From contig NZ_KE386947.1 in the NCBI RefSeq assembly GCF_000429725.1, forward strand, positions 21,337-81,124: DNA of 59,788 nucleotides, written 5' to 3'. This DNA is from Alkalicoccus chagannorensis DSM 18086 (GTDB taxonomy: Bacteria; Bacillota; Bacilli; Bacillales; Salisediminibacteriaceae). Shown one piece after another: positions 1 to 59,788 of this stretch (its first letter is position 1; each line of letters begins with the position of its first letter). A program made the position numbers and the translations under genes. Below the pieces are notes generated by a model. It was not told where the DNA came from. It was given only the letters and a program-made list of their open reading frames with translations, and searched no databases.

Positions 1-59
1 AAAGGGCTTGGGTAGATGAAAGTCTTAAGGTTTCCGGAGACGTCGCCGGTCTTCGCCGA

Positions 60-246
60 AGAGCCGCTGCATGGCGCTGAGTGACCGAGTGCGGCTCCTG
101 AATGTCCGCTGCGTCCGGCCGAGTGACCGCCCAGCGCTGCTGTGACCGCTTTTCCTCCTCAAGCGACTGCTTTTCTCCGCTGAGTGACCGCTCCCGGCCG
201 CGCTGCGTCCGAGCCGGCGCTGCGAACGTCCGATCCGGACCGAATC
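60..246 (+). repeat. 21-bp repeat array, copy 1 (9 units)
   Basis: Nine degenerate units, each marked by a heptamer of the type RTGACCG or RCGTCCG. Heptamers begin at 60, 81, 102, 123, then after a 19-bp step at 142, then 163, 184, 205 and 226. The first (AGAGCCG) is weak. A GGGCTTGGGT motif at 4-13 precedes it, as in the other copies. It lies beyond the 3' end of the MFS gene. Reading frames across it are open only because the period is a multiple of three in GC-rich DNA; no start with a ribosome binding site was seen. Confidence 0.85.
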
Positions 247-291
247 AGCGGTCAAAGGCCAATCATCCCCCAGCCTGCACCGCGCACCCGT

Positions 292-1740
292 CTACTGGGC
301 CATCCGGTCGGCTTCGGTTTCTTCCTGTGTCTGCGGTATCGAGCGGCCCGGCTTCAGGAAGAAGCTCAGGATCAGCGCGGCGGCTGCCATGACAAGGCTG
401 CCGGCGAAGCCCCATTGGAAGCCGGTCAGCTCGGCCATCTGCGCCGGGTCGGCAGTGGATGCTCCTGGTTCATAGAGCTGCGTGCCGATGCCGACAAACG
501 TAATCAGCAGCGCGGTGCCGATGGAGGCCGAAATCTGCTGCAGCGTGTTTGCCATCGCCGACCCGTGCGCATACCATTGCTGCGGAATTTGATTCAAGGC
601 TGCCGTCATGACCGGCATGAGCGTGAGCGACAGGCCGAACATGCGCACCGCATACAAGGTCGTCAGGAACGCAAACGACATATCCAGCGTCAGCTGGGTG
701 AACAGAAACGTCGTGATGACGACGATGGTAAAACCGGGGATCGCCAGGCGTTTGGCACCGTATTTATCAAACAGCGCGCCGGCAATCGGGGACATGATCC
801 CGATAACAACCGCCCCTGGAAGCAGCATGAGACCGGACTGCAGCGGGCTGAAGCCGAGCACGTTCTGGACGAACAGCGGCAGCATCGTCTCCGCCCCGAT
901 CAAAGAAATCATGGAGACGAGCGTGATGCCGATCGACAGGGTGAAAATCGGGTACTTGAAAATCCGGAATTCGAGAATCGGCCGGGGCAGCTTAAACTGC
1001 CTGCGGACGAAAAACGTGATGATCACCGCGCCGAGAAGCACGAGGCCGATGACGAGCGGACTCGTGAATCCTTCTTTCGACGCGACGCCGAATCCATACA
1101 AAAAGGAACCGAACCCGGCCGATGACAGGATGATTGAAGGGATATCGAGCTTCGGTTTCGACAGCTCGGTGACGTTTCTCATGAAGATGAGAGCAAGCGT
1201 CATCGCCAGCGCCACGAGCGGCAGTACGGTGATAAACAGCGACCGCCAGCTGAAATACTCGACCAGCACCCCGGAGAGGGTCGGTCCGATCGCCGGTCCG
1301 AAGGCGATGACAATACCGAGCAGTCCCATCGCCCGGCCGCGCCGCTCCGGCGGGATCAGGATGAGCAGGACGGTCATCAGGAGTGGCAGCATGATGCCGG
1401 ACCCTGAAGCCTGCACGACCCGCCCAGCGAGAAGCATCGGGAACGAAAAGGAGACGGCGGCAAGCAGGGTGCCCGCGCCGAACAAGCTGATCGCAGTCAA
1501 AAATAATTTTCGGGTCGAGAATCGTTCAATCAAAAAGGCCGAAATCGGAATCATGATCCCGTTGACCATGAGAAAGACGGTCGTCAGCCACTGTACCTCT
1601 CCCTGCGTTACGCCGAATGCTTCCTGGATCGTCGGCAGGGCGGTGGCCAGCAGTGTTTCATTCGTAATCCCCATGAACGCCCCGATGAGCAGCGCGCCGA
1701 TCATGGCGTACATTTCTTTTTTCGTGAGTTGATCATGCAT
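292..1740 (-). CDS. MFS multidrug transporter, DHA2 (EmrB/QacA, 14-TM) family
   Basis: A 482-residue integral membrane protein expected to export drugs or toxic compounds by proton antiport. The sequence is almost entirely hydrophobic segments, consistent with 14 helices. It has the family features WLTTVFLMVNG near residue 50 and the antiporter motif C-like GIVIAFGPAIGP near residue 150. The start at 1740 is chosen because AAAGGAG lies nine bases upstream; a longer frame reaches 1902 but overlaps the regulator gene. Its ATG overlaps the stop of the upstream tetR gene (ATGCATGA), so the two are probably translationally coupled. The substrate cannot be read from sequence. Confidence 0.9.
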   Translation of the reverse strand: MHDQLTKKEMYAMIGALLIGAFMGITNETLLATALPTIQEAFGVTQGEVQWLTTVFLMVNGIMIPISAFLIERFSTRKLFLTAISLFGAGTLLAAVSFSFPMLLAGRVVQASGSGIMLPLLMTVLLILIPPERRGRAMGLLGIVIAFGPAIGPTLSGVLVEYFSWRSLFITVLPLVALAMTLALIFMRNVTELSKPKLDIPSIILSSAGFGSFLYGFGVASKEGFTSPLVIGLVLLGAVIITFFVRRQFKLPRPILEFRIFKYPIFTLSIGITLVSMISLIGAETMLPLFVQNVLGFSPLQSGLMLLPGAVVIGIMSPIAGALFDKYGAKRLAIPGFTIVVITTFLFTQLTLDMSFAFLTTLYAVRMFGLSLTLMPVMTAALNQIPQQWYAHGSAMANTLQQISASIGTALLITFVGIGTQLYEPGASTADPAQMAELTGFQWGFAGSLVMAAAALILSFFLKPGRSIPQTQEETEADRMAQ

Positions 1741-2539
1741 GAGACTGCACTCCTTTCCAGCGTGTCCACTGCAGCTCGAGTGTCCGGATGCTGCTGTTCG
1801 CTTCCCAAGCTGCTGCCCGTGCCAGCAGCGTATCGATGACGACCGGCTGCCAGGTTTCCTGCTGCAGCTGGCGGACGGCTTCGTGCAGCAGGGCCTGCAC
1901 ATCTTCCAATTGGCTCGTCTGCGCCGCGTGCCTGCACGCTTCCAGCAGCTGGTCTGTCGTCACCGGTGCATCCGGGAGGGACGGGCGTTCCAGGTGGGAT
2001 ACCGCGCCAGCGGCTTCAACGATAAAGCGGCTGACATCATACGGCGAAAAGCTGCGGTCCTCCCAGAGCATCTGCTGCAGGTAACTGTGGAGCATCCCGT
2101 CGATCAGCATCGTCAAGTCATGCAGCTGATGATCAACGCGGGCGCCGAAAGCGGCAGACAAAGCGGTTTTCCGCCAGATGAATACATCGTGATGATGCCC
2201 GCGGAACGCCTCGGTAATGCCGTGGTCCCCGCCGGGAGGATACGTTGTCATCAGTTCGAAGATAAAGTGCCGGTGTGCAGCTGCATGCTCGATTTCCCGA
2301 GCAACCCGGGTGCGCAGCAGCTCCTGACCGTCTGCTGGTTCCTCCGGCACGGCAAACAATTCCTCATAATAACGGGCCAGTACCGCTGTGACCAGCGATT
2401 CTTTGGAATCGAAATGCTGATAAAAAGCGCCCTTGGACATGCCGGCTGCCTCGGTGATTTTTGCGACTGGGGCGGCACGGATCCCGATGGTTTCGAATAC
2501 ATCCAGGGCAGCCCGGGTCAGGTGTTCTTTTTTGGACAT
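1733..2539 (-). CDS. TetR/AcrR family transcriptional regulator
   Basis: A 268-residue protein with an N-terminal helix-turn-helix of about 50 residues (AALDVFETIGIRAAPVAKI, then GMSKGAFYQHFDSKESL), the classic TetR DNA-binding domain. The C-terminal ligand domain is unrecognised and longer than usual for TetR (about 190-220 residues total), adding some 60 residues. The start at 2539 is preceded by GGAGGG; the longer frame to 2698 lacks support. It is first in an operon with the MFS exporter and most likely represses it and itself through the palindrome at 2560-2575. Confidence 0.9.
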   Translation of the reverse strand: MSKKEHLTRAALDVFETIGIRAAPVAKITEAAGMSKGAFYQHFDSKESLVTAVLARYYEELFAVPEEPADGQELLRTRVAREIEHAAAHRHFIFELMTTYPPGGDHGITEAFRGHHHDVFIWRKTALSAAFGARVDHQLHDLTMLIDGMLHSYLQQMLWEDRSFSPYDVSRFIVEAAGAVSHLERPSLPDAPVTTDQLLEACRHAAQTSQLEDVQALLHEAVRQLQQETWQPVVIDTLLARAAAWEANSSIRTLELQWTRWKGVQSHA

Positions 2540-2559
2540 GTCTCTTTCCCTCCATGTGT

Positions 2560-2575
2560 TTGACTTATCGGTCAA
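2560..2575. promoter_or_regulatory. Probable TetR operator
   Basis: Inverted repeat TTGACTTATCGGTCAA (5-bp arms TTGAC/GTCAA, 6-bp centre), 20 bases upstream of the tetR start codon. Position and symmetry fit an autoregulatory TetR-family operator. A well-formed -35/-10 pair could not be assigned unambiguously. Confidence 0.6.
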
Positions 2576-2698
2576 TATAATGACTGTTCGACCAAAATAC
2601 CATAACACACCTGTCTTTCTCCTGCAAAAAATAGAAATCGGACGGGGATGCCTTCGATTCCATCTATGCTGCGTTCGTATCAGAGGATCAGGAGTCAT

Positions 2699-2792
2699 CG
2701 AGGAAGGCGGCGGCTTCGTGCGCTGCGCGGGAAGAAAGAAGCCGCCTCTTTTTCTTCCTTCAACAAGGCAGCAGCGGCGCTCTGCTTTTTTG
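2699..2792 (+). repeat. Degenerate fragment of the 140-bp structured repeat
   Basis: Resembles the middle and end of the 140-bp family (GGCGGCGGCTTCGTGCGCTG, a GGGAAGAAAG stem region, then a GCGGCGCTCTGC-TTTTTT end) but lacks the first palindrome. The T-run could make it act as a terminator. Confidence 0.5.
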
Positions 2793-2795
2793 GCA

Positions 2796-2938
2796 TGATA
2801 GGAATGTAGAAGTTTTCATACAGTGTGACGGCGGCTCCATGCGCTGCTCGGGAAAAAACAAAGAACGTTTTCTTCCCTCAAAAAGCTTGCAGCGCTTCCG
2901 CACGCCGTTTCGACCAAAAGGCGCTCTGCGCTTTTGGA
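2796..2938 (+). repeat. 140-bp structured repeat, copy 1
   Basis: A copy of the dispersed family described in the findings: TGATAGGAATGTAGAAG start, imperfect TGTA/TACA palindrome, central GGGAA...TTTTCTTCCC hairpin region, and the 3' AAAAGGCGCTCTGCGCTTTT hairpin. It fills the gap between the divergent tetR and mnt transcription units. Confidence 0.85.
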
Positions 2939-3065
2939 CGAAAATAACGAGACGAAATCGAGCGGAGGTGCTGGACAAATCGATGCTGCAGCGTTAAAAT
3001 ATGAGTAAGTTTTGGACAAGGGCAACTTTTTCCTTGTGCCGAAAGTGTATTTTTTTGCTAAAAAA

Positions 3066-3081
3066 TTTGCCTATGGGCAAA
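3066..3081. promoter_or_regulatory. MntR-type operator
   Basis: Perfect inverted repeat TTTGCCTATGGGCAAA, 40 bases upstream of the ABC ATPase start. It closely resembles the B. subtilis MntR box (TTTGCCTTAAGGAAAC), which controls manganese uptake genes. An ACAAGG/CCTTGT inverted repeat lies just upstream at about 3015-3036. Confidence 0.75.
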
Positions 3082-3120
3082 ACATTTATATGAAGGAAAT
3101 ATTGGAAGGGAGACCTGACT

Positions 3121-3876
3121 ATGACGAACGCAGTCGAAGTAGCCGGATTGACGGTCACTTATAATGGACAGCCAGCGCTGACAGACGTCACGTTTCAGGC
3201 GGCTGCCGGTGAGATGATCGGCATCATCGGTCCGAACGGAGCGGGGAAATCGACGTTGATGAAAGCCATGCTCGGCATGACCAAGGCCAACCGCGGGACG
3301 GTGCGGATGCTGGGTTCTGACGTGAATCAAATCCGGAAGCGGATTGCCTATGTTCCGCAGCGGAGCATGATCGATTTTGATTTTCCGGTCCGGGTCAAGG
3401 ATGTCGTATTGATGGGAAGCCATCCTCACCTGGCCTGGTGGAAGCGTCCGGGTAAAAAAGAGAAAGCGCAGGCATTGGAGAGCCTGAAGGAAGTCGGTAT
3501 GGAGGAGTATGCTTCGCGTCAAATCGGAGAACTATCCGGGGGACAGCAGCAGCGCGTCTTTCTTGCCCGCGCCCTCCAGCAGCAGGGAGAAATCCTGTTT
3601 CTCGATGAGCCGTTCGCCGGGATCGACGTCTCGTCAGAGCGCATCATCATCGAGCTGCTCCGCACGTTGAAGCAGGCTGGCAGAACGATTTTTGTTGTAC
3701 ACCACGACTTGAGCAAAGTCGAAGAATACTTTGACAGCATCCTGCTTCTCAACCAGCATCTGATCGGATACGGAACGAAGGAGGATGTGTTCAAGCCGGA
3801 GCTTCTCGGACGGGCATACGAAGGCAGCATCGCATCAGTGTCCGGAAAAGATGGCGAGATTGTGGTGATGGGCTGA
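3121..3876 (+). CDS. mntB: Manganese ABC transporter, ATP-binding protein
   Basis: A 251-residue cytoplasmic ATPase powering metal uptake. Walker A GPNGAGKST is at residues 37-45, the signature LSGGQQQR near 139-146, and Walker B LFLDEPFAGID follows; the H-loop is in FVVHHDLSKV. The ATG is preceded by GGAAGGGAG. First gene of a three-gene operon with permease and binding protein; its TGA overlaps the next ATG by one base. Metal specificity is inferred from the MntR box upstream and from the Mn-type ligands of the binding protein. A zinc role is the alternative. Confidence 0.9.
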   Translation: MTNAVEVAGLTVTYNGQPALTDVTFQAAAGEMIGIIGPNGAGKSTLMKAMLGMTKANRGTVRMLGSDVNQIRKRIAYVPQRSMIDFDFPVRVKDVVLMGSHPHLAWWKRPGKKEKAQALESLKEVGMEEYASRQIGELSGGQQQRVFLARALQQQGEILFLDEPFAGIDVSSERIIIELLRTLKQAGRTIFVVHHDLSKVEEYFDSILLLNQHLIGYGTKEDVFKPELLGRAYEGSIASVSGKDGEIVVMG

Positions 3877-4745
3877 TGGGACAACTAGGGTACTTTTTTG
3901 AAGCAGCTGCCACGTATCCGTTTCTGCAGAACGCCCTCATTGCAGGCACGCTCGTCGGCATTCTCTGCGGGGTCGTTGGCTGTTTTATCATCCTGCGCGG
4001 CATGGCATTGATGGGGGAAGCGATCTCCCACGCTGTGCTTCCAGGGGTTGTGATCTCCTACATGCTCGGCGCCGGCAGTTTTTTCTTCGGTGCTGTCGTG
4101 ACAGGGGCTGCAGCTGCCCTCGGAATTGGTTTTATCAGTCAGAACAGCAAGATCAAAGATGACTCGGCCATCGGAATCCTTCTGACGTCGTCCTTCGCCC
4201 TCGGTATCGTCATGGTGACGTCGTTACAGGGAACGACCGTTGATATCTGGCATATTCTCTTCGGAAATGTGCTGGCCGTCTCCCGGTCGGACCTGTGGGT
4301 GACGCTCGGGATCACGGTCTTCACGCTGACGCTCGTCGTGCTGTTTTACAAGCAGCTGCTGCTCAGCACGTTCGATCCGACGATGGCCAAAGCGATCGGC
4401 CTGCCGGTCAAATGGATTCACTACATTCTTATGGTCACCCTCGCAATGGTGACTGTGGCTTCGTTGAACACGGTCGGCATCATCCTTGTTGTGGCGATGC
4501 TGATCACGCCGGGCGCGACGGCCTATCTATTGACGGACCGTCTGCCTGTCATGCTCGTGCTGTCTGCCGGATTCGGCGTATTCTCTGCTGTTTCCGGGGT
4601 GTACTTTTCGTACATTTATGATGTGGCGACGGGCGCCATGATTGTCGTCATTGCCTCGCTGCTGTTCGCTGCAGCATTCTTATTCTCGCCGAAACACGGC
4701 TACCTCGTCCGGATGGTCCGGCGCGTCCGTACCGGCGAAGCATAA
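3876..4745 (+). CDS. mntC: Manganese ABC transporter, permease protein
   Basis: A 289-residue ABC-3 family membrane protein with about eight hydrophobic segments, starting with a cytoplasmic-side region before CGVVGCFIILRGMALMGEAISH. That GxALMGxAxSHAVLPG pattern is typical of the Znu/Mnt/Tro permeases. Coupled to the ATPase by a one-base overlap and followed 30 bases later by the binding lipoprotein, so it forms the membrane channel of the same importer. Length is normal for the family. Confidence 0.9.
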   Translation: MGQLGYFFEAAATYPFLQNALIAGTLVGILCGVVGCFIILRGMALMGEAISHAVLPGVVISYMLGAGSFFFGAVVTGAAAALGIGFISQNSKIKDDSAIGILLTSSFALGIVMVTSLQGTTVDIWHILFGNVLAVSRSDLWVTLGITVFTLTLVVLFYKQLLLSTFDPTMAKAIGLPVKWIHYILMVTLAMVTVASLNTVGIILVVAMLITPGATAYLLTDRLPVMLVLSAGFGVFSAVSGVYFSYIYDVATGAMIVVIASLLFAAAFLFSPKHGYLVRMVRRVRTGEA

Positions 4746-4775
4746 AATTTGATATTTGGAGGAGGAAGCACATCG

Positions 4776-5756
4776 ATGAAGAAGTCACTGGGACTGATAG
4801 CCGCAGCAGGACTGCTGCTGACGGCATGCATTGAGAACGACGAAGGAGCTGAGAACACCAGCGGGAATGCGGACGCTGGGGAAGAGAACGACACGACCAA
4901 CAATAACGACGAAGCGGATGAGAACTCGGAAAACAGCGGAGAGCTTCAAGTGACAACGAGTATCTCGGTGTTCGCTGATATGATCGAACAAGTCGGCGGC
5001 GACCGTGTTCAGGTAGACTATGTAGTTCCGCGCGGGGAAGAGCCCGAGGAACACGAACCGACACCGGGCAATTTCACCGATGTGGCGGACAGTGAAGTCT
5101 TCTTTGTCAACGGCATGAATCTCGAGTCGTGGCTGGAATCGATGATGGATAATGCCGGCGATACGCCGACTGTAGAGCTGACGGAAGGGATAGACCCCAT
5201 CAACATGCCCGATTCGGACGCGGCAGATCCACACGCGTGGCTGAATCCGCAGCATGCCCAGACGTACGTCGACAACATCCAGCAGGAACTCTCCGACCTT
5301 GATCCTGAGGGAGCAGCGGACTACGAAGCAAATGCCGATGCGTACCGCGAAGAACTTGCCTCTCTGGATGCGGACGTGGAAGAGATGCTGTCTTCTGTGC
5401 CGGAAGAACATCGCCTCGTCACGATCAGTGAAAACGCACTTGTGTATTTTGGTGACCGGTACGATTTTGAAACACGCGGGATCTGGGAGCTGAACTCGCA
5501 TGAAGAAGGAACGCCACAGCAGATTTCGGCGCTGGTGAGTGAATTAACCGAGCGGGAGGTTCCTTACGTTTTCACCGAATCCACGGTCAGCCCGAATCAC
5601 ATGGAAACCGTATCGGAGAATGCCGATATTCCTATCTATGAAGACGTGCTGTATACCGATGCTGTCAGTGTCGAGGGAGAAGGCGTGGAAACGTACATCG
5701 AGATGATGGAGCATAATGCGTCCACGCTTGCATCGGCACTCGGAGAATCGGAGTAG
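4776..5756 (+). CDS. mntA: Manganese-binding lipoprotein of ABC transporter (TroA/PsaA family)
   Basis: A 326-residue extracellular solute-binding lipoprotein. Signal peptide MKKSLGLIAAAGLLLTAC with lipobox cysteine at residue 18, then a very acidic, Asn-rich linker of about 40 residues, then the cluster A-1 fold. Likely metal ligands are His in EEHEPTPGN, His in DPHAWLNPQH, Glu in GIWELNSHEEGTPQQ, and Asp near YTDAVS. The IWExN...EEGTP motif matches Mn-binding PsaA/MntC rather than His-rich ZnuA. The start is set at 4776 after GGAGGAGG. The acidic composition suggests adaptation to salt. Confidence 0.88.
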   Translation: MKKSLGLIAAAGLLLTACIENDEGAENTSGNADAGEENDTTNNNDEADENSENSGELQVTTSISVFADMIEQVGGDRVQVDYVVPRGEEPEEHEPTPGNFTDVADSEVFFVNGMNLESWLESMMDNAGDTPTVELTEGIDPINMPDSDAADPHAWLNPQHAQTYVDNIQQELSDLDPEGAADYEANADAYREELASLDADVEEMLSSVPEEHRLVTISENALVYFGDRYDFETRGIWELNSHEEGTPQQISALVSELTEREVPYVFTESTVSPNHMETVSENADIPIYEDVLYTDAVSVEGEGVETYIEMMEHNASTLASALGESE

Positions 5757-5827
5757 AAGGAGCCATCAGGCGATCCTTCCATGCAGCAACGGCCGCTGGA
5801 CGGCACATGAACGGCGCTGGAAAAAAG

Positions 5828-5865
5828 AGCTGCCTCCCATCATTTGGAGAGGCGGCTTCTTTTTA
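5828..5865 (+). terminator. Rho-independent terminator of the mnt operon
   Basis: Stem AGCTGCCTCC / GGAGAGGCGGCT with a short loop, followed by TTCTTTTT. Confidence 0.85.
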
Positions 5866-5899
5866 TTTGGCTCTGTTAAAGGCTGGTGTTGATATAAAA

Positions 5900-6200
5900 A
5901 GGACGCCTGCGGCTCCTATTTCTTCGCTTGCCGCGGAGAAATCCTTCCGCTATCCCTTCTTTTCGTCCGGGATGATCGTCACGCTTTCTTTTTCCGCAGG
6001 CGTCTCGAAACATCGCCTTGTCTGCGCTTTTTGATAGAAAATGGGAGAAAGAAACCATCTCTGTCTTTTCTATTGCAAAGCAAGAACGAAGCGGAAAACG
6101 GCGGAGGCCTGCGGAAGATCGAGCGGAGAAGATCCCGCAGCGCTGCGAGGAAGCGGAGGAGCGCTTCCACGGCAGGCATGGCGAGCCGCAGGGAAGGATC
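5900..6200. repeat. Nested imperfect palindrome, about 300 bp
   Basis: Three nested pairs of arms share one centre: CTGCGGCTC (5907-5915) with GAGCCGCAG (6183-6191), TTCCGCAGGC (5992-6001) with GCCTGCGGAA (6107-6116), and ATAGAAAA (6034-6041) with TTTTCTAT (6066-6073). No convincing gene lies inside; short frames there lack ribosome binding sites. It could be a MITE-like remnant or a long structured RNA. No second copy was seen in the window. Confidence 0.5.
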
Positions 6201-6436
6201 CTTGTATCCACAACGAACGATCACATAGCCTCATTTAATAGATACGTTTACGTTCTCTTCCAGGCTGCAGCAGGCGCTTGGCGTTAGGCCTCTTGATAAA
6301 AAAGCATCGGTGTGTATGTTTTTTCCAGATGTCCTAGTATAATAACGACAAAGGATGATCCCGGCCCGCTTCGCTCGTGCACGTGGTTCGTGGAGAATAA
6401 GCTATGACGCCCGTTATCCTGTCAGGGGGAGAGAAC

Positions 6437-6868
6437 ATGAACGATGTCTTCAAGATGAACGTAGTCAGTCTTTTATGCGCCGTTATGGCATGGATCCCGC
6501 TTGAACTGATGTTGAATGTGTACAGAATCAGCAGGTGGACACCGTGGGAGATAGAAACGGTGACTATGTGGATGATCGCCGCCACGGCTGTGGTGGTGGC
6601 AGGAGGGACGACCGGGCTCTATCTATTATCGAAGCGGTGGCTTCACGGGCGTAAGGCGAATGCCTGGATCACGATTCTGTGGATCCCTTATCTGGTTCTG
6701 TTTGTGTACGTAGTTGCCTCGCTCTTTCCGATCACGTATCGGGGCGACATGCCGAACCCTGTCACGGGTCTGCTGGCGATGGGGGGCGGGGTGATCTATC
6801 CCATCTACATCTTTTTCGTGCAGTTGGCTGCAGACGCCTACCGCTCGGAGGGGAACATCCAGGAATGA
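6437..6868 (+). CDS. Hypothetical small membrane protein
   Basis: A 143-residue protein with four hydrophobic segments (about 8-28, 44-66, 77-100 and 113-133) and short charged loops. The start at 6437 follows a GGGGGAGAG ribosome binding site; an in-frame ATG at 6404 has none. No family recognised. It stands alone between the palindromic region and the catabolic locus, with no evident operon partner. Confidence 0.75.
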   Translation: MNDVFKMNVVSLLCAVMAWIPLELMLNVYRISRWTPWEIETVTMWMIAATAVVVAGGTTGLYLLSKRWLHGRKANAWITILWIPYLVLFVYVVASLFPITYRGDMPNPVTGLLAMGGGVIYPIYIFFVQLAADAYRSEGNIQE

Positions 6869-6984
6869 ACGAGTGGTGATGTGCTTCTCCTTCCAAAAAA
6901 ATAAAGAGCGCCGTGCTTCGTTCAGCAGGCCGGTCCTGCTGCGCAAGTATGCCTCGGAGCCGGAAGGGAGAAAAGACGATCCGC

Positions 6985-7014
6985 TTGACGGGTAAAAAAT
7001 AATATTATATTATT
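6985..7014 (+). promoter_or_regulatory. Promoter and palindromic operator of the dioxygenase gene
   Basis: -35 TTGACG (6985-6990), 17-bp spacer, -10 TATTAT (7008-7013). The perfect palindrome AATAATATTATATTATT (6998-7014, 8-bp arms) overlaps the -10 box. The same palindrome, differing only in its centre base, lies at the same place in the promoter at 9502, so it is a candidate operator for the GntR regulator encoded between them. Confidence 0.75.
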
Positions 7015-7051
7015 AGTTAAAGTCAGAAAATTCTTTAAGGAGGCGTTCTTC

Positions 7052-7939
7052 ATGTTGAACGTATTTAAGCTTGGTTATGTGGATTTTCACGTGTCGGATA
7101 TGGACGCAATGACAACATACTATGAGCAGATCGCAGGCATGACGCTGACAGAAACGGACGAAAATGGAAGCGCTTACTTCTCTACATCGACAGACCATCA
7201 CAACATCATTTTGACCCCGTCACAAGAAACCGGCATCCGCCGATTCGGCTTTCAGTACGAGTCGGAGCACAGCACGGAAGCCGTTGTCGAGCATCTTCAT
7301 TCCTTGGACATCCAGGCGGAAGTGAAGCAGCAGACGTCCAAAACCGTTCCGGAAGTCATCGCCTTTCAGGATCCGGAAGGCTATCACGTGGAGCTGTACC
7401 GGACGATGGATATGCTGCCGGCCAACCGCCGCGGGTTCAAACCGGAAGGAATTGTGCCGAATAAGGTCGGGCATCTGTCCATCCGTGTCGGGGATGCGAA
7501 GCAGCAAGTAGAATTCTATAAGAAACTCGGCTTCTACAATACAGATTGGATTGAAGATTACTTCGGGTTCATGACGTGCAACCGGGACCACCACGTGCTG
7601 AACTTCTTTACATCGGAAACGAAGGGGATGCATCACCTCGCGATGGAGATGCGCAACTACCAGCATTTGATTCAGACGCTCGACTTCCTACGTCTCAACG
7701 GGATCCATCTCCTTTGGGGACCATCGAGACACGGGGCGGGTCATAACATCGCCTGCTACCACTATGATCCGGAGGGGAACCTGATTGAGCTGTTCACCGA
7801 TGGCGATATCTATATCCCGGAACTCGACATGTTCGATCCGCGGCCGTGGCACAACGATTTTCCGCAGAAGCCGAAGGTATGGAGTACCGAGGAATGCCTC
7901 TCGCTCTGGGGCGTTGACTTTGAAAAGGCGCTTGTGTAA
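7052..7939 (+). CDS. Extradiol ring-cleavage dioxygenase-like VOC protein (catechol 2,3-dioxygenase superfamily)
   Basis: A 295-residue two-module vicinal-oxygen-chelate protein, the size of type I extradiol dioxygenases. Module 1 spans about 5-118 and module 2 about 138-250. Candidate Fe(II) ligands are all present in module 2: His141 (GHLSIRV), His195 (MHHLAMEM) and Glu246 (LIELFTD). The stretch LLWGPSRHGAG is typical of the BphC/C23O group. It should cleave a catecholic ring next to its hydroxyls. AAGGAGG precedes the ATG. It shares its promoter palindrome with the operon at 9577, implying one pathway. The substrate is unknown. Confidence 0.82.
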   Translation: MLNVFKLGYVDFHVSDMDAMTTYYEQIAGMTLTETDENGSAYFSTSTDHHNIILTPSQETGIRRFGFQYESEHSTEAVVEHLHSLDIQAEVKQQTSKTVPEVIAFQDPEGYHVELYRTMDMLPANRRGFKPEGIVPNKVGHLSIRVGDAKQQVEFYKKLGFYNTDWIEDYFGFMTCNRDHHVLNFFTSETKGMHHLAMEMRNYQHLIQTLDFLRLNGIHLLWGPSRHGAGHNIACYHYDPEGNLIELFTDGDIYIPELDMFDPRPWHNDFPQKPKVWSTEECLSLWGVDFEKALV

Positions 7940-8062
7940 AGACTTTACGCTTCCTGTCTATCTCTGATCCCGGTAGAACGGCTCAGAATATGGAAAAAAC
8001 ATTCTTCTTTCTAAGGTAGTCATGGTATGCTGGAAAAAAGAGCTGGAACGGGAGGGAACGAT

Positions 8063-8782
8063 ATGCCGAAAAATTTGAGTGATCAGCTGCTGCATGATTT
8101 AGGAGAACGGATTGTCCACGGCGAACTCGAGCCGGGACACGTGCTGCCGAAAGTAGAGACACTGAGCGAAATGCGCGGGGTCAGCCGTACCGTTGTGCGG
8201 GAAGCACTGAAAGGACTGAGTGCCCGACGGCTCGTCGTCTCAGCAACGAGAACCGGTACGATCGTGCAGCCGCCGACGGAGTGGCTCTGGTGGGACCCGG
8301 ATATCATTGCCTGGGCCTCGTCTGCCGACGATCCCCGCCTCTTTCTGCTCCAGCTCTCGGAAGTACGTCTTGCCATGGAACCGGCAGCTGTCCGGCTGGC
8401 GGCGCTGAATGCGACCGAAGAGGACATTGCACAGATGGAACATGCGTACCTGAACCTGGAAAAGGCCGCAGAAGACAACGGCTCATGGGCGGAGGCGGAT
8501 GCGGAGTTTCATGCAAGCATTCTGGAAGGATCCCACAATCAACTCATGAAAAGTCTTGTACAGACTCTGCATATCGGACTGCTGCAGAGCCGGCATAAAA
8601 CGATCGAAGTTCTAAAACAGAACCCTGAGTCTAGAAAAGCCTCGGCACTCTACATGCACCGGGACGTCCTGGATGCCATCCGCAACCGGGACCCGGACGC
8701 CGCCTATGACCGGATGCGGGAACTGCTGCATTCTGTTGTCGCGCTGATCGAAGAGTACGGCGCGCAGCGGCACGGCTCCTAG
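8063..8782 (+). CDS. GntR family regulator, FadR subfamily (FCD domain)
   Basis: A 239-residue regulator. The N-terminal winged helix (about 1-70) includes SEMRGVSRTVVREALKGLSARRLV; the C-terminal all-helical FCD domain has the likely metal/ligand residues in DAEFHASI and the histidines near RHKTIE and YMHRDVLDAI. The stretch WLWWDPDIIAWAS recalls sugar-acid/DgoR-type members. The start at 8063 follows GGGAGG; the frame extends to 8027 without support. Its position between two promoters carrying the same 17-bp palindrome makes it the prime candidate regulator of the catabolic locus. Confidence 0.88.
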   Translation: MPKNLSDQLLHDLGERIVHGELEPGHVLPKVETLSEMRGVSRTVVREALKGLSARRLVVSATRTGTIVQPPTEWLWWDPDIIAWASSADDPRLFLLQLSEVRLAMEPAAVRLAALNATEEDIAQMEHAYLNLEKAAEDNGSWAEADAEFHASILEGSHNQLMKSLVQTLHIGLLQSRHKTIEVLKQNPESRKASALYMHRDVLDAIRNRDPDAAYDRMRELLHSVVALIEEYGAQRHGS

Positions 8783-8791
8783 CTCGTCCCA

Positions 8792-8828
8792 GGCAGGACA
8801 GCCTTCATCAAGGCCGTCCTGCTTTTTT
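8792..8828 (+). terminator. Terminator after the GntR gene
   Basis: GCAGGAC-A-GCCTT stem with AAGGC-C-GTCCTGC, tetraloop, then TTTTTT. Confidence 0.85.
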
Positions 8829-8831
8829 ACA

Positions 8832-8972
8832 TGATAGGAATGTATAAGTTTTCATAAAGTGTGACGGCGGCTCCATGCGCTGCTCAGGAAGAAACAAAGA
8901 ACGTTTTCTTCCCTCAAAAAGCTTGCAGCGCTTCCGCATGCCGTTCCGACCAAAAGGCGCTTTGCGCTTTTG
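8832..8972 (+). repeat. 140-bp structured repeat, copy 2
   Basis: Full-length copy (TGATAGGAATGTATAAG to GCGCTTTTG), placed directly after a terminator. The central stem GGAAGAAA/TTTCTTCC and the terminal AAAAGGCGCTTTGCGCTTTT hairpin are kept. Confidence 0.9.
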
Positions 8973-8977
8973 TTCAT

Positions 8978-9050
8978 AGTTTAAGAAAGTCTTCATACAA
9001 GGAGACGGCGGCATCGTACGCTGCTCGGACAGAACGGAATGTGGTTGTCT
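8978..9050 (+). repeat. 140-bp structured repeat, 5' fragment
   Basis: Only the first half is recognisable (TAAGAAAGTCTTCATACAAG, then GACGGCGGCATCGTACGCTG), immediately following copy 2. Confidence 0.6.
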
Positions 9051-9098
9051 CCCAGGCCTCCTCGTCTCGTACCGGGGCTGCTGCTGGAGAGCGGGAAG

Positions 9099-9308
9099 GT
9101 GGAAGAAGGTGCAGCGCCGCGGCGGGGTTTCGCCGCGAATCGACAAGGTTGGCCGCATACCTCGACATACCTCTGGCCTCGTCTGGCGGGGGCGGAGCCG
9201 TATGGCGGGCTTTTTCTCTGGGGCGACAGAGTTTCATGGCGGGGCGTCGAAGTTTCGGGGGCCGGTCGACGAGCGCTGCCGGTCGAGTCGACCAGGTTTC
9301 TACCGGGC
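9099..9308 (+). repeat. 212-bp GTCGAC repeat, copy 1
   Basis: Shares its whole layout with 55149-55362: GGTGGAAGAAGG start, GGCGGGGTTT, a TCGACA motif, GCATACCTCGAC, TGGCGGGCTTTTTCT, GGGGCGACAG, GGGGCGTCGA and a final GAGTCGAC. GC-rich with many short inverted repeats. No coding gene supported. At 9345-9400 follows, on the minus strand, a fragment of the leader that precedes the 21-bp arrays. Confidence 0.75.
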
Positions 9309-9458
9309 CGGAGGCGGGAGCAGCCGGTGCAGCCCGGGCCACACCCCTCCAAGCCCTTTCCGGTTTACGGCTGCCGGGGCAGGCGCGGGAACGAGGGGCA
9401 TAGGCGGTTGAAGGTCCGGTCCGTGTCCGTCTTCCCGTGCCCCCTCGGACCGCGCCGT

Positions 9459-9481
9459 AACGACGGCCTTCTCGTCGTTTT
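9459..9481 (+). terminator. Possible weak terminator
   Basis: AACGACG / CGTCGTT hairpin followed by TTT(A)T, just upstream of the operon promoter. It may end readthrough from the repeats. Confidence 0.4.
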
Positions 9482-9501
9482 ATCGAAAAAAGTTCTTTCG
9501 T

Positions 9502-9536
9502 TTGACTTGTAAGCGCTTTAATAATATAATATTATT
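9502..9536 (+). promoter_or_regulatory. Operon promoter with cre site and palindromic operator
   Basis: TTGACT (9502-9507), 17-bp spacer, TATAAT (9525-9530). The palindrome AATAATATAATATTATT (9520-9536) covers the -10. TGTAAGCGCTTTAA (9508-9521) in the spacer matches the CcpA cre consensus at 13 of 14 positions, so repression by preferred carbon sources is likely. Confidence 0.8.
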
Positions 9537-9576
9537 TAAATAAAGATAGAATTTTCAGACGTTGAGGAGGGCTGGT

Positions 9577-10269
9577 ATGACAACATCGATGGTACTCATC
9601 CATGGGGCTGGAGGCTCGTCGGCGAAATTCCGCCGGCTGCTGCCGCTGCTGGAGCAGGAAGCACATGCAGTGGATCTGCCGGGGAGAGCGGGGCACGAAC
9701 CTCTTCCGCAGACGACGATTGAAGCGTATGCCGCCTGGCTGGCGCCGCAGCTGCCGGATCAGGTGGATCTTGCCGGACATTCCATGGGCGGCTTGATTGC
9801 ACTCGAGACAGCTGCCAGAAGTTCCCGTGTCCGCTCGGTCACCTTGATTGCGTCACATACGTCGCTGCCGGTGCATCCATCTGTGCTCAGCAGGCTGGAG
9901 CAGGGCGAGTATCCGGACGGGCTCTTTTATGCTTCGTACAGCCGGGATCAGCCGGATACAGCCATGCTGGAAGAAGAAAAGCAGGCCATCCAGCAGATGC
10001 GGCCGGAGCAGGTGCATGCCGATTTCGCCGCCTGTGACATGTACCAGGAAGGGAGTGCGGCGCTTGCGTCCCTCCAGATCCCGGTGCATGCCATCTACGG
10101 CCGGGAAGACCGGCTGCTGCCTCCCGAAGCTGTGGGAACGCTGCAGGACGTCCCGCACGTCACGCAGACGAGCCTGGAAGGCGGCCATGACGTGATGCTC
10201 GAACAGCCCGACGCACTTGCTGCCGTATTGAATCGTATGACAATGACATCAGGGAGGAATAAACAATGA
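9577..10269 (+). CDS. Alpha/beta hydrolase
   Basis: A 230-residue alpha/beta-fold hydrolase. Oxyanion loop HGAGGSS (9-15), nucleophile elbow GHSMGG with Ser69, acid Asp178 (YGREDRL) and base His204 (EGGHDVM) form a complete triad. GAGGAGGG precedes the ATG. First gene of the operon; it overlaps the following FMN reductase by four bases. With the neighbouring dioxygenase and FAH protein it could hydrolyse a ring-fission product or an ester precursor. The substrate is not determinable. Confidence 0.85.
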   Translation: MTTSMVLIHGAGGSSAKFRRLLPLLEQEAHAVDLPGRAGHEPLPQTTIEAYAAWLAPQLPDQVDLAGHSMGGLIALETAARSSRVRSVTLIASHTSLPVHPSVLSRLEQGEYPDGLFYASYSRDQPDTAMLEEEKQAIQQMRPEQVHADFAACDMYQEGSAALASLQIPVHAIYGREDRLLPPEAVGTLQDVPHVTQTSLEGGHDVMLEQPDALAAVLNRMTMTSGRNKQ

Positions 10270-10817
10270 AAATGGCCGTCTTAGTCGGAAGCATCCGCGA
10301 ACAGTCATTCAATCACAAGATTGCTCAGTTCATGATGGAGCGCTACAAGGACAAGTGGGAGGCGGACATCCTCGATATGCAGGGGCTTCCCCATTTTGAT
10401 CAGGACGCGGAAGAAGATCCGCCGGAAGTCGTGAAAGCGTTCAAGCAGAACATCCGGGAGGCAGAAGCCGTGCTGATCGTGACGCCGGAGTACAACCATT
10501 CCGTGCCCGGCATGCTGAAAAACGCGCTCGACTGGCTCTCGCGTGTCGATAAAGTCATGAATGGGAAGCCGGTGCTGATCGTCGGCGCAAGCCTTGGATT
10601 CCTGGGGACGGTGCGCTGTCAGATGCACCTGCGCCAGATTCTCGCCTCTCCCGGACTGGCTGCGAAGGTGCTGCCCGGCAACGAAGTGCTCATCGGCAGC
10701 GTGCATCAGAAGCTGGCCGATGACGGATCCATCACCGACACTGGAACCGTCGATTTTCTTGATACAGTAGCAGCGAATTTCAATACGTTCGCAGAAGAAG
10801 TTCAATCATCCAACTAA
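10266..10817 (+). CDS. NADPH-dependent FMN reductase family protein
   Basis: A 183-residue flavodoxin-fold protein. The FMN phosphate loop GSIREQSFNHKIA is at 8-20, and the flavin-binding TPEYNHSVPGMLKNALDW segment near 77-94 is diagnostic of the SsuE/azoreductase-like family. It could feed reduced flavin to a monooxygenase elsewhere or reduce a quinone/azo intermediate; no two-component monooxygenase is encoded next to it. It overlaps the upstream hydrolase by ATGA, so it is co-translated with it. Confidence 0.87.
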   Translation: MKMAVLVGSIREQSFNHKIAQFMMERYKDKWEADILDMQGLPHFDQDAEEDPPEVVKAFKQNIREAEAVLIVTPEYNHSVPGMLKNALDWLSRVDKVMNGKPVLIVGASLGFLGTVRCQMHLRQILASPGLAAKVLPGNEVLIGSVHQKLADDGSITDTGTVDFLDTVAANFNTFAEEVQSSN

Positions 10818-10831
10818 GGAGGCTGTCAAAC

Positions 10832-11797
10832 ATGGGAATATCTATCGTTCGATTCAAACAAGGGGAGCACGCAGCGTGGGGAGTTCTGCAGGAAGGGCAG
10901 ATTCATCCGGTTGATTCCAGCGCCGACACGCTAGCCGCTTTTCTCCCGGAAGCACGAGACAAGGCAGCAGAAGCGGTGAAGCGGAGCGGGGAAACCGTTG
11001 ATCCTTCCACGGTAGAGCTGCTGAGTCCTGTCACGTCCCCCGCGCAGCTCATCTGTCAGGGAGCGAACTATTCCTCCCACCGGAAAGAAGGGGGACTGGA
11101 TGCCGGACGGCCGCCGTTCAACCTGATTTTCACGAAGGCACCAAGCTCGCTGACCGGCCCGGACAGTGATATTGTCAGTCCGGATTCGATTCAGCTGCTC
11201 GATTATGAAATTGAGCTGGGTCTCGTCTTTGAGCGGACGCTGGACGAGCCGCTCGACGACCTGGATTCTATTGCAGACTATATCGCCGGCTTCATCATCA
11301 CCAACGATGTTTCTTCCAGAGACATGCAGTTTACGGAGAACCAGTGGTTTAAAGGCAAAAGCCTGCGGACGTTCTGCCCGGCCGGACCGATTCTTTATCT
11401 GATCGACCGGGAAGAAGCAGACAAGGTGCACGATCTGGAGCTGACGCTGTCTGTCAACGGCGAGGTGCGGCAGCAGGCGAATACAACGCAGCTGCTGTAT
11501 AAGCCGGAAGAAACGCTGGTGGAACTTTCGCGTATGATGAGCTTTTATCCTGGAGATGTGCTTCTCACCGGAACGCCAGGGGGCGTCGCGCTGAAGCTGT
11601 CGCCGGAAGAAATGAATGAACTGCTCAATCCGTTTGAAAAGATGGACAAGAAAGTGGAAACGTTGAACAACAGCCAGCAGGAGAATGCTCATTATTTAAA
11701 AGAAGGCGACGTGATCACAAGCGAAATCACGAGCGCGGACGGCACGATCGACCTCGGAAAGCAGACAAACCGCGTCCGGTTTACTGCGAAGCCGTAA
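10832..11797 (+). CDS. Fumarylacetoacetate hydrolase (FAH) family protein
   Basis: A 321-residue FAH-fold enzyme; members hydrolyse, decarboxylate or hydrate beta-diketo acids at the end of aromatic degradation. The divalent-metal ligands are visible as Glu126 and Glu128 (DYEIEL) and Asp159 (ITNDVSSRDMQ); FKGKSLRTFCPAGP and LLTGTPGGV are family signatures. The C-terminal end carries an extra charged helix (EKMDKKVETLNN...) within the fold. Preceded by AAGGAGG. It fits the lower half of a meta-cleavage-type pathway together with the dioxygenase at 7052. Confidence 0.88.
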   Translation: MGISIVRFKQGEHAAWGVLQEGQIHPVDSSADTLAAFLPEARDKAAEAVKRSGETVDPSTVELLSPVTSPAQLICQGANYSSHRKEGGLDAGRPPFNLIFTKAPSSLTGPDSDIVSPDSIQLLDYEIELGLVFERTLDEPLDDLDSIADYIAGFIITNDVSSRDMQFTENQWFKGKSLRTFCPAGPILYLIDREEADKVHDLELTLSVNGEVRQQANTTQLLYKPEETLVELSRMMSFYPGDVLLTGTPGGVALKLSPEEMNELLNPFEKMDKKVETLNNSQQENAHYLKEGDVITSEITSADGTIDLGKQTNRVRFTAKP

Positions 11798-11822
11798 CGC
11801 GCCGGCAGAGGAGGAGAAAGGC

Positions 11823-12608
11823 ATGCGCATCTTAATCCGCAGAGCCCCGGATGGCAAAATCACGCTTCAGGAAGGGGCCGGCATCGCCATCATCACCATC
11901 AGCCGGCCTGCAGCACGAAATGCACTGACGTCGGCCATGTGGCAGGAGCTGTATCATATTTCCCGGGAAATACCGAAAAATCCAAAGAACCGGGTGGTCC
12001 TGATCCGGGGTGTCCCGGGGAACTTCACGTCGGGTTCTGACATCAAAGAGTTTTGCAGCATGAGCACCGAAGAAGCGGACGACGCCTTCCGCCATATGGA
12101 ACGGGCGGTGGCTTCGTTCGAAGCGCTGGACATTCCGGTGGTCGGCGCCATGGACGGCCCGGTCTACGGGGCCGGCTTCATTCTCGCGCTGACTTTTGAT
12201 ATTCGTATCGGCACGCCGCGGACCAAAATGGGCATTCCTGTGGCGCGGCTCGGTATCCGTCTCGGACCGGCCTTCGTCCAGCGGATCGTCCACCGCCTCG
12301 GGCCGGACCGGGCGAACGAGCTCGTGCTCCTCAGCCGGATTTACGGACATGAGACAGCGCAGCGGCTCGGCCTCCTGCATACCATTGCGAAAGAAGGGGA
12401 AGTCGATACCGAGGCTTTGAAGGCAGCCGAGTCGATCACCCGTCTCTCGCGCGGAGCGGTCACAGAGTTTCTGCAGTCGGTACGCAGCGTGCAGCAGCCG
12501 GTAGAGGATCCGATGCACTATGCAGATCCTGAAGACTTCGCCGAAGGATGCCGGGCCTTTGCGGAAAAGAGAGAGCCCGCCTTTCCATCCGGAAGACGGA
12601 CGTCATGA
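11823..12608 (+). CDS. Enoyl-CoA hydratase/isomerase family protein
   Basis: A 261-residue crotonase-fold protein. The oxyanion-hole segment FTSGSDIKEFCSM (about 68-80) and the second NH loop GPVYGAGFILALTFDIRIG (about 115-133) are present. The usual second catalytic Glu position reads MGIPVARLGIRLGP, without an obvious acidic residue, so hydratase activity proper is uncertain. CoA-thioester substrates suggest the pathway passes through acyl-CoA intermediates. GGAGGAG lies upstream; the stop overlaps the next ATG. Confidence 0.83.
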   Translation: MRILIRRAPDGKITLQEGAGIAIITISRPAARNALTSAMWQELYHISREIPKNPKNRVVLIRGVPGNFTSGSDIKEFCSMSTEEADDAFRHMERAVASFEALDIPVVGAMDGPVYGAGFILALTFDIRIGTPRTKMGIPVARLGIRLGPAFVQRIVHRLGPDRANELVLLSRIYGHETAQRLGLLHTIAKEGEVDTEALKAAESITRLSRGAVTEFLQSVRSVQQPVEDPMHYADPEDFAEGCRAFAEKREPAFPSGRRTS

Positions 12609-13375
12609 AGCTTTACGGCCTCTATGGCAGAAGCGGGACTGGCAAAAGCCACCGGGCGACAGAAGTGATGGAACAGTACGGCGTGGACGCCCTGATCGAT
12701 GACGGCCTGCTGATTCATGAAGGCTGCCGCAGGGCGGGCCGCTCGGCGAAAAATGAGAGCGCTGTCATTGCAGCAACGAAACGGGCCACCTTCTTTTCGG
12801 AAGGGCACCGTCAGGAAGTGATGGAAGCACTTGAAGAAGCCGGGTTCACTTCCCTGCTCCTGCTCGGAACGTCGAAGAGGATGATCCGCATGATTGTCTC
12901 CCGGCTGGAATTGGAAGGGGCGGTCACGTGGATTCCTGTAGAAGAGGTTCAGAGCCCGGATGAGCTGCACAAAGCCGCGGTCATGCGCTCCAGGCATTAT
13001 CATGTTATTCCGGTGAAACCGGAGCATGCGCTGACGGCGTTTGTCGGAAGGTGGTTCCAGCGTCTGCTGATCCGCCTGCGGGGGCGTCCGGAAGAAATTA
13101 TCATGGTGCAGCCGGTGTACGCCTCGGCGGATCGGATTGTTATTTCTAAAAACGCAGTAAAAGACTACGTCCTGCTGTCTGCTGTACCTGGTATTGACAT
13201 CGAAAAGATCCGTATCGATTTTGAACGCATTCGTATCACAGCCGCGACAGGACCGGCTGTGACGATGGAAGACCTGATGTCCTGGCGGGACGGAGTCGTT
13301 CACGGCCTGCAGAGACACCTGCAGATCGTGTACACGATGGATGTTTCCTGGAGAACGATTCACATAGAATCTTAA
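12605..13375 (+). CDS. P-loop protein of unknown function in the catabolic operon
   Basis: A 256-residue protein with a clear Walker A (GRSGTGKS, residues 8-15) right at its N-terminus, then a compact NTPase-like half to about residue 140. The C-terminal half (about 160-256), alternating beta-strands ending in QIVYTMDVSWRTIHIES, resembles the pattern of Asp23/YloU-type domains; this is a weak visual resemblance only. It starts within the stop of the enoyl-CoA hydratase gene (ATGA). A kinase or an assembly/chaperone role would both fit; no function is claimed. Confidence 0.75.
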   Translation: MKLYGLYGRSGTGKSHRATEVMEQYGVDALIDDGLLIHEGCRRAGRSAKNESAVIAATKRATFFSEGHRQEVMEALEEAGFTSLLLLGTSKRMIRMIVSRLELEGAVTWIPVEEVQSPDELHKAAVMRSRHYHVIPVKPEHALTAFVGRWFQRLLIRLRGRPEEIIMVQPVYASADRIVISKNAVKDYVLLSAVPGIDIEKIRIDFERIRITAATGPAVTMEDLMSWRDGVVHGLQRHLQIVYTMDVSWRTIHIES

Positions 13376-13398
13376 ATGACAGAGAGGAGATGCTGACT

Positions 13399-14760
13399 AT
13401 GGCAAAAACACTACTCCAAGGGGGAATCGTCCTGACGATGGACGAGAAGATCGGAGATTTCAAAAAAGCGGACGTGCTGATCGAGGGGGATAAGATTCTC
13501 GATGTCAAACCGAACATCGAAGCGGACGGTGCGGAAGTAGTAGACGCGACAGACATGATCGTCCTGCCCGGCTTTGTCGACAGCCACCGCCACGCGTGGG
13601 AATCGGTGATCCGGAACGTCGGTGCGGACTGGTCCCTGCAGAAGTACCTCGGCAGCATTTATTACGGCAACATCGGTTCCCGGCGCCGGCCGGAGGATGA
13701 TTATATCGGCAACCTGCTCGGCGCTCTGGAAGCAATGGAATCCGGTGTGACGACGATGCTCGACTGGTCGATGATCATTTCCCGCGATCATACGGAACAA
13801 ATGATCAAAGGGCTGCAGGATTCCGGTATGCGGGCGGTCTTTGCGCACGGTTGTCCGGGAGATGGAGACTACTGGAACGGGGAGAGTGTTGTAGAGAATG
13901 AAGCAGACGTCCGAGCGACGGCGGAAAAGCATTTCTCCTCGAAGGATCAGCTGCTGACCATGGGGCTTGCGATCCGCGGGCCGGAATTCAGTTCTTGGGA
14001 AACCTCTGAAGCAGAGATCCGGCTTGCACGGGACCTGGATGCCGTCTGCAGCATGCACCTCGGTTTCGGTACGTGGGGCGGCGCCGCTCGTTCGATTGAG
14101 AAGCTGAACAAAGCCGGTCTCCTCGGCCCGGACTTAAATTTCGCTCACGCCAATGCGGTGAGCGCCGAAGAAATGCGGATGCTCGCGGAAAAGGGCGGTT
14201 CGATCTCGGTGACACCGGAAATTGAAATGATGATGGGGCACGGCTATCCGGCAACCGGCCTGGCGATGGAAAATGGCGTCAAGCCGGCTCTCGGGGTGGA
14301 TGTCGTGACCTCGACCGGCGGCGATATGTTCGCGCAGATGAAGTTTACCCTGCAGGCAGAACGTTCGCGCGTGAACGAAAAGCAGCTGGCACAGGGCGAG
14401 ATGCCGGGACCGCCGCTGCACATTTCGGCACGGCAGATCCTCGAAATGGCGACGATCGAAGGAGCAAAAGCGCTTCGGCTGGACCATAAAACCGGCTCTC
14501 TGACACCCGGAAAACAGGCTGATATCCAAATGATCCGGACGACAGACTTCAACATGTTCCCGGTGAATGATCCGATTGGTGCTGTGGTGCAGTGCGCCCA
14601 TACCGGCAACGTCGACACGGTCTATGTCGCCGGGAAAGCGGTGAAACAAGGCGGTGAGCTGATCAACGTGGACCGCACCCGCATCCGCCGTCTTGCGGAT
14701 GAAGCCCGGAACTCGATTTTCGAGCAGTACGGCAATCCGGACGAGCTCTGGCTGCTGTAA
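13399..14760 (+). CDS. Amidohydrolase family protein (ATZ/TRZ-like deaminase or chlorohydrolase)
   Basis: A 453-residue metal-dependent hydrolase of the subtype-III amidohydrolase superfamily. Metal ligands: HxH at His63/His65 (GFVDSHRHAWES), His in CSMHLGFG, His in NFAHANAVS, and Asp in ALGVDVVTSTGGD. A composite beta-sandwich formed by both termini is evident (KQADIQMIRTTDF). The family deaminates or dechlorinates N-heterocycles and related amines. Of in-frame ATGs, 13399 has GAGGAG at proper spacing. Last gene of the operon, so the substrate may contain nitrogen. Confidence 0.87.
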   Translation: MAKTLLQGGIVLTMDEKIGDFKKADVLIEGDKILDVKPNIEADGAEVVDATDMIVLPGFVDSHRHAWESVIRNVGADWSLQKYLGSIYYGNIGSRRRPEDDYIGNLLGALEAMESGVTTMLDWSMIISRDHTEQMIKGLQDSGMRAVFAHGCPGDGDYWNGESVVENEADVRATAEKHFSSKDQLLTMGLAIRGPEFSSWETSEAEIRLARDLDAVCSMHLGFGTWGGAARSIEKLNKAGLLGPDLNFAHANAVSAEEMRMLAEKGGSISVTPEIEMMMGHGYPATGLAMENGVKPALGVDVVTSTGGDMFAQMKFTLQAERSRVNEKQLAQGEMPGPPLHISARQILEMATIEGAKALRLDHKTGSLTPGKQADIQMIRTTDFNMFPVNDPIGAVVQCAHTGNVDTVYVAGKAVKQGGELINVDRTRIRRLADEARNSIFEQYGNPDELWLL

Positions 14761-14781
14761 TCGCCGGCAAAGCAGCACAGA

Positions 14782-14803
14782 CCGCCTCGACAGACGGAGG
14801 CGG
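14782..14803 (+). other. GC hairpin after the catabolic operon
   Basis: CCGCCTCgacagacGGAGGCGG-type stem with no T-run, 21 bases after the stop codon; probably an mRNA 3'-end stabiliser next to the terminator that follows. Confidence 0.5.
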
Positions 14804-14817
14804 ATTGATCAAGGGAA

Positions 14818-14848
14818 GCGCCGTCTCCGTCATCGGAGGCGGCCTTTT
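14818..14848 (+). terminator. Terminator of the catabolic operon
   Basis: GCCGTCTCCG-tcat-CGGAGGCGGC followed by CTTTTC. Confidence 0.75.
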
Positions 14849-15037
14849 CGTCGTGGAGGAGAGCGACGGTGGCTTAATCCGCCGCACAAGGAGCATCAGG
14901 ACCGTGTTTTCCGTGGCAGAGTGGATCCGCACGCTGCTCCACCTGCACGACTTCCGCGCTCCGACGCCGGATGCCTCTTCTCCCGCCGCGTTCGCCTGCC
15001 TGGAAGCTCATTCCTGAAAATGCCAAAAAGGAAAAGC

Positions 15038-15084
15038 TTGCACATCGGCCAGTGCGCCTGTTATGATATACGAACAAACGTTCT
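15038..15084 (+). promoter_or_regulatory. Promoter with LexA box
   Basis: TTGCAC (15038-15043), 18-bp spacer, TATGAT (15062-15067), then CGAACAAACGTTCT (15071-15084), which agrees with the B. subtilis LexA consensus at 13 of 14 positions and lies at the likely transcription start. Exactly the same 14-mer, inverted, is upstream of the Y-family polymerase at 55415. Confidence 0.75.
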
Positions 15085-15102
15085 AATCTGGAGGCGATGG
15101 CA

Positions 15103-15492
15103 ATGCAGGCGGGTATGACAGAGCACGAATGTTTTTTGCTGTATACATACAGTGCAGCCATCTGGACCAAAAAAGTGCTGGAGCGTGACCGGAAGCGCAT
15201 CGAGAAAGCCGGATTGAAATTCCCGCGTATTTACGACGACTGGATCGGCTCGCTCGAACGGAAAAATGGCGAAGTACTGCAGGAACTGCGCCATGATATG
15301 CAGCAGCACGGAATGAAAATCTGGAAGCTGGAGACCGAGAACAGCGCCGTCGAAGCTGCGTACGGCTGCCAGTGCCGCGGCTACACGTATACGTGCCGGA
15401 TTCAGCTCCCGGTTTTGCGGCGCAACGTGGAGCGTCACATGAGGCGCCTGGTGCTCGATCAGGAACTCGCACTGGAGCAGTGGGAAGGGTAA
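15103..15492 (+). CDS. Hypothetical protein, probable SOS-regulated
   Basis: A 129-residue soluble, helical, charged protein (TEHECFLLYTYSAAIW near the N-terminus; WKLETENSAVEAAYGCQCRG around residues 75-95). No family recognised with confidence. The start at 15103 is eight bases from GGAGG; an ATG at 15097 is too close. B. subtilis has small LexA-controlled genes of unknown role such as yhjD, and this may be of that kind, but no homology is claimed. The LexA box overlapping its promoter region is the only functional clue. Confidence 0.72.
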   Translation: MQAGMTEHECFLLYTYSAAIWTKKVLERDRKRIEKAGLKFPRIYDDWIGSLERKNGEVLQELRHDMQQHGMKIWKLETENSAVEAAYGCQCRGYTYTCRIQLPVLRRNVERHMRRLVLDQELALEQWEG

Positions 15493-15666
15493 GGCTGCGC
15501 CGCGGAAACGGCCCTGCTCGGCTCATTATCAAAAAAAGAACGGACAGCTCTCTCTCCGTACGAGCTGTGGACGTTCGGCGGTGTGGATGGAGCTTCTGGC
15601 GGAATATTCCTGAAAAACAGGCAGACAAACAGGACAAAAAACATAGGTATTTCTTTGTGGAAAAGG

Positions 15667-15672
15667 TATAAT
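15667..15672 (+). promoter_or_regulatory. -10 element upstream of the riboswitch
   Basis: TATAAT preceded by GG, 25 bases before the aptamer. No good -35 hexamer at standard spacing, so it may be a weak or activator-assisted promoter. Confidence 0.5.
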
Positions 15673-15697
15673 AAAAGTAAGAAATTCATCATTCTGA

Positions 15698-15782
15698 TAA
15701 AGGCAAACTTCACCGAAAGGGAAGGACGCAAAGCCATGAGCCTAAGCGCATCTGCGTACGGTTGTCAGGCTGCCGGAGGCCT
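15698..15782 (+). ncRNA. Cyclic di-GMP-I (GEMM) riboswitch
   Basis: The hallmark class I aptamer strings occur in order: AAAGGCAAAC, a GAAA tetraloop stem (CACCGAAAGG), GGACGCAAAGCC, GAGCCTAAG, and the closing CAGGCTGCC. The leader of the gene at 15829 carries it. Downstream, CCTCTTTCC (15780-15788) can pair with the ribosome binding site GGGAAGGGG (15811-15819), suggesting translational control; no intrinsic terminator is seen between aptamer and gene. Confidence 0.92.
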
Positions 15783-15828
15783 CTTTCCATGAGCGCCCTG
15801 GCGCAAATCCGGGAAGGGGTGCTTTGTG

Positions 15829-16701
15829 ATGAAAAAAGCAGGAGTATGGGCGTTGATTGTGATGATACTGGGAAGTATGTTCGGGGCAGGGAGTGCAGCA
15901 GCAGAAGAGAGTGAACGGCATGCGACGTGGCTCTGGAATCCGTGGATGTTTGTAGAGGATGAAGCAGCGACTGTCGCGTTTCTGGAAGAGAAGCAGGTGA
16001 CAGACGTTTATGTGCAGGTGGACCAGGATGTGCCGATGGCGGACTACCGCAGTTTCATCCGTGCAGCCGGAGAGCGTGGAATGGACGTCCATGCCCTGGA
16101 CGGGGCTCCGGACTGGATGACGCCGGAAGGGATCGGTCAGCTGAGCCGGATGCTCGGCTGGGTCACGGAGTATGAGTGGACCGCGGGAGAGGGCGAAGGA
16201 TTTGCCGGCGTGCATCTCGATGTGGAGCCATACATTCATCCACTCTGGAATGAAAACAGGCAGGAAGCGGTGACGCTGTTCCAGGAGATGGTGGCGAAAG
16301 CGCTCCCGGTGGTTCATGCGCTTGATCTGGAGCTGGAGCTGGATCTGCCGTTCTGGTTTGATGAAATCACGTACGACAATGATTTCGGTACCGGCAGCCT
16401 GGCCGGCTGGGCGATCCGGGAGGCCGATGGCGTGACGCTGATGGCGTACCGCGATACGGCAGCAGCCATTCAGCATATTGTGAAAGAAGAGATGGCGTAC
16501 GGCGAGCAGTATGATACGCCGGTGACGGTCGGAGTCGAGACGATGTACTCCTACGAAGGGGATCACGTGAGCTTTTACCAGCAGGGCGAAGCGTACATGA
16601 TGAGAGAACTGAACCACGTACGCAGCCACTATGAGAACAGCCCGGCCTTCGCCGGCTTCTCGATCCACCACGTGGCGAGCTGGCAGGACATGCGTCCGTA
16701 G
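15829..16701 (+). CDS. Secreted protein, putative TIM-barrel glycosidase-like, under c-di-GMP riboswitch
   Basis: A 290-residue exported protein. Signal peptide of about 25 residues ending GAGSAAAEES (AxA site). The mature part has alternating strand/helix segments with DVYVQVDQDV, FAGVHLDVEPYIHPLW and DGVTLMAYRDTA; the acidic strand ends (Asp-Val-Glu and the later Met-Ala-Tyr-Arg) recall glycoside-hydrolase-type barrels, though no named family is assigned. GTG at 15826 is an alternative start. Control by c-di-GMP suggests a role in matrix polysaccharide, biofilm or motility-to-sessile switching. Confidence 0.82.
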   Translation: MKKAGVWALIVMILGSMFGAGSAAAEESERHATWLWNPWMFVEDEAATVAFLEEKQVTDVYVQVDQDVPMADYRSFIRAAGERGMDVHALDGAPDWMTPEGIGQLSRMLGWVTEYEWTAGEGEGFAGVHLDVEPYIHPLWNENRQEAVTLFQEMVAKALPVVHALDLELELDLPFWFDEITYDNDFGTGSLAGWAIREADGVTLMAYRDTAAAIQHIVKEEMAYGEQYDTPVTVGVETMYSYEGDHVSFYQQGEAYMMRELNHVRSHYENSPAFAGFSIHHVASWQDMRP

Positions 16702-16720
16702 CAGCAGAAGGACGTAATAC

Positions 16721-16761
16721 AACGAAAGGGAGCCCACGCAGAAGCGGGGCTCCCTTTCGTT
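16721..16761. terminator. Long hairpin between convergent genes
   Basis: Perfect 15-bp stem AACGAAAGGGAGCCC / GGGCTCCCTTTCGTT with an 11-base loop. It lacks a long T-run on either side but sits between the riboswitch gene and the converging ABC operon. Confidence 0.7.
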
Positions 16762-16882
16762 GTGATGTCCTCCGGGCCGGCACCGACCGTTTCCCATCGA
16801 AGAGGTGATGATAGAACCAGAAGGGCGGCGCCTCAGTGCGCAGCGGGCTCGTTTTCGTCTGCAGCGTGGAGATTCTCCCCCG

Positions 16883-17707
16883 TTACGCGTTCGTCCGCCG
16901 GAAGCTGACCGTCGCGAGCAGTACGAGGACGACGGCGAACACGGCAATGAACAGGATCTGCTCGGGGATCGTGATCAGCCGGCCGAAAATTTCCAGGTTC
17001 AATCCCATCGCCTCGACGACTTCCGGTGAGAGGGAGTCGACATCAATCATGATTTTCTTCATCACGTCGACCCCGTAAGTCACGGGATTCAGCATGACGA
17101 TCGTATGCATCCAGGCCGGCATGTTGTTGATCGGAAAGAGCGCACCGGATAAAAAGATCATCGGCATGACGAGGATCTGCACGATCATCTGAAATCCCTG
17201 CGTGGAGCGGATGACGCTCGCGATCAGCAGACCGAGACCGGAAAGGGCACAGGCGAAGAGAAACATGAACGGCAGCACGAGCAGCAGGGAGACGAAATCA
17301 TAAGTCAGACCGAGAAACGGAATGAGCATGAACAGGATGATCCCCTGAATGCAGGCGACGGTCGCAGCCCCGAGCATTTTGCCGATGGCGATCGACACCC
17401 GGGATACCGGCGAGACGAGAATTTCTTTCATGTAACCGAAGTCTTTATCTTCGATGATGGAAAGCGACGAGAAAATCGACGTCATGAGCAGCGTCATTGC
17501 CACGATGCCGGGAAACACGAACTCCACGTAATTGAAGTCTCCATCTGCGCCGGTCATCTGTCCCATCATGCTCTCCATCGTGCCGCTCAGGCCTCCGCCG
17601 AAAATCAGCAGGAATAAAATCGGCATCGTAAAGGAGCCGAACAGGCGCGCTTTATCACGGAAAAACTTCGTGATATCCCGGAGCCAGATGCCATAAATGC
17701 CTTCCAT
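16883..17707 (-). CDS. ABC-2 type exporter, permease
   Basis: A 274-residue membrane protein with six hydrophobic segments in the ABC-2 layout: cytoplasmic N-terminus with LRDITKFFRDKARLFGSF, first helix PILFLLIFGGGL, and the central FPGIVAMTLLMTSIFSSLSIIEDKDFGYMKEILVSPVSR block typical of DrrB-like proteins. It follows the ATPase with a one-base gap and should form a two-gene drug or lipid exporter. AAAGGAG precedes the start. Confidence 0.88.
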   Translation of the reverse strand: MEGIYGIWLRDITKFFRDKARLFGSFTMPILFLLIFGGGLSGTMESMMGQMTGADGDFNYVEFVFPGIVAMTLLMTSIFSSLSIIEDKDFGYMKEILVSPVSRVSIAIGKMLGAATVACIQGIILFMLIPFLGLTYDFVSLLLVLPFMFLFACALSGLGLLIASVIRSTQGFQMIVQILVMPMIFLSGALFPINNMPAWMHTIVMLNPVTYGVDVMKKIMIDVDSLSPEVVEAMGLNLEIFGRLITIPEQILFIAVFAVVLVLLATVSFRRTNA

Positions 17708-17708
17708 A

Positions 17709-18647
17709 TCAACCGTCTCCTTTCGTGGCGCTGATGCTTCGTCCGGTGAAAGACAAGAAAACGTCATTCAGCGTCGGCCGGCGGATATTCAGCGACGTCA
17801 CCGCCGGGGTCAGGGTGGGGAGCAGCTGCGAGATGAATCGGTTGCTGTCGTCGGTGCGGATGAACAGCGTCCCTTCATGTTCCGTCATGCTCTCCGGGGT
17901 GCTCTGCTTCGTGATTTCCTGCTGGGCGAGCGCGTTGTCTTCCGTGGCCAGTTCAATCATGTCCCCGCCGAGCTGCCGCTTGAGCGCATCGGGAGTGTCG
18001 AGGGCAATGATGCTGCCGGCATCCATGATTGCCACCCGGCTGCTGATCTCCGCTTCGTCCAGGTAATGCGTCGTCAAAAACATCGTAATGCCCTGCTCTT
18101 CTTTCAAGCGGAGAATGTATTCCCACAGGTGTGCCCGCGTCTGCGGATCCAGCCCGACCGTCGGCTCGTCGAGGAAGAGGACTTTCGGGTAGTGGAGCAG
18201 CCCTCTGGCGATCTCCAGCCGCCGCTTCATGCCGCCGGAGAACGTGTCGACGCGCTGCTTGATTTCCGCCTGCAGGTCGACGATCTCGAGCACTTCTTCA
18301 ATCCGTCGCTGGCGTTCTGATTTCGGCACCCGGTAAAACCGGCAGTGGAGCATCAGGTTCTCATAGGCGGTGAGCTTTTCATCGAGCGTATTTTCCTGAA
18401 AGATGATGCCGATGCTCTCCCGGACGCGCGCTTTCTGCGATGCGACGTCGTAGCCGTTGATGGTGATCGATCCGCTCGTCGGATTGATCATCGTGCAGAT
18501 CATGTTGATCGTCGTGCTTTTCCCGGCGCCGTTTGGACCGAGAAATCCAAAAATTTCTCCTTCTTCCACATCAAAATCGATGCCTTTGACAGCTTCTGTT
18601 TTTTTATAGTTTTTCCGCAGACCGCGGACCGAAATAATAGGGTTCAA
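17709..18647 (-). CDS. ABC-2 type exporter, ATP-binding protein (DrrA family)
   Basis: A 312-residue ATPase: Walker A GPNGAGKST near 38-46, signature FSGGMKRRLEIARGLL, Walker B VLFLDEPTVGLD, and a DrrA-type C-terminal region of about 90 residues. The start is TTG at 18647, eight bases after GGGAGG; no ATG/GTG is better placed. It is transcribed divergently from the MarR gene at 18735, with only 87 bases between, so MarR control is likely. Confidence 0.9.
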   Translation of the reverse strand: MNPIISVRGLRKNYKKTEAVKGIDFDVEEGEIFGFLGPNGAGKSTTINMICTMINPTSGSITINGYDVASQKARVRESIGIIFQENTLDEKLTAYENLMLHCRFYRVPKSERQRRIEEVLEIVDLQAEIKQRVDTFSGGMKRRLEIARGLLHYPKVLFLDEPTVGLDPQTRAHLWEYILRLKEEQGITMFLTTHYLDEAEISSRVAIMDAGSIIALDTPDALKRQLGGDMIELATEDNALAQQEITKQSTPESMTEHEGTLFIRTDDSNRFISQLLPTLTPAVTSLNIRRPTLNDVFLSFTGRSISATKGDG

Positions 18648-18734
18648 CCGGGTTTCCTCCCTGCTGGGTTATTGGTTCTGATATAATAACTTTAGAAGAA
18701 AAAGAAGCAGAAAGCAACGAAAGGGGAGGGTTGC

Positions 18735-19199
18735 ATGACGCAGCACCTGGACAAACTAGTCGAAGAAACGCTGTCCGTACTGCCGCTGATGTCGAAGAAG
18801 CTGTTCGGCCCAGTGCACGTGCTTCATGATACAGAGCTGAATCATACCCATTTTACGATCCTGCACATCATCGATATTTCCGATCATCAACGCATCCGCA
18901 CGACCGAAGTGGCAGAACGGCTGGCCGTACAGAAATCGAACGTGACGCCGCTTCTGCGGAAGTTGATGGAGAAAGAGTACATCGCCCGGGAGCAGGATGA
19001 GGATGACCGCCGGGTGTACCACCTATACTTGACGGAGGCCGGCAGGCGCTTTTTCGACTCGAAAAAGCAGCAGCTGGAAGAAGAAGTGAAAGGCCGGATG
19101 GAAGGCATGAGCCTGGAAGACCAGACGCGGCTGCGTCATGCCGTGCACGAACTGCACGACGTGCTTTCGCGGGTGCACGTCCCGGAAAAGCAGGATTAA
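18735..19199 (+). CDS. MarR family transcriptional regulator
   Basis: A 154-residue winged-helix regulator: RIRTTEVAERLAVQKSNVTPLLRKLMEKEYIAREQDEDDRRVYHLYLTEAG carries the recognition helix and the DxRxxxLxLT wing (about 54-105). GGGGAGGG precedes the ATG. A TATAAT at 18680-18685 lies in the shared intergenic region. By position it probably represses the divergent ABC exporter and perhaps itself. Confidence 0.9.
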   Translation: MTQHLDKLVEETLSVLPLMSKKLFGPVHVLHDTELNHTHFTILHIIDISDHQRIRTTEVAERLAVQKSNVTPLLRKLMEKEYIAREQDEDDRRVYHLYLTEAGRRFFDSKKQQLEEEVKGRMEGMSLEDQTRLRHAVHELHDVLSRVHVPEKQD

Positions 19200-19270
19200 G
19201 ACACGCCTGAAGGGGAAAAGAGCCGGTAACAGCCAGCGTCAGCCGGCTGAAACATACGGGAGGGATTGCT

Positions 19271-20140
19271 TTGAGATATGAACGGAAGACGCACTACGTC
19301 CAGACGGCCCCGGAAGTGACACTTCACGTCGTAACGGCGGGCCCGCATGATGCACCGGCAGCACTGCTGCTGCATGGTTTCCCGGAGTTCTGGTACGGCT
19401 GGGATAAGCAGATCGATGCGGTTGTGGAAGCAGGCTACCGGGCGATTGTGCCGGACCAGCGAGGGTATAATCTCAGCTCCAAACCGGCTGGGCGTCGCAG
19501 CTATGCGCTCGATATTCTCTGTCGGGATATGACGGCGCTACTCGATGCCTTTCACGTAGAGAAAGCGGTTGTAATGGGGCATGATTGGGGCGGGGCAGTG
19601 GCCTGGCAGCTGGCGGCCGACCATCCGGAGCGGGTGGAGAAGCTGCTGGCCGTCAACATTCCTTATCCGGGCGCGATGCCGGAGATCATGGCGAGGCAGC
19701 CGCTGCAGCTGCTGCAGAGTTCGTACATGCTTTTCTTTCAGCTCCCCGGGCTGCCGGAAAAAATCTTTGCAGCCGAGGATTACGAACAGATGAAGCAGGG
19801 GATTGCGTCTTCGGCGATGCCGGGAGCTTTTACCGAAGACGAGCTGGAGCTGTACAAAGAAGCGTGGAAGCAGCCCGGCGCCATGACTTCGATGCTGCAC
19901 TGGTATCGTGCCCTTTGGTTCGGCAGCGTCCGTCCGAAACGGATCGAGCCGCCGGTGCGGATACTGTGGGGGCTCGGTGATCCATTTCTCCACCGGGACG
20001 GTGCAAAGCGGAGTCTGCGATGGTGCCAGGAGGGAGAGCTGATCTTCATTGGGGAAGCGACCCACTGGGTGCTGCATGAGCAGCCGGCGATTGTAAATGA
20101 GAAAATAAGGGAATTCCTGCAGGATGATACAGCCCGCTGA
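19271..20140 (+). CDS. Alpha/beta hydrolase, epoxide hydrolase-like
   Basis: A 289-residue alpha/beta-fold enzyme. HGFPEFWYGW near residue 35 is the HGxP oxyanion motif of epoxide hydrolases and dehalogenases. The nucleophile elbow is GHDWGG, with Asp as nucleophile rather than Ser; the catalytic His is in GEATHWVLHEQP. The start is TTG, six bases after GGGAGGG; the only nearby ATG is out of frame. It follows the MarR gene by 71 bases. An aspartate nucleophile points to epoxide hydrolysis, with haloalkane or haloacid dehalogenation as the alternative. Confidence 0.87.
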   Translation: MRYERKTHYVQTAPEVTLHVVTAGPHDAPAALLLHGFPEFWYGWDKQIDAVVEAGYRAIVPDQRGYNLSSKPAGRRSYALDILCRDMTALLDAFHVEKAVVMGHDWGGAVAWQLAADHPERVEKLLAVNIPYPGAMPEIMARQPLQLLQSSYMLFFQLPGLPEKIFAAEDYEQMKQGIASSAMPGAFTEDELELYKEAWKQPGAMTSMLHWYRALWFGSVRPKRIEPPVRILWGLGDPFLHRDGAKRSLRWCQEGELIFIGEATHWVLHEQPAIVNEKIREFLQDDTAR

Positions 20141-20199
20141 AAACGTGGATACAGGTTTGTTACAATCGGAGGCTTCTTTGTAACAAAGCGTCAAAACCG

Positions 20200-20231
20200 C
20201 GCTCTCTGTCGACAGACAGAGGGCTTTTTTT
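20200..20231 (+). terminator. Terminator after the hydrolase
   Basis: GCTCTCTGTC-gaca-GACAGAGGGC-type stem directly followed by eight Ts. Confidence 0.9.
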
Positions 20232-20337
20232 GTGAAAAAAGCGTTCGTACACATCATTCATAAGTCTTTATGCTTATATCGACATAAGAGTAACGTCGAT
20301 GAAAAGCAATCTGTACTATACCCGAATTTTTATGTAT

Positions 20338-20352
20338 GTAACAGGGTGTTAC
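20338..20352. promoter_or_regulatory. Inverted repeat upstream of the NlpC/P60 gene
   Basis: GTAACA-GGG-TGTTAC, a perfect 6-bp-arm palindrome 141 bases before the start codon in an otherwise AT-rich, apparently non-coding 260-bp leader. It may be an operator. TGTAA half-sites nearby recall WalR boxes, which control cell-wall hydrolases, but the N5 spacing is not met. Confidence 0.4.
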
Positions 20353-20492
20353 TACATTATCATCGGAATGTTAACGAACTGTAATCTAAAAAGCGTGTAA
20401 ACGTGCTATAGTTGCAATCGTGGGTAAAAGAGAAAACAAAATTTCATGATCATATAGAGAAAAAATCAGATTACATAGGGGAGAGGTTGTCA

Positions 20493-21341
20493 TTGTTAAA
20501 GTGGATAGGAATTCTCGCAGCAGCACTGCTGCTGACCGTAACACCGTTCTTTGAAAAGGAAGCTTCTGCTTCGGGCACCGCAGACCAGATTATTTCCGCA
20601 GGGGAAAGCCAGCTTGGGACACCGTATCAGTGGGGCGGCACAACAACATCCGGATTTGACTGCTCTGGATTTACAGGGTACGCCTTTTCACAGGCAGGCA
20701 TTGATCTGCCACGCACAGCACAGCAGCAGTTCAGCGTCGGTACTTCCGTATCCCGTTCGAACCTGCAGCCGGGAGATCTCGTTTTCTTCAGCGAATCCCG
20801 TTCTGCTTCCCGCATTACGCACAACGGCATTTACATAGGCAACAATCAGATGATCCACTCTTCTTCTTCACAGGGTGTATCCATCGTCAGCCTCAGCAGC
20901 TCGTACTGGTCTCCACGATATGTCGGCGCTAAGCGCGTCGTACAGGACACACACGCAGAAGTAGCGTCTGCTTCTTCTCAGGAGCCTTCCTACGACACAG
21001 TGGACGTGCAAGTGAACGGATCAGAGATGAACCTGGATCAGGACGCAGTGAAAAAAGACGGCCGTACACTCGTGCCGATGCGCGCCATCTTTGAAGAACT
21101 CGGCGCGACGGTGCAGTGGGACGCAGCTTCCAACACCGTAACCGGTTCTCTGAACGGTACACAGGTACAGCTGACAATCGGTGACACGACAGCCTACGTA
21201 CAGGGAGAAGCAGTTTCTCTTGATCAGGAAGGCGAACTCATCAACAGCCGCACCATGGTTCCGCTCCGCTTCGTCGGCGAAGCGCTCGGCGCCTACGTAG
21301 ACTGGGACGGCAGCACGAACACCGTCATTGTTTCCAACTAA
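20493..21341 (+). CDS. Secreted NlpC/P60 peptidoglycan hydrolase with copper amine oxidase N-like domain
   Basis: A 282-residue exported enzyme cleaving peptidoglycan stem peptides. An N-terminal signal peptide (LKWIGILAAALLLTVTPFF...ASASG) is followed by an NlpC/P60 domain at about 30-145: Cys in GFDCSGFTGYAF, His in ITHNGIYIG, and His in MIHSSSS. The C-terminal domain (about 165-282) has two DGRTLVPMR / NSRTMVPLRFVGEAL repeats of the Cu-amine-oxidase-N type, a wall-associated module. The start is TTG at 20493 after GGGGAGAGG; an upstream frame to 20412 lacks a ribosome binding site. Confidence 0.88.
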   Translation: MLKWIGILAAALLLTVTPFFEKEASASGTADQIISAGESQLGTPYQWGGTTTSGFDCSGFTGYAFSQAGIDLPRTAQQQFSVGTSVSRSNLQPGDLVFFSESRSASRITHNGIYIGNNQMIHSSSSQGVSIVSLSSSYWSPRYVGAKRVVQDTHAEVASASSQEPSYDTVDVQVNGSEMNLDQDAVKKDGRTLVPMRAIFEELGATVQWDAASNTVTGSLNGTQVQLTIGDTTAYVQGEAVSLDQEGELINSRTMVPLRFVGEALGAYVDWDGSTNTVIVSN

Positions 21342-21348
21342 TCCAATC

Positions 21349-21393
21349 AAAAAATGCTTCCAGACCGGAGAGGGGTCTGGAAGCATTTTTCTT
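21349..21393 (+). terminator. Terminator after the NlpC/P60 gene
   Basis: AAAATGCTTCCAGACC paired with GGTCTGGAAGCATTTT, then TTC-TTTTTC; strong stem of about 16 bp. Confidence 0.93.
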
Positions 21394-21400
21394 TTTCAAA

Positions 21401-21540
21401 TGATAGGAATGTATAAGTTTTCATACAGTGTGACGGCGGCTCCATGCGCTGCTCGGGAAGAAACAAAGAACGTTTTCTTCCCTCAAAAAGCTTGCAGCGC
21501 TTCCGCACGCCGTTCCGACCAAAAGGCGCTTTGCGCTTTT
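21401..21540 (+). repeat. 140-bp structured repeat, copy 3
   Basis: Exactly 140 bp from TGATAGGAATG to GCGCTTTT, directly after a terminator. Near-identical to copy 4, which begins six bases later. Confidence 0.95.
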
Positions 21541-21546
21541 GTTCCA

Positions 21547-21686
21547 TGATAGGAATGTATAAGTTTTCATACAGTGTGACGGCGGCTCCATGCGCTGCTC
21601 GGGAAGAAACAAAGAACGTTTTCTTCCCTCAAAAAGCTTGCAGCGCTTCCGCACGCCGTTCCGACCAAAAGACGCTTTGCGCTTTT
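21547..21686 (+). repeat. 140-bp structured repeat, copy 4
   Basis: Tandem partner of copy 3 at a 146-bp offset, differing at very few positions (GGCGC to GACGC in the last hairpin). This implies a recent duplication. Confidence 0.95.
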
Positions 21687-21828
21687 GTTCCCGCTGGCGG
21701 TGTATGTCGGTGGATAAGCGTGCAGACGTTTACGGCGGCTGTCCGTGACGAAAAAAGCAATGCATCAGATCATATGTTCGTGTATAATGGGGCTGTTCCA
21801 CTATCATCAGGAAGCAGGAGATATCATC

Positions 21829-22311
21829 ATGACTTATTTGACCCATTTGACAGCCGGAGCGGCCGCGCTCACCTGGGCTGCAGAAACGGAAGCAGCGAGC
21901 TTCCCTGAAGTAACGGCACTGTTTGCGGTCGGTGCACTGGCAGGTTCGCTGGCGCCGGACGTGGACGAACACCGTTCCTGGATCGGCCGGCGGCTGCCGG
22001 TCGTCTCCCATATGTTATCGCTTGTCTTCGGACACCGGGGGGCGACGCACTCTGCCGCGGCGGTGCTGCTGCTCTGGGGTGTATACATGCTGTTTCCGCT
22101 GGAGCTGACAGCAGGGCTGCTGTTCGGCTACATCGTGCACCTGCTCTGCGACCTCTGCTCCGTGCGCGGGATCCCGGTCCTGCTGCCGCTGTCAAAGACG
22201 CGTTGGAAAATTCCCCTTTACCGGACGGGAGGATGGATTGAGTGGCTGCTGCTGGCTGTGATGCTCGGCTGGCTGTTCCACGTTCACGTGATGGCGCTCC
22301 CGTTTCTTTAG
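21829..22311 (+). CDS. YdjM-like membrane-bound metal-dependent hydrolase
   Basis: A 160-residue membrane protein of the YdjM family (putative metal-dependent hydrolase). Conserved motifs: LTAGAAALTWAAE, SLAPDVDEHRSWIGRR, FGHRGATHSAAAVL, and GYIVHLLCDLCSVRGIPVLLPLSKTRW. The His/Asp residues in these are the presumed metal ligands; four to five hydrophobic segments surround them. The start at 21829 follows AGGAG; the frame reaches 21745 without support. The 3' end overlaps the stop of the convergent gene at 22308. Confidence 0.85.
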   Translation: MTYLTHLTAGAAALTWAAETEAASFPEVTALFAVGALAGSLAPDVDEHRSWIGRRLPVVSHMLSLVFGHRGATHSAAAVLLLWGVYMLFPLELTAGLLFGYIVHLLCDLCSVRGIPVLLPLSKTRWKIPLYRTGGWIEWLLLAVMLGWLFHVHVMALPFL

Positions 22312-22559
22312 GAGGTCGTCGGCTTTTCGCCTTCTGGAGGTGCGCTGCCACGTTTCAGGTCATGGAGCCGGTAGCCTCTTAACGTTGCCTGCACAGCCCA
22401 TTGATACGGTACGACGAAGTACTCGTACGTTCCTGTTCCGGGGCGGGAAATGATGCAGTGGTGCTCGGTGAGAAGTGCCTGTGCTTCTGACATGGTTGCG
22501 GCTGTGTGACCAATGCGGCGGCAGTCTGCTTCAAACTGTGCTTCCGATGAATGGCTCAT
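22308..22559 (-). CDS. Hypothetical protein
   Basis: An 83-residue soluble protein with no recognised domain (MSHSSEAQFEADCRRIGHT...YEYFVVPYQWAVQATLRGYRLHDL). GGGAGGAA precedes the ATG, and the length and composition look genuine. It converges on and overlaps the YdjM-like gene by four bases. Transcription probably starts in the 22560-22650 region. Confidence 0.65.
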   Translation of the reverse strand: MSHSSEAQFEADCRRIGHTAATMSEAQALLTEHHCIISRPGTGTYEYFVVPYQWAVQATLRGYRLHDLKRGSAPPEGEKPTTS

Positions 22560-22661
22560 CTCGTTCCTCCCTCTCGTCCAAATCGTAGTGGTTTTTCTAA
22601 GTATACCACTGTAGTAATGGAAAAGAATGAGGAAATAGGTAAAAAATTGTTTAGATGACGT

Positions 22662-22703
22662 AAAGCCGCGCCTGCTGATGTATTTAGGGGAAGCGGCTTT
22701 TTT
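22662..22703 (+). terminator. Possible terminator
   Basis: AAAGCCGC and GCGGCTTT arms 23 bases apart, followed by TTTT. The T-run is on the plus strand. Confidence 0.5.
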
Positions 22704-22780
22704 AAAGTGTAGGAATGTAGACGTGGTGATACAGGAAGACGTCGGCTTCGTGCTCTGTTCGGCAAGAACGAAGCGCCGGC
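22704..22780 (+). repeat. 140-bp structured repeat, diverged fragment
   Basis: TAGGAATGTAGACG start, then GAAGACGTCGGCTTCGTGCTCTG; the 3' part is not recognisable. Confidence 0.5.
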
Positions 22781-22910
22781 CTCCCGTCGAACCCCTGCAA
22801 TAGTTGTCATATCGACCAACAGCTTAGAAGGCTGTTGGTTTTCGGTGTCACGGGTTTAGAAAAAGAGAAAAGCGGGATTTATAAAAACAGAGGTGGAAGG
22901 AGGGAATCTT

Positions 22911-23435
22911 ATGTGGAAGAGAAACGGAAAGAAAATGGAAGTCGTGTATGGGGATATTGCCGATCAGAAAGACATTGATGCGGTCGTCAACGCAGCCAAT
23001 GCAGAGCTGCAGACAGGCGGCGGGGTTGCCGGTGCAATCCACCGTGCGGCGGGTCCGGCGCTGGCAGAAGCAGGGGAGAAACTGGCACCGATCAAGCCGG
23101 GGGAGGCTGTTCTGACGGATGGGTTTAACCTGCCCAACGACTATGTCATCCACTGTCTCGGTCCGGTCTATCATCGGGATTCACCCGCAGATGTCCTGCT
23201 TGCTTCCTGTTACCGGGAGGCCCTCGCCCGAGCCGAGGAAAAGCAGTGCACCAGTATCGCTTTTCCGGCTATTTCCACTGGCGCGTTCGGCTACCCGTTT
23301 CAATCGGCGATGAGAACGGCCATCACGACCGTCATGGAAACGGTAGACAAGCTGGAGCATGTGAAGCTTGTCCGCTTTGTTCTGTTCAGCGAAGGAGAGG
23401 CAGAGGAGTATCGGTTGTTTTTAGCTGAAGACTGA
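22911..23435 (+). CDS. Macro domain protein (ADP-ribose / O-acetyl-ADP-ribose deacetylase-like)
   Basis: A 174-residue stand-alone macro domain. VVYGDIADQKDIDAVVNAANAEL, then GGGVAGAIHRAAG (about residues 40-52) and the FPAISTGAFGYPF loop are the ADP-ribose binding elements of the YmdB/MacroD class. Such proteins remove ADP-ribose from targets or deacetylate O-acetyl-ADP-ribose. The ATG at 22911 follows GGAAGGAGGG; an in-frame GTG at 22893 is inside that ribosome binding site. Monocistronic by context. Confidence 0.9.
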   Translation: MWKRNGKKMEVVYGDIADQKDIDAVVNAANAELQTGGGVAGAIHRAAGPALAEAGEKLAPIKPGEAVLTDGFNLPNDYVIHCLGPVYHRDSPADVLLASCYREALARAEEKQCTSIAFPAISTGAFGYPFQSAMRTAITTVMETVDKLEHVKLVRFVLFSEGEAEEYRLFLAED

Positions 23436-23602
23436 TTCTCCATGGTGGGAAACGGCCCTTGCTTCAACAGGGAACGCCCACGCTTCTTTGAGAAGAAATA
23501 CAGTGTGCCTGCTTTTGGTACGGCGTACGTCGCAGAAGAGCAGTTAGGCAGCGGCTGCTGGCTCTATCGATGAGAGCAGCTGCATCCCTATCATGCAAGA
23601 AA

Positions 23603-23640
23603 AAAAGCCTGTCAGACGGAATGCTCTGACAGGCTTCAGC
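23603..23640 (-). terminator. Terminator of the chemoreceptor gene
   Basis: On the minus strand AAGCCTGTCAGA pairs with TCTGACAGGCTT and is followed by TTTTTTCTTG. Confidence 0.92.
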
Positions 23641-23672
23641 TGGTTCTATGCTTCCTGGTGGAAACGTGGCGG

Positions 23673-25370
23673 CTACAGGCGGAACTGGCGGATGGAATCC
23701 TGCAGCTGCTGCGCCATACGGGCAAGTTCGTCCGAGCTGGAGGAGACCTCCTGCATCGAGCTGGTCGCCTGCTGGGCCGAAGCAGACGTCTGTTCGACAC
23801 CGGCCGCTGATTCCTCAGCGACCGAAGCGATCTCTTCGATGGCGCTGCTCATCTCGCCGCTGCGTGTCGTCATTTCATCGAGCTTCGTGGTCACTTCACG
23901 CAGGTTCTCCCCCATAGTGTCTACGGCATGTTCAATCTGACGGAACGTTTCTCCGGTTTGTTTGATCTGCGCTGTGCCTTTTTCGACTTCGCTGTATCCA
24001 CCTTCGAGACTCGTCGTCACCTGGTTGGATTCCTCCTGGATCCGTCCGGTGATGGACGTGATTTCCGTGACAGAGTTGGATACCTGCTCGGCGAGCTTCC
24101 GGACTTCATCAGCGACGACCGCAAAGCCTTTGCCGTGTTCGCCGGCGCGCGCAGCTTCTATCGCGGCGTTGAGGGCAAGCAGGTTTGTCTGCTCCGCGAT
24201 ATCCTGGATCACATTGACGAGTTTAGAGATTTCCTGGGTGCTCGTATCGAGCCCTTTCACTTTGTCGACTGCGTCGTTCATGACTTGATCGATCTCCTGC
24301 ATCTGTGTCACTGACGTGTTCATGAGCCGGCCGCCTTCTTTCGTCATGCTCAGTACCTCGGCGGAGGCGTGCACGGTTTCCTTGCCTTTCTCGTTGGAAT
24401 CAGTCATCTGTGAAGTGAACGTCGTCATCGATTCCGTCAGATCTCCCGCATAGCCGGCCTGCGATTCGGATCCGCGGGCGAGCTCTTCCATCGTGGAGGA
24501 GATTTGTTCGGTACCGGAGCGGACTTCGTCGGCAGACTGATTCAGCTCCTCGCTTTGTGCCGAGACTTGATCGGACACATCGGCAATCTTCATTAACAGC
24601 TGACGGTTGTTTTCTGTCATGGCATTCACAGCGGCGGTCATCGTCCCGATTTCATCTTTGGCGTTGTTCTCGAGCGGTTCTCCGCTCAAATCCCCACCGG
24701 CAAGGGTTTCCATCCGCTCGGTTACGCGCTTTACCGGATCGGCAATGGAGCTGGAAGTGATCATGGCCGCTGCGATTCCAATGATAATCACGGCTGCGGA
24801 AATGACAATCACCCAGAAGAAGAGGTTCTCTGTGCTGTTCGAAATCGCGGCAGTATCTGCTGCGATTTCCTCTTCCTGTTCTACAGCGAGGTTTTCGTAG
24901 AAGGCCATGATCTGTTCCGCCTCATCCCGGATCTCTTGAAGAAGCTCGGCAGCTGCTTCTTCTTCTCCTTCGTCATACAGAGGGAAGACGTCGTTCTGGA
25001 CCGTGTCGGCCCACTCACTATTGCGGTTGATGACAGATTCGACATTCGGGTTGCTGCTCAGTGCCAGCACTTCTGCCTGAATCTGCTCGGCCTGTTCCGT
25101 AAAGGAATCGAACATGACCTGGTAGTTCTGGTCTCCGTACAGCATATAAGCGCGGGCGACGCTGAGTCGTTCTGCCATATTGTAGGCGAGGTTGCTGTCG
25201 GCCACCAGCAGCGGCACTCGTTCTTCTTCCAAATCAGCGGCTTCTTCCGCTACGGAATTGAGCTGCACCGCGGAGAAGGCAGCAAGTGCGACAACGAGAA
25301 TCATAATGACAATGAAACCGGCTAACACTTTTTGTCTAAGACTTCGAAACTGGAAACGGCTACTTTTCAT
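23673..25370 (-). CDS. Methyl-accepting chemotaxis protein
   Basis: A 565-residue transmembrane chemoreceptor. TM1 is at about 13-35, a periplasm-side four-helix-bundle sensor at about 36-190, TM2 at about 192-214 ([20 protein letters not shown]), HAMP at about 215-270, then a long coiled-coil signalling domain with the conserved hairpin [20 protein letters not shown] and [17 protein letters not shown]. It signals to CheA/CheW. The start at 25370 follows AAAGGAG. It is divergent from the NADH oxidase gene; the Rex-like boxes between them could affect both. Confidence 0.93.
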
Positions 25371-25512
25371 GATTTTCTCTCCTTTAATATATGTAATCAA
25401 GTCAATATGATAAAAAAGTTCTATGCTTATTGTATGACAAGTTGGAGAGGGTGAACAGGTCTTTTCCATGATTGTGTAGAAAAGACACAGGGAGCATCGA
25501 GAAGTGTCTATT

Positions 25513-25724
25513 TTGTGAAATTGTGAGCAAAGTTATTGCAACGAGTCGTATCGGCAGTATATACTCTATTCAACATCACCTGCACAAACATTTGTGATTC
25601 ATTGAGCAAAACGCGTGCAGCAGGATGTTTTTCTTGATAAGATAGTAAGTGAAATCATTCACAAAGACACGCGCAGCCATTCGCTGCGCTTCGCTTGAAC
25701 GTAGTCTTGCTCAATTTTTCACAA
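25513..25724. promoter_or_regulatory. Cluster of four Rex-like boxes
   Basis: Sites: TTGTGAAATTGTGAGCAA (25513-25530), TTGTGATTCATTGAGCAA (25592-25609), AAGTGAAATCATTCACAA (25647-25664) and TTGCTCAATTTTTCACAA (25707-25724, reverse orientation of the first two). The third is close to the Rex consensus TTGTGAANNNNTTCACAA; the others keep one good half and a shared TGAGCAA half. Rex represses NADH-consuming genes when NADH is low, fitting the nox gene 23 bases downstream. Confidence 0.6.
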
Positions 25725-25746
25725 AATAGAAAGGGGAATTATCAAC

Positions 25747-27084
25747 ATGAGAATCGCAGTGATTGGCAGTACCCACGCAGGAACGGCAGCAGTGACTAAC
25801 ATGGCCCGGCTGTACCCGGAGGCCGACATTACCGTATATGAGCGGAACGACAACGTGTCCTTCTTATCCTGCGGCCTGGCGCTCTATGTCGGTGGCGTGG
25901 TCGAGGAAGCAGAGAGCCTTTTTTATTCGTCGCCGGAAGAGCTGCGTTCGATGGGCATCACCCTCAAGCTGCAGCATGACGTGACGAATGTCGATACGGC
26001 AGCAAAAACGATCGAGGCAGTGAACCTCGTTACTGGTGAAGACGTGTACGACCGGTACGACAAGCTGGTGATTGCGACAGGATCGAGGCCGATCATTCCA
26101 CCTGTGGAAGGCGTGGACGCGGATCACGTGCTGCTGGCGAAAAACTATGCACAGGCGAATACCATCATTGAGCGCTCTGCGGAAGCCTCCCATATTACGG
26201 TGGTCGGTGCCGGCTACATCGGCGTGGAACTCGTCGAAGCGTTTCATCAGTCCGGCAAGCAGGTCACGCTCATTGATGGAGTGGACCGAATTCTGAACAA
26301 GTATCTGGATCCACTTTTCACGGATATGGTGGAAGAGGACTTCCGGGAGCGCGGTGTGGATCTGCGGCTGGCGGAGACGGTGCGCCGGATTGAACCGGAC
26401 CGGGTGGTGACGACGGGGGGAGAGATCGAGACGGACCTCGTCATCATGTGCGTCGGATTCCAGCCGAACACGGACTTGATGAAAGGGAAAATCGATATGC
26501 TCGACAACGGGGCGGTGAAGGTGAACGATTACATGCAGACGAGCGACCCGGACATTTTCGCAGCTGGGGACTGCTGCGCGGTCCGCTATAACCCGACCGG
26601 GGAACATGCGTATATCCCGCTGGCAACGAACGCTGTCCGCATGGGAACGCTGGTTGCTCAGAATATGCAGGGGCCTGTGATTCCGCAGACCGGGACACAG
26701 GGGACATCCGGACTGCACTTGTTCGACCTGAACATGGCGTCCACGGGGCTGACCGACACGACGGCTGCGATGAAGGAGATGCAGGTGGAGAGTGTGACGA
26801 TTGAAGAGCGGCACCGGCCTTCCTTTATGCCGACATCCGAAGTCGTGACGCTGCGTATCACGTTTGATCCGGTGAGCCGCCGGCTGCTTGGCGGACAGTT
26901 GATTTCCCGGGCGGACGTGACGCAGGCAGTCAATACGCTGAGTACAGCAGTACAGAACAACATGACGGTGGAAGAGCTTGCCTATACGGACTTTTTCTTT
27001 CAGCCGCACTTCAACCAGCCTTGGAATTTCCTGAACAAGGCAGGGCTTGCAGCCGCGGCACGGAGAGTCCCGCAGTCGCAGTAA
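25747..27084 (+). CDS. nox: NADH oxidase / CoA-disulfide reductase family flavoprotein
   Basis: A 445-residue FAD-dependent pyridine nucleotide-disulfide oxidoreductase. N-terminal FAD loop IGSTHAGTAAV; single redox cysteine Cys42 in SFLSCGLALYVGG; NADH-binding VVGAGYIGVELVEAF near 158; second FAD motif DIFAAGDCCAV. The sequence around Cys42 and the length match water-forming NADH oxidases (Nox-2); NADH peroxidase or CoA-disulfide reductase are close alternatives. It would regenerate NAD+ while consuming oxygen. AAGGGGAA precedes the start; Rex-like sites upstream support a redox role. Confidence 0.85.
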   Translation: MRIAVIGSTHAGTAAVTNMARLYPEADITVYERNDNVSFLSCGLALYVGGVVEEAESLFYSSPEELRSMGITLKLQHDVTNVDTAAKTIEAVNLVTGEDVYDRYDKLVIATGSRPIIPPVEGVDADHVLLAKNYAQANTIIERSAEASHITVVGAGYIGVELVEAFHQSGKQVTLIDGVDRILNKYLDPLFTDMVEEDFRERGVDLRLAETVRRIEPDRVVTTGGEIETDLVIMCVGFQPNTDLMKGKIDMLDNGAVKVNDYMQTSDPDIFAAGDCCAVRYNPTGEHAYIPLATNAVRMGTLVAQNMQGPVIPQTGTQGTSGLHLFDLNMASTGLTDTTAAMKEMQVESVTIEERHRPSFMPTSEVVTLRITFDPVSRRLLGGQLISRADVTQAVNTLSTAVQNNMTVEELAYTDFFFQPHFNQPWNFLNKAGLAAAARRVPQSQ

Positions 27085-27136
27085 TTCGCTTTTTCTGCCG
27101 GGCTGAGGTATAATGTAGACAACCGATCAGCGAGGT

Positions 27137-27167
27137 GTCCCGTTCTTTTTTAAAAAAGGACGGGACG
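27137..27167. terminator. Bidirectional-type hairpin after nox
   Basis: GTCCCGTTCTTTTTT paired with AAAAAAGGACGGGAC, one G.U pair, no separate loop; T- and A-runs lie in the stem. Confidence 0.65.
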
Positions 27168-27238
27168 TCGTGTCTCTGACGGGAGCAGCCGACTGCATAA
27201 CTGCATCAGGTCTGACTAAAACAAGAAGGAAGATGAAC

Positions 27239-27790
27239 ATGCACATTAGAGAAGAGAAGACAGCGGATTATCTTCAGGTTGAGCAGGTCGTGCAGCAGGC
27301 ATTTTCGGAAACAACGACCAGCAGCGGGGAAGAACATTTACTTGTTGCCCGGCTGAGACGGTCCGACGCCTATCTTCCATCGTTGTCCCTTGTCGCAGAA
27401 GTGGACGGAAAAGTCGCAGCCCACTTATTGATGACGAGAATCGGCATTGAAGGGGTCAACCGGGCATTGGCACTTGCGCCTGTTTCGACAGCACCCGCCT
27501 TTCAGAAGCAGGGTTTCGGCACAGCACTGGTACAAGAAGCGCTGAAACGGGCGAAGGAAGAAGGGTACGAAGCAGTCACTGTGCTTGGGGAGCCGTCTTT
27601 TTATGAGCGGTTTGGTTTCCGGGCCGTCCTGGCAGAAGGCATCCGCCCGCCATTTGACACAGAAGCCGGCCATTATCTCGCACTCGAACTGCAGCCTGGC
27701 GTGCTCGAAGGTGTGTCCAGCAAAGTGGAATACTCGGAAGCGTTCCAGACAGAGAACGGTGCCGCGCTTCATGGTAACGGCGTCAGCTGA
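27239..27790 (+). CDS. GNAT family N-acetyltransferase
   Basis: A 183-residue acetyltransferase. The acetyl-CoA pyrophosphate loop APAFQKQGFGTALVQEALKRA (Q/R-x-x-G-x-G/A) is near residues 82-102, followed by VLGEPSFYERFGFRAV, the YhbS-type motif. Substrate unknown. The ATG at 27239 is chosen for spacing from AAGAAGGA; 27233 is possible. It lies between nox and a strong terminator and appears to be its own unit. Confidence 0.87.
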   Translation: MHIREEKTADYLQVEQVVQQAFSETTTSSGEEHLLVARLRRSDAYLPSLSLVAEVDGKVAAHLLMTRIGIEGVNRALALAPVSTAPAFQKQGFGTALVQEALKRAKEEGYEAVTVLGEPSFYERFGFRAVLAEGIRPPFDTEAGHYLALELQPGVLEGVSSKVEYSEAFQTENGAALHGNGVS

Positions 27791-27870
27791 CGCACAGCAG
27801 AAAACGGTACAAACCAAATGTATCAGCATGTACTGCCGCAGACAGGCAGAAGCAGCATGCCATGACAATA

Positions 27871-27907
27871 GGGTGTCCTGGAAGAAATCCAGGGCACCCC
27901 TTTTTTT
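27871..27907 (+). terminator. Terminator of the GNAT gene
   Basis: GGGTG-T-CCTGGA / TCCAGGG-CACCC stem with AGAAA loop, then seven Ts. Confidence 0.92.
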
Positions 27908-27911
27908 AGTA

Positions 27912-28050
27912 TGATAGGAATGTATAAGTTTTCATACAGTGCGACGGCGGCTCTGACCGCTGCTCGTGAAGCATGAGAACCCATGCATCCCTCCAAAAGC
28001 CTGCAGCGACGCCGCACGTCGCTCCGATCAAAAAGTGCTTGCGCTTTTGG
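27912..28050 (+). repeat. 140-bp structured repeat, copy 5 (diverged)
   Basis: 5' palindrome TGTATAAGTTTTCATACA intact. The central stem is replaced by GCATG/CATGC (GCATGAGAACCCATGC), and the last hairpin reads AAAAGTGCTTGCGCTTTT with a G.U pair, so pairing is kept while sequence changes. Confidence 0.85.
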
Positions 28051-28143
28051 CCCGTTATCAAACAGCAAGTGTGCCGTAAGCGTCTAAGAATACGTACGGA
28101 AACCGGACGCTGCGCCTGCCGCCTGCGGCCGGCAGCACCGTGA

Positions 28144-28668
28144 TTAGAGCACCCAGGCAATGCCCGCAGCGGAACCGGCGCCGATGCTTGCTCCGGCGGC
28201 ACAGTCGAACGGGTAGTGGACGCCGATATACACCCGGGTTAAGGCAACAATCAAGGCAATAGGGAGCAGGACGGCTGTGTACATGGGCAGCTGGATCGAG
28301 AGACTGACGGCAATCGTGAAAGCCGCTGCCGTATGACCGGATGGAAAAGAATAGTCCTTCAATGGTTTGGCGAGCAGCTGCACGAAAGCAAAGCGGTCGT
28401 ATGGACGCATCCGGGCATAGATGTTTTTTAATGCGGTCACCAGCAGCTGGGTAACGAGCAGAGCGACAAGCGTCGGCAGAAACAGATCGTAGACGGTCCG
28501 GGCTGAATACCAGGCAATGGCCAGCATGAGCAGAGCGGAAAAGGTCGGTCCGCCGAGGTGGGTCAGCCGCGGCATGAAGATGTCCATGACGCGGGAGCGG
28601 AGCCCCTGATGGACCGCACGGAACAAGGCAGCGTCCCAGCGCTGCAGCCGTTCAAGAAATGTAGCCAT
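28144..28668 (-). CDS. PAP2 family phosphatase (undecaprenyl-diphosphatase-like)
   Basis: A 174-residue membrane phosphatase with five to six hydrophobic segments. All three PAP2 motifs are seen: KNIYARMRP (KxxxxxxRP type), YSFPSGHTAAAF, and TRVYIGVHYPFD. It likely dephosphorylates undecaprenyl diphosphate or a phosphatidyl lipid at the outer face of the membrane. It follows yhaM by 19 bases, so the two form an operon. Confidence 0.88.
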   Translation of the reverse strand: MATFLERLQRWDAALFRAVHQGLRSRVMDIFMPRLTHLGGPTFSALLMLAIAWYSARTVYDLFLPTLVALLVTQLLVTALKNIYARMRPYDRFAFVQLLAKPLKDYSFPSGHTAAAFTIAVSLSIQLPMYTAVLLPIALIVALTRVYIGVHYPFDCAAGASIGAGSAAGIAWVL

Positions 28669-28687
28669 GTATGCTCCTTTCCGCCGG

Positions 28688-29668
28688 TCAGCGGCTCATT
28701 GGTTTGTACAGCTTCCCGAGCGGAAAGACTTTCGTGAATTCGCCTTCCGGAGCATCGGCGAGACCGCGTTCAATCATGTTCACCCGGGAGTCAATCATGT
28801 CGATTTGGTGAATGATGTGGGCTTCCAGCGTCTTCGGTTCCACCGGCGACCCCCATTCCATCCGGCCGTGGTGGGAAAGGATGCAGTGCTGCAGCTGATA
28901 GACGGCTTCCTGTTCGTGGGGGTTGAGCTTCGACTCGCCGCGTTCCGATAGAATCCGCTGCTGTTCACGGTCGACGAACATGGAGGACATGGAAATATGG
29001 CCGATGAACTCACCGGGATTGCTGTACTGCGGGGCGATGTGATTCGTATACTCGATCACTTTCGACGCATCGTGCAGCGTAATCCCGCCGATGATGAAGT
29101 CCTTGTTTACCGCTGGGTAGCGGGAAGCGATATCCATTCCGAGACGCAGCATGCAGACCGTGTGATACAACAGGCCGCCCACAAAGGAATGATGGTTGTG
29201 GGTCGCTGCCGGATACGCGGCGAAAGGCTTTTTGTACCGGGTATAGATGGTCTGGACGATGTCTTTGACGATGGGGTCCACGATCTGCTCAAGGTACCCT
29301 TCCAGTTCCTGCTGCAGCGCTTCGATCGGCTCCGGCGGGGTTTCCAGGAAGTCGGCGATGTCGTATTCCTCTTCCTTGGCAGGTCGGAACGAACGTGCGG
29401 TCATCTGCAGTTTGTCCTGGTACGTCGACGTATCTCCTTCTACATACAGCACGCGGCCGTCCTGAAGCATCTGCTTCACTTCTTCCTCGCGTCCATGGAT
29501 CAAATCGCTCCACACTTTCACGGGAAGCTCCGTTTTTCCGTGGGCGAGTGTCACATTATAAAAAGGATCTCCTTTTTTCGTCTGTGCCAGATTGGCACTG
29601 CGGACGAGGCCGAACCCTTGAAACTGCTGGTTCGCTTCGGTCAGATCCTGAAGCTGATTGAAAACCAT
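28688..29668 (-). CDS. yhaM: 3'-5' exoribonuclease YhaM
   Basis: A 326-residue protein, close to the 314 of B. subtilis YhaM. An N-terminal OB-fold (about 15-100, FYNVTLAHGKTELPVKVWSD) precedes an HD phosphohydrolase domain (about 160-290) with HNHHSFVGGLLYHTVCML and GGITLHDASKV metal ligands. It trims RNA 3' ends and also acts on DNA in vitro in characterised homologues. AAGGAGGAG precedes the ATG. Confidence 0.92.
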   Translation of the reverse strand: MVFNQLQDLTEANQQFQGFGLVRSANLAQTKKGDPFYNVTLAHGKTELPVKVWSDLIHGREEEVKQMLQDGRVLYVEGDTSTYQDKLQMTARSFRPAKEEEYDIADFLETPPEPIEALQQELEGYLEQIVDPIVKDIVQTIYTRYKKPFAAYPAATHNHHSFVGGLLYHTVCMLRLGMDIASRYPAVNKDFIIGGITLHDASKVIEYTNHIAPQYSNPGEFIGHISMSSMFVDREQQRILSERGESKLNPHEQEAVYQLQHCILSHHGRMEWGSPVEPKTLEAHIIHQIDMIDSRVNMIERGLADAPEGEFTKVFPLGKLYKPMSR

Positions 29669-29773
29669 ACGTGTCTCCTCCTTGGCTGACGATGATAGCT
29701 TTATCGTACCATACCGGAGGCCGGGAGCGCCTGTGATTTCCTGTCGGATGGCAGAAGAAAACAGCCGTCGGCA

Positions 29774-30277
29774 TTAAAGGTAAGCATCCGGACGCGGCAG
29801 TACCTCCCACGTCTCGTACGTGAACGTCTCCAGCGGGAGTTCCCGTTTCTTGAGCCAGGCACATGCGAGCAGGACGAGCGGCGATGCATTGGCTGTAGAT
29901 ACATGTTCGGCGGATACCCAGGCCGTTCCGAGTGCGTCCTGTTCTTCGAAAACGGCCGGTGCTTGTGCGGGAACGGATGCTCTTTCCCCTTCATAAAAGG
30001 CGGCGATGTGATGAAGGGAGGCTGTTTGACCGAAGTGCCACGGCAGCTTCACATCCGCCGTGCCGATGTTTCGTCGGAGCCGGACGGTCATGCCGGTTTC
30101 TTCAAGGAACTCCCGCCGCAGCGCTGTGGCGAGCGATTCGCCGGCTTCCGGATTTCCGCCGGGTAGGTCGTACCGGTGTACGTAAGGGCCGCGGCTTTTA
30201 TGGATGACGAGCAGCTTGTCGTTTTCCACGCAGACAGCATAGACGCCGAACGCGGTATGAACGGATGGATCGGTCAT
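29774..30277 (-). CDS. NUDIX hydrolase
   Basis: A 167-residue NUDIX protein. The box is complete at residues 41-63: GGNPEAGESLATALRREFLE then ETG, with the REUxEExGU core. It hydrolyses nucleoside diphosphates linked to another moiety; the substrate cannot be inferred. The start at 30277 follows AAGGAGG; a longer frame to 30412 overlaps the neighbouring gene and has no ribosome binding site. Confidence 0.9.
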   Translation of the reverse strand: MTDPSVHTAFGVYAVCVENDKLLVIHKSRGPYVHRYDLPGGNPEAGESLATALRREFLEETGMTVRLRRNIGTADVKLPWHFGQTASLHHIAAFYEGERASVPAQAPAVFEEQDALGTAWVSAEHVSTANASPLVLLACAWLKKRELPLETFTYETWEVLPRPDAYL

Positions 30278-30315
30278 AGGTGGATCCTCCTTCTCTGTCC
30301 TGATGAATGGCTGAA

Positions 30316-30352
30316 GCCAAAAGGGACCGCCCCAGCGCTGTGCTGAGACGGC
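30316..30352 (-). terminator. Terminator of the quinone reductase gene
   Basis: Minus-strand CCGTCTCAGC-acagc-GCTGGGGCGG (two G.U pairs), then TCCCTTTT. Confidence 0.6.
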
Positions 30353-30359
30353 CTTGTGC

Positions 30360-31322
30360 TTATGGTTCGAGAATGATTTTGCCGGACGTTTTTCGTGCTT
30401 CCATGTCGGCATGGGCTTCGGCTGCTTTGGCGAGCGGGTAGACGTGGCCGATTTCGAGCTTCAGCCGGCCGTCGGAAGCGAGCGTCATGATCTCCTGCAG
30501 GCTGTATTGGAAAAGTTCCGGCTTCGCCATCATCTGCGGCAGGAAGAAACCGATGACGGACTGGTTTTTCTCCAGCAGGCGGAACGGACTGAATTCCGGC
30601 AGTTCGCCGCTGGCTGCGCCGTATGTGACGAGCCGGCCGAACGGAGCAAGGCAGTTGAGCGTCTGATCGAAGATGTCGCCGCCGACCATCTCCAGTGCGA
30701 CGTCGACGCCGTTCTCGGTCAGCTTGAGCACCTCGTTTTCCCAGCCGTCTTTCGTGTAGTCCACGGCGTGATCGGCACCGAGAGAAAGGGCGAGCGACCG
30801 CTTTTCTTCGGTGCTGGCGGTGGCAATGATCGTCCCGGCTTCAAAGTAGCGGGCGAGCTGGACGGCCAGCGTGCCGACACCGCCGGCGGCTGCATGGATG
30901 AGGACGGTTTCGCCTTTCTGCAGGCGGCCCATCGACTTCAGGATGTGGTAGGCGCTCAGCCCCTGAAGCGGCAGGGCGGCGGCTTCGCGGTCACTCAGCT
31001 GTTCTGGAATCGGGATGACGGTTTGTTCTTTCGCGGTGACGTACTCTGCATACGCGCCTTCCCCAATGAGGGCCGTCACCCGTGTGCCGGCTTTGAGCGA
31101 CTGGCCGTCTTCGACTACTTCACCGGCGATTTCCGAACCCGGAACGAACGGGAGCGGGGTGTCGAGAACGTACTGATTCTGGCGTCGCATCGTGTCTGCG
31201 TAGTTGACACCGACCGCGGTGACGCGGATCAGCACCTCGTCTTCCGCCGGGGTTGGTTTCTCTGTATTTTCGACGTTGAGCACTTCTGGTCCGCCAAATT
31301 CGTGCAGCTGGACTAATTTCAT
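30360..31322 (-). CDS. NADPH:quinone oxidoreductase (zeta-crystallin-like MDR)
   Basis: A 320-residue medium-chain dehydrogenase/reductase without structural zinc cysteines. Markers: GVNYADTMRRQNQY near 38, PGSEIAGEV, and the NADP loop HAAAGGVGTLAVQLARYF near 143-160. The C-terminus IILEP is typical. It reduces quinones or enoyl substrates with NADPH. AAGGAGG precedes the ATG. Confidence 0.9.
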   Translation of the reverse strand: MKLVQLHEFGGPEVLNVENTEKPTPAEDEVLIRVTAVGVNYADTMRRQNQYVLDTPLPFVPGSEIAGEVVEDGQSLKAGTRVTALIGEGAYAEYVTAKEQTVIPIPEQLSDREAAALPLQGLSAYHILKSMGRLQKGETVLIHAAAGGVGTLAVQLARYFEAGTIIATASTEEKRSLALSLGADHAVDYTKDGWENEVLKLTENGVDVALEMVGGDIFDQTLNCLAPFGRLVTYGAASGELPEFSPFRLLEKNQSVIGFFLPQMMAKPELFQYSLQEIMTLASDGRLKLEIGHVYPLAKAAEAHADMEARKTSGKIILEP

Positions 31323-31444
31323 CAGTGAAGCCTCCTTTAGGTTATCGTACCGTTTCCCCTTTACCCGCGCAGGAGGGAAGGGGAAACATCGGGTTCAGCC
31401 GGGACAGCAGCGGGTAAAGAACAGTACGAAAGGAGACATCGATC

Positions 31445-31687
31445 ATGGACGTCCTGTTTCTCATTACCCTGCTGGCACTCGTTGCTGGTGTTGCTGCGGT
31501 CGGTTTCCGCCTGCTGAAACTGACAGAAGGAGAGGAAAAGCGGCGCGCCGGGCTGCTGCTTTCTGCTGTCGGCGCAGTATTGGCGTTGTACGTGCTTATT
31601 CCGAACATCCTCACCATGCTCTTGGCCGGCGGTATGCTGGTGTTTCTGCTGCTCGTGTATCAGCGGGTCGTCACTCGTTCATCCTGA
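31445..31687 (+). CDS. Hypothetical small membrane protein
   Basis: An 80-residue protein with three hydrophobic stretches (about 3-25, 37-52 and 55-72) separated by the charged TEGEEKRRAG loop. GAAAGGAGA precedes the ATG. Its last nine bases overlap the stop of the convergent M20 gene. No family recognised. Confidence 0.7.
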   Translation: MDVLFLITLLALVAGVAAVGFRLLKLTEGEEKRRAGLLLSAVGAVLALYVLIPNILTMLLAGGMLVFLLLVYQRVVTRSS

Positions 31688-32962
31688 TACGGACGTGCGC
31701 GCTTCAAGCCAGGCTTTCAGCACATGTACCGTCTGCACACAGTCATGCAGGCTCGACCACTCGGCCGGATTGTGGCTGACGCCGTCTTTGGAACGGGTGA
31801 AGAGCATGCCCATCGGCAGGTGGCGGCCGAGGATCATGGCGTCGTGACCGGCTCCGCTCGGCAGAAAATACGTGCGGCCGGTAACGGAACGCATGGTAGC
31901 CGCCGCTTCATTTTTCATGAAGTCTTCTACTTGAATCGGATCGATCGCCATAAGGGGCTTCGTGGAGACGTCGACTCCTGCTGCAGCACCGGTTTTTTCC
32001 GCGAGTAGTTCGACGGCTCCTTGAAGCCTGCTGCGGGCATCGGCCTGGATGTCCCGAATATCGACAGTGAGCGTCACTTCACCGGGAATGACATTCACAC
32101 CGTTCGGCTTCACGTGCAGCCGTCCGACAGTGGCCACAGACGTCTTGTTGATCTGTTCCGGGAGCTGCGGCACGGTGCTCACAAATTGTCCGGCAGCTGC
32201 GAGGGCATCGCGGCGGTCGGGCATTGGTGTGTTGCCGGCATGCCCGGCTTCACCGGTGAACGTGACTTCCAGCCAGGAAGGTCCGGCAATGCCTTCGACG
32301 ATGCCGACCGGCAGATCTTCTTTCTCGAGTCGTTTCCCTTGTTCAATATGAACTTCGATGAACGCATCGAGCTGGGACAGATCACGGGCGGCGGAAGCCA
32401 TGCTGTCAAAGCTGAGCCCGCGCTGCCGAAGTACCTCGGCGAACGTTTCGCCATAAATATCGGTCAGCCGCTCTTTCTCCGGCCGGTTCCAGTCCCCGGT
32501 CATTGCCTGGCTGCCGGTCATGCCGCTGTGGAAACGCGCGCCTTCTTCATCTGTGAACACGACGACTTCGTATGTTTTCTCCGGCGTGAACCCCGTATCC
32601 TTCCATGCTTCCGCGACCTCCAGCGCTGCCAGCACGCCGAGCGGGCCGTCGAAATGGCCGCCGTGCGGCACGCTGTCCAGGTGTGACCCCGACATGACGA
32701 CTCGGTCGGACGTCGTTCCGGCGAGCGTCCCGATCACATTCCCAATCCCGTCCTGATGCACGGCCAGTCCCGCAATTTCCATCCACTGCATCACGAGTTC
32801 TTTCGCTTCCTGCTCTTCGTCGGAAAAAGCGATTCGGGAGACGCCGCCTCCTTCGACAGCGCCAATCTCCGCCAGTGCGGCGAGGCGCGCAGCGAGTCGT
32901 TCTCCGTCGACCCCGTCGTGGGAGAGGGTCTTGTCATAATCTTTCAGTAATCGTTCCAGCAT
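31679..32962 (-). CDS. M20 family amidohydrolase (allantoate amidohydrolase / N-carbamoyl-L-amino acid hydrolase)
   Basis: A 427-residue metallopeptidase-fold amidase. Metal ligands: His94 (GSHLDSVPHGG), Asp105 (GHFDGPLGV), Glu139/140 (FTDEEGARF), His in IEVHIEQG, and His in GAGHDAM. The family cleaves carbamoyl or ureido groups. Because the window also encodes a full guanine-to-allantoin operon but no allantoinase or allantoate hydrolase there, this gene may serve that step. N-carbamoyl amino acid hydrolysis is equally compatible. The start at 32962 follows AAAGGAG. Confidence 0.86.
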   Translation of the reverse strand: MLERLLKDYDKTLSHDGVDGERLAARLAALAEIGAVEGGGVSRIAFSDEEQEAKELVMQWMEIAGLAVHQDGIGNVIGTLAGTTSDRVVMSGSHLDSVPHGGHFDGPLGVLAALEVAEAWKDTGFTPEKTYEVVVFTDEEGARFHSGMTGSQAMTGDWNRPEKERLTDIYGETFAEVLRQRGLSFDSMASAARDLSQLDAFIEVHIEQGKRLEKEDLPVGIVEGIAGPSWLEVTFTGEAGHAGNTPMPDRRDALAAAGQFVSTVPQLPEQINKTSVATVGRLHVKPNGVNVIPGEVTLTVDIRDIQADARSRLQGAVELLAEKTGAAAGVDVSTKPLMAIDPIQVEDFMKNEAAATMRSVTGRTYFLPSGAGHDAMILGRHLPMGMLFTRSKDGVSHNPAEWSSLHDCVQTVHVLKAWLEARTSVSG

Positions 32963-33528
32963 ACAATCTACTCCTTTATGATTTATATAAGAAAATGTTG
33001 ATGTCACCCTGCCTTCTTTCCTTTCCCTCTGCCTTCAGAAAAAAATCGTCATGGCTTTATTTTTTTCTGTCTACGTATTCCGTTGGCTGCTTCCGTTTTT
33101 TCAGAAGATGAGCACCTCCGTAACGTTATCGAAAAACGCTGAGCGCCTTGTTGTCTAATATGATACCTTTCCTGCAAAGGAAGAAACGCTTCTTTTCTCC
33201 GGTGCGTCCGGCGGTGACGGCAGTGGGATGTTCGCGCCGTCGGAAGATCCGTTCCTCTGCCCGGAAGACAGGGGAACTGGCTGAAGACAAGCCCACGGTA
33301 AGCTTCCGCCGGTAAGTGGAGGAGAAAAGACAAAGAAAAGAAGAAGTCGACCTCTTTTTGCATATCTTCAACAAGCTGATTCCTCAAGCAGGAGATGCCT
33401 GTGCTCTATATTCTGTATAGGGGACGGGTTTTCCTGCTCTGCCAGCAGGAAGCGTGAGCAGATTAGTTTCTTCCGGAAGGCCTTCGCTATAAAATAGTAA
33501 GCGGACTAAGAAAGAGGAGGATGAAATC

Positions 33529-34647
33529 ATGAGAGACTTTATGAAACCATACACACTGCCGGGCGGTGCGGAGCTGCGGAACCGCATCATGCTGGCACCA
33601 ATGACCAACTTCTCATCCGGAGAAGATGGACGTACCACGGAAGCCGAGCGGGAGTATTACCGCGTCCGTTCCACAGGCGTCGGCGCCGTGATCACCGCCT
33701 GCGCGAATGTGACGCCGGGCGGCCAGGGCTTTCCGGGCGAAATCGGGGTGGACCGTGATGATCTCGTAGACAGCCTGGGCCAGCTAGCGGATACGATCCA
33801 TGGAGAAGGGGCGAAAGCGATCCTGCAGATTTTCCACGGCGGCCGCATGGCGCCCCCGGAGCTGCTCCCGGAAAAAGAGTCCGTCAGTGCCAGTGCCGTA
33901 CCTGCTGTCCGTGAAGGCGCAGCGGTTCCACGCGAACTGACCGGCGCAGAGATTAAAGACATCATCAAAGCTTTCGGCGATGCGACGCGACGGGCGATCC
34001 GTGCCGGCTATGACGGCGTGGAAATCCACGGAGCGAACACGTACCTGATCCAGCAGTTCTTCTCCCCGCACTCCAACCGCCGCGAAGACGAATGGGGCGG
34101 CACGCTGGAGAAGCGTCTCCGTTTCCCGCTGGCCGTCGTGCATGAAGTGCAGAAGGCAGCAGCAGAAGCGCCGGAAGGCTTCATCGTCGGCTATCGTTTT
34201 TCTCCGGAGGAAAAAGAAGAGCCGGGTATTACGATGGAGGATACAGAAGTGCTGATTCGCCGTCTGGCGGACGAAGGACTCGACTATCTCCACGTGTCCG
34301 TGCAGGACTTCCATGCCGGCTCGATGCGCGACGAGCAGGATAAGCGCTCCCGCGTGCAGCTCGTGCAGGATGTCGTCGGCGAGACGGTGCCTGTCGTCGG
34401 CGTTGGATCGATGTACACACCGGAACAGGTCGAGGATGCGATGAAGGGCGGCGTGCCGCTGATGGCAATCGGCCGCGGATTGATTGTTGAGCCGGACTGG
34501 ATCGAAAAAGTCGAATCCGACCGCGAAGGAGAAATCCGTACATCCTTGTCTGTCGATGACCGCGAAAAGCTGGTCGTACCGGAGCCGCTCTGGAATGCGA
34601 TCGTCAACACACCGGGCTGGTTCCCGGTCAAAGAACACAGCAGCTGA
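33529..34647 (+). CDS. NADH:flavin oxidoreductase (old yellow enzyme family)
   Basis: A 372-residue TIM-barrel FMN enzyme. APMTNFSS near 24, the active-site region EIHGANTYLIQQFFSPHSNRRED (about 166-188), and the FMN phosphate site VPLMAIGRGL near 316-325 identify the OYE family. These reduce activated C=C bonds, nitro compounds or quinones. AGGAGG precedes the ATG. A CTTCCGGAAG palindrome (about 33472-33481) lies near a TATAAA box at 33491-33496. The 560-bp gap before it (32963-33528) holds no other convincing gene. Confidence 0.9.
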   Translation: MRDFMKPYTLPGGAELRNRIMLAPMTNFSSGEDGRTTEAEREYYRVRSTGVGAVITACANVTPGGQGFPGEIGVDRDDLVDSLGQLADTIHGEGAKAILQIFHGGRMAPPELLPEKESVSASAVPAVREGAAVPRELTGAEIKDIIKAFGDATRRAIRAGYDGVEIHGANTYLIQQFFSPHSNRREDEWGGTLEKRLRFPLAVVHEVQKAAAEAPEGFIVGYRFSPEEKEEPGITMEDTEVLIRRLADEGLDYLHVSVQDFHAGSMRDEQDKRSRVQLVQDVVGETVPVVGVGSMYTPEQVEDAMKGGVPLMAIGRGLIVEPDWIEKVESDREGEIRTSLSVDDREKLVVPEPLWNAIVNTPGWFPVKEHSS

Positions 34648-34661
34648 AGCTGAGTCACGCG

Positions 34662-34699
34662 CCTCCATGTCCTGAAGAAGGACATGGAGGCGTTTTTTT
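34662..34699 (+). terminator. Terminator of the OYE gene
   Basis: CCTCCATGTCC / GGACATGGAGG with seven-base loop, then CG and seven Ts. Confidence 0.95.
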
Positions 34700-34703
34700 G
34701 AAG

Positions 34704-34841
34704 TATAGGAATGTATAAGTTTTCATACAAGAAGACGGCGGCTTCCTGCGCTGCACGGGCAGAAAGAAAACCTCTTTCTTCCCTCGAAAAGCTAGCAGCG
34801 ATGCAGCACGCCGTTCCGACCAAAAGGCGCTTTGCGCTTTT
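34704..34841 (+). repeat. 140-bp structured repeat, copy 6
   Basis: Starts TATAGGAATGTATAAG right after a terminator. The central stem is now AGAAAG/CTTTCT and the final AAAAGGCGCTTTGCGCTTTT is unchanged. Confidence 0.93.
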
Positions 34842-34964
34842 ATTCGTATGCCTGCCCGGAAAGGTAATGGAAGTACTTTTAGATAAAGGTTGGGTTGTTT
34901 TTGTGAGTATTGGAAAACATCGAGGTGATAGGTGAGGAGAAGATGCCATCTCCTCAAGTGCTGA

Positions 34965-35151
34965 ATGACCGCTGGCTCCTGCTGAGTGACCGAGCCGCGG
35001 TGTGGAACGTCCGCTGGAGCGAGCGGAGTGACTGCGCAGCGCCCGAATGACCGCGTTTTACCATTGAATGACTGCCGGCGGCGTCTGAATGACCGCCCGG
35101 AGCCGCGGAACGTCCGAGCCGGCGGCGCGAATGACCGAGCGGCACCATAAC
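34965..35151 (+). repeat. 21-bp repeat array, copy 2 (9 units)
   Basis: Heptamers at 34965, 34986, 35007, 35028, 19-bp step, 35047, 35068, 35089, 35110 and 35131: ATGACCG, GTGACCG, ACGTCCG, GTGACTG, then ATGACCG, ATGACTG, ATGACCG, ACGTCCG, ATGACCG. It is the clearest copy. It does not code for a supported gene. Confidence 0.92.
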
Positions 35152-35196
35152 CACGTACGCGTTCAACCGCGCAGCCCATGATTCCAGTGTTTCCGC

Positions 35197-35283
35197 GACT
35201 GCCCCGGCAGTCGTAGAGCGAAAAGGGCTTGGGTCATCAGCTGTTCTCTCGTTCCGGTTCTGTAAAGCTGAGCTGAATGACCG
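35197..35283 (+). repeat. Leader of the 21-bp element with a single unit (truncated copy)
   Basis: Hairpin GACTGCCCCGGCAGTC (35197-35212), GGGCTTGGGT (35224-35233), and one ATGACCG heptamer (35277-35283), in the same order and spacing as complete copies; later units are lost. Confidence 0.7.
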
Positions 35284-35447
35284 CGCAGCGCCATCCCTCT
35301 GTACGCATTCTTTGGCCGCACAAACGTGTTGCTCAGGATACCGCCTGCTCCTGCTCCTCCTTCGTCTGCTCGTTTTCGCCCACGAAGGAGACAGAGGCGG
35401 GGCATGTGTGCTATGATGACAAAAAATTTGTCCGCAGGAGGGGTTGC

Positions 35448-36821
35448 ATGAATCGAACGCTGGACGCGATGTACCGGAGGTTGACGGAGGAAGTGGATGT
35501 CGGTGTGCACGCGGTGGATGAGCGCGGGATCAGCGTGTTGTATAACCGCAAGATTTCGGAGATGGAAAACATGGATCCGGAAGAGGTGCTCGGCCGGGCG
35601 ATTCAGGATGTGTTTACGTTTGAGAAGGGGGAGAGTACGCTCTACCGGGTGCTGGAGACAGAGGTCATGTCGCGCGGGGCGCGGCAGACGTATCGGAATA
35701 ACAAAGGGATGGAGATTACGGCGGTGAATGACACGTTTCCGGTGTATGAGAATGGGGTGCTGGTTGGTGCGCTGGAGATTTCGAAAGACGTGACGCGGCT
35801 GGAAAAATTGGTGGAAGAAAATATGCGCAGTTCGCGGCGGCGCTTTGGCTTTGATGATATTATCGGCACGAGCCGGGCGCTGCGCGAAGTGATTGAGCAT
35901 GCGAAGCGGGCGGTGCGGACGACGTCGTCGGTGCTGATCATCGGGGAAACGGGGACCGGGAAAGAGTTGTTCGCGCAGAGCATGCACAGCGGCAGTCCGC
36001 GTGCCAGCGGTCCGTTTGTGAGCCAAAACTGTGCCGCGCTGCCGGAAAGTCTCATCGAGGGCATTTTGTTCGGTACCAAAAAAGGCGCGTTCACGGGGGC
36101 GGAAAACCGGCCGGGACTGTTTGAAGAAGCGGACGGCGGCACGCTGCTTTTAGATGAGCTGAACTCGCTCAGTCCAGCGCTCCAGTCGAAGCTGCTGCGG
36201 GTGATTCAGGACAAGTCGATCCGCCGGGTCGGTGACAGCGAAGAGCGGTCAGTCGATGTGCGGCTGGTGGCGACGATGAATGAGGATCCGATTGACGCCA
36301 TTCAGGCCGGCCGGCTGCGCAAGGATTTGTACTACCGGCTGAGCGTCGTGACGCTGTTCATTCCGCCGCTCCGGGACCGGCCGGAAGACCTGGAGCCGCT
36401 GCTTGCGCACTTTCTAAGGAAGTATCAGGCGCTGTTCCAGCTGGAGACGCCCGGCTTTTCGGAGGAAGCGCTGGCGTTGATGCACGGCTACCACTGGCCC
36501 GGCAACGTCCGGGAAGCCGAGCATGTTGTGGAAGGAGCGCTCAACCTGCTGCAGCCGGGGGAAATGATTCAGCCGGAGCACCTGCCGCCGCATGTAAACG
36601 GCGGGAAAAAGCGGGCGGAACCAGAACCCGACATGCAGGAGGAGACCCCGGTGGACGAAGAGTTGAAGCCGTTTCTGGCGGAACAGGAGAAGCGCTACTT
36701 GCAGCGGCTGCTGCGGCAGCATGATTATCACGTGCAGAAAACAGCCACGGCGGCCGGTTTGACGAGGCAGAGCCTGCAGTATCGAATGAAACGGCTGGGG
36801 ATCAAAAAAATTCGGCGGTAA
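35448..36821 (+). CDS. rocR: Sigma-54-dependent activator, RocR-like
   Basis: A 457-residue NtrC-family enhancer-binding protein (B. subtilis RocR: 461). The PAS-like sensor is at about 10-120. The AAA+ domain at about 135-375 has Walker A GETGTGKE (166-173), GAFTGA (213-218, contact with sigma-54), Walker B LLLDE (233-237), and YHWPGNVREAEH. A C-terminal Fis-type helix-turn-helix is at about 415-455. The start at 35448 follows GCAGGAGGGG. It probably senses arginine/ornithine and activates rocD through the -24/-12 promoter at 36919. Identity is supported by the rocD-rocA neighbours. Confidence 0.9.
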   Translation: MNRTLDAMYRRLTEEVDVGVHAVDERGISVLYNRKISEMENMDPEEVLGRAIQDVFTFEKGESTLYRVLETEVMSRGARQTYRNNKGMEITAVNDTFPVYENGVLVGALEISKDVTRLEKLVEENMRSSRRRFGFDDIIGTSRALREVIEHAKRAVRTTSSVLIIGETGTGKELFAQSMHSGSPRASGPFVSQNCAALPESLIEGILFGTKKGAFTGAENRPGLFEEADGGTLLLDELNSLSPALQSKLLRVIQDKSIRRVGDSEERSVDVRLVATMNEDPIDAIQAGRLRKDLYYRLSVVTLFIPPLRDRPEDLEPLLAHFLRKYQALFQLETPGFSEEALALMHGYHWPGNVREAEHVVEGALNLLQPGEMIQPEHLPPHVNGGKKRAEPEPDMQEETPVDEELKPFLAEQEKRYLQRLLRQHDYHVQKTATAAGLTRQSLQYRMKRLGIKKIRR

Positions 36822-36918
36822 GATCCGATGCCAAATCAGCATGCGCTTTCTTTTTGTCTTATGCCTACTTTTTCGTCATCGATTGAAAGCGGATTCCCGA
36901 AATCACAGGGTGCTTCTT

Positions 36919-36934
36919 TGGCATGGAATTTGCA
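36919..36934 (+). promoter_or_regulatory. Sigma-54 (-24/-12) promoter of rocD
   Basis: TGGCATGGAATTTGCA fits the TGGCAYRN4TTGCW consensus at every defined position, 27 bases upstream of the rocD start and 98 bases after the stop of the sigma-54 activator gene. The activator binding site was not pinned down; CGCTTTC/GAAAGCG arms at about 36843-36892 are a candidate. Confidence 0.9.
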
Positions 36935-36961
36935 TAAGAAGGGAGGCAGGAGGGGATGACC

Positions 36962-38167
36962 ATGAATACAGCCACCAGTACGCAGGGTGTGATTGAGCAG
37001 ACGGAAAAACACGGCGCACGGAATTATCACCCACTGCCGATTGTCATTTCCAAAGCAGAAGGAGCCTGGGTGGAAGATCCGGAAGGGCGCCGTTATATTG
37101 ATATGCTGAGTGCCTATTCGGCGCTGAATCAGGGCCACCGGCACCCGGATATCATCCAGGCGCTGAAGGACCAGGCGGACGAAGTAACTTTGACGTCCCG
37201 CGCGTTTCACAACGATAAACTCGGCTTGTTCTATGATAAAGTCAGTGCGCTGACCAACAAGGAGCTCGTGCTGCCGATGAATACAGGAGCGGAAGCGGTG
37301 GAGACGGCCGTCAAAGCGGCGAGGCGATGGGCTTACCGTGTCAAAGGCGTACCGCGCTTTGAAGCCGAGATCATCGGCTGCCATGGTAATTTCCACGGCC
37401 GGACGATGACAGCGGTGTCGCTTGCAGCCCAGGAAGAAGACGGCACGGATTTCGGACCGATGCTTCCGGGGATGCGGACGATTCCGTACGGCGATACAGA
37501 AGCTCTGCGCCGCATGATCAATGCCAACACAGCGGCCTTTCTCGTCGAGCCGATCCAGGGCGAAGGCGGCGTCGTCATGCCGCCGGAAGGTTTTCTCCGG
37601 GAAGCGCAGAAAATCTGCCGGGAGAACAATGTGCTGTTCATTGCCGATGAGATCCAGACGGGCCTCTGCCGGACGGGACGGACGTTTGCCTGTGACTGGG
37701 AGGACGTGCATCCAGACATGTATATCCTCGGCAAGGCCCTCGGCGGGGGCGTGTTCCCGATTTCCTGTGTTGCAGCAGATGAGGACGTACTCGGCGTGTT
37801 TGATCCGGGTTCGCACGGCTCCACGTTCGGCGGTAATCCGCTCGGGGCAGCTGTCGCGGTCGCATCGCTGGATGTACTGGAGAAAGAAGGGCTTGCCGCA
37901 CGCTCAGAACGGCTCGGTGACTATTTCCGCGGCCGCCTGGCGCAGATCGACAATCCGAAAATCAAAGAAATCCGCGGACGCGGCCTCTTCATCGGCGTGG
38001 AACTGACAGAACCTGCACGAAGCAGCTGTGAAAAGCTGAAAGAAGCCGGACTGCTCTGTAAGGAAACGCAGCAGAACGTGATTCGCTTTGCTCCGCCGCT
38101 CGTCATCGAGGAAGAAGATCTCGACTGGGCGATTGAGCAGATTGAGGAAGTCCTTCAGGCTCTGTAG
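36962..38167 (+). CDS. rocD: Ornithine aminotransferase
   Basis: A 401-residue PLP class-III aminotransferase. The PLP lysine is Lys258 ([10 protein letters not shown]); cofactor-contact motifs [23 protein letters not shown] and [14 protein letters not shown] are intact. It converts ornithine and 2-oxoglutarate to glutamate semialdehyde and glutamate in arginine catabolism. ATG at 36962 fits AGGAGGGG better than 36956. The length matches B. subtilis RocD (401). It forms a unit with rocA. Confidence 0.94.
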
Positions 38168-38245
38168 CAGGAATGTTTGAAGGTCATGTCGAAGAAGGTA
38201 TAGGCTGATAACGGCACGTTTACTATATGAAAGGAGAGGATAGGC

Positions 38246-39793
38246 ATGTATACAGAATACCGTCATGAACCATTTACGGATTTCACGAAAGAAGAGAATC
38301 AGAAGGAGTTTCTTGAGGCACTCGCGAAAGTCAAGGAGGACATCGGCAAGGAGTATCCGCTGATTATCGGTGGGAAAGAAGTGACGACAGAGGAAAAGCT
38401 CGTCAGCTACAATCCGTGTAACAAGACGGAAGTGATCGGAAGTACATCCAAAGCTTCTCCGAAAGAACTGGATCAGGCATTCGCTGCAGCGAAAGAAGCG
38501 TTTAAAACGTGGAGTCAGACGAACCCGACGGCACGGGCTGAACTCTTGTTCCGTGCAGCGGCCATCATGCGCCGCCGGAAGCATGAAATGTCTGCCACGG
38601 TAGTAAAAGAAGCCGGGAAGCCTTGGCGTGAAGCGGATATTGAAGTGGCAGAAGGTATCGACTTCATGGAATACTACGGTCGTCAGATGATTGAGCTGAA
38701 GGACGGCAAGAAAATCGTCAGCCGGGACGGAGAAAGCAACCAGTACGTGTACACGTCCGCTGGTGTCGCTGTCACGATTCCGCCGTGGAACTTCTCTGCG
38801 GCCATCATGATCGGTACGACGGTTGCCCCGCTTGTTACCGGCAACACGGTGCTTATGAAGCCGGCAGAGCCGACGCCGCTGATTGCCGCAAAATTCGTGG
38901 ATATCATGCGCGAAGCTGGCGTACCGGACGGCGTGCTCAACTTTGTTCCGGGTGAACCGCATGAGATTGGGGACTACCTCGTCGATCATAAAGACACCGC
39001 GCTGATCACGTTTACCGGATCGAAAGCGACAGGTCTCCGCATCATGGAGCGGGCGGCGAAAGTACAGGAAGGCCAGCAGCATCTCAAGCGCGTGCTCGCA
39101 GAAATGGGCGGTAAAGATACGGTCGTCGTCGACAAAGAAGCCGACGTCGAAACAGCGGTGGAAGCCATCGTCACAGCCGCTTTCAACTTCTCCGGTCAGA
39201 AGTGTTCGGCCGGCTCCCGCGCGGTCATCCACGAGGATCTGTATGATCAGGTGGCAGAACGTGTCGTCGAAGAGACTGAGAAGCTGACCCTCGGCGATTC
39301 CGAGAAGTTCGAGAACTACCTCGGGCCCGTGATCAATCAGAAGGCGTATGACAAGGTCACGAGCTATATCAACATCGGGAAAGAAGAAGGTAAGCTGCTC
39401 ACCGGCGACGAGTCCGATGATTCCACAGGCTATTTCATCAAGCCGACGATTTTCGGCGATCTGGATCCGCAGGCGCGCATCATGAAAGAAGAGATTTTCG
39501 GTCCGGTTCTCGCGCTTGCAAAGGCGAAGAGTTACAAAGAGGCGATCGACATTGCCAACAACACCGAATACGGCCTGACAGGCGCCGTCATTTCGACGAA
39601 TGTCGAGAACATGGAGTATGCGAAGCGGCACTTCCATGTCGGAAACCTGTACTTCAACCGTAACTGTACCGGTGCAATCGTCGGTTACCATCCGTTCGGC
39701 GGATTCAAGCTTTCCGGTACCGACTCCAAAGCCGGTGGCCCGGATCACCTGCTGCAGTACCTGCTTCCGAAATCCATCAGCCAGGCATTGTAA
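38246..39793 (+). CDS. rocA: 1-pyrroline-5-carboxylate dehydrogenase
   Basis: A 515-residue aldehyde dehydrogenase oxidising glutamate semialdehyde (P5C) to glutamate with NAD+. General base Glu286 (LAEMGGKDT) and nucleophile Cys320 ([12 protein letters not shown]) are present; [10 protein letters not shown] and FTGSKATG bind NAD. The length equals that of RocA. AAAGGAGAGG precedes the ATG, 78 bases after rocD; no terminator separates them, so it likely shares the sigma-54 promoter. Confidence 0.95.
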
Positions 39794-39847
39794 TGACACC
39801 ATGATCTTTAAGAAGAAACAAAACCGGGGATCCCCCCCGGCTGATGA

Positions 39848-39886
39848 AAAAGAGCGGCCCTCTCCTGTAGAGGGCCGTTCTTTTTT
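39848..39886 (+). terminator. Terminator of rocDA
   Basis: AGAGCGGCCCTC / GAGGGCCGTTCT stem, TCCTGTA loop, then six Ts. Confidence 0.95.
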
Positions 39887-39888
39887 GA

Positions 39889-39962
39889 TTATAGGAATGT
39901 ATGAGTGCTCATACAAGAAGACGGCGGCTTCATGCACTGCACGGCAAGAACGCGTGCGTTCA
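39889..39962 (+). repeat. 140-bp structured repeat, copy 7 (5' part)
   Basis: The first palindrome is a fully perfect TGTATGAGTGCTCATACA here, while other copies have TGTATAAGTTTTCATACA. The second stem is GAACGC/GCGTTC-like (CAAGAACGCGTGCGTTC). The 3' hairpin is missing. Confidence 0.75.
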
Positions 39963-40093
39963 TCTGAAAGCCAGCCGGACTGCAGTGGAGTTTCTTTCAC
40001 CAAGAAGCATGAACAGAAAGATAATGAAGGCGATGTGAATAGAAGGGAATTGACACAAAGATGTCACGGTGCATCCCCGGGTGCGGGAGGCGT

Positions 40094-40216
40094 ATGCATG
40101 GTATCATACAAAAAGAGCACCCCCTTTTACCTGGGAGTCACTCTGACTGGACAATCTTTATCTGCGGCAGTGGTCTCTGCTTTCTGATCATCTGCCTGGT
40201 ACGACTGGTTTATTGA
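40094..40216 (+). CDS. Possible 40-residue membrane peptide
   Basis: GGGAGG stands three bases before ATG at 40094. The frame ends at 40216 and contains one hydrophobic segment (TIFICGSGLCFLIICLVRLVY). Alternative ATG 40098 in another frame has better spacing but gives only 29 residues. Its end overlaps the stop of the minus-strand gene at 40210. Weakly supported. Confidence 0.25.
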   Translation: MHGIIQKEHPLLPGSHSDWTIFICGSGLCFLIICLVRLVY

Positions 40217-40377
40217 ATGTTATTATTCAGCTGGCGGCTCAGTTCGTTCGCCTGCTTGTATGACTCGGCCCGTGCGCGCTCGACACGCAGCTTGCGATGG
40301 ATGCACTGTTCATACTCTTCGTAGCAGAAGCCGTGATTGAAATACATCGCCTGCTCCATCTTCTCGGTAGTCCGCAA
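40210..40377 (-). CDS. Hypothetical small protein, 55 residues
   Basis: TTG start at 40377, six bases after an excellent AAAGGAGGAAG. It encodes a 55-residue charged, probably all-helical protein (MRTTEKMEQAMYFNHGFCYE, then EYEQCIHRKLRVERARAESY, ending SRQLNNNIQ) with three scattered cysteine/histidine positions. The window's codon style is kept. No family recognised. An upstream AT-rich 300-bp region separates it from the divergent desaturase and probably holds both promoters. Confidence 0.65.
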   Translation of the reverse strand: MRTTEKMEQAMYFNHGFCYEEYEQCIHRKLRVERARAESYKQANELSRQLNNNIQ

Positions 40378-40603
40378 GAATCTTCCTCCTTTCTATTTCG
40401 TAATAGAACTGCTTAAGAAGGTGTATTACCTGTTGACGGATGGCTCAAACTCGCATTTGGAAATATGATACAAAAGAGTGATATTACCTCTTTTATGTAA
40501 GGACTTTCATCTTAAACAGGTCATCTTGTGAGTCTTTCGTAAAGACTAGTTAACAGCGTTGTCACAATATGTCGTTCTTTTTAGTACCAGGTGTTATAAG
40601 CTA

Positions 40604-40632
40604 TTGTAAATTGTCAGATATGGTGTTATGAT
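40604..40632 (+). promoter_or_regulatory. Promoter of the desaturase gene
   Basis: TTGTAA (40604-40609), 17-bp spacer, TATGAT (40627-40632), with a GTTATGATAAC palindrome over the -10. The transcript would have a leader of about 50 bases. Confidence 0.65.
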
Positions 40633-40689
40633 AACCTTAGTAGAGCTTTTGTTCAGTAAAGTGTTAAAAGAAAAAGGAGGATTAACATC

Positions 40690-41751
40690 ATGCGCGAACT
40701 TCATTCGTTTGGATGGTATTCCAAACAGCTAAAAGAATATCTTCCGAAAAAAGCTTTTCGACCTGATCCGAAAAAACTGCTTGGCGGTGCTGCCTACCTA
40801 TTAGTCACGGTCGCTGCGATGCTGTCTGTCATTTTACTCCCGATACCAGCTCCAGCTGCACTTCTGCTTTCAATCGTGATCGGTATGAGCTTTGCCGGAA
40901 TGGGTTTTCTCGGACACGAAATTCTGCACGGAACGATTGTGAAGGCACCTGCGCTTCGTAATTTCTTAGGAGGTCTGTTTTTCTGGCCGCTTTGCACAGG
41001 TCCCCGTATTTGGAGAAAATGGCACAACATGACTCACCACGTGCATACCCAGCATGAAGAAAAGGACCCGGATACGTGGTTGACCGAGTCGAAAGTGAAA
41101 AACAGTCGACTCCTTCGTGCTATGTATCGTTTACCAATCTCCGTGCGGGCGTTTTTCGAATTCGCTTCCCAGACGGTGATGTTCACTCTTCACTCGACGC
41201 GCATGTTTGCAGCATATATTAAGGAATTCAACTCGAAGTCTGCACCAGCACTATGGATGCAGTTGATCCTCCCATGGGTGACATGGATTGGCCTGCTGCT
41301 GCTGGTCGGTTTCACGAACTGGATTTTCATCTACTTCATTCCACTGCTGATCGCCAACGGAATTGTCATGGCTTACATTTCCACCAATCACCGGCTTAAT
41401 CCGCAGACGGAAGTCAATGACCCTCTTGCCAACAGCCTTACGGTCACTGTACCGAAGTGGGTCGATGTGATTCATTTCAATTTCTCTCACCATACCGAGC
41501 ACCATCTGTTCCCGACGGTCAATTCGAAGTACTATCCGCTCGTGAAGCAGAAGGTCAAAGAATTCTGGCCGCACCTGTACCATGAAATGCCGATGGGGAA
41601 AGCCCTCATCGCACTTTGGAAAACTCCACGGCCATACTTCAACGGAAATCAGCTGATTGACCCGACAAGCGGTGGCCAGTACGGCACCCTGGGGAACAAC
41701 CTGATGGGCGAAGAACAGCCGCCGGAAGACGACAACAAAAAAGCACAATAA
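40690..41751 (+). CDS. des: Fatty acid desaturase
   Basis: A 353-residue membrane desaturase, the size of B. subtilis Des (352). The three histidine boxes are complete: GHEILHG (His76-His80), HNMTHHVHTQ (His112-His117) and FSHHTEHH (His268-His272); about four membrane helices lie between. It introduces a double bond into membrane lipid acyl chains, usually upon cold shock. AAAAGGAGG precedes the ATG. No DesKR pair is in the window. Confidence 0.9.
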   Translation: MRELHSFGWYSKQLKEYLPKKAFRPDPKKLLGGAAYLLVTVAAMLSVILLPIPAPAALLLSIVIGMSFAGMGFLGHEILHGTIVKAPALRNFLGGLFFWPLCTGPRIWRKWHNMTHHVHTQHEEKDPDTWLTESKVKNSRLLRAMYRLPISVRAFFEFASQTVMFTLHSTRMFAAYIKEFNSKSAPALWMQLILPWVTWIGLLLLVGFTNWIFIYFIPLLIANGIVMAYISTNHRLNPQTEVNDPLANSLTVTVPKWVDVIHFNFSHHTEHHLFPTVNSKYYPLVKQKVKEFWPHLYHEMPMGKALIALWKTPRPYFNGNQLIDPTSGGQYGTLGNNLMGEEQPPEDDNKKAQ

Positions 41752-41755
41752 TAAC

Positions 41756-41786
41756 AACCCCCGCTGCCATGCAGCGGGGGTTTTTT
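41756..41786 (+). terminator. Terminator of the desaturase gene
   Basis: CCCCCGCTGC-cat-GCAGCGGGGG then six Ts. Confidence 0.95.
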
Positions 41787-41821
41787 CGGTGTTGTGTAGT
41801 TTGATGCAGTCAAAATTGTTT

Positions 41822-43342
41822 TTATTCAACTGCCCATTTCATCCGGTCTGTCAATGTTTGTCGATTTAACTCTCCAGTGTAGTTAAATACTTGAAGGCTG
41901 AACTCGGGTATCTTCTTGGAAGAATATTCTTTCCAGTTGTCACAGACATATTTAAAATCCTCTGCCCGGATTAAAGCGACGTCAGAATCGGTCTCGGAGA
42001 GCGCCTTCAGTCTTTGAGCTTGAGATACCGCTTCTGGTGAAATGTCTGAAGTGATGATCAAGAAGAGCGTTACTCGGTTGTCGTTTGCTCTAATGTAGCC
42101 CAGAAATTGATCAAAATGGTCATTTGGAAAAGTATATGACTCTTCCATGCTTTTATTATCCCACAAAACCGATTCGTTGCTTCCAAATGACAACTTACCA
42201 TCGCTGTGTTTAGAACCCTTCATAGCAACAGGTTTTAAGCCAAGTTTTTTCTCGACAGCATAATGAGTGGCTTGTTCAAAATATTTCTCGATTTCATTAT
42301 CTTTATCAATTACCTTATTTACGCGCAATGGATTGTAATTTCTAGAGGCAAGGTCTTCGATATAGTCGAAATAAAGTGCTCGTTCATCAGTTGGATCAGA
42401 AACTTCCTGTGTAGATAAATCCTCATAATAATCAATGATGTTGCTAATACGCTCGGACTTTGTACCGCTGATGTTGATTCCCTCTAAACTTTTCAGTATT
42501 TCTTTCAGATCACCGTTAGGTAAAGAGTTTAACGCTGAGGAAGGTAGTATGTGATGGCGGAGAATCCGATCGATTAAAGCTGGTTTCGTCCCGGACCCCG
42601 GTAAGTCCATCTGAGTTAAAATCTCTTTCAATTGATTTTTGGATAGATCCTGCAGGAGCATTTCATACGTAGATTGCCTTAATTCGCCGCCCAGCTCATA
42701 CCTGATTGTTCTGGCGATATCTTTAGGGATGATGTAGTAAATATCATCCTCTTTGAATCTTAGGATCAAACCTCTAAGTTGCAGGTGTTTCAATGAATTT
42801 TCTATTTGCTTGAGACTATGAGGTTTATTCCCTTTCTGAGGGAATCTGCCGATTTGGCTCTCTATCAGATAGTGATCTCGTTTAGTTAGTCCGAGTTCTT
42901 CTCTCAACACTGTCAGCATGTTGATTTCATGAGCATTTAAACTTTCATCTTTTTTCCATGCAGCTTTTAACACATTGGAATAGATTCGATAATGATCAGG
43001 ATCGATCACGTTTTTGACATACTCCTCATCCATGCTTTCTTCAACTATTTGTTTCTCTAGTTGTTCTACTTGTTGAATGACTTCCGCTTCGGTTAAGAGA
43101 TAGCCTTCGGTATCCATTAAAGCCATAAGGATCATTTCGTTGATCAAAAAAACATCTCTTTTTTCTTCAGAGAAATCCAGGTTGCGCTTCACACGTTCTT
43201 TGTTTTGAAATTCCTCAATATTTCGTGAAATGACGTCGCGCATTTCCTCTTCATCATTCAACTTCACATCTTTCATAAAACTATCGAGAATTCGGTTTAA
43301 ATACATTTTGCTCATTTTAGGAAGAATATCTTGAACCTTCAT
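41822..43342 (-). CDS. Putative SAP-domain / FokI-like PD-(D/E)XK nuclease
   Basis: A 506-residue protein from DNA far richer in AT than its surroundings, suggesting transfer. Residues 1-130 are helical. About 135-210 look like a winged helix (LTVLREELGLTKRDHYLI ... YYIIPKDIA). Two SAP-like repeats follow: LSKNQLKEILTQMDLPGSGT (233-252) and NGDLKEILKSLEG..SGTKSERI (277-299). The C-terminal part (about 350-480) fits a restriction-endonuclease core: Glu356 region, Asp381 (SDGKLSFGS), then Asp395-x-Lys397 (VLWDNKS), with DQFLGYIRANDNR after it. This order resembles the FokI cleavage domain (PDG...VDTK...Y). No methyltransferase is adjacent. AAGGAGG precedes the start. Function is inferred. Confidence 0.7.
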   Translation of the reverse strand: MKVQDILPKMSKMYLNRILDSFMKDVKLNDEEEMRDVISRNIEEFQNKERVKRNLDFSEEKRDVFLINEMILMALMDTEGYLLTEAEVIQQVEQLEKQIVEESMDEEYVKNVIDPDHYRIYSNVLKAAWKKDESLNAHEINMLTVLREELGLTKRDHYLIESQIGRFPQKGNKPHSLKQIENSLKHLQLRGLILRFKEDDIYYIIPKDIARTIRYELGGELRQSTYEMLLQDLSKNQLKEILTQMDLPGSGTKPALIDRILRHHILPSSALNSLPNGDLKEILKSLEGINISGTKSERISNIIDYYEDLSTQEVSDPTDERALYFDYIEDLASRNYNPLRVNKVIDKDNEIEKYFEQATHYAVEKKLGLKPVAMKGSKHSDGKLSFGSNESVLWDNKSMEESYTFPNDHFDQFLGYIRANDNRVTLFLIITSDISPEAVSQAQRLKALSETDSDVALIRAEDFKYVCDNWKEYSSKKIPEFSLQVFNYTGELNRQTLTDRMKWAVE

Positions 43343-43865
43343 GTGGGCCTCCTTAAATTGTCATCATCTGTTCAGCAAGCTTCATGATCGAAATTTCAGC
43401 TTCATTTTATTAGCTGCGTTTGAAGTGGTCCTACCTCGTGACAGTAAAAGCTAAGTAATCAAAGAAAGCGAAGCATAGACAGTCGGGGTTTTAAAAGATG
43501 CTTTCCAGGCTGAATCGCCAGCTGGGTAAGATCAGCTGAAAAATCCGTCCAGCAACCATCCGCACGGAGACAGGCGATACGAGTTCTAGTTTGGTACATT
43601 TCTATGTATCTTGCTTAGCGGAGGAAGAAACACCGAAAATATCATAAAGATTATGATGAAACAGAGGAAGTAACTATACTAACTGTAACATACATTTTCC
43701 TTATGCATCCAAACAATGGGAAGGGAAGTATAAGGAAAGCCAAGGAACAAAGATGGAGGTATTTGTATTATATGATTAGGTGCGAAATCATTTTTCGGGA
43801 GGTAGAAAACGTTAAGTGACGTTTATGCAGTGGATGCGTTGTATCAATGGTTAAGTGTCCTCATG

Positions 43866-43900
43866 CGGCTTCCATCGGCTTCTGCTGGAAGCCGATTTTG
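43866..43900 (+). terminator. Hairpin terminator-like element
   Basis: CGGCTTCC / GGAAGCCG followed by ATTTTG. The preceding 500 bp (43343-43860) is AT-rich and shows no gene longer than a few codons with a start, probably decayed DNA alongside the nuclease gene. Confidence 0.5.
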
Positions 43901-43987
43901 TTATGTGTTTGAACGTGCTCTACTTACTGGGGTGCTGAATCCCCGGCTGCCGGGGGAAAAAGGAATTAGGGGAGGAGCGTGTCCGCC

Positions 43988-44174
43988 GCTTGGTGCGGGA
44001 GCGGACACTCGGGACGCTGGAGCGGACGTTCGGCGGCTGAGAGCGGACGCTCAGCGCTGCACAGCAGTCATTCAGACGGAAAAAGCGGCCCTTCAGGTGT
44101 TCAGCGGTCATTCAGAGAAGCGGAACGGACGTTCAGCCGCCGCCAGCGGACGTTCAGCGCGTTCGAGCGGACGT
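43988..44174 (-). repeat. 21-bp repeat array, copy 3 (9 units, inverted)
   Basis: Reading the minus strand, heptamers begin at plus-strand positions 44168, 44147, 44126 and 44105, then after a 19-bp step 44086, followed by 44065, 44044, 44023 and 44002. Cores include ACGTCCG, ATGACCG, AGGGCCG and ATGACTG. The leader hairpin CGGCTGCCGGGGCAGCCG is at 44246-44263, on the unit-1 side as in other copies. A CCCCGGCTGCCGGGG hairpin at 43941-43955 bounds the other end. Confidence 0.9.
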
Positions 44175-44432
44175 TCGATCCAAATAGCAGCTTCGATTGC
44201 ATCACCCCAGTCACCCTGCTGATGAACCAGGCCCATCCGGTTTCCCGGCTGCCGGGGCAGCCGCTGGAAAAAGGAATAGAGGGGGGACGTGTCCGCCGCC
44301 CGTGCTCTCGTGTCTTCTCGACCGAAAAAAGAGGAGCCTCCGTTCAAGAAGGCTCCTCTTCCGGTATAAGCACAACATTTCTTCGAGGCTGCAGCGTTCG
44401 CTCCCCTTGTACCAATGAACCGAGTGTCATGT

Positions 44433-45596
44433 CTAGTCCCGTGCCGGCTTTGGTTTGTCCGCCTCCATGAAAGACGCGGCACGCTGCAGGAGGTCTTTGT
44501 CGCGGTGACGCGGACCGACGGCGGACAAGCCGATCCAGCCGTCAGGTCCTTCCACCGGGATCGTCACCTGTGGCAGCCCGGCGAGTCCGGCGATGCAGCA
44601 GAGCTGCAGGTTCGCCTTCCGGATCGTGTCGACCTCATCCGGAGGCAGCGAGAGCGCTGGTGCCGGTCCGGCCGCAGTCGGCATCAGGAGCATGCCATCT
44701 GTCCCGAGCAGTTTATCGAGCCAGCGGGTAATCTCCTTCCGCTCCTGGACCGCCTGCTCATAGGCATCCGTCGTGATGGTCGACGCCATCTTGAACCGTT
44801 CCTTGACGCCGGGCCCGAAGGACGGCTTCGTCTCCGTGATCCACGGCCCGTGCTCCTGCCAGATTTCATACGCCTGTATGATGCGGAACGTCTCCGCCCA
44901 GGCAGCGAGGCCGTTTTCTGTCAGCGTTCGCCCGACGGCGTCTTCCGGCACGAGCGGACGCAGGGTCTCCGCCGTGGCCGGTGCCGCAAGCTCCCACGCT
45001 TCCTCCGGCAGAAGCACCTGCGTCAGCGGCGCATCGGCCGGACCGTCGAACAGCACGCCGGCCGTCTTCATTAATTCCGGCATGCCTCGTGTCATTACAC
45101 CGACCGTGTCAAAGGAGGGCGCAAGCGGAATCAGCCCTTCCACCGGCACGGCTCCATGCGTCGGACGCAGGCCGAACAACCCGCAGTAGACAGACGGAAT
45201 CCGGATCGAGCCCCCGGTATCCGTCCCGATCCCGATATCCACCAGGCCAGCCGCTGTCACCGACGCAGAGCCACTCGACGAGCCCCCCGGAATCCGATCC
45301 GGAGCAGCCGGATTCACCGGCGTCCCGTAATGCGCATTTTCGCCCTGGAGGCTGTACATCAGCTCATCCGTCACCGTCAGCCCCGCAAGCAGCGCACCGC
45401 CATCCAGCAGCGCCTCCACGACCGGCGCCGTCGACACGGCCGGTTGATGCGTCCGGAACCAATCCGGATTGCCTGCTGTGTTCGTCCAGCCCTGCACATC
45501 AAACACATCCTTCAACCCGAACGACATCCCGGCAAGCGGCCCTTCCTCCGACCCGCGCACCACGACATCCTGTATCCATCCATTTCTTTTCGTCAT
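44433..45596 (-). CDS. Amidase (amidase signature family)
   Basis: A 387-residue AS-family amidase. Catalytic Ser-cisSer-Lys: Lys29 (GLKDVFD), cis-Ser near 107 (GGSSSGSA), nucleophile Ser130 (GTDTGGSIRIPS). Shorter than GatA and similar in size to AMI1-type amidases. It hydrolyses an unknown amide to acid and ammonia. Of several in-frame ATGs, 45596 is six bases from GGAGGGG. It stands next to the purine operon, divergent from it, within a nitrogen-scavenging neighbourhood. Confidence 0.88.
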   Translation of the reverse strand: MTKRNGWIQDVVVRGSEEGPLAGMSFGLKDVFDVQGWTNTAGNPDWFRTHQPAVSTAPVVEALLDGGALLAGLTVTDELMYSLQGENAHYGTPVNPAAPDRIPGGSSSGSASVTAAGLVDIGIGTDTGGSIRIPSVYCGLFGLRPTHGAVPVEGLIPLAPSFDTVGVMTRGMPELMKTAGVLFDGPADAPLTQVLLPEEAWELAAPATAETLRPLVPEDAVGRTLTENGLAAWAETFRIIQAYEIWQEHGPWITETKPSFGPGVKERFKMASTITTDAYEQAVQERKEITRWLDKLLGTDGMLLMPTAAGPAPALSLPPDEVDTIRKANLQLCCIAGLAGLPQVTIPVEGPDGWIGLSAVGPRHRDKDLLQRAASFMEADKPKPARD

Positions 45597-45753
45597 GTCC
45601 ATCCCCTCCATCTCTGAGACCTATCCTACCTTTCCCCTGAACCAGCGTCTTTATGCACAATGCTGTGCGGCACGTCCGGCATTGTGCAGGAGGAACATAC
45701 GCCGCACGCTGAAAAAGTGCCTCCACCCCAGTCTCCTCGGGGGATAAGGGCTG

Positions 45754-45769
45754 TGTCACATTTTCTACA
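45754..45769. promoter_or_regulatory. TnrA/GlnR-like site (one base short)
   Basis: TGTCACATTTTCTACA resembles the TnrA/GlnR box TGTNA-N7-TNACA with one base missing. It is 125 bases upstream of pucC; TnrA controls puc genes in B. subtilis. Tentative. Confidence 0.35.
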
Positions 45770-45893
45770 CGCCGAAAAAAGTGCGTGAAGTTTACTGACG
45801 AAAGTCTTTTTATTCAGACAATTTCTTTGTACGATAAAGCGTACCTTCTTCGAGAGACGGAGGAAATATGAAGAGTAAGGAGGCCTGTACAGA

Positions 45894-46766
45894 ATGACGA
45901 TGACAAAGCAGCAGGTTTGGAGACCTTGGACTCTGCAGGAAGTCGTGTCGCTGACGGGGCAGCTGGATGGACGTTACTGTTTTACAGCCGGCGGAACATG
46001 GCTGCGGACGCAGTGGGAGGCCGGGACGCTGGAGGAGCCGGAACATTTGATCGCTGTCGATCGTGTGCCGGAGCTGCAGTCCGGCGCCGCTGTACAGGAG
46101 AACTATATAGAAATCGGCGCGTTTACGACGCTGACGGACGTGCTGGAGCATCCGGCTGTGCTGGCAAAACTGCCAGTGCTGGTGGAGGCATGCAAGCAGA
46201 TTGCGGCGCCGTCCATCCGGCATCAGGCGACGATCGGGGGCAATATCTGCACCCGGACTGGGGATGCGGTGCCGGCGCTGCTCGTTTACGACGCCGTCCT
46301 CCTCTGGTATGGAAGCGACGGACTTGAAGAGGAATCGCTCGAGGCGTGGCTCATGCGGGAGACGGAAGAGGAGCGGCTGCTGACGGCGGTCCGTATCTAT
46401 GATGCGCCGGAAGAAGTGGATGATGTCGTGTTTGCGCTGAAGAGCGGGCGCAGAGAAACGTTCATTCCTTCCCAGGTTACGGTAGCCGGACGGCTCCGGA
46501 TTGATCCGCAGGGCAACGTGCTGGCAGCTGCCATCGCCTGCGGCGGTGGATCCGCCGTACCAAAGCGGATGCCGAAGACGGAGTCGCTGTTCTGCCGTTC
46601 GTCCACGCGGAAACTCTTCCCGGCCCTGATGCACGATGAGATCAAGCGGGAGTATGATCCACCGAGTGACGTTTTTGCATCGGCGGAGTATAAAAAGCGG
46701 GTAGCGGCAAACCTGATTGTCGGTGAATGGTACAGGAAAGGGCGTGATCACGCTGTATCTACATGA
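45894..46766 (+). CDS. pucC: Xanthine dehydrogenase, FAD-binding subunit
   Basis: A 290-residue FAD subunit of the molybdenum hydroxylase. FAD loops FTAGGTWLRTQW (about 29-40) and ATIGGNICTRTGDAVPALL (about 113-130) and the C-terminal CO-dehydrogenase flavoprotein domain are present. It passes electrons from the Fe-S subunit to NAD+. AAGGAGG lies 11 bases before the ATG. First gene of a nine-gene puc operon (C-D-E-A-B, deaminase, decarboxylase, uricase, HIUase). Confidence 0.9.
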   Translation: MTMTKQQVWRPWTLQEVVSLTGQLDGRYCFTAGGTWLRTQWEAGTLEEPEHLIAVDRVPELQSGAAVQENYIEIGAFTTLTDVLEHPAVLAKLPVLVEACKQIAAPSIRHQATIGGNICTRTGDAVPALLVYDAVLLWYGSDGLEEESLEAWLMRETEEERLLTAVRIYDAPEEVDDVVFALKSGRRETFIPSQVTVAGRLRIDPQGNVLAAAIACGGGSAVPKRMPKTESLFCRSSTRKLFPALMHDEIKREYDPPSDVFASAEYKKRVAANLIVGEWYRKGRDHAVST

Positions 46767-49029
46767 GCAAAAAAGAGGAAACCGCCGCCCGGACGGCATG
46801 AAAAAAGCGTCCGGACGGCTGCAGTATCTGACGGATTTGAATCAGGAAGGACAGCTGTATGGGGCGGTGAAACGCGCAGGCATGCCGCACGCGGTGCTGA
46901 AGCAGGTGGACATTGACGAAGCCAGAGCACTGCCGGGCGTACACGCCGTTCTCACCGCAGCGGATGTTCCGGGGTGGAACGGGTTCGGGATTGCAGATCC
47001 GAACCAGCCCGTCTTCTGTACGGACCATATCCGCTACGAAGGCGATGCGGTCGCTGCGGTTGCCGCGGATTCGCCGGAAACGGCACAGGCAGCGCTGAAC
47101 TTGATCCGGATCGACGCAGAGCCGCTTGCTCCGCTCGATTCCCCGGCGGAAGCACTCAAACCTGGCGCGGTGCACCTACATCCCGAAGGCAATGTGCTGC
47201 ATACGACCGCGTTCCATCATGAGGACCTCGATAAAGCGTGGGAACACTGCCGCTGGATCGTCGAAGAAACGTACGAAACTCCGCGTCAGATGCACGGCTA
47301 TATGGAAACCGAAGGCGGCCTGTTTCTGCCGGAGGAAGACGGATCGCTCACGGTGCACGCTCCGACCCAGCATGGCTACAAGGATCAGATGCAGCTGGCC
47401 CGCATTCTCGGCTGGCATGAAGCACAGATCCGCATTGTGTCCAGTCCGATCGGCGGCTCGTTCGGCGGAAAAGATGAACTGAACGTTCAGCCCTACGGGG
47501 CGCTGCTCGCGCTCCACACGGGCAGACCGGTCAAGATTCATCAGAGCCGGCAGGAGTCGGTCCGCGCCGGCCTGAAGCGCCATCCGATGCAGATCCGCAT
47601 GAAAACCGGGCTGGATCAGCATGGGCGCATTGCCGCACACGAGGTGGACATCCTTTCCGACACCGGGGCCTACGCTACCCTCGGAGGTCCGGTCCTGCAG
47701 TTTGCGACGGAACATGCGGTAGGAGCCTACCGGATGGGAGCCGTCCGTGTGAATGGGAGGGCCGTCTACACGAACAACGGTGTTGCCGGCGAGTTCCGCG
47801 GCTTCGGCGGCAACCAGGTCATCTTTGCACTGGAAGGGCAGCTGGACCGTCTGGCCGATAAATCGGGCATTCCTCCGTGGGAGCTGCGGAAACGCAACCT
47901 CCGGCGCATGTACGACCCGGGTCCGCTCGAACAGGAAGTGGCGCCGAACAATGGCCCGCGGGACGTATGGGAAGCCGTCCAGCGATCCCTGCTCTGGCAG
48001 AAGCCGAAACGCTCCAGGTCAGCAGAAGAGCCGTGGCTCGTCCGCGGCATCGGGGTTTCGCTGGCGATGCACGGATCCGGTCTCGGCTACGGCATTCCCG
48101 ATCCGGCCGGCGGAGAGCTCCGGCTGACGAAAGACGGGCGGATCGAAGCCGCCTTCGGACACGAGGAATTCGGCCAGGGACTGCTTGCCTCCCTGCAGGA
48201 AATGATGCTGGATCATTTTCACTGCACGAAAGACGACATCCGCCTCACCATCGGCGATACGTCGCTCGTTCCGCCGAGCGGATCCTCGACTGCCAGCCGC
48301 TCCACGAACATGATGTGGCAGGCGCTGCAGCGGATGGTCCCCGGGTGGAAAAAGCAGCTGTTCACCGCGGTCCAGCAGGCTTCCGGTGTGCCGGCTTCCC
48401 GCATGGAAACCGGTCCCGGCGGTATCTTCCGGATGGAGGGCGGCACGCAGCAGGAGCTGCTCCTCTCCTACCAGGAAGCAGCAGCGCTGGCGGACATTAC
48501 CGAAGCCGTCTCGTTTCATTTCCCTGTTACGCCGGACCCGATCATCGGCGGCCACTACTTGTACGGATCGACGGCGGTCATTACCGAGGTGGAGATTGAT
48601 CAGCGGACTGGTGCTGTTCAGGTGCTGGAAGCTGAACACGTCGTTGCTGCAGGAGGGGTTGTCTATCCGATCGGCTACCTCGGACAAATTGAAGGCGGAT
48701 CCGTGATGGCGCTTGGATTTACGCTCATGGAAGATACGGTGATGGAAGGGAGCGTCTGCCGGACACCGAACCTGGACACGTATTTGATGCCGACGATCCA
48801 GGACGTCCCCGGCTATCAGCCCGTTCAGGCGGTAGAGACGCTGCCGCCCGGAGATGATTACGGCCCGCGCGGCGTCGGCGAAATTGGTTCGGTCGCCCTG
48901 GCTCCGGCCATTGCTGAGGCTGTGTATCAAGCTTCCGGCGTGCGGGTGGAACGCCTTCCGATCGACCGGGAGGTGCTGGTAGATGAAACAGCATGGATGA
49001 CAGCAGCTGAAGGAGAGACGATAGGATGA
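46744..49029 (+). CDS. pucD: Xanthine dehydrogenase, molybdenum-binding subunit
   Basis: A 761-residue catalytic subunit oxidising hypoxanthine/xanthine to urate. Conserved elements: RRPDGMKKASGRLQYLTDL at the N-terminus, GGSFGGKDELN, GEFRGFGGNQ, GSSTASRS, and the active-site Glu in YGPRGVGEIGSVAL. The most likely start is GTG at 46744, overlapping pucC by 23 bases, as alignment to the remembered B. subtilis PucD N-terminus suggests; TTG 46717 and ATG 46798 are alternatives. Confidence 0.9.
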   Translation: MITLYLHEQKRGNRRPDGMKKASGRLQYLTDLNQEGQLYGAVKRAGMPHAVLKQVDIDEARALPGVHAVLTAADVPGWNGFGIADPNQPVFCTDHIRYEGDAVAAVAADSPETAQAALNLIRIDAEPLAPLDSPAEALKPGAVHLHPEGNVLHTTAFHHEDLDKAWEHCRWIVEETYETPRQMHGYMETEGGLFLPEEDGSLTVHAPTQHGYKDQMQLARILGWHEAQIRIVSSPIGGSFGGKDELNVQPYGALLALHTGRPVKIHQSRQESVRAGLKRHPMQIRMKTGLDQHGRIAAHEVDILSDTGAYATLGGPVLQFATEHAVGAYRMGAVRVNGRAVYTNNGVAGEFRGFGGNQVIFALEGQLDRLADKSGIPPWELRKRNLRRMYDPGPLEQEVAPNNGPRDVWEAVQRSLLWQKPKRSRSAEEPWLVRGIGVSLAMHGSGLGYGIPDPAGGELRLTKDGRIEAAFGHEEFGQGLLASLQEMMLDHFHCTKDDIRLTIGDTSLVPPSGSSTASRSTNMMWQALQRMVPGWKKQLFTAVQQASGVPASRMETGPGGIFRMEGGTQQELLLSYQEAAALADITEAVSFHFPVTPDPIIGGHYLYGSTAVITEVEIDQRTGAVQVLEAEHVVAAGGVVYPIGYLGQIEGGSVMALGFTLMEDTVMEGSVCRTPNLDTYLMPTIQDVPGYQPVQAVETLPPGDDYGPRGVGEIGSVALAPAIAEAVYQASGVRVERLPIDREVLVDETAWMTAAEGETIG

Positions 49030-49496
49030 CAACCTCTATGAAAACAACCCCGCTTGAGATCAACGGCACGACGTATCAGATCGAAGCCTCGCCATCCCGG
49101 CGGCTAGTCGATATTCTGCGGCACGACCTGCGGCTGACCGGGACGAAGGTGTCCTGTGAAGTCGGCCGCTGCGGGGCCTGCATGGTTCTCGTTGACGACG
49201 TGCCGCACAATTCCTGCCTTCTTATGATGTACCAGTGTGAAGGGCGGCGGATTGAAACCGTCGAATCGTTTCCTGAAGAAGATGCCCTCACCCAGGCGTT
49301 CGTCGAAGAAGGCGCCCTGCAGTGCGGGTACTGTACACCGGGCATGATGATCAGCCTGCGCGGCCTTCTCCGCAGCGGCCGGGCAGAAACGAAAGAAGCG
49401 CTCATGGAAGGACTTTCCGGCAACATCTGCCGCTGCACCGGCTACGGAGGCATCCATCGGGTGCTCGACAAAATCACCGAGGAGGGACTGTCATGA
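49026..49496 (+). CDS. pucE: Xanthine dehydrogenase, [2Fe-2S] subunit
   Basis: A 156-residue iron-sulfur subunit with two clusters: the plant-ferredoxin type CEVGRCGAC...C (about 40-60) and the C-terminal type CGYC...CRC (about 100-137). It carries electrons from the molybdopterin site to FAD. It overlaps pucD by four bases (ATGA) and pucA by four bases. Confidence 0.93.
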   Translation: MTTSMKTTPLEINGTTYQIEASPSRRLVDILRHDLRLTGTKVSCEVGRCGACMVLVDDVPHNSCLLMMYQCEGRRIETVESFPEEDALTQAFVEEGALQCGYCTPGMMISLRGLLRSGRAETKEALMEGLSGNICRCTGYGGIHRVLDKITEEGLS

Positions 49497-50446
49497 GTGG
49501 ACTGCATACGCTTCTGCGCACAGCGGTATCAGACCCGGCAGCCTATGTACTGGCGACGGTCGTCCGCGTGGAAGGGTCCGCCTACCAGAAAGAAGGAGCG
49601 AGCATGCTCTTCGATGCGGACGGCGGAGAATACGGGCTTGTCACCGGCGGCTGCGTCGAAGAAGGTCTGAAGTTCGAAGCAGAACGACTGCTGCAGGAAG
49701 GTGGCATGAAGCTTCTCACGTACGACCTGCGGGCTGAAGACGACCTCGGCTGGGGCCGTGGCGCCGGCTGCAACGGAGCCGTCACCATTCTGCTCGAAGT
49801 CCTTCACCCGGCCAGAACGAAAGAGCTGCTGGAGCTGCTGGAAACGAGGCACACCCTCCTGCTCGTGAAAGATACGAGAAAGGGAACGACGGAGATCGAG
49901 CGTACGATGAAAGCAACCGCGGTGAAAGAGACCGCCGTCCTCATGGAGGACGGTCGGGTGTATGAAACGATCGTACCGCGGGAGCAGCTGCTGATCTTCG
50001 GTGCAGGCCGGGATGCAGCGCCGCTTGTCCACATGGCAGCCGACCTGGCGTTTGACGTCACGATCGTCGATCCGCGCCCGGCAAGAAACGATCCCTCTGT
50101 CTTTCCCGAAGCGGCGCATCATCTCGTCAGACATCCGGCTGGTTATCTGGCGGAACAGCAGGTCGAAGCAGACGCGGTGGTCGTCATGACCCACGCCTTT
50201 GAACAGGACCGGGACATTGTGCAGGCGCTGCAGAAGCAGGGATTCGACGGGTACCTCGGCATTCTCGGGCCGCGCTCCCGAACAGAGCGGCTGCTGCAGA
50301 GCCGGGTACCGGAAACCATTTCCTCCCCTGTCGGTATGCCGATTGACGCCGAAGGAGCGGAGGAGATTGCCGTGAGCATCGCGGCAGAGCTGATTCAATA
50401 CCGCAGACGGGTGAAAACAAAAGCGATGCTGGAGGTGATGGCATGA
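49493..50446 (+). CDS. pucA: XdhC/CoxI family molybdenum hydroxylase maturation protein
   Basis: A 317-residue XdhC-like protein that loads sulfurated molybdenum cofactor into xanthine dehydrogenase. N-terminal VLATVVRVEGSAYQKEGASM and GLVTGGCVEE (about 18-60), then a C-terminal Rossmann domain LLIFGAGRDAAPLVHMAADL near 170 with DAVVVMTHAFEQD and YLGILGPRSR. The ATG at 49493 overlaps the pucE stop; the longer frame upstream reads through pucE out of frame. Confidence 0.9.
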   Translation: MSGLHTLLRTAVSDPAAYVLATVVRVEGSAYQKEGASMLFDADGGEYGLVTGGCVEEGLKFEAERLLQEGGMKLLTYDLRAEDDLGWGRGAGCNGAVTILLEVLHPARTKELLELLETRHTLLLVKDTRKGTTEIERTMKATAVKETAVLMEDGRVYETIVPREQLLIFGAGRDAAPLVHMAADLAFDVTIVDPRPARNDPSVFPEAAHHLVRHPAGYLAEQQVEADAVVVMTHAFEQDRDIVQALQKQGFDGYLGILGPRSRTERLLQSRVPETISSPVGMPIDAEGAEEIAVSIAAELIQYRRRVKTKAMLEVMA

Positions 50447-51105
50447 CCAGAGTGGACGGGTTGATTCTCGCAGCAGGCATGTCCACTAGAATGGGCAGAC
50501 CGAAAATGCTGCTGAAGCTGGACGGGCGTCCGTTGATTCAGTGGGCAGTCTCTACGGCACTGGACGTCTGCGACCACGTCTATATCGCGGCCGGACGAGA
50601 ACATCGACTGATCCGCCGGCTGACGGCGCATCCCCGGGTGGAAGTACTCTACAACCCGGAGTATCAGGCCGGGCAGGGCACGTCACTCGCCCGCGGCATC
50701 GAAGCACTGGAAACGGAGACCGACGGCATGATGGTTTTCCTCGCAGATCAACCGTTCATTCCCGTCCCGGTAGCGGCCCGCGTCCGGGAACAGGGCGAAG
50801 AAGCGATGCACCGCTACAAACGCGGCTTTGCCGTACAGCCGGTCTGCCGCAGCATTCCCGCACACCCGGTTTTCTGGGGACGGCCGCAGGGACTGCCGCC
50901 GATCCGTCGTGGAGACAGGGCAGGAAAGGCCTTGATGCAGGCCCTTCCGGTGGAAACGATCGCCGTCCGGGAAGCGTGGACGACCTTTGATATTGATACA
51001 CCCGAACAATGGCACCAGGCAGGAGAGCTTGTCTCTCGTTTTGATTTTTCGTACAACTTCCGAAATACGGTCGGAAGGTCTCTGGCAGGAACCGGAAATT
51101 CCTGA
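50443..51105 (+). CDS. pucB: Molybdenum cofactor cytidylyltransferase-like NTP transferase (MobA/MocA type)
   Basis: A 220-residue nucleotidyltransferase. The N-terminal LILAAGMSTRMGRPKMLLKLDG (residues about 7-28) is the NTP-binding signature, with FLADQPF as the metal site. It should make the dinucleotide form of the molybdenum cofactor for xanthine dehydrogenase. Overlaps pucA by ATGA. Confidence 0.88.
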   Translation: MTRVDGLILAAGMSTRMGRPKMLLKLDGRPLIQWAVSTALDVCDHVYIAAGREHRLIRRLTAHPRVEVLYNPEYQAGQGTSLARGIEALETETDGMMVFLADQPFIPVPVAARVREQGEEAMHRYKRGFAVQPVCRSIPAHPVFWGRPQGLPPIRRGDRAGKALMQALPVETIAVREAWTTFDIDTPEQWHQAGELVSRFDFSYNFRNTVGRSLAGTGNS

Positions 51106-51186
51106 CTACGAAAAACGTTTAAGACACGTTTACGTCATGCAGAAGTCAAAACAAGGGACGAACGAGCCCGCTACAGGAGGAAAATC

Positions 51187-52569
51187 ATGAAAACGACCTT
51201 GATCAGACAAGCAGAAATCATCACGATGAATCAGACGGAAGAGACGTTCACCGGGGATGTCTATATCGAAGGAGACACCATCAAAGACATTGGCAGCAGC
51301 TTATCCTATCCCGAGGCGGATCACGTCATCGACGCGAAAGGTAAAGTGCTGACACCGGGATTTGTGCAGACGCACGTACATTTATGCCAGACGATCTTCC
51401 GCGGGAAGGGCGATGATCTGGAGCTGATGGACTGGCTGAAAAAACGCATCTGGCCGCTTGAAGCGGCGCATGACGAGGAGTCGGTCTACTACTCGGCGAT
51501 GCTCGGCCTCGGCGAAATGATCCGCAGCGGCACGACGTCGATTGTCGACATGGAGACCGTCAATCACACCGGAGCAGCATTCCGGGCGATTGAAGCCTCC
51601 GGCATGCGGGCGCTGTCCGGTAAGGTCATGATGGATAAAGGAGACGAAGTTCCCCGGGCGCTGCAGGAGACCACGACCGGATCGCTGCAGCAGAGTGCCG
51701 ACCTCATGGCAGCCTGGCACGGCAGAGACAACGGCCGCATCCAGTACGCGTACTCGCCGCGTTTCGTGATCTCCTGCACCGAGGAGCTTCTCCGGGAAAC
51801 GGCGCGTCTGTCGCGGATGCACGGCACCCGTGTCCACACCCACGCCTCGGAAAACCTCGGGGAGATCGATATCGTCGAAGCGGAAACCGGCATGCGTAAC
51901 GTCGTCTACCTGGATCACATCGGCCTGGCGACGGACAAGCTGATTCTCGCCCACTGCGTCTGGCTCGATGAACAGGAGCGCCGGATCATTCAAGAGCGCG
52001 GCGTCAAAGTCACGCACTGTCCGGGCTCCAACATGAAGCTCGCTTCCGGACGCGCCGACATTCCGGCTCTGCTGAATGCGCACGTCTGCGTCGGGCTCGG
52101 AGCCGACGGCGCGCCGTGCAACAACAACCTCGACATGATGAATGAGATGCGGCTCGCGGCCCTCATGCACAAGCCGGACCATGGTCCGACCGCGATGGAT
52201 GCCCGCACCGTGTTCCGCATGGCGACGATCGGCGGGGCTGAAGCGATGGGGCTGGAGAACGAGATCGGCTCGATTGAAGTCGGGAAAAAAGCGGACCTCG
52301 TGCTGCACGACTTGTACGATTTCCATACGTATCCGTCCTACGATGTCGATACCATTTCACGCCTCGTCTATTCTGCAACGCGTGCTGACGTCGTCATGAC
52401 GATGATCCACGGGCGGATCGTCATGGAAGACCAGCAGCTGAAGACGATCGATAAAGATACCGTCCTGCGCGAAGCAGACAGCTCGATCCGCCGGCTGATC
52501 GGGCGTATTCCTGAACTTGCCGGAGCATCGGTACCGGAATACGATCAGCTGTCCAGTCACTCGGGATAA
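51187..52569 (+). CDS. Amidohydrolase, probable guanine (or 8-oxoguanine) deaminase
   Basis: A 460-residue subtype-III amidohydrolase of the ATZ/TRZ group. Metal ligands: HVH in TPGFVQTHVHLCQTIF, His in VHTHASEN, His in LILAHCVWLD, and Asp in LGADGAPCNNN. By position between xanthine dehydrogenase and urate-processing genes it most likely turns guanine into xanthine, or 8-oxoguanine into urate. B. subtilis instead uses an unrelated cytidine-deaminase-fold GuaD. AGGAGG precedes the ATG. Substrate is inferred from context only. Confidence 0.82.
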   Translation: MKTTLIRQAEIITMNQTEETFTGDVYIEGDTIKDIGSSLSYPEADHVIDAKGKVLTPGFVQTHVHLCQTIFRGKGDDLELMDWLKKRIWPLEAAHDEESVYYSAMLGLGEMIRSGTTSIVDMETVNHTGAAFRAIEASGMRALSGKVMMDKGDEVPRALQETTTGSLQQSADLMAAWHGRDNGRIQYAYSPRFVISCTEELLRETARLSRMHGTRVHTHASENLGEIDIVEAETGMRNVVYLDHIGLATDKLILAHCVWLDEQERRIIQERGVKVTHCPGSNMKLASGRADIPALLNAHVCVGLGADGAPCNNNLDMMNEMRLAALMHKPDHGPTAMDARTVFRMATIGGAEAMGLENEIGSIEVGKKADLVLHDLYDFHTYPSYDVDTISRLVYSATRADVVMTMIHGRIVMEDQQLKTIDKDTVLREADSSIRRLIGRIPELAGASVPEYDQLSSHSG

Positions 52570-52592
52570 CGAGACAAAGAGGGGGAGTCCGC

Positions 52593-53120
52593 ATGTATAC
52601 CATCAGAGAAATCAACGACATGTCACAGGAATCGTTTATAGAAAGCATCGGTCCGATTTTTGAACACTCGCCGTGGATTGCGGAACGGACGTGGCACCGC
52701 GGCCCGTTCGAGGATAAGGCAGCACTCCTGGAGGCGCTGCAGAAGGACATGTACCGCGCATCAGAGGCCGAGCACTTGTCTCTTCTGCGGGCGCACCCCG
52801 ATCTCGGGACGAAAATGGAAGTCACCAGTGCTTCCCGCAGCGAACAGCAGGGAGCTGGTCTCGATCAGCTGACGACGGATGAATATGACGCGCTGACGAG
52901 AATGAATGAAGCCTATAAAGAGCGCTTCGCCTTCCCGTTCATTCTGGCGGTGAAAGGAAAAACGAAGCAGGATATTCTGACAGACATCGAGCGGCGCCGT
53001 CATCATACGCTGCAGGTGGAGCGGGATACGGCACTCCGGGAAGTGGCGGCGATTGCCAGCTTCCGCTTGGAAGCACTCGTAGCCGACTCGGCTGCCAGCA
53101 GGCAGGCGGGCATGGCGTAA
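52593..53120 (+). CDS. 2-oxo-4-hydroxy-4-carboxy-5-ureidoimidazoline (OHCU) decarboxylase
   Basis: A 175-residue all-helical decarboxylase for the last step to S-allantoin. The active-site LLRAHPDLG motif (His near residue 67) and FEHSPWIAERTW are present. In B. subtilis this domain is the N-terminal half of bifunctional PucL; here it is a separate gene followed by uricase. GGGGGAG precedes the ATG. Confidence 0.92.
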   Translation: MYTIREINDMSQESFIESIGPIFEHSPWIAERTWHRGPFEDKAALLEALQKDMYRASEAEHLSLLRAHPDLGTKMEVTSASRSEQQGAGLDQLTTDEYDALTRMNEAYKERFAFPFILAVKGKTKQDILTDIERRRHHTLQVERDTALREVAAIASFRLEALVADSAASRQAGMA

Positions 53121-53148
53121 ATAGATTAAGTATGGAAGAAAAGAAGGG

Positions 53149-54096
53149 ATGATCGAGAAGATGGATACAGTCAAAAAGAAAACAGCACGGACGATGTATT
53201 ACGGGAAAGGGGATGTGTTCGTTTATCGGACGTATGCGGCTCCGCTGCAGGCTGAACCGATTCCCGAGTCGCGTTTCACGGGGCGCTCGAATACGATTTT
53301 CGCAATGGATGCCCAAGTATCGCTGGAAGGAGAGGCGTTTCTTCCATCCTTTACCGATGGTGACAACAGCATGGTCGTAGCAACCGATTCGATGAAAAAC
53401 TTTCTGCTTCACTATGCCGGGGAGTATGAAGGGTCGACGATGGAAGGATATTTCTATTACACGGCGTGCCGATTCCTGGAGAAATACGACCATATCGAAG
53501 CGGTGAACTTCACCGGGACGCAGCTGCCATTCCTGGAAGCGGAAACCGCCGGCGGCCGCAGTGCGGTCGTATTCGGAGAACAGACATTGAATCGACCGGC
53601 CGCCGATGTCCGGGTGGTCCGCGGAGAAGAAGGACCCGTGCTCGAAACGATGCGGGGCGGTGTGACCGATCTGCATCTGATCAAGGTGGAAGGAAGCTCG
53701 TTCGCCGGCTTCGTCCGGGATGAGTTCACGACGCTTCCGGAGACGACCGACCGGCCGCTGTTCATCTATTTGAACATCCACTGGACGTATGCCGATCCGG
53801 AGACAGCGGTGACCGAATATGTGCCGGCCGAACAGGTGCAGCACATCGCCCAGACGATTTTCGACAGCGAGCATTCCCCGTCGATTCAAAAACTGATTTA
53901 TGATATCGGTGTCCGGACGCTGGAGCGGTTCCCGCAGTTGGAAGAAGTATCGTTTGAGTCGAACAACCGGACGTGGGAGACCATCCGGGAAACGACGGCC
54001 GGCGGCGGGAAAGGTCAAGTATTTACGGAGCCGCGTCCTCCTTATGGTTTCCAGGGATTTGCTGTCCACCGGGAGGACCTCCCGCATGAAGGGTAA
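53149..54096 (+). CDS. Uricase (urate oxidase)
   Basis: A 315-residue cofactor-free urate oxidase with two T-fold domains. [31 protein letters not shown] (catalytic Thr/Asp region), [19 protein letters not shown] and [12 protein letters not shown] are family signatures, collinear with the C-terminal half of B. subtilis PucL. It forms 5-hydroxyisourate. The start may instead be ATG 53161. Its end overlaps the HIUase start by 11 bases. Confidence 0.93.
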
Positions 54097-54448
54097 ACTG
54101 ACGACCCATGTCCTGGACACGAGCATCGGCCGCCCGGCGGCCGGCATGCGCTATGAACTCTGGCAGTATGACCCTGCCACGGAAGAATTCTGCCTGCGTG
54201 CGGAGGGGAGCCTGAACGATGATGGGCGTGCCGACGCCCCGCTGCTCTCCGGCGAAACGATGCGGAAAGGGACGTACGAGCTTCTCTTTCACGTCTACCC
54301 GTACTTTGAGTCGCGGGGCGTCATTCAGCCAGACCCCCCGTTCTACCACGTCATTCCCATCAGTTTCGGCATCGCCGATCCGGATGAACATTACCATGTG
54401 CCGCTGCTCGTTGCACCGGGCGGCTACAGCACGTACCGGGGCAGCTGA
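54086..54448 (+). CDS. pucM: 5-hydroxyisourate hydrolase (transthyretin-like)
   Basis: A 120-residue transthyretin-fold enzyme hydrolysing 5-hydroxyisourate to OHCU. N-terminal [16 protein letters not shown], an internal Arg and His, and the C-terminal YRGS signature of the active site are all present. GGGAGG precedes the ATG. Last gene of the purine operon; the terminator overlaps its stop codon. Confidence 0.95.
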
Positions 54449-54464
54449 AAAGCTGCCCTTTTTT
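54438..54464 (+). terminator. Terminator of the purine operon
   Basis: GGGCAGC-tgaaaa-GCTGCCC then six Ts; the pucM stop lies in the loop. Confidence 0.93.
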
Positions 54465-54468
54465 GAAG

Positions 54469-54606
54469 TATAAGAATGTATAAGTTTTCATACAAGGTGA
54501 CGGCGGCTTCGTGCGCTGCGCGGGAAGAAAGCAAACCCCTTTCTTCCCTTGAAAAGCATGCAGCGACGCCGCACGCCGTTCCGACCAAAAGGCGCTCTGC
54601 GCTTTT
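54469..54606 (+). repeat. 140-bp structured repeat, copy 8
   Basis: TATAAGAATGTATAAG start right after the terminator. The central stem is a perfect 10-bp GGGAAGAAAG/CTTTCTTCCC, extended by a G-C pair relative to copies 3/4. Confidence 0.93.
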
Positions 54607-54612
54607 GTTCGG

Positions 54613-54680
54613 TGATAGGAATGTATATGTTTTTATACAGTACGACGACGGCGTCGCGCGCGGCGTGGGTAGAACGTCTC
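54613..54680 (+). repeat. 140-bp structured repeat, 5' fragment
   Basis: TGATAGGAATGTATATG, TGTAT/ATACA palindrome, then ACGACGACGGCGTCGCGCGC; it decays afterwards. Directly follows copy 8. Confidence 0.65.
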
Positions 54681-54814
54681 TAATAGCGTGCAGCGGCACG
54701 CGTTCTGTTCTGAACAGCCGGCGCACGCTGTAGATGACTGTTGATCCGACTGGAAAGCGCGTGTGCCAGCGATGGGGTCTTGCCATCTTCTTTACCGGAA
54801 CGGAGGAGGCTATT

Positions 54815-54916
54815 TTGTCCCCGTGCAGTACGGGTACGATGGAAGCCGATGTCCTGAAGGAGTACCTGCCATGGGCACCGCCCGTGCAGGAAGCCTTTGT
54901 CTTCAAGCTGGAATAA
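54815..54916 (+). CDS. Possible 33-residue peptide
   Basis: GGAGGAGG stands five bases before a TTG at 54815. The frame reads MSPCSTGTMEADVLKEYLPW and ends AFVFKLE at 54916. No homolog recognised. It is the only gene-like signal between the purine operon and the polymerase gene. Confidence 0.25.
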   Translation: MSPCSTGTMEADVLKEYLPWAPPVQEAFVFKLE

Positions 54917-55148
54917 GCGTCACCAGTGGCCGATTGGCCGTATGCCGTTCTTGAAAAAGAGAAAGGTATACGGCTTTTTGGCGTGCCCGAGCAGAAGGCG
55001 ACGACTCCGACAGGATCCGCGCCGTCTGAAAATCCCTTCTTCCCCGGGAGAGGGGAAGAAGGACTTGAAGACAAGCCCTGCTGAAAGCCCGGCGCGGCAG
55101 GCACAGCGCCTGATTTCCGTACGTTTTTTACGCTTACCTATGCAACAG

Positions 55149-55362
55149 GGTGGAGGAAGATGATGCGGTTTGGCGGCGGGGTTTCAGCGTGAGTCGACAG
55201 GGCTGCGTGCATACCTCGACGTACCTCTTGCCTCGTGTGGCGAGGTTGTAGCCGTGTGGCGGGCTTTTTCTTTGGGGCGACAGCCTTTCGCCGCGGGGCG
55301 TCGAGGTTTGGGGGTCCGGGCGACAGGCTTTGTCTGCCGAGTCGACGAAGTTTCCACACGTA
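55149..55362 (+). repeat. 212-bp GTCGAC repeat, copy 2
   Basis: Collinear with 9099-9308 over its full length, including GAGTCGACAG, GCATACCTCGACGTACCTCT, GTGGCGGGCTTTTTCTTTG, GGGGCGTCGAGG and a closing GAGTCGAC. A 3' fragment of the 140-bp repeat (AAAAGGCGCTCTGCGC, about 55386-55405) follows. Confidence 0.75.
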
Positions 55363-55414
55363 TTCTTTGACGCTTCCTTTCGAACAAAAGGCGCTCTGCG
55401 CTTTTTGTTTTTTA

Positions 55415-55483
55415 AGAACGTTTGTTCGATTTCTCTTCTGGGTATACGTAGAGTGTGGTACAATAAATGCGAACGTATATTCT
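55415..55483 (+). promoter_or_regulatory. SOS promoter region with two LexA boxes
   Basis: AGAACGTTTGTTCG (55415-55428) and CGAACGTATATTCT (55470-55483) flank a TACAAT -10 box (55459-55464). The first is the exact inverse of the box at 15071. The -35 is poor. Confidence 0.75.
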
Positions 55484-55500
55484 GATATGAGGTGATGAGG

Positions 55501-56802
55501 ATGGAACAGCGCGCTTCCCACCAGGTGCTTTGTGCGGACATGAAGAGTTTTTACGCGAGCGTGGAAGCCGTCGACATGGGGCTGGACCCGCTGACAACGA
55601 AGCTGGCGGTCGTCGGGGATGTAAACCGGTCCGGCAGTGTCGTCCTTGCTGCGACGCCGGCGATGAAAAAGGAGCACAACATCCGGACCGGCTCCCGCCT
55701 GTTTGAAATCGAGAACATCAACGACAGCAGCATCCATGTCGTACAGGCACGGATGCGTCGTTACCTGGAGCAGTCAAACCGGGTGACGGACATCTACCGC
55801 TCCTACGTGCCGGAAGAGGCGCTGCACGTCTATTCGGTGGATGAAAGCTGGCTCACGCTCGACGGAACCGAGCACCTCTGGGGCGGCGCCTGGAAAACAG
55901 CTGAATCGATTCAGCGCCGACTTCTCCGGGAAATGGGACTGACGGTGACGATCGGCATCGGAGAAAACAAGTTCATGGCTAAAATGGCGCTCGACATCTA
56001 TGCGAAGAAGCACGGAATCGCCGAGACGACCGGCGGTCAGTTCGCTGCCCATTTTCACCATCTGCCGCTGCGGGAGATGTGGGGGATTGGAGAAGGGATT
56101 GCTTCAAGAATGGAGCGCCGTCTCTGTTATACGATCGGCGACCTGGCGGCTGAACCTGTGGAGGTGCTGGAGAAGGAATTCGGCGTACTCGGGCGGCAGG
56201 TGTGGCTGCAGGCGCACGGCATCGATGACAGTCCGGTCTTCTACGACCCGGAAGCGCCTCCGGATGTGGCTTTTTCCTTTGACCGCGGCAGCAGCAACGC
56301 CGGCATCAAATCGGTCGGCCGTGGGGTGACGCTGCTCCGGGACTATGCGCGCCGGCCGGAAATCCGTCAGGTCATCCGCGACCTGGTCGAAGAAGTGGCC
56401 GAACAGCTGCGGAGACGGAAACTGATCGGCCGGACCGTCCACCTGTCCATGCGCTACAGCCGGGAGACGGCGGGGCGCGGGTTCTCGCGGCAGAAATCCT
56501 TTCATCAATTCTGGACCAACGATGTCGATGATCTTTACCTGCAGGCGCTGGCACTCTTCGATACGTATTATGCCACCCGTGCTGTCGTCCGGAAAATCCG
56601 CGTGTCCGTCAGCGGACTGGCGCCGGAATATGAACGGTTCTCCTTTGATGAGAAGCGCGAAAAGAAAAAGCAGCTGTGGCGGACGATGGATGCGGTGAAT
56701 GAACGGTACGGGCGGGGGACGATCCGCACGGGGGCCGGCTTCACGAAAGCGAGCATCCAGGAAACCCGCAGTCGGAAAGTCGGCGGGCATTACTCCGGCT
56801 GA
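55501..56802 (+). CDS. Y-family DNA polymerase, UvrX/YqjW type
   Basis: A 433-residue error-prone polymerase of the DinB/UmuC superfamily. Catalytic acidic residues: Asp13 (VLCADMKSFYASVEAV) and the YSVDESWLTLDG pair near 110; helix-hairpin-helix region MWGIGEGIASRMERR near 185, then the little-finger domain. It performs damage-tolerant synthesis during SOS. ATG 55501 has GAGGTG upstream; GTG 55492 and ATG 55495 are alternatives. B. subtilis has UvrX (prophage) and YqjW of this type; no prophage genes are seen here. Confidence 0.9.
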   Translation: MEQRASHQVLCADMKSFYASVEAVDMGLDPLTTKLAVVGDVNRSGSVVLAATPAMKKEHNIRTGSRLFEIENINDSSIHVVQARMRRYLEQSNRVTDIYRSYVPEEALHVYSVDESWLTLDGTEHLWGGAWKTAESIQRRLLREMGLTVTIGIGENKFMAKMALDIYAKKHGIAETTGGQFAAHFHHLPLREMWGIGEGIASRMERRLCYTIGDLAAEPVEVLEKEFGVLGRQVWLQAHGIDDSPVFYDPEAPPDVAFSFDRGSSNAGIKSVGRGVTLLRDYARRPEIRQVIRDLVEEVAEQLRRRKLIGRTVHLSMRYSRETAGRGFSRQKSFHQFWTNDVDDLYLQALALFDTYYATRAVVRKIRVSVSGLAPEYERFSFDEKREKKKQLWRTMDAVNERYGRGTIRTGAGFTKASIQETRSRKVGGHYSG

Positions 56803-56892
56803 TGAGAAATGAGAAAGCTCCGGGAGGCACGTGGTCCTCCGGAGCTGTAGGACGTAATAGGATGCGTGCCGGCGGAGAACCGTGGCTGAAGG

Positions 56893-57159
56893 TTATACCT
56901 GCCACGGCCGTCCATGCGGCACGGATTTGCGGATCGGCGTGGAGGGCAGCTGGTTCCGGGAGACGATCCGGGGCTCCATGCCCTGCTCCATCCGCTTTTT
57001 CACACTGCTGTCCATGCGGAACGTATAAACCGGCTTAAACTGCCGGCGGGCGATATGAAGACAGACCGGGCAGAGGGCGTGTGATTTCGGCCCTCTGCTG
57101 GACTGGTGCCACTGCGTAAACTCTCCGCAGCCGCCGCAGAGAAACGTATAGTTTGGCAA
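56893..57159 (-). CDS. FmdB-like zinc-ribbon protein
   Basis: An 88-residue protein with N-terminal PNYTFLCGGCGEFTQWH and CPVCLHIARRQF: four cysteines in two CxxC pairs form a zinc ribbon, as in FmdB proteins that accompany formamidase genes. The start is set at TTG 57159 because the family begins M-P-x-Y-x-F-x-C; GTG 57168 is possible. It follows formamidase with nine bases between, within the same operon. Confidence 0.75.
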   Translation of the reverse strand: MPNYTFLCGGCGEFTQWHQSSRGPKSHALCPVCLHIARRQFKPVYTFRMDSSVKKRMEQGMEPRIVSRNQLPSTPIRKSVPHGRPWQV

Positions 57160-57168
57160 ACTCCTCAC

Positions 57169-58353
57169 CTACTTCTTCGGAAAGACATCCTGATTCACGA
57201 ATATATCTTTCGGGATTGCCACGGTGGCGCAGGCATTCGGGATGTCCACGACCCCGCTGAGGCGGCCTTCCACCGGCGCCGTACTTAACAGCATGTACGC
57301 CTGCTCCCCGGTGTAGCCGAGTGTTTTCATGTAATCGATCGCGTTGAGACAGGCCCGCCGGTAGGCGATATTCGCATCCAGGTACGTCTGCTTTCCACTT
57401 CCTTCTTCCACGGAAATACCTTCGAACACGATGTAATCCGTATAATGAGGCTCGACCGGACTCGTTTTGAAAATCGGGTTCGATTTGATCTGGTATTTTT
57501 CCATCCCGCCTTTGATCACATCCACCTGGAGGTCAATCCAGCCGGGAATTTCGATACCGCCGCAGAACGAAATTTCGCCGTCCCCCTGAGAGAAGTGCAG
57601 GTCGCCGACGGACAGCTTGCCGCCTTTCACGAACACAGGAAAATAGACGCGCGAGCCTCTCGTCAAGTTCTTGATATCGCAGTTGCCTCCGTTTTCCCGG
57701 GGAGGAACGGTGCGGGCACCTTCTTTGGCGACACGGTCGAACTCTTCCCCTTTCAACTGGCCTAGTACGGCACTGGATGGGTCGGGAAGGTTGGCAAGCG
57801 GCGGCACCCGGTTCGGGTCTGTATCCACGAGCTCCTTCTCCCGCCGGTTCCATTCGTCGAGCATCTCTTTAGACGGCGCGGTGCCGATCAGCCCGGGATG
57901 AATCAAACCGGCGAACGAGACGCCGGGGATGTGGCGCGATTCGGCATAAATGCCACGAATGTCCCAGATGGATTTGTTGGCTTCCGGATAATGATCCGTC
58001 AGGAAGCCGCCGCCGTTTTCGCGCGCAAAAATCCCGTTGAATCCCCATTCTGCCTCTGGAAAGACACCGATATCGAGAATATCGACGACGAGGAGGTCGC
58101 CCGGCTCGACGCCGTTGACGTGAACCGGTCCGCTGAGTACGTGAACGCGGTTCAAATCTACGTGCTTGATGTCCGAAGGGTCGTCATTGTCTGAGATCTG
58201 TCCGTCTGTCCAATCGAGACATTCCATCCGGAACGATTCTCCTGGTTCGACAGAGAAAGCCGCCGGAATATCGGGGTGCCACCGGTTGTGTCCCGGGACA
58301 TCCTGTTTGTCCATTTTTTTCGTAATGTCGACGTGGAATTTGGTTTTTGGCAC
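57169..58353 (-). CDS. fmdA: Formamidase / acetamidase (FmdA_AmdA family)
   Basis: A 394-residue cytosolic amidase releasing ammonia from formamide or short amides. Family features: GHNRWHPDIPA near 21-31, FRMECLDWTDGQI, the GPVHVNGVEPGDLLVVDI loop, FAGLIHPGLIGTAPS, and ENGGNCDIKNLTRGSRVYFPV. Length is normal (about 400). Start is GTG at 58353, eight bases after GCAGGG. Together with the amidase, purine and arginine genes it reinforces the nitrogen-scavenging theme. Confidence 0.9.
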   Translation of the reverse strand: MPKTKFHVDITKKMDKQDVPGHNRWHPDIPAAFSVEPGESFRMECLDWTDGQISDNDDPSDIKHVDLNRVHVLSGPVHVNGVEPGDLLVVDILDIGVFPEAEWGFNGIFARENGGGFLTDHYPEANKSIWDIRGIYAESRHIPGVSFAGLIHPGLIGTAPSKEMLDEWNRREKELVDTDPNRVPPLANLPDPSSAVLGQLKGEEFDRVAKEGARTVPPRENGGNCDIKNLTRGSRVYFPVFVKGGKLSVGDLHFSQGDGEISFCGGIEIPGWIDLQVDVIKGGMEKYQIKSNPIFKTSPVEPHYTDYIVFEGISVEEGSGKQTYLDANIAYRRACLNAIDYMKTLGYTGEQAYMLLSTAPVEGRLSGVVDIPNACATVAIPKDIFVNQDVFPKK

Positions 58354-58636
58354 TGCTCATCCCTGCTTTCTTTTGATTTTTGGTCATCAATCAAAAAAAT
58401 CAGCCGGCAAAAGGCAAGAGGCAAACGGAACGGAGCTGCTGAACAATGAGGAATCGGGGGGAGAATCACCTCCTCAGCGAACGAACGGATGGAAAGAAGA
58501 AACAAAGAAGCACAACAATAGGTTGAGCTTAGCACCAACGACAGAAGCAGTCAATGGAAAGGGGCGCACAATTTTGAAAATTCTATTTATTTTGAGTGGA
58601 GAGTAGGGATAGACGATGACTTGGTGCTCTGCTGTG

Positions 58637-59290
58637 TCCGCTCCGATTCCAAACGACGGGTATGATCGATAACCTCCGTACCTTCGATGGACTTTTTTCC
58701 AGCGGCTGCCCGGGCAGCCGGAGACCGGAAGGAGCTTGGGTAACGGAAGGTTTTCGGGTTGTGGGAGGGGATATCGGCGGCTTGCGCCCGAAGCGCCGCT
58801 GGCGGGCTCCGAGCGTCCGAGCCCGGCGGCGGAACGTCCGCTGCGTCTTCCGAAGTGACCGCCCAGAGCCGATAGGGCCGCTGGTGCGGCTGCAGCGTCT
58901 GCTTTGGCCGTCCTTGCGTCCGCCCACGGCCGCGCTGCGTCCGAGCGGCCGGCTGCAGCGTCCGCTCCGGTTCCAAACGACGGACATGATCGATAACCTC
59001 CGTGCCTTCGATGGACTTTTTTCCAGCGGCTGCCCGGGCAGCCGGAGACCGGAAGGAGCTTAGCTAACTGGAGGTTTTCGGGTTGTGGAAGGGGATGTCG
59101 GCGGCTTGCGCCCGAAGCGCCGCTGGCGGGCTCCGAGTGTCCGAGCCCGGCGGCGGAACGTCCGCTGCGTCTTCCGGAGTGACCGCCCAGAGCCGATAGG
59201 GCCGCTGGTGCGGCTGCAGCGTCTGCTTTGGCCGCCCAAGCGTCTGCCCCCGGCTGCGCTGCGTCCGAGCGTCCGACTGCAGCGTCCGCT
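58637..59290 (+). repeat. Tandem duplication of a 324-bp block containing the 21-bp element
   Basis: Two direct copies at a 324-bp offset (for example ATGATCGATAACCTCCGT at 58662 and 58986). Each holds the CGGCTGCCCGGGCAGCCG hairpin (58703-58720 and 59027-59044), a GAGCTTGGGT-like motif (decayed in the second), and one nine-unit array. Confidence 0.93.
58792..58978 (+). repeat. 21-bp repeat array, copy 4 (9 units)
   Basis: Heptamers at 58792, 58813, 58834, 58855, 19-bp step, 58874, 58895, 58916, 58937 and 58958. The fifth is AGGGCCG, as in copy 3, and the sixth ends CTG, as in all copies. Confidence 0.92.
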
Positions 59291-59302
59291 CTGTATCAAA
59301 AT
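59116..59302 (+). repeat. 21-bp repeat array, copy 5 (9 units)
   Basis: Heptamers at 59116, 59137, 59158, 59179, 19-bp step, 59198, 59219, 59240, 59261 and 59282; it is the duplicate of copy 4. Confidence 0.92.
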
Positions 59303-59413
59303 TGGTGACACGCAGCTCCTTTCCTGAAGTCGCCGCAGCCAAAAGAGAATCGGCTGCGATAGGAAGACGGATACAGCCCACTTCTCAAGCACGTCCTCCC
59401 TTAAGAAAAGCAA

Positions 59414-59446
59414 AATCACGCCGGAGAGGCTTCTCCGGCGTGATTG
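59414..59446. terminator. Strong hairpin upstream of the IS
   Basis: AATCACGCCGGAGA-ggct-TCTCCGGCGTGATT, 14-bp perfect stem without a T-run. It may insulate the array or the IS end. Confidence 0.6.
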
Positions 59447-59588
59447 GTCCTTCTTAAAGTATAAGAAAGCATTCCTGTATTGAAGTAATTTGGGGTTTGT
59501 CAAAAAAAGAGCCCTCCTGGTAGGATACAAGGTGTCCAAAGCTGATCAGCGAAAAGGACCCCTAACTACTTCCAAGGAGGACTCACGA

Positions 59589-59788
59589 ATGAATTATAAC
59601 CGAAACGAAAACATCAAGCAAATCCATTCAGAGACATTGATTATCGGTGTTGATATTGCGAAAAAAACCAACTACGCCCGGGCTCAGGATGACCGCGGTA
59701 TTGATCTTGCCGAAGCCTTTCGGTTCGATAACAGGTATTCTGGATTCCGTGCTTTGTTGGAATGGGTGACTCAACTGAAAACATCGTT
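59589..59788 (+). mobile_element. IS110-family transposase, 5' part (cut by window end)
   Basis: The frame starts at ATG 59589 after CCAAGGAGG and runs off the window. Within 66 residues, SETLIIGVDIAKKTNYARAQ is the N-terminal RuvC-like (DEDD) motif of IS110-type transposases. The non-coding DNA from about 59450 to 59588 has short inverted segments and would be part of the element's left end, where IS110 elements encode a guide (bridge) RNA. Element boundaries cannot be fixed here. Confidence 0.8.

Follow-up and report, generated by a model that had tools for sequence, protein, structure and literature searches.

Nine-unit direct-repeat arrays of near-invariant 4+5 geometry in Alkalicoccus chagannorensis, a candidate protein-binding DNA platform

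The genome of Alkalicoccus chagannorensis DSM 18086 contains 99 nine-unit elements at 63 places (hereafter clusters) in the 1.90 Mb sampled of its 3.52-Mb sequence. Their short direct repeats follow one another at 21-bp steps, with a 19-bp step after unit 4. Nine units with a break after unit 4 are common to this genome and to another species of the genus under four different motifs, and a looser form with a fifth motif occurs in a further genome of the genus. We consider, with a probability of roughly 0.4, that the arrays are a selected protein-binding DNA platform; a role in organising the origin region is proposed more weakly.

The window, i.e. the whole stretch of 59,788 nt that was analysed, contains five arrays of the first motif family (class A). 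They cover positions 60–232 (+ strand; unit 1, AGAGCCG, is weak), 34965–35137 (+; the array originally noted), 44002–44174 (−), 58792–58964 (+) and 59116–59288 (+). The last two are copies 1 and 2 of a 324-bp tandem duplication (93% matching) and are therefore not independent of each other. A plain heptamer pattern finds nine of nine units in the array at 34965 and seven or eight in the other four, whose remaining units (e.g. AGGGCCG and AGCGCCG) were read at the fixed step. The initial annotation had reported nine heptamers per array at these five places, and its steps (21, 21, 21, 19, 21, 21, 21, 21), its first-to-last distance of 166 bp, its unit 6 ending in CTG (five of five arrays) and its unit 5 reading AGGGCCG (three of five) are all confirmed. 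The places that it gave are correct, but its extents are replaced by the bounds above, which the units actually cover. A single unit, ATGACCG, at 35277–35283 (+) is a truncated second copy following a hairpin at 35190–35235.

We then examined copy number and geometry in the whole genome. A blastn search with a window element gives at least 48 matches in the own genome (40 of 77 candidates scored). Fixed-geometry scans, with thresholds of 38 and 34 bits, count 54 elements of class A and 45 of class B in the 1.90 Mb sampled; most class A scores lie far over the threshold, class B scores reach down to it, and the samples of several contigs (e.g. C5, C9, C10, C12, C14, C16 and C29) were picked around hits. 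A chain search in which no spacing was assumed recovers the same steps in most copies, on eight contigs. Its exceptions are truncated copies (six units and then a hairpin head at C16:37132; the single unit at window position 35277), an 18-bp break at C2:181189 and a 22-bp step at C17:14548. With elements containing N omitted (two of 54 and two of 45), 446 of 468 class A units (52 elements) and 359 of 387 class B units (43 elements) are exactly in place. All nine units are in place in 33/52 class A and 21/43 class B elements, and most misses concern unit 1: in class A it is in place in 37 of 52 elements, against 49–52 of 52 for each of units 2–9 (together 409/416). The geometry in this genome is near-invariant rather than strictly invariant. 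Unit 6 ends in CTG in 37 of 52 class A elements, compared with one to nine of 52 for the other units. This genome-wide bias indicates that class A units correspond position by position, and bears out the unit-by-unit correspondence claimed earlier from the window.

A motif-blind scan, in which nine 7-mers at preset offsets are scored by their summed column information and no motif is given, was run for 79 geometries. Steps of 21 bp with 19 bp after unit 4 yield 70 loci. Among the other 78 geometries, the mirror geometry also yields 70 because the score is blind to strand, the next two yield 22, multiples of three yield 7–10 (probably coding repeats) and the median is 0. At a lower threshold, above 8.0 bits, there are 83 hits, 50 of which overlap class A or B elements on the same strand. 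The remaining 33 appear by eye to be class A units in reverse complement, i.e. opposite-strand readings, and a third motif class in this genome was accordingly rejected. A simple tandem repeat (minisatellite) was likewise rejected: the elements of this genome have nine units and the spacers have diverged.

Two motif families are present in the own genome: class A, RYGWCYG, and class B, GYGGCTCAAAA. In class A the heptamer forms the core of a longer motif, roughly CNGARYGWCYGCYC, and the rest of the 21-bp cell is weakly informative (averaged over units). Class B, which was found through a search for hairpin heads and has the same head type as class A, consists of nine units with the 19-bp step after unit 4 and, towards the end of the array, one or two additional 22-bp steps; part of these readings was anchored on the 19-bp junction. 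It gives at least 44 blastn matches (40 of 73 candidates scored), and 46 matches (up to one mismatch) to a pattern of the junction between units 4 and 5. The same pattern has no match in viral_contigs or genome_contigs and occurs in one of 35 family genomes, namely the own one (near relatives are perhaps lacking from these collections).

Of 40 class A copies, 39 were aligned (a copy with a 1-bp shift was left out). Sites and spacers were compared in the 351 pairs of 27 non-redundant copies with <80% identity to each other. In the 15 most diverged pairs (spacers <40%, on average 38% identical), the heptamers are 70% identical and core positions 3, 5 and 7 are 91% identical. In the 149 pairs with spacers 40–50% identical, the corresponding values are 72% for heptamers and 92% for core positions. 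Unit 4 and its spacer form the most conserved stretch of class A by eye. These comparisons suggest that the sites are under selection.

Many arrays are preceded by a hairpin 'head', CGGCTGCC-NN-GGCAGCCG, followed by AGGGCTTGGGT or a variant, and several tandem clusters run head–array–head–array–head. The head, the second motif family and the uneven chromosomal spread described below are all absent from the initial annotation. In the window, heads lie at 58692–58741 (+; 7-bp stem and 4-base loop, then GGAGCTTGGGT, as read from the sequence) and at 59016–59065 (+; second tandem copy), 5′ of the arrays at 58792 and 59116, respectively. Others lie at 44224–44272 (−), 5′ of the minus-strand array, and at 35190–35235 (+), 3′ of the array at 34965, where the stem has a paired change relative to the other heads; the end of a further head is cut by the window's left edge (1–13, +). 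The window heads fold with a 7-bp stem, and their energy is ordinary for their composition (z about −1). By eye, 10 of 14 single copies examined have no head within 230 bp upstream. The head is optional, and is perhaps tied to the multiplication of copies. Also, a transposase-like gene seemingly interrupts a class B array on contig C25 (L045, about 1–1000, by eye).

A separate 146-bp hairpin repeat is present in the window at 2795–2936, 8831–8975 and 21400–21691 (two tandem copies), and by eye also at about 34700–34850. With 40 of 278 candidates scored, at least 58 genomic matches are listed; 45 of these are 90–100% identical, and the repeat looks like a recently mobile sequence. It occurs on most contigs, at times adjoining nine-unit arrays, and has no Rfam match within the window.

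We then searched for the geometry in other species. Blastn gives no array match in 39 other genomes, the one match (G035) reading like a coding repeat, and the class A profile gives no further match within the genus. Both searches missed arrays that the motif-blind scan detects. In G002, another species of the genus, 120 kb taken regardless of position contain two arrays (motif-blind scores 11.3 and 9.25). The first, with motif AAAGAYCGCCAY, has steps of exactly 21, 21, 21, 19, 21, 21, 21 and 21, and a break after unit 4 fits it best (117.8 vs 105.4 for the next). The second, with motif TGGTCCGAT, has nine units at steps of 21, 22, 21, 19, 21, 21, 21 and 21; because of its 22-bp step, a single-break fit slightly prefers a break after unit 2 to one after unit 4 (82.1 vs 77.4). 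In G003, a complete genome of the same genus (3.69 Mb, dnaA at 1 kb), a motif-blind scan of 400 kb, mostly origin side, gave arrays L264 and L268, and a search with the motif of these two, TTAAYAGAACC, added L265. L264 has nine units (steps 21, 21, 21, 19, 18, 21, 21, 21). In L268 six units are clear, and a 19-bp step separates them into three and three; its nine-unit fit favours a break after unit 5 (87.9) over unit 4 (80.5), so that a 4+5 reading requires the opposite strand. The eight units of L265 (steps 21, 14, 19, 22, 21, 21, 21) are divided by the 19-bp step into a first three and a last five. All five arrays of G002 and G003 are located outside predicted genes. Across both samples (620 kb, 81 geometries), the break between units 4 and 5 gives four hits, its mirror four and the next geometries three; this separation is weak, and the likely reason is that one array can be counted again in a shifted reading. 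A G003 terminus sample has no 4+5 hit, in 100 kb that are too few to show absence.

Copies with another unit number or slip position, which the initial annotation had named as evidence against its pattern, are limited to truncations in the own genome, where the slip stays after unit 4, and both G002 arrays agree with this; all three G003 arrays, however, vary. Its description of the layout as invariant is thus nearly correct for the first two genomes and does not extend to the whole genus. That the 4+5 pattern reflects far more than recent duplication is supported by two families in the own genome and two further motifs in G002. A G-W-Y-Y-G core is common to three of the motifs by eye, so drift of one recognition family appears likelier than unrelated inventions. 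Ordinary homology searches cannot see an element that keeps its geometry but exchanges its motif, and more may therefore exist.

Outside the genus, the class A profile matches five other genomes among 299 of the order (the own genome included). Four of these contain 21-bp heptamer chains with no 4+5 break; the chain of G027 has two 20-bp steps, and G317 gave no chain at a 21-bp unit. These matches may or may not be related to the arrays, since a profile favours look-alike motifs. The G027-type pattern has no match in genome_contigs. Other genera of the order thus have simple 21-bp tandem arrays that look intergenic (L108 1400–1900, L109, L110, L111, L112 and L116). Most share a core resembling GYGWCYG; the longest reach some 20 units, and a 4+5 break is absent. 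A sigma-70-like regulator (regions 2 and 4) stands beside a conserved neighbour gene at L264 14215–14763 (G003) and L045 1833–2378 (C25), and an array is close to this regulator gene in both species, but on different sides. In L265, on the − strand, a terminator hairpin with a parS-like 16-mer (14/16 vs the consensus) lies shortly 5′ of the array.

The spread of elements over the contigs of A. chagannorensis is firmly uneven. In the 724 kb sampled of contigs C2, C6, C8 and C17 there are 54 elements; C8 and C17 were sampled partly around hits, and the nearly complete C2 and C6 hold 23 elements in 532 kb. The dnaA gene is on C6. By contrast, contigs C1, C3, C19, C21, C22 and C24, which project to 1.37–2.18 Mb of G003 (hereafter the terminus set), hold none in 610 kb. 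Counted by clusters, the difference is 35 vs 0 (p 6e-10). Contigs C4, C7, C11, C15, C18, C20, C23 and C26 hold two elements in 330 kb, one each on C4 and C7. As a control, the terminus set holds 14 of the 58 listed matches of the 146-bp hairpin repeat vs none of the 92 listed array matches, both from blastn with at most 40 candidates scored per genome. Array-rich contigs project on G003 to 3.48–3.53 Mb (C2, with one weak match at 3.66), 3.14 Mb (C8), 0.44 Mb (C29), 0.59 Mb (C16) and, by a short match, near 0.39 Mb (C17). C10, with 15 elements, is off the origin-side pattern and projects to 2.41 Mb in G003 and 3.19 Mb in G012. In G012, which belongs to another genus with other gene order, the distance to dnaA is 1.16 Mb for the C8 gene and only about 0.8–1.1 Mb for genes of the array-free C3, C19, C22 and C24. 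It is therefore the projection on G003, and this projection alone, that suggests an origin-side placement.

Gene context is also non-random. All but one of the 99 elements extend at most 60 bp into genes predicted by codon usage, and two to six elements are grouped in tandem in 25 of the 63 clusters. The 60 clusters with both neighbours known occupy 25 convergent, 30 tandem and 5 divergent gaps. Compared with 666 gaps of 150 bp or more (164 convergent, 361 tandem and 141 divergent), clusters are over-represented in convergent gaps (25/60 vs 164/666, p 0.006) and rare in divergent ones (5/60 vs 141/666, p 0.018). Arrays are co-oriented with the upstream gene in 46 cases and opposed to it in 16; this bias was discarded as a signal, coming mostly from convergent gaps (tandem gaps: 21 vs 11 of 32, p 0.11). 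Judged by local GC skew, class B arrays point with the leading strand in 23 of 27 clusters that could be assigned unambiguously (of 28), and class A arrays in 14 of 32 (of 35). Narrower skew intervals, with fewer clusters, give 22/24 and 10/31, respectively. Class B thus follows the replication direction and class A does not, a difference that a single role leaves unexplained.

Among 12 window genes compared with family libraries, those that match are metabolic, transport, regulatory or nuclease-like. A protein of 506 aa that combines a SAP domain with a FokI-type cleavage domain (41822–43342, −), possibly a defence nuclease, adjoins the minus-strand array. Two riboswitches, c-di-GMP-I and purine, are present at the Rfam gathering level at 15692–15777 and 51029–51128, respectively.

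A step of 21 bp corresponds to two helical turns, so that sites 1–4 lie on one side of the helix, and the 19-bp step rotates sites 5–9 by about 69 degrees. Site number, helical lattice and phase change are fixed and the motif changes, a combination that fits a protein complex whose assembly sets the geometry. The conserved binding platform on one DNA face that the initial annotation had suggested is the reading that fits best, with protein binding itself still a prediction; the structured RNA that it had also considered finds no consensus fold on the + strand with RNAalifold. In the mechanism that we propose, a sequence-specific protein would occupy all nine sites as head-to-tail neighbours within a single complex, wrapped or filamentous. 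The geometry of this complex would fix site number and spacing, and the recognition surface of the protein and its sites would drift together. More weakly, such complexes might gather, fold or anchor origin-proximal DNA in a centromere-like manner, as RacA and ram do in Bacillus subtilis; the spread of elements over the chromosome suggests a role in segregation or folding of this kind. A more specific version is somewhat more tentative: the fixed nine-site 4+5 geometry would be a 'standard socket' with a motif swapped between families and species, serving an undescribed, fast-evolving direct-repeat-binding protein that organises or segregates the origin half in a bacterium without detected RacA.

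Several observations could also be accommodated by a non-autonomous mobile or selfish element, in which the nine sites would be a docking array for a trans-acting transposase or replication initiator and the head a processing site, with spread in tandem and by dispersal that avoids genes. Such an element would account for the tandem clusters, the hairpin heads and the scarcity of copies in genes and in divergent gaps. Class B follows the replication direction, as is possible for elements that enter lagging-strand DNA, and the motif turnover resembles the divergence of iterons or transposase sites. We nevertheless regard this origin as unlikely, although it deserves more weight than the other alternatives. 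Copies at different places are old (27 class A lineages at <80% identity, most pairs with spacers 40–60% identical), and their sites are intact, which dead copies would not keep. The frequent lack of a head upstream of single copies also argues against it, as does the contrast with the 146-bp repeat, most of whose listed copies (45 of 58) are nearly identical and which occurs on many array-free contigs. Terminal repeats, target duplications and a linked transposase did not come to light in an unsystematic reading of the copies. Descent without function appears improbable as well. One ancestral tandem array with one 2-bp deletion, copied many times, would explain the position-by-position match of class A units; simple 21-bp tandem arrays in five other genera of the order make an origin by slippage plausible, and the G003 arrays are irregular. 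Neutral decay, however, would strike sites and spacers alike and add indels, whereas sites and spacing are kept at 38–50% spacer identity, and neutral change of one array would hardly lead to several motifs in some nine copies each.

A structured or regulatory RNA, or an RNA sponge whose nine sites would capture a protein or small RNA, is improbable. It would fit arrays that are often 3′ of a gene's terminator (by eye) and that point with the upstream gene in 21 of 32 tandem gaps, but that orientation bias is not significant, 25 of 60 clusters are in convergent gaps, and a 21-nt helical lattice is meaningless in unpaired RNA. On the + strand, RNAalifold gives 0.0 vs −1.8 (40 copies) and −1.5 (28 copies) in column shuffles, i.e. 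no consensus fold. The − strand of 28 non-redundant copies gives −3.5 vs −0.6 (sd 1.0) in shuffles, with two short helices, and that of all 40 copies −1.5 vs −1.2. No Rfam family matches the window arrays at the gathering level. A coding repeat of heptapeptides (21 bp being seven codons) is practically negligible: the step is a multiple of three and open frames cross some arrays, but 98 of the 99 elements avoid the genes that codon usage predicts and the 19-bp step breaks the reading frame, on which ground we reject it. The protein-binding platform thus remains our preferred reading. On this reading, the arrays allow the co-evolution of a DNA-binding protein with some hundred sites to be tested, and they suggest how a bacterium in which RacA is not found might manage its origin region.

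None of the definitions of known families that were compared describes the arrays. The parS site of ParB is a 16-bp palindrome, TGTTNCACGTGAAACA, and no unit class resembles it by eye. REP/BIME sequences are extragenic palindromes with >100 copies per genome that are tied to tyrosine transposases (PMC2817692, PMC3686654). The arrays are likewise extragenic and number about a hundred, but their unit is non-palindromic and arrays without a head exist. BldC is a MerR-like protein that binds direct repeats head to tail in varying number, and its filaments involve 9-bp sites with an AATT element at promoters, unlike the arrays here (PMC5859096). Structured RNA families are distinguished by their folds, and here the + strand has none, the − strand has two short helices and Rfam has no match at the arrays. 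Literature covered by titles and the first part of abstracts, with subscription journals poorly represented, holds no description of such an element, which is weak evidence of novelty.

The ram site of B. subtilis is a GC-rich inverted repeat, whereas the nine-site arrays are made of direct, directional and non-palindromic units. The ram sites are many, dense near the origin and bound by RacA, which tethers the chromosome to the cell pole (PMC6593407, PMC9564211). The arrays resemble them in number; a density near the origin would follow from projection on G003, but C10 is off the pattern and the gene order of G012 blurs the split. RacA as the array-binding protein was rejected: it is not detected in the A. 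chagannorensis genome (G000), where model NF009647 gives only a CarH-like regulator (E 3e-8) below its cut-off; the model is also below its cut-off in the B. subtilis control, and a strongly diverged RacA could escape it. PF13411 finds a CarH-like protein, a TnrA-like protein and a short ORF in the same genome. In seven other genomes of the genus, matches are weak and the best one is a CarH-like protein of ~300 aa (G006 also has a weak 175-aa match, E 1.4e-4), and RacA-like proteins of 170–200 aa are present in six of seven other genera of the family examined.

Plasmid partition sites provide the closest parallels. In the parS region of plasmid pSM19035, heptads are contiguous and overlap promoters, in contrast to one heptamer per 21 bp in the chromosomal arrays. 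Its sites of 9, 7 and 10 iterons, which recall the nine-unit arrays, are bound by omega as a protein helix wrapping the DNA (PMC5016525). The nearest working model is offered by the type II and III centromeres parC/ParR and tubC/TubR. These consist of direct repeats that are at times split in blocks and whose spacing varies by family; ParR binds the direct repeats, which differ between families, and the DNA wraps around it as a solenoid (PMC9426499, PMC5016525). The arrays share the direct repeats, with binding predicted, and differ in setting: parC and tubC are located on plasmids, each upstream of the motor operon that it serves, whereas the arrays here are chromosomal and number about a hundred.
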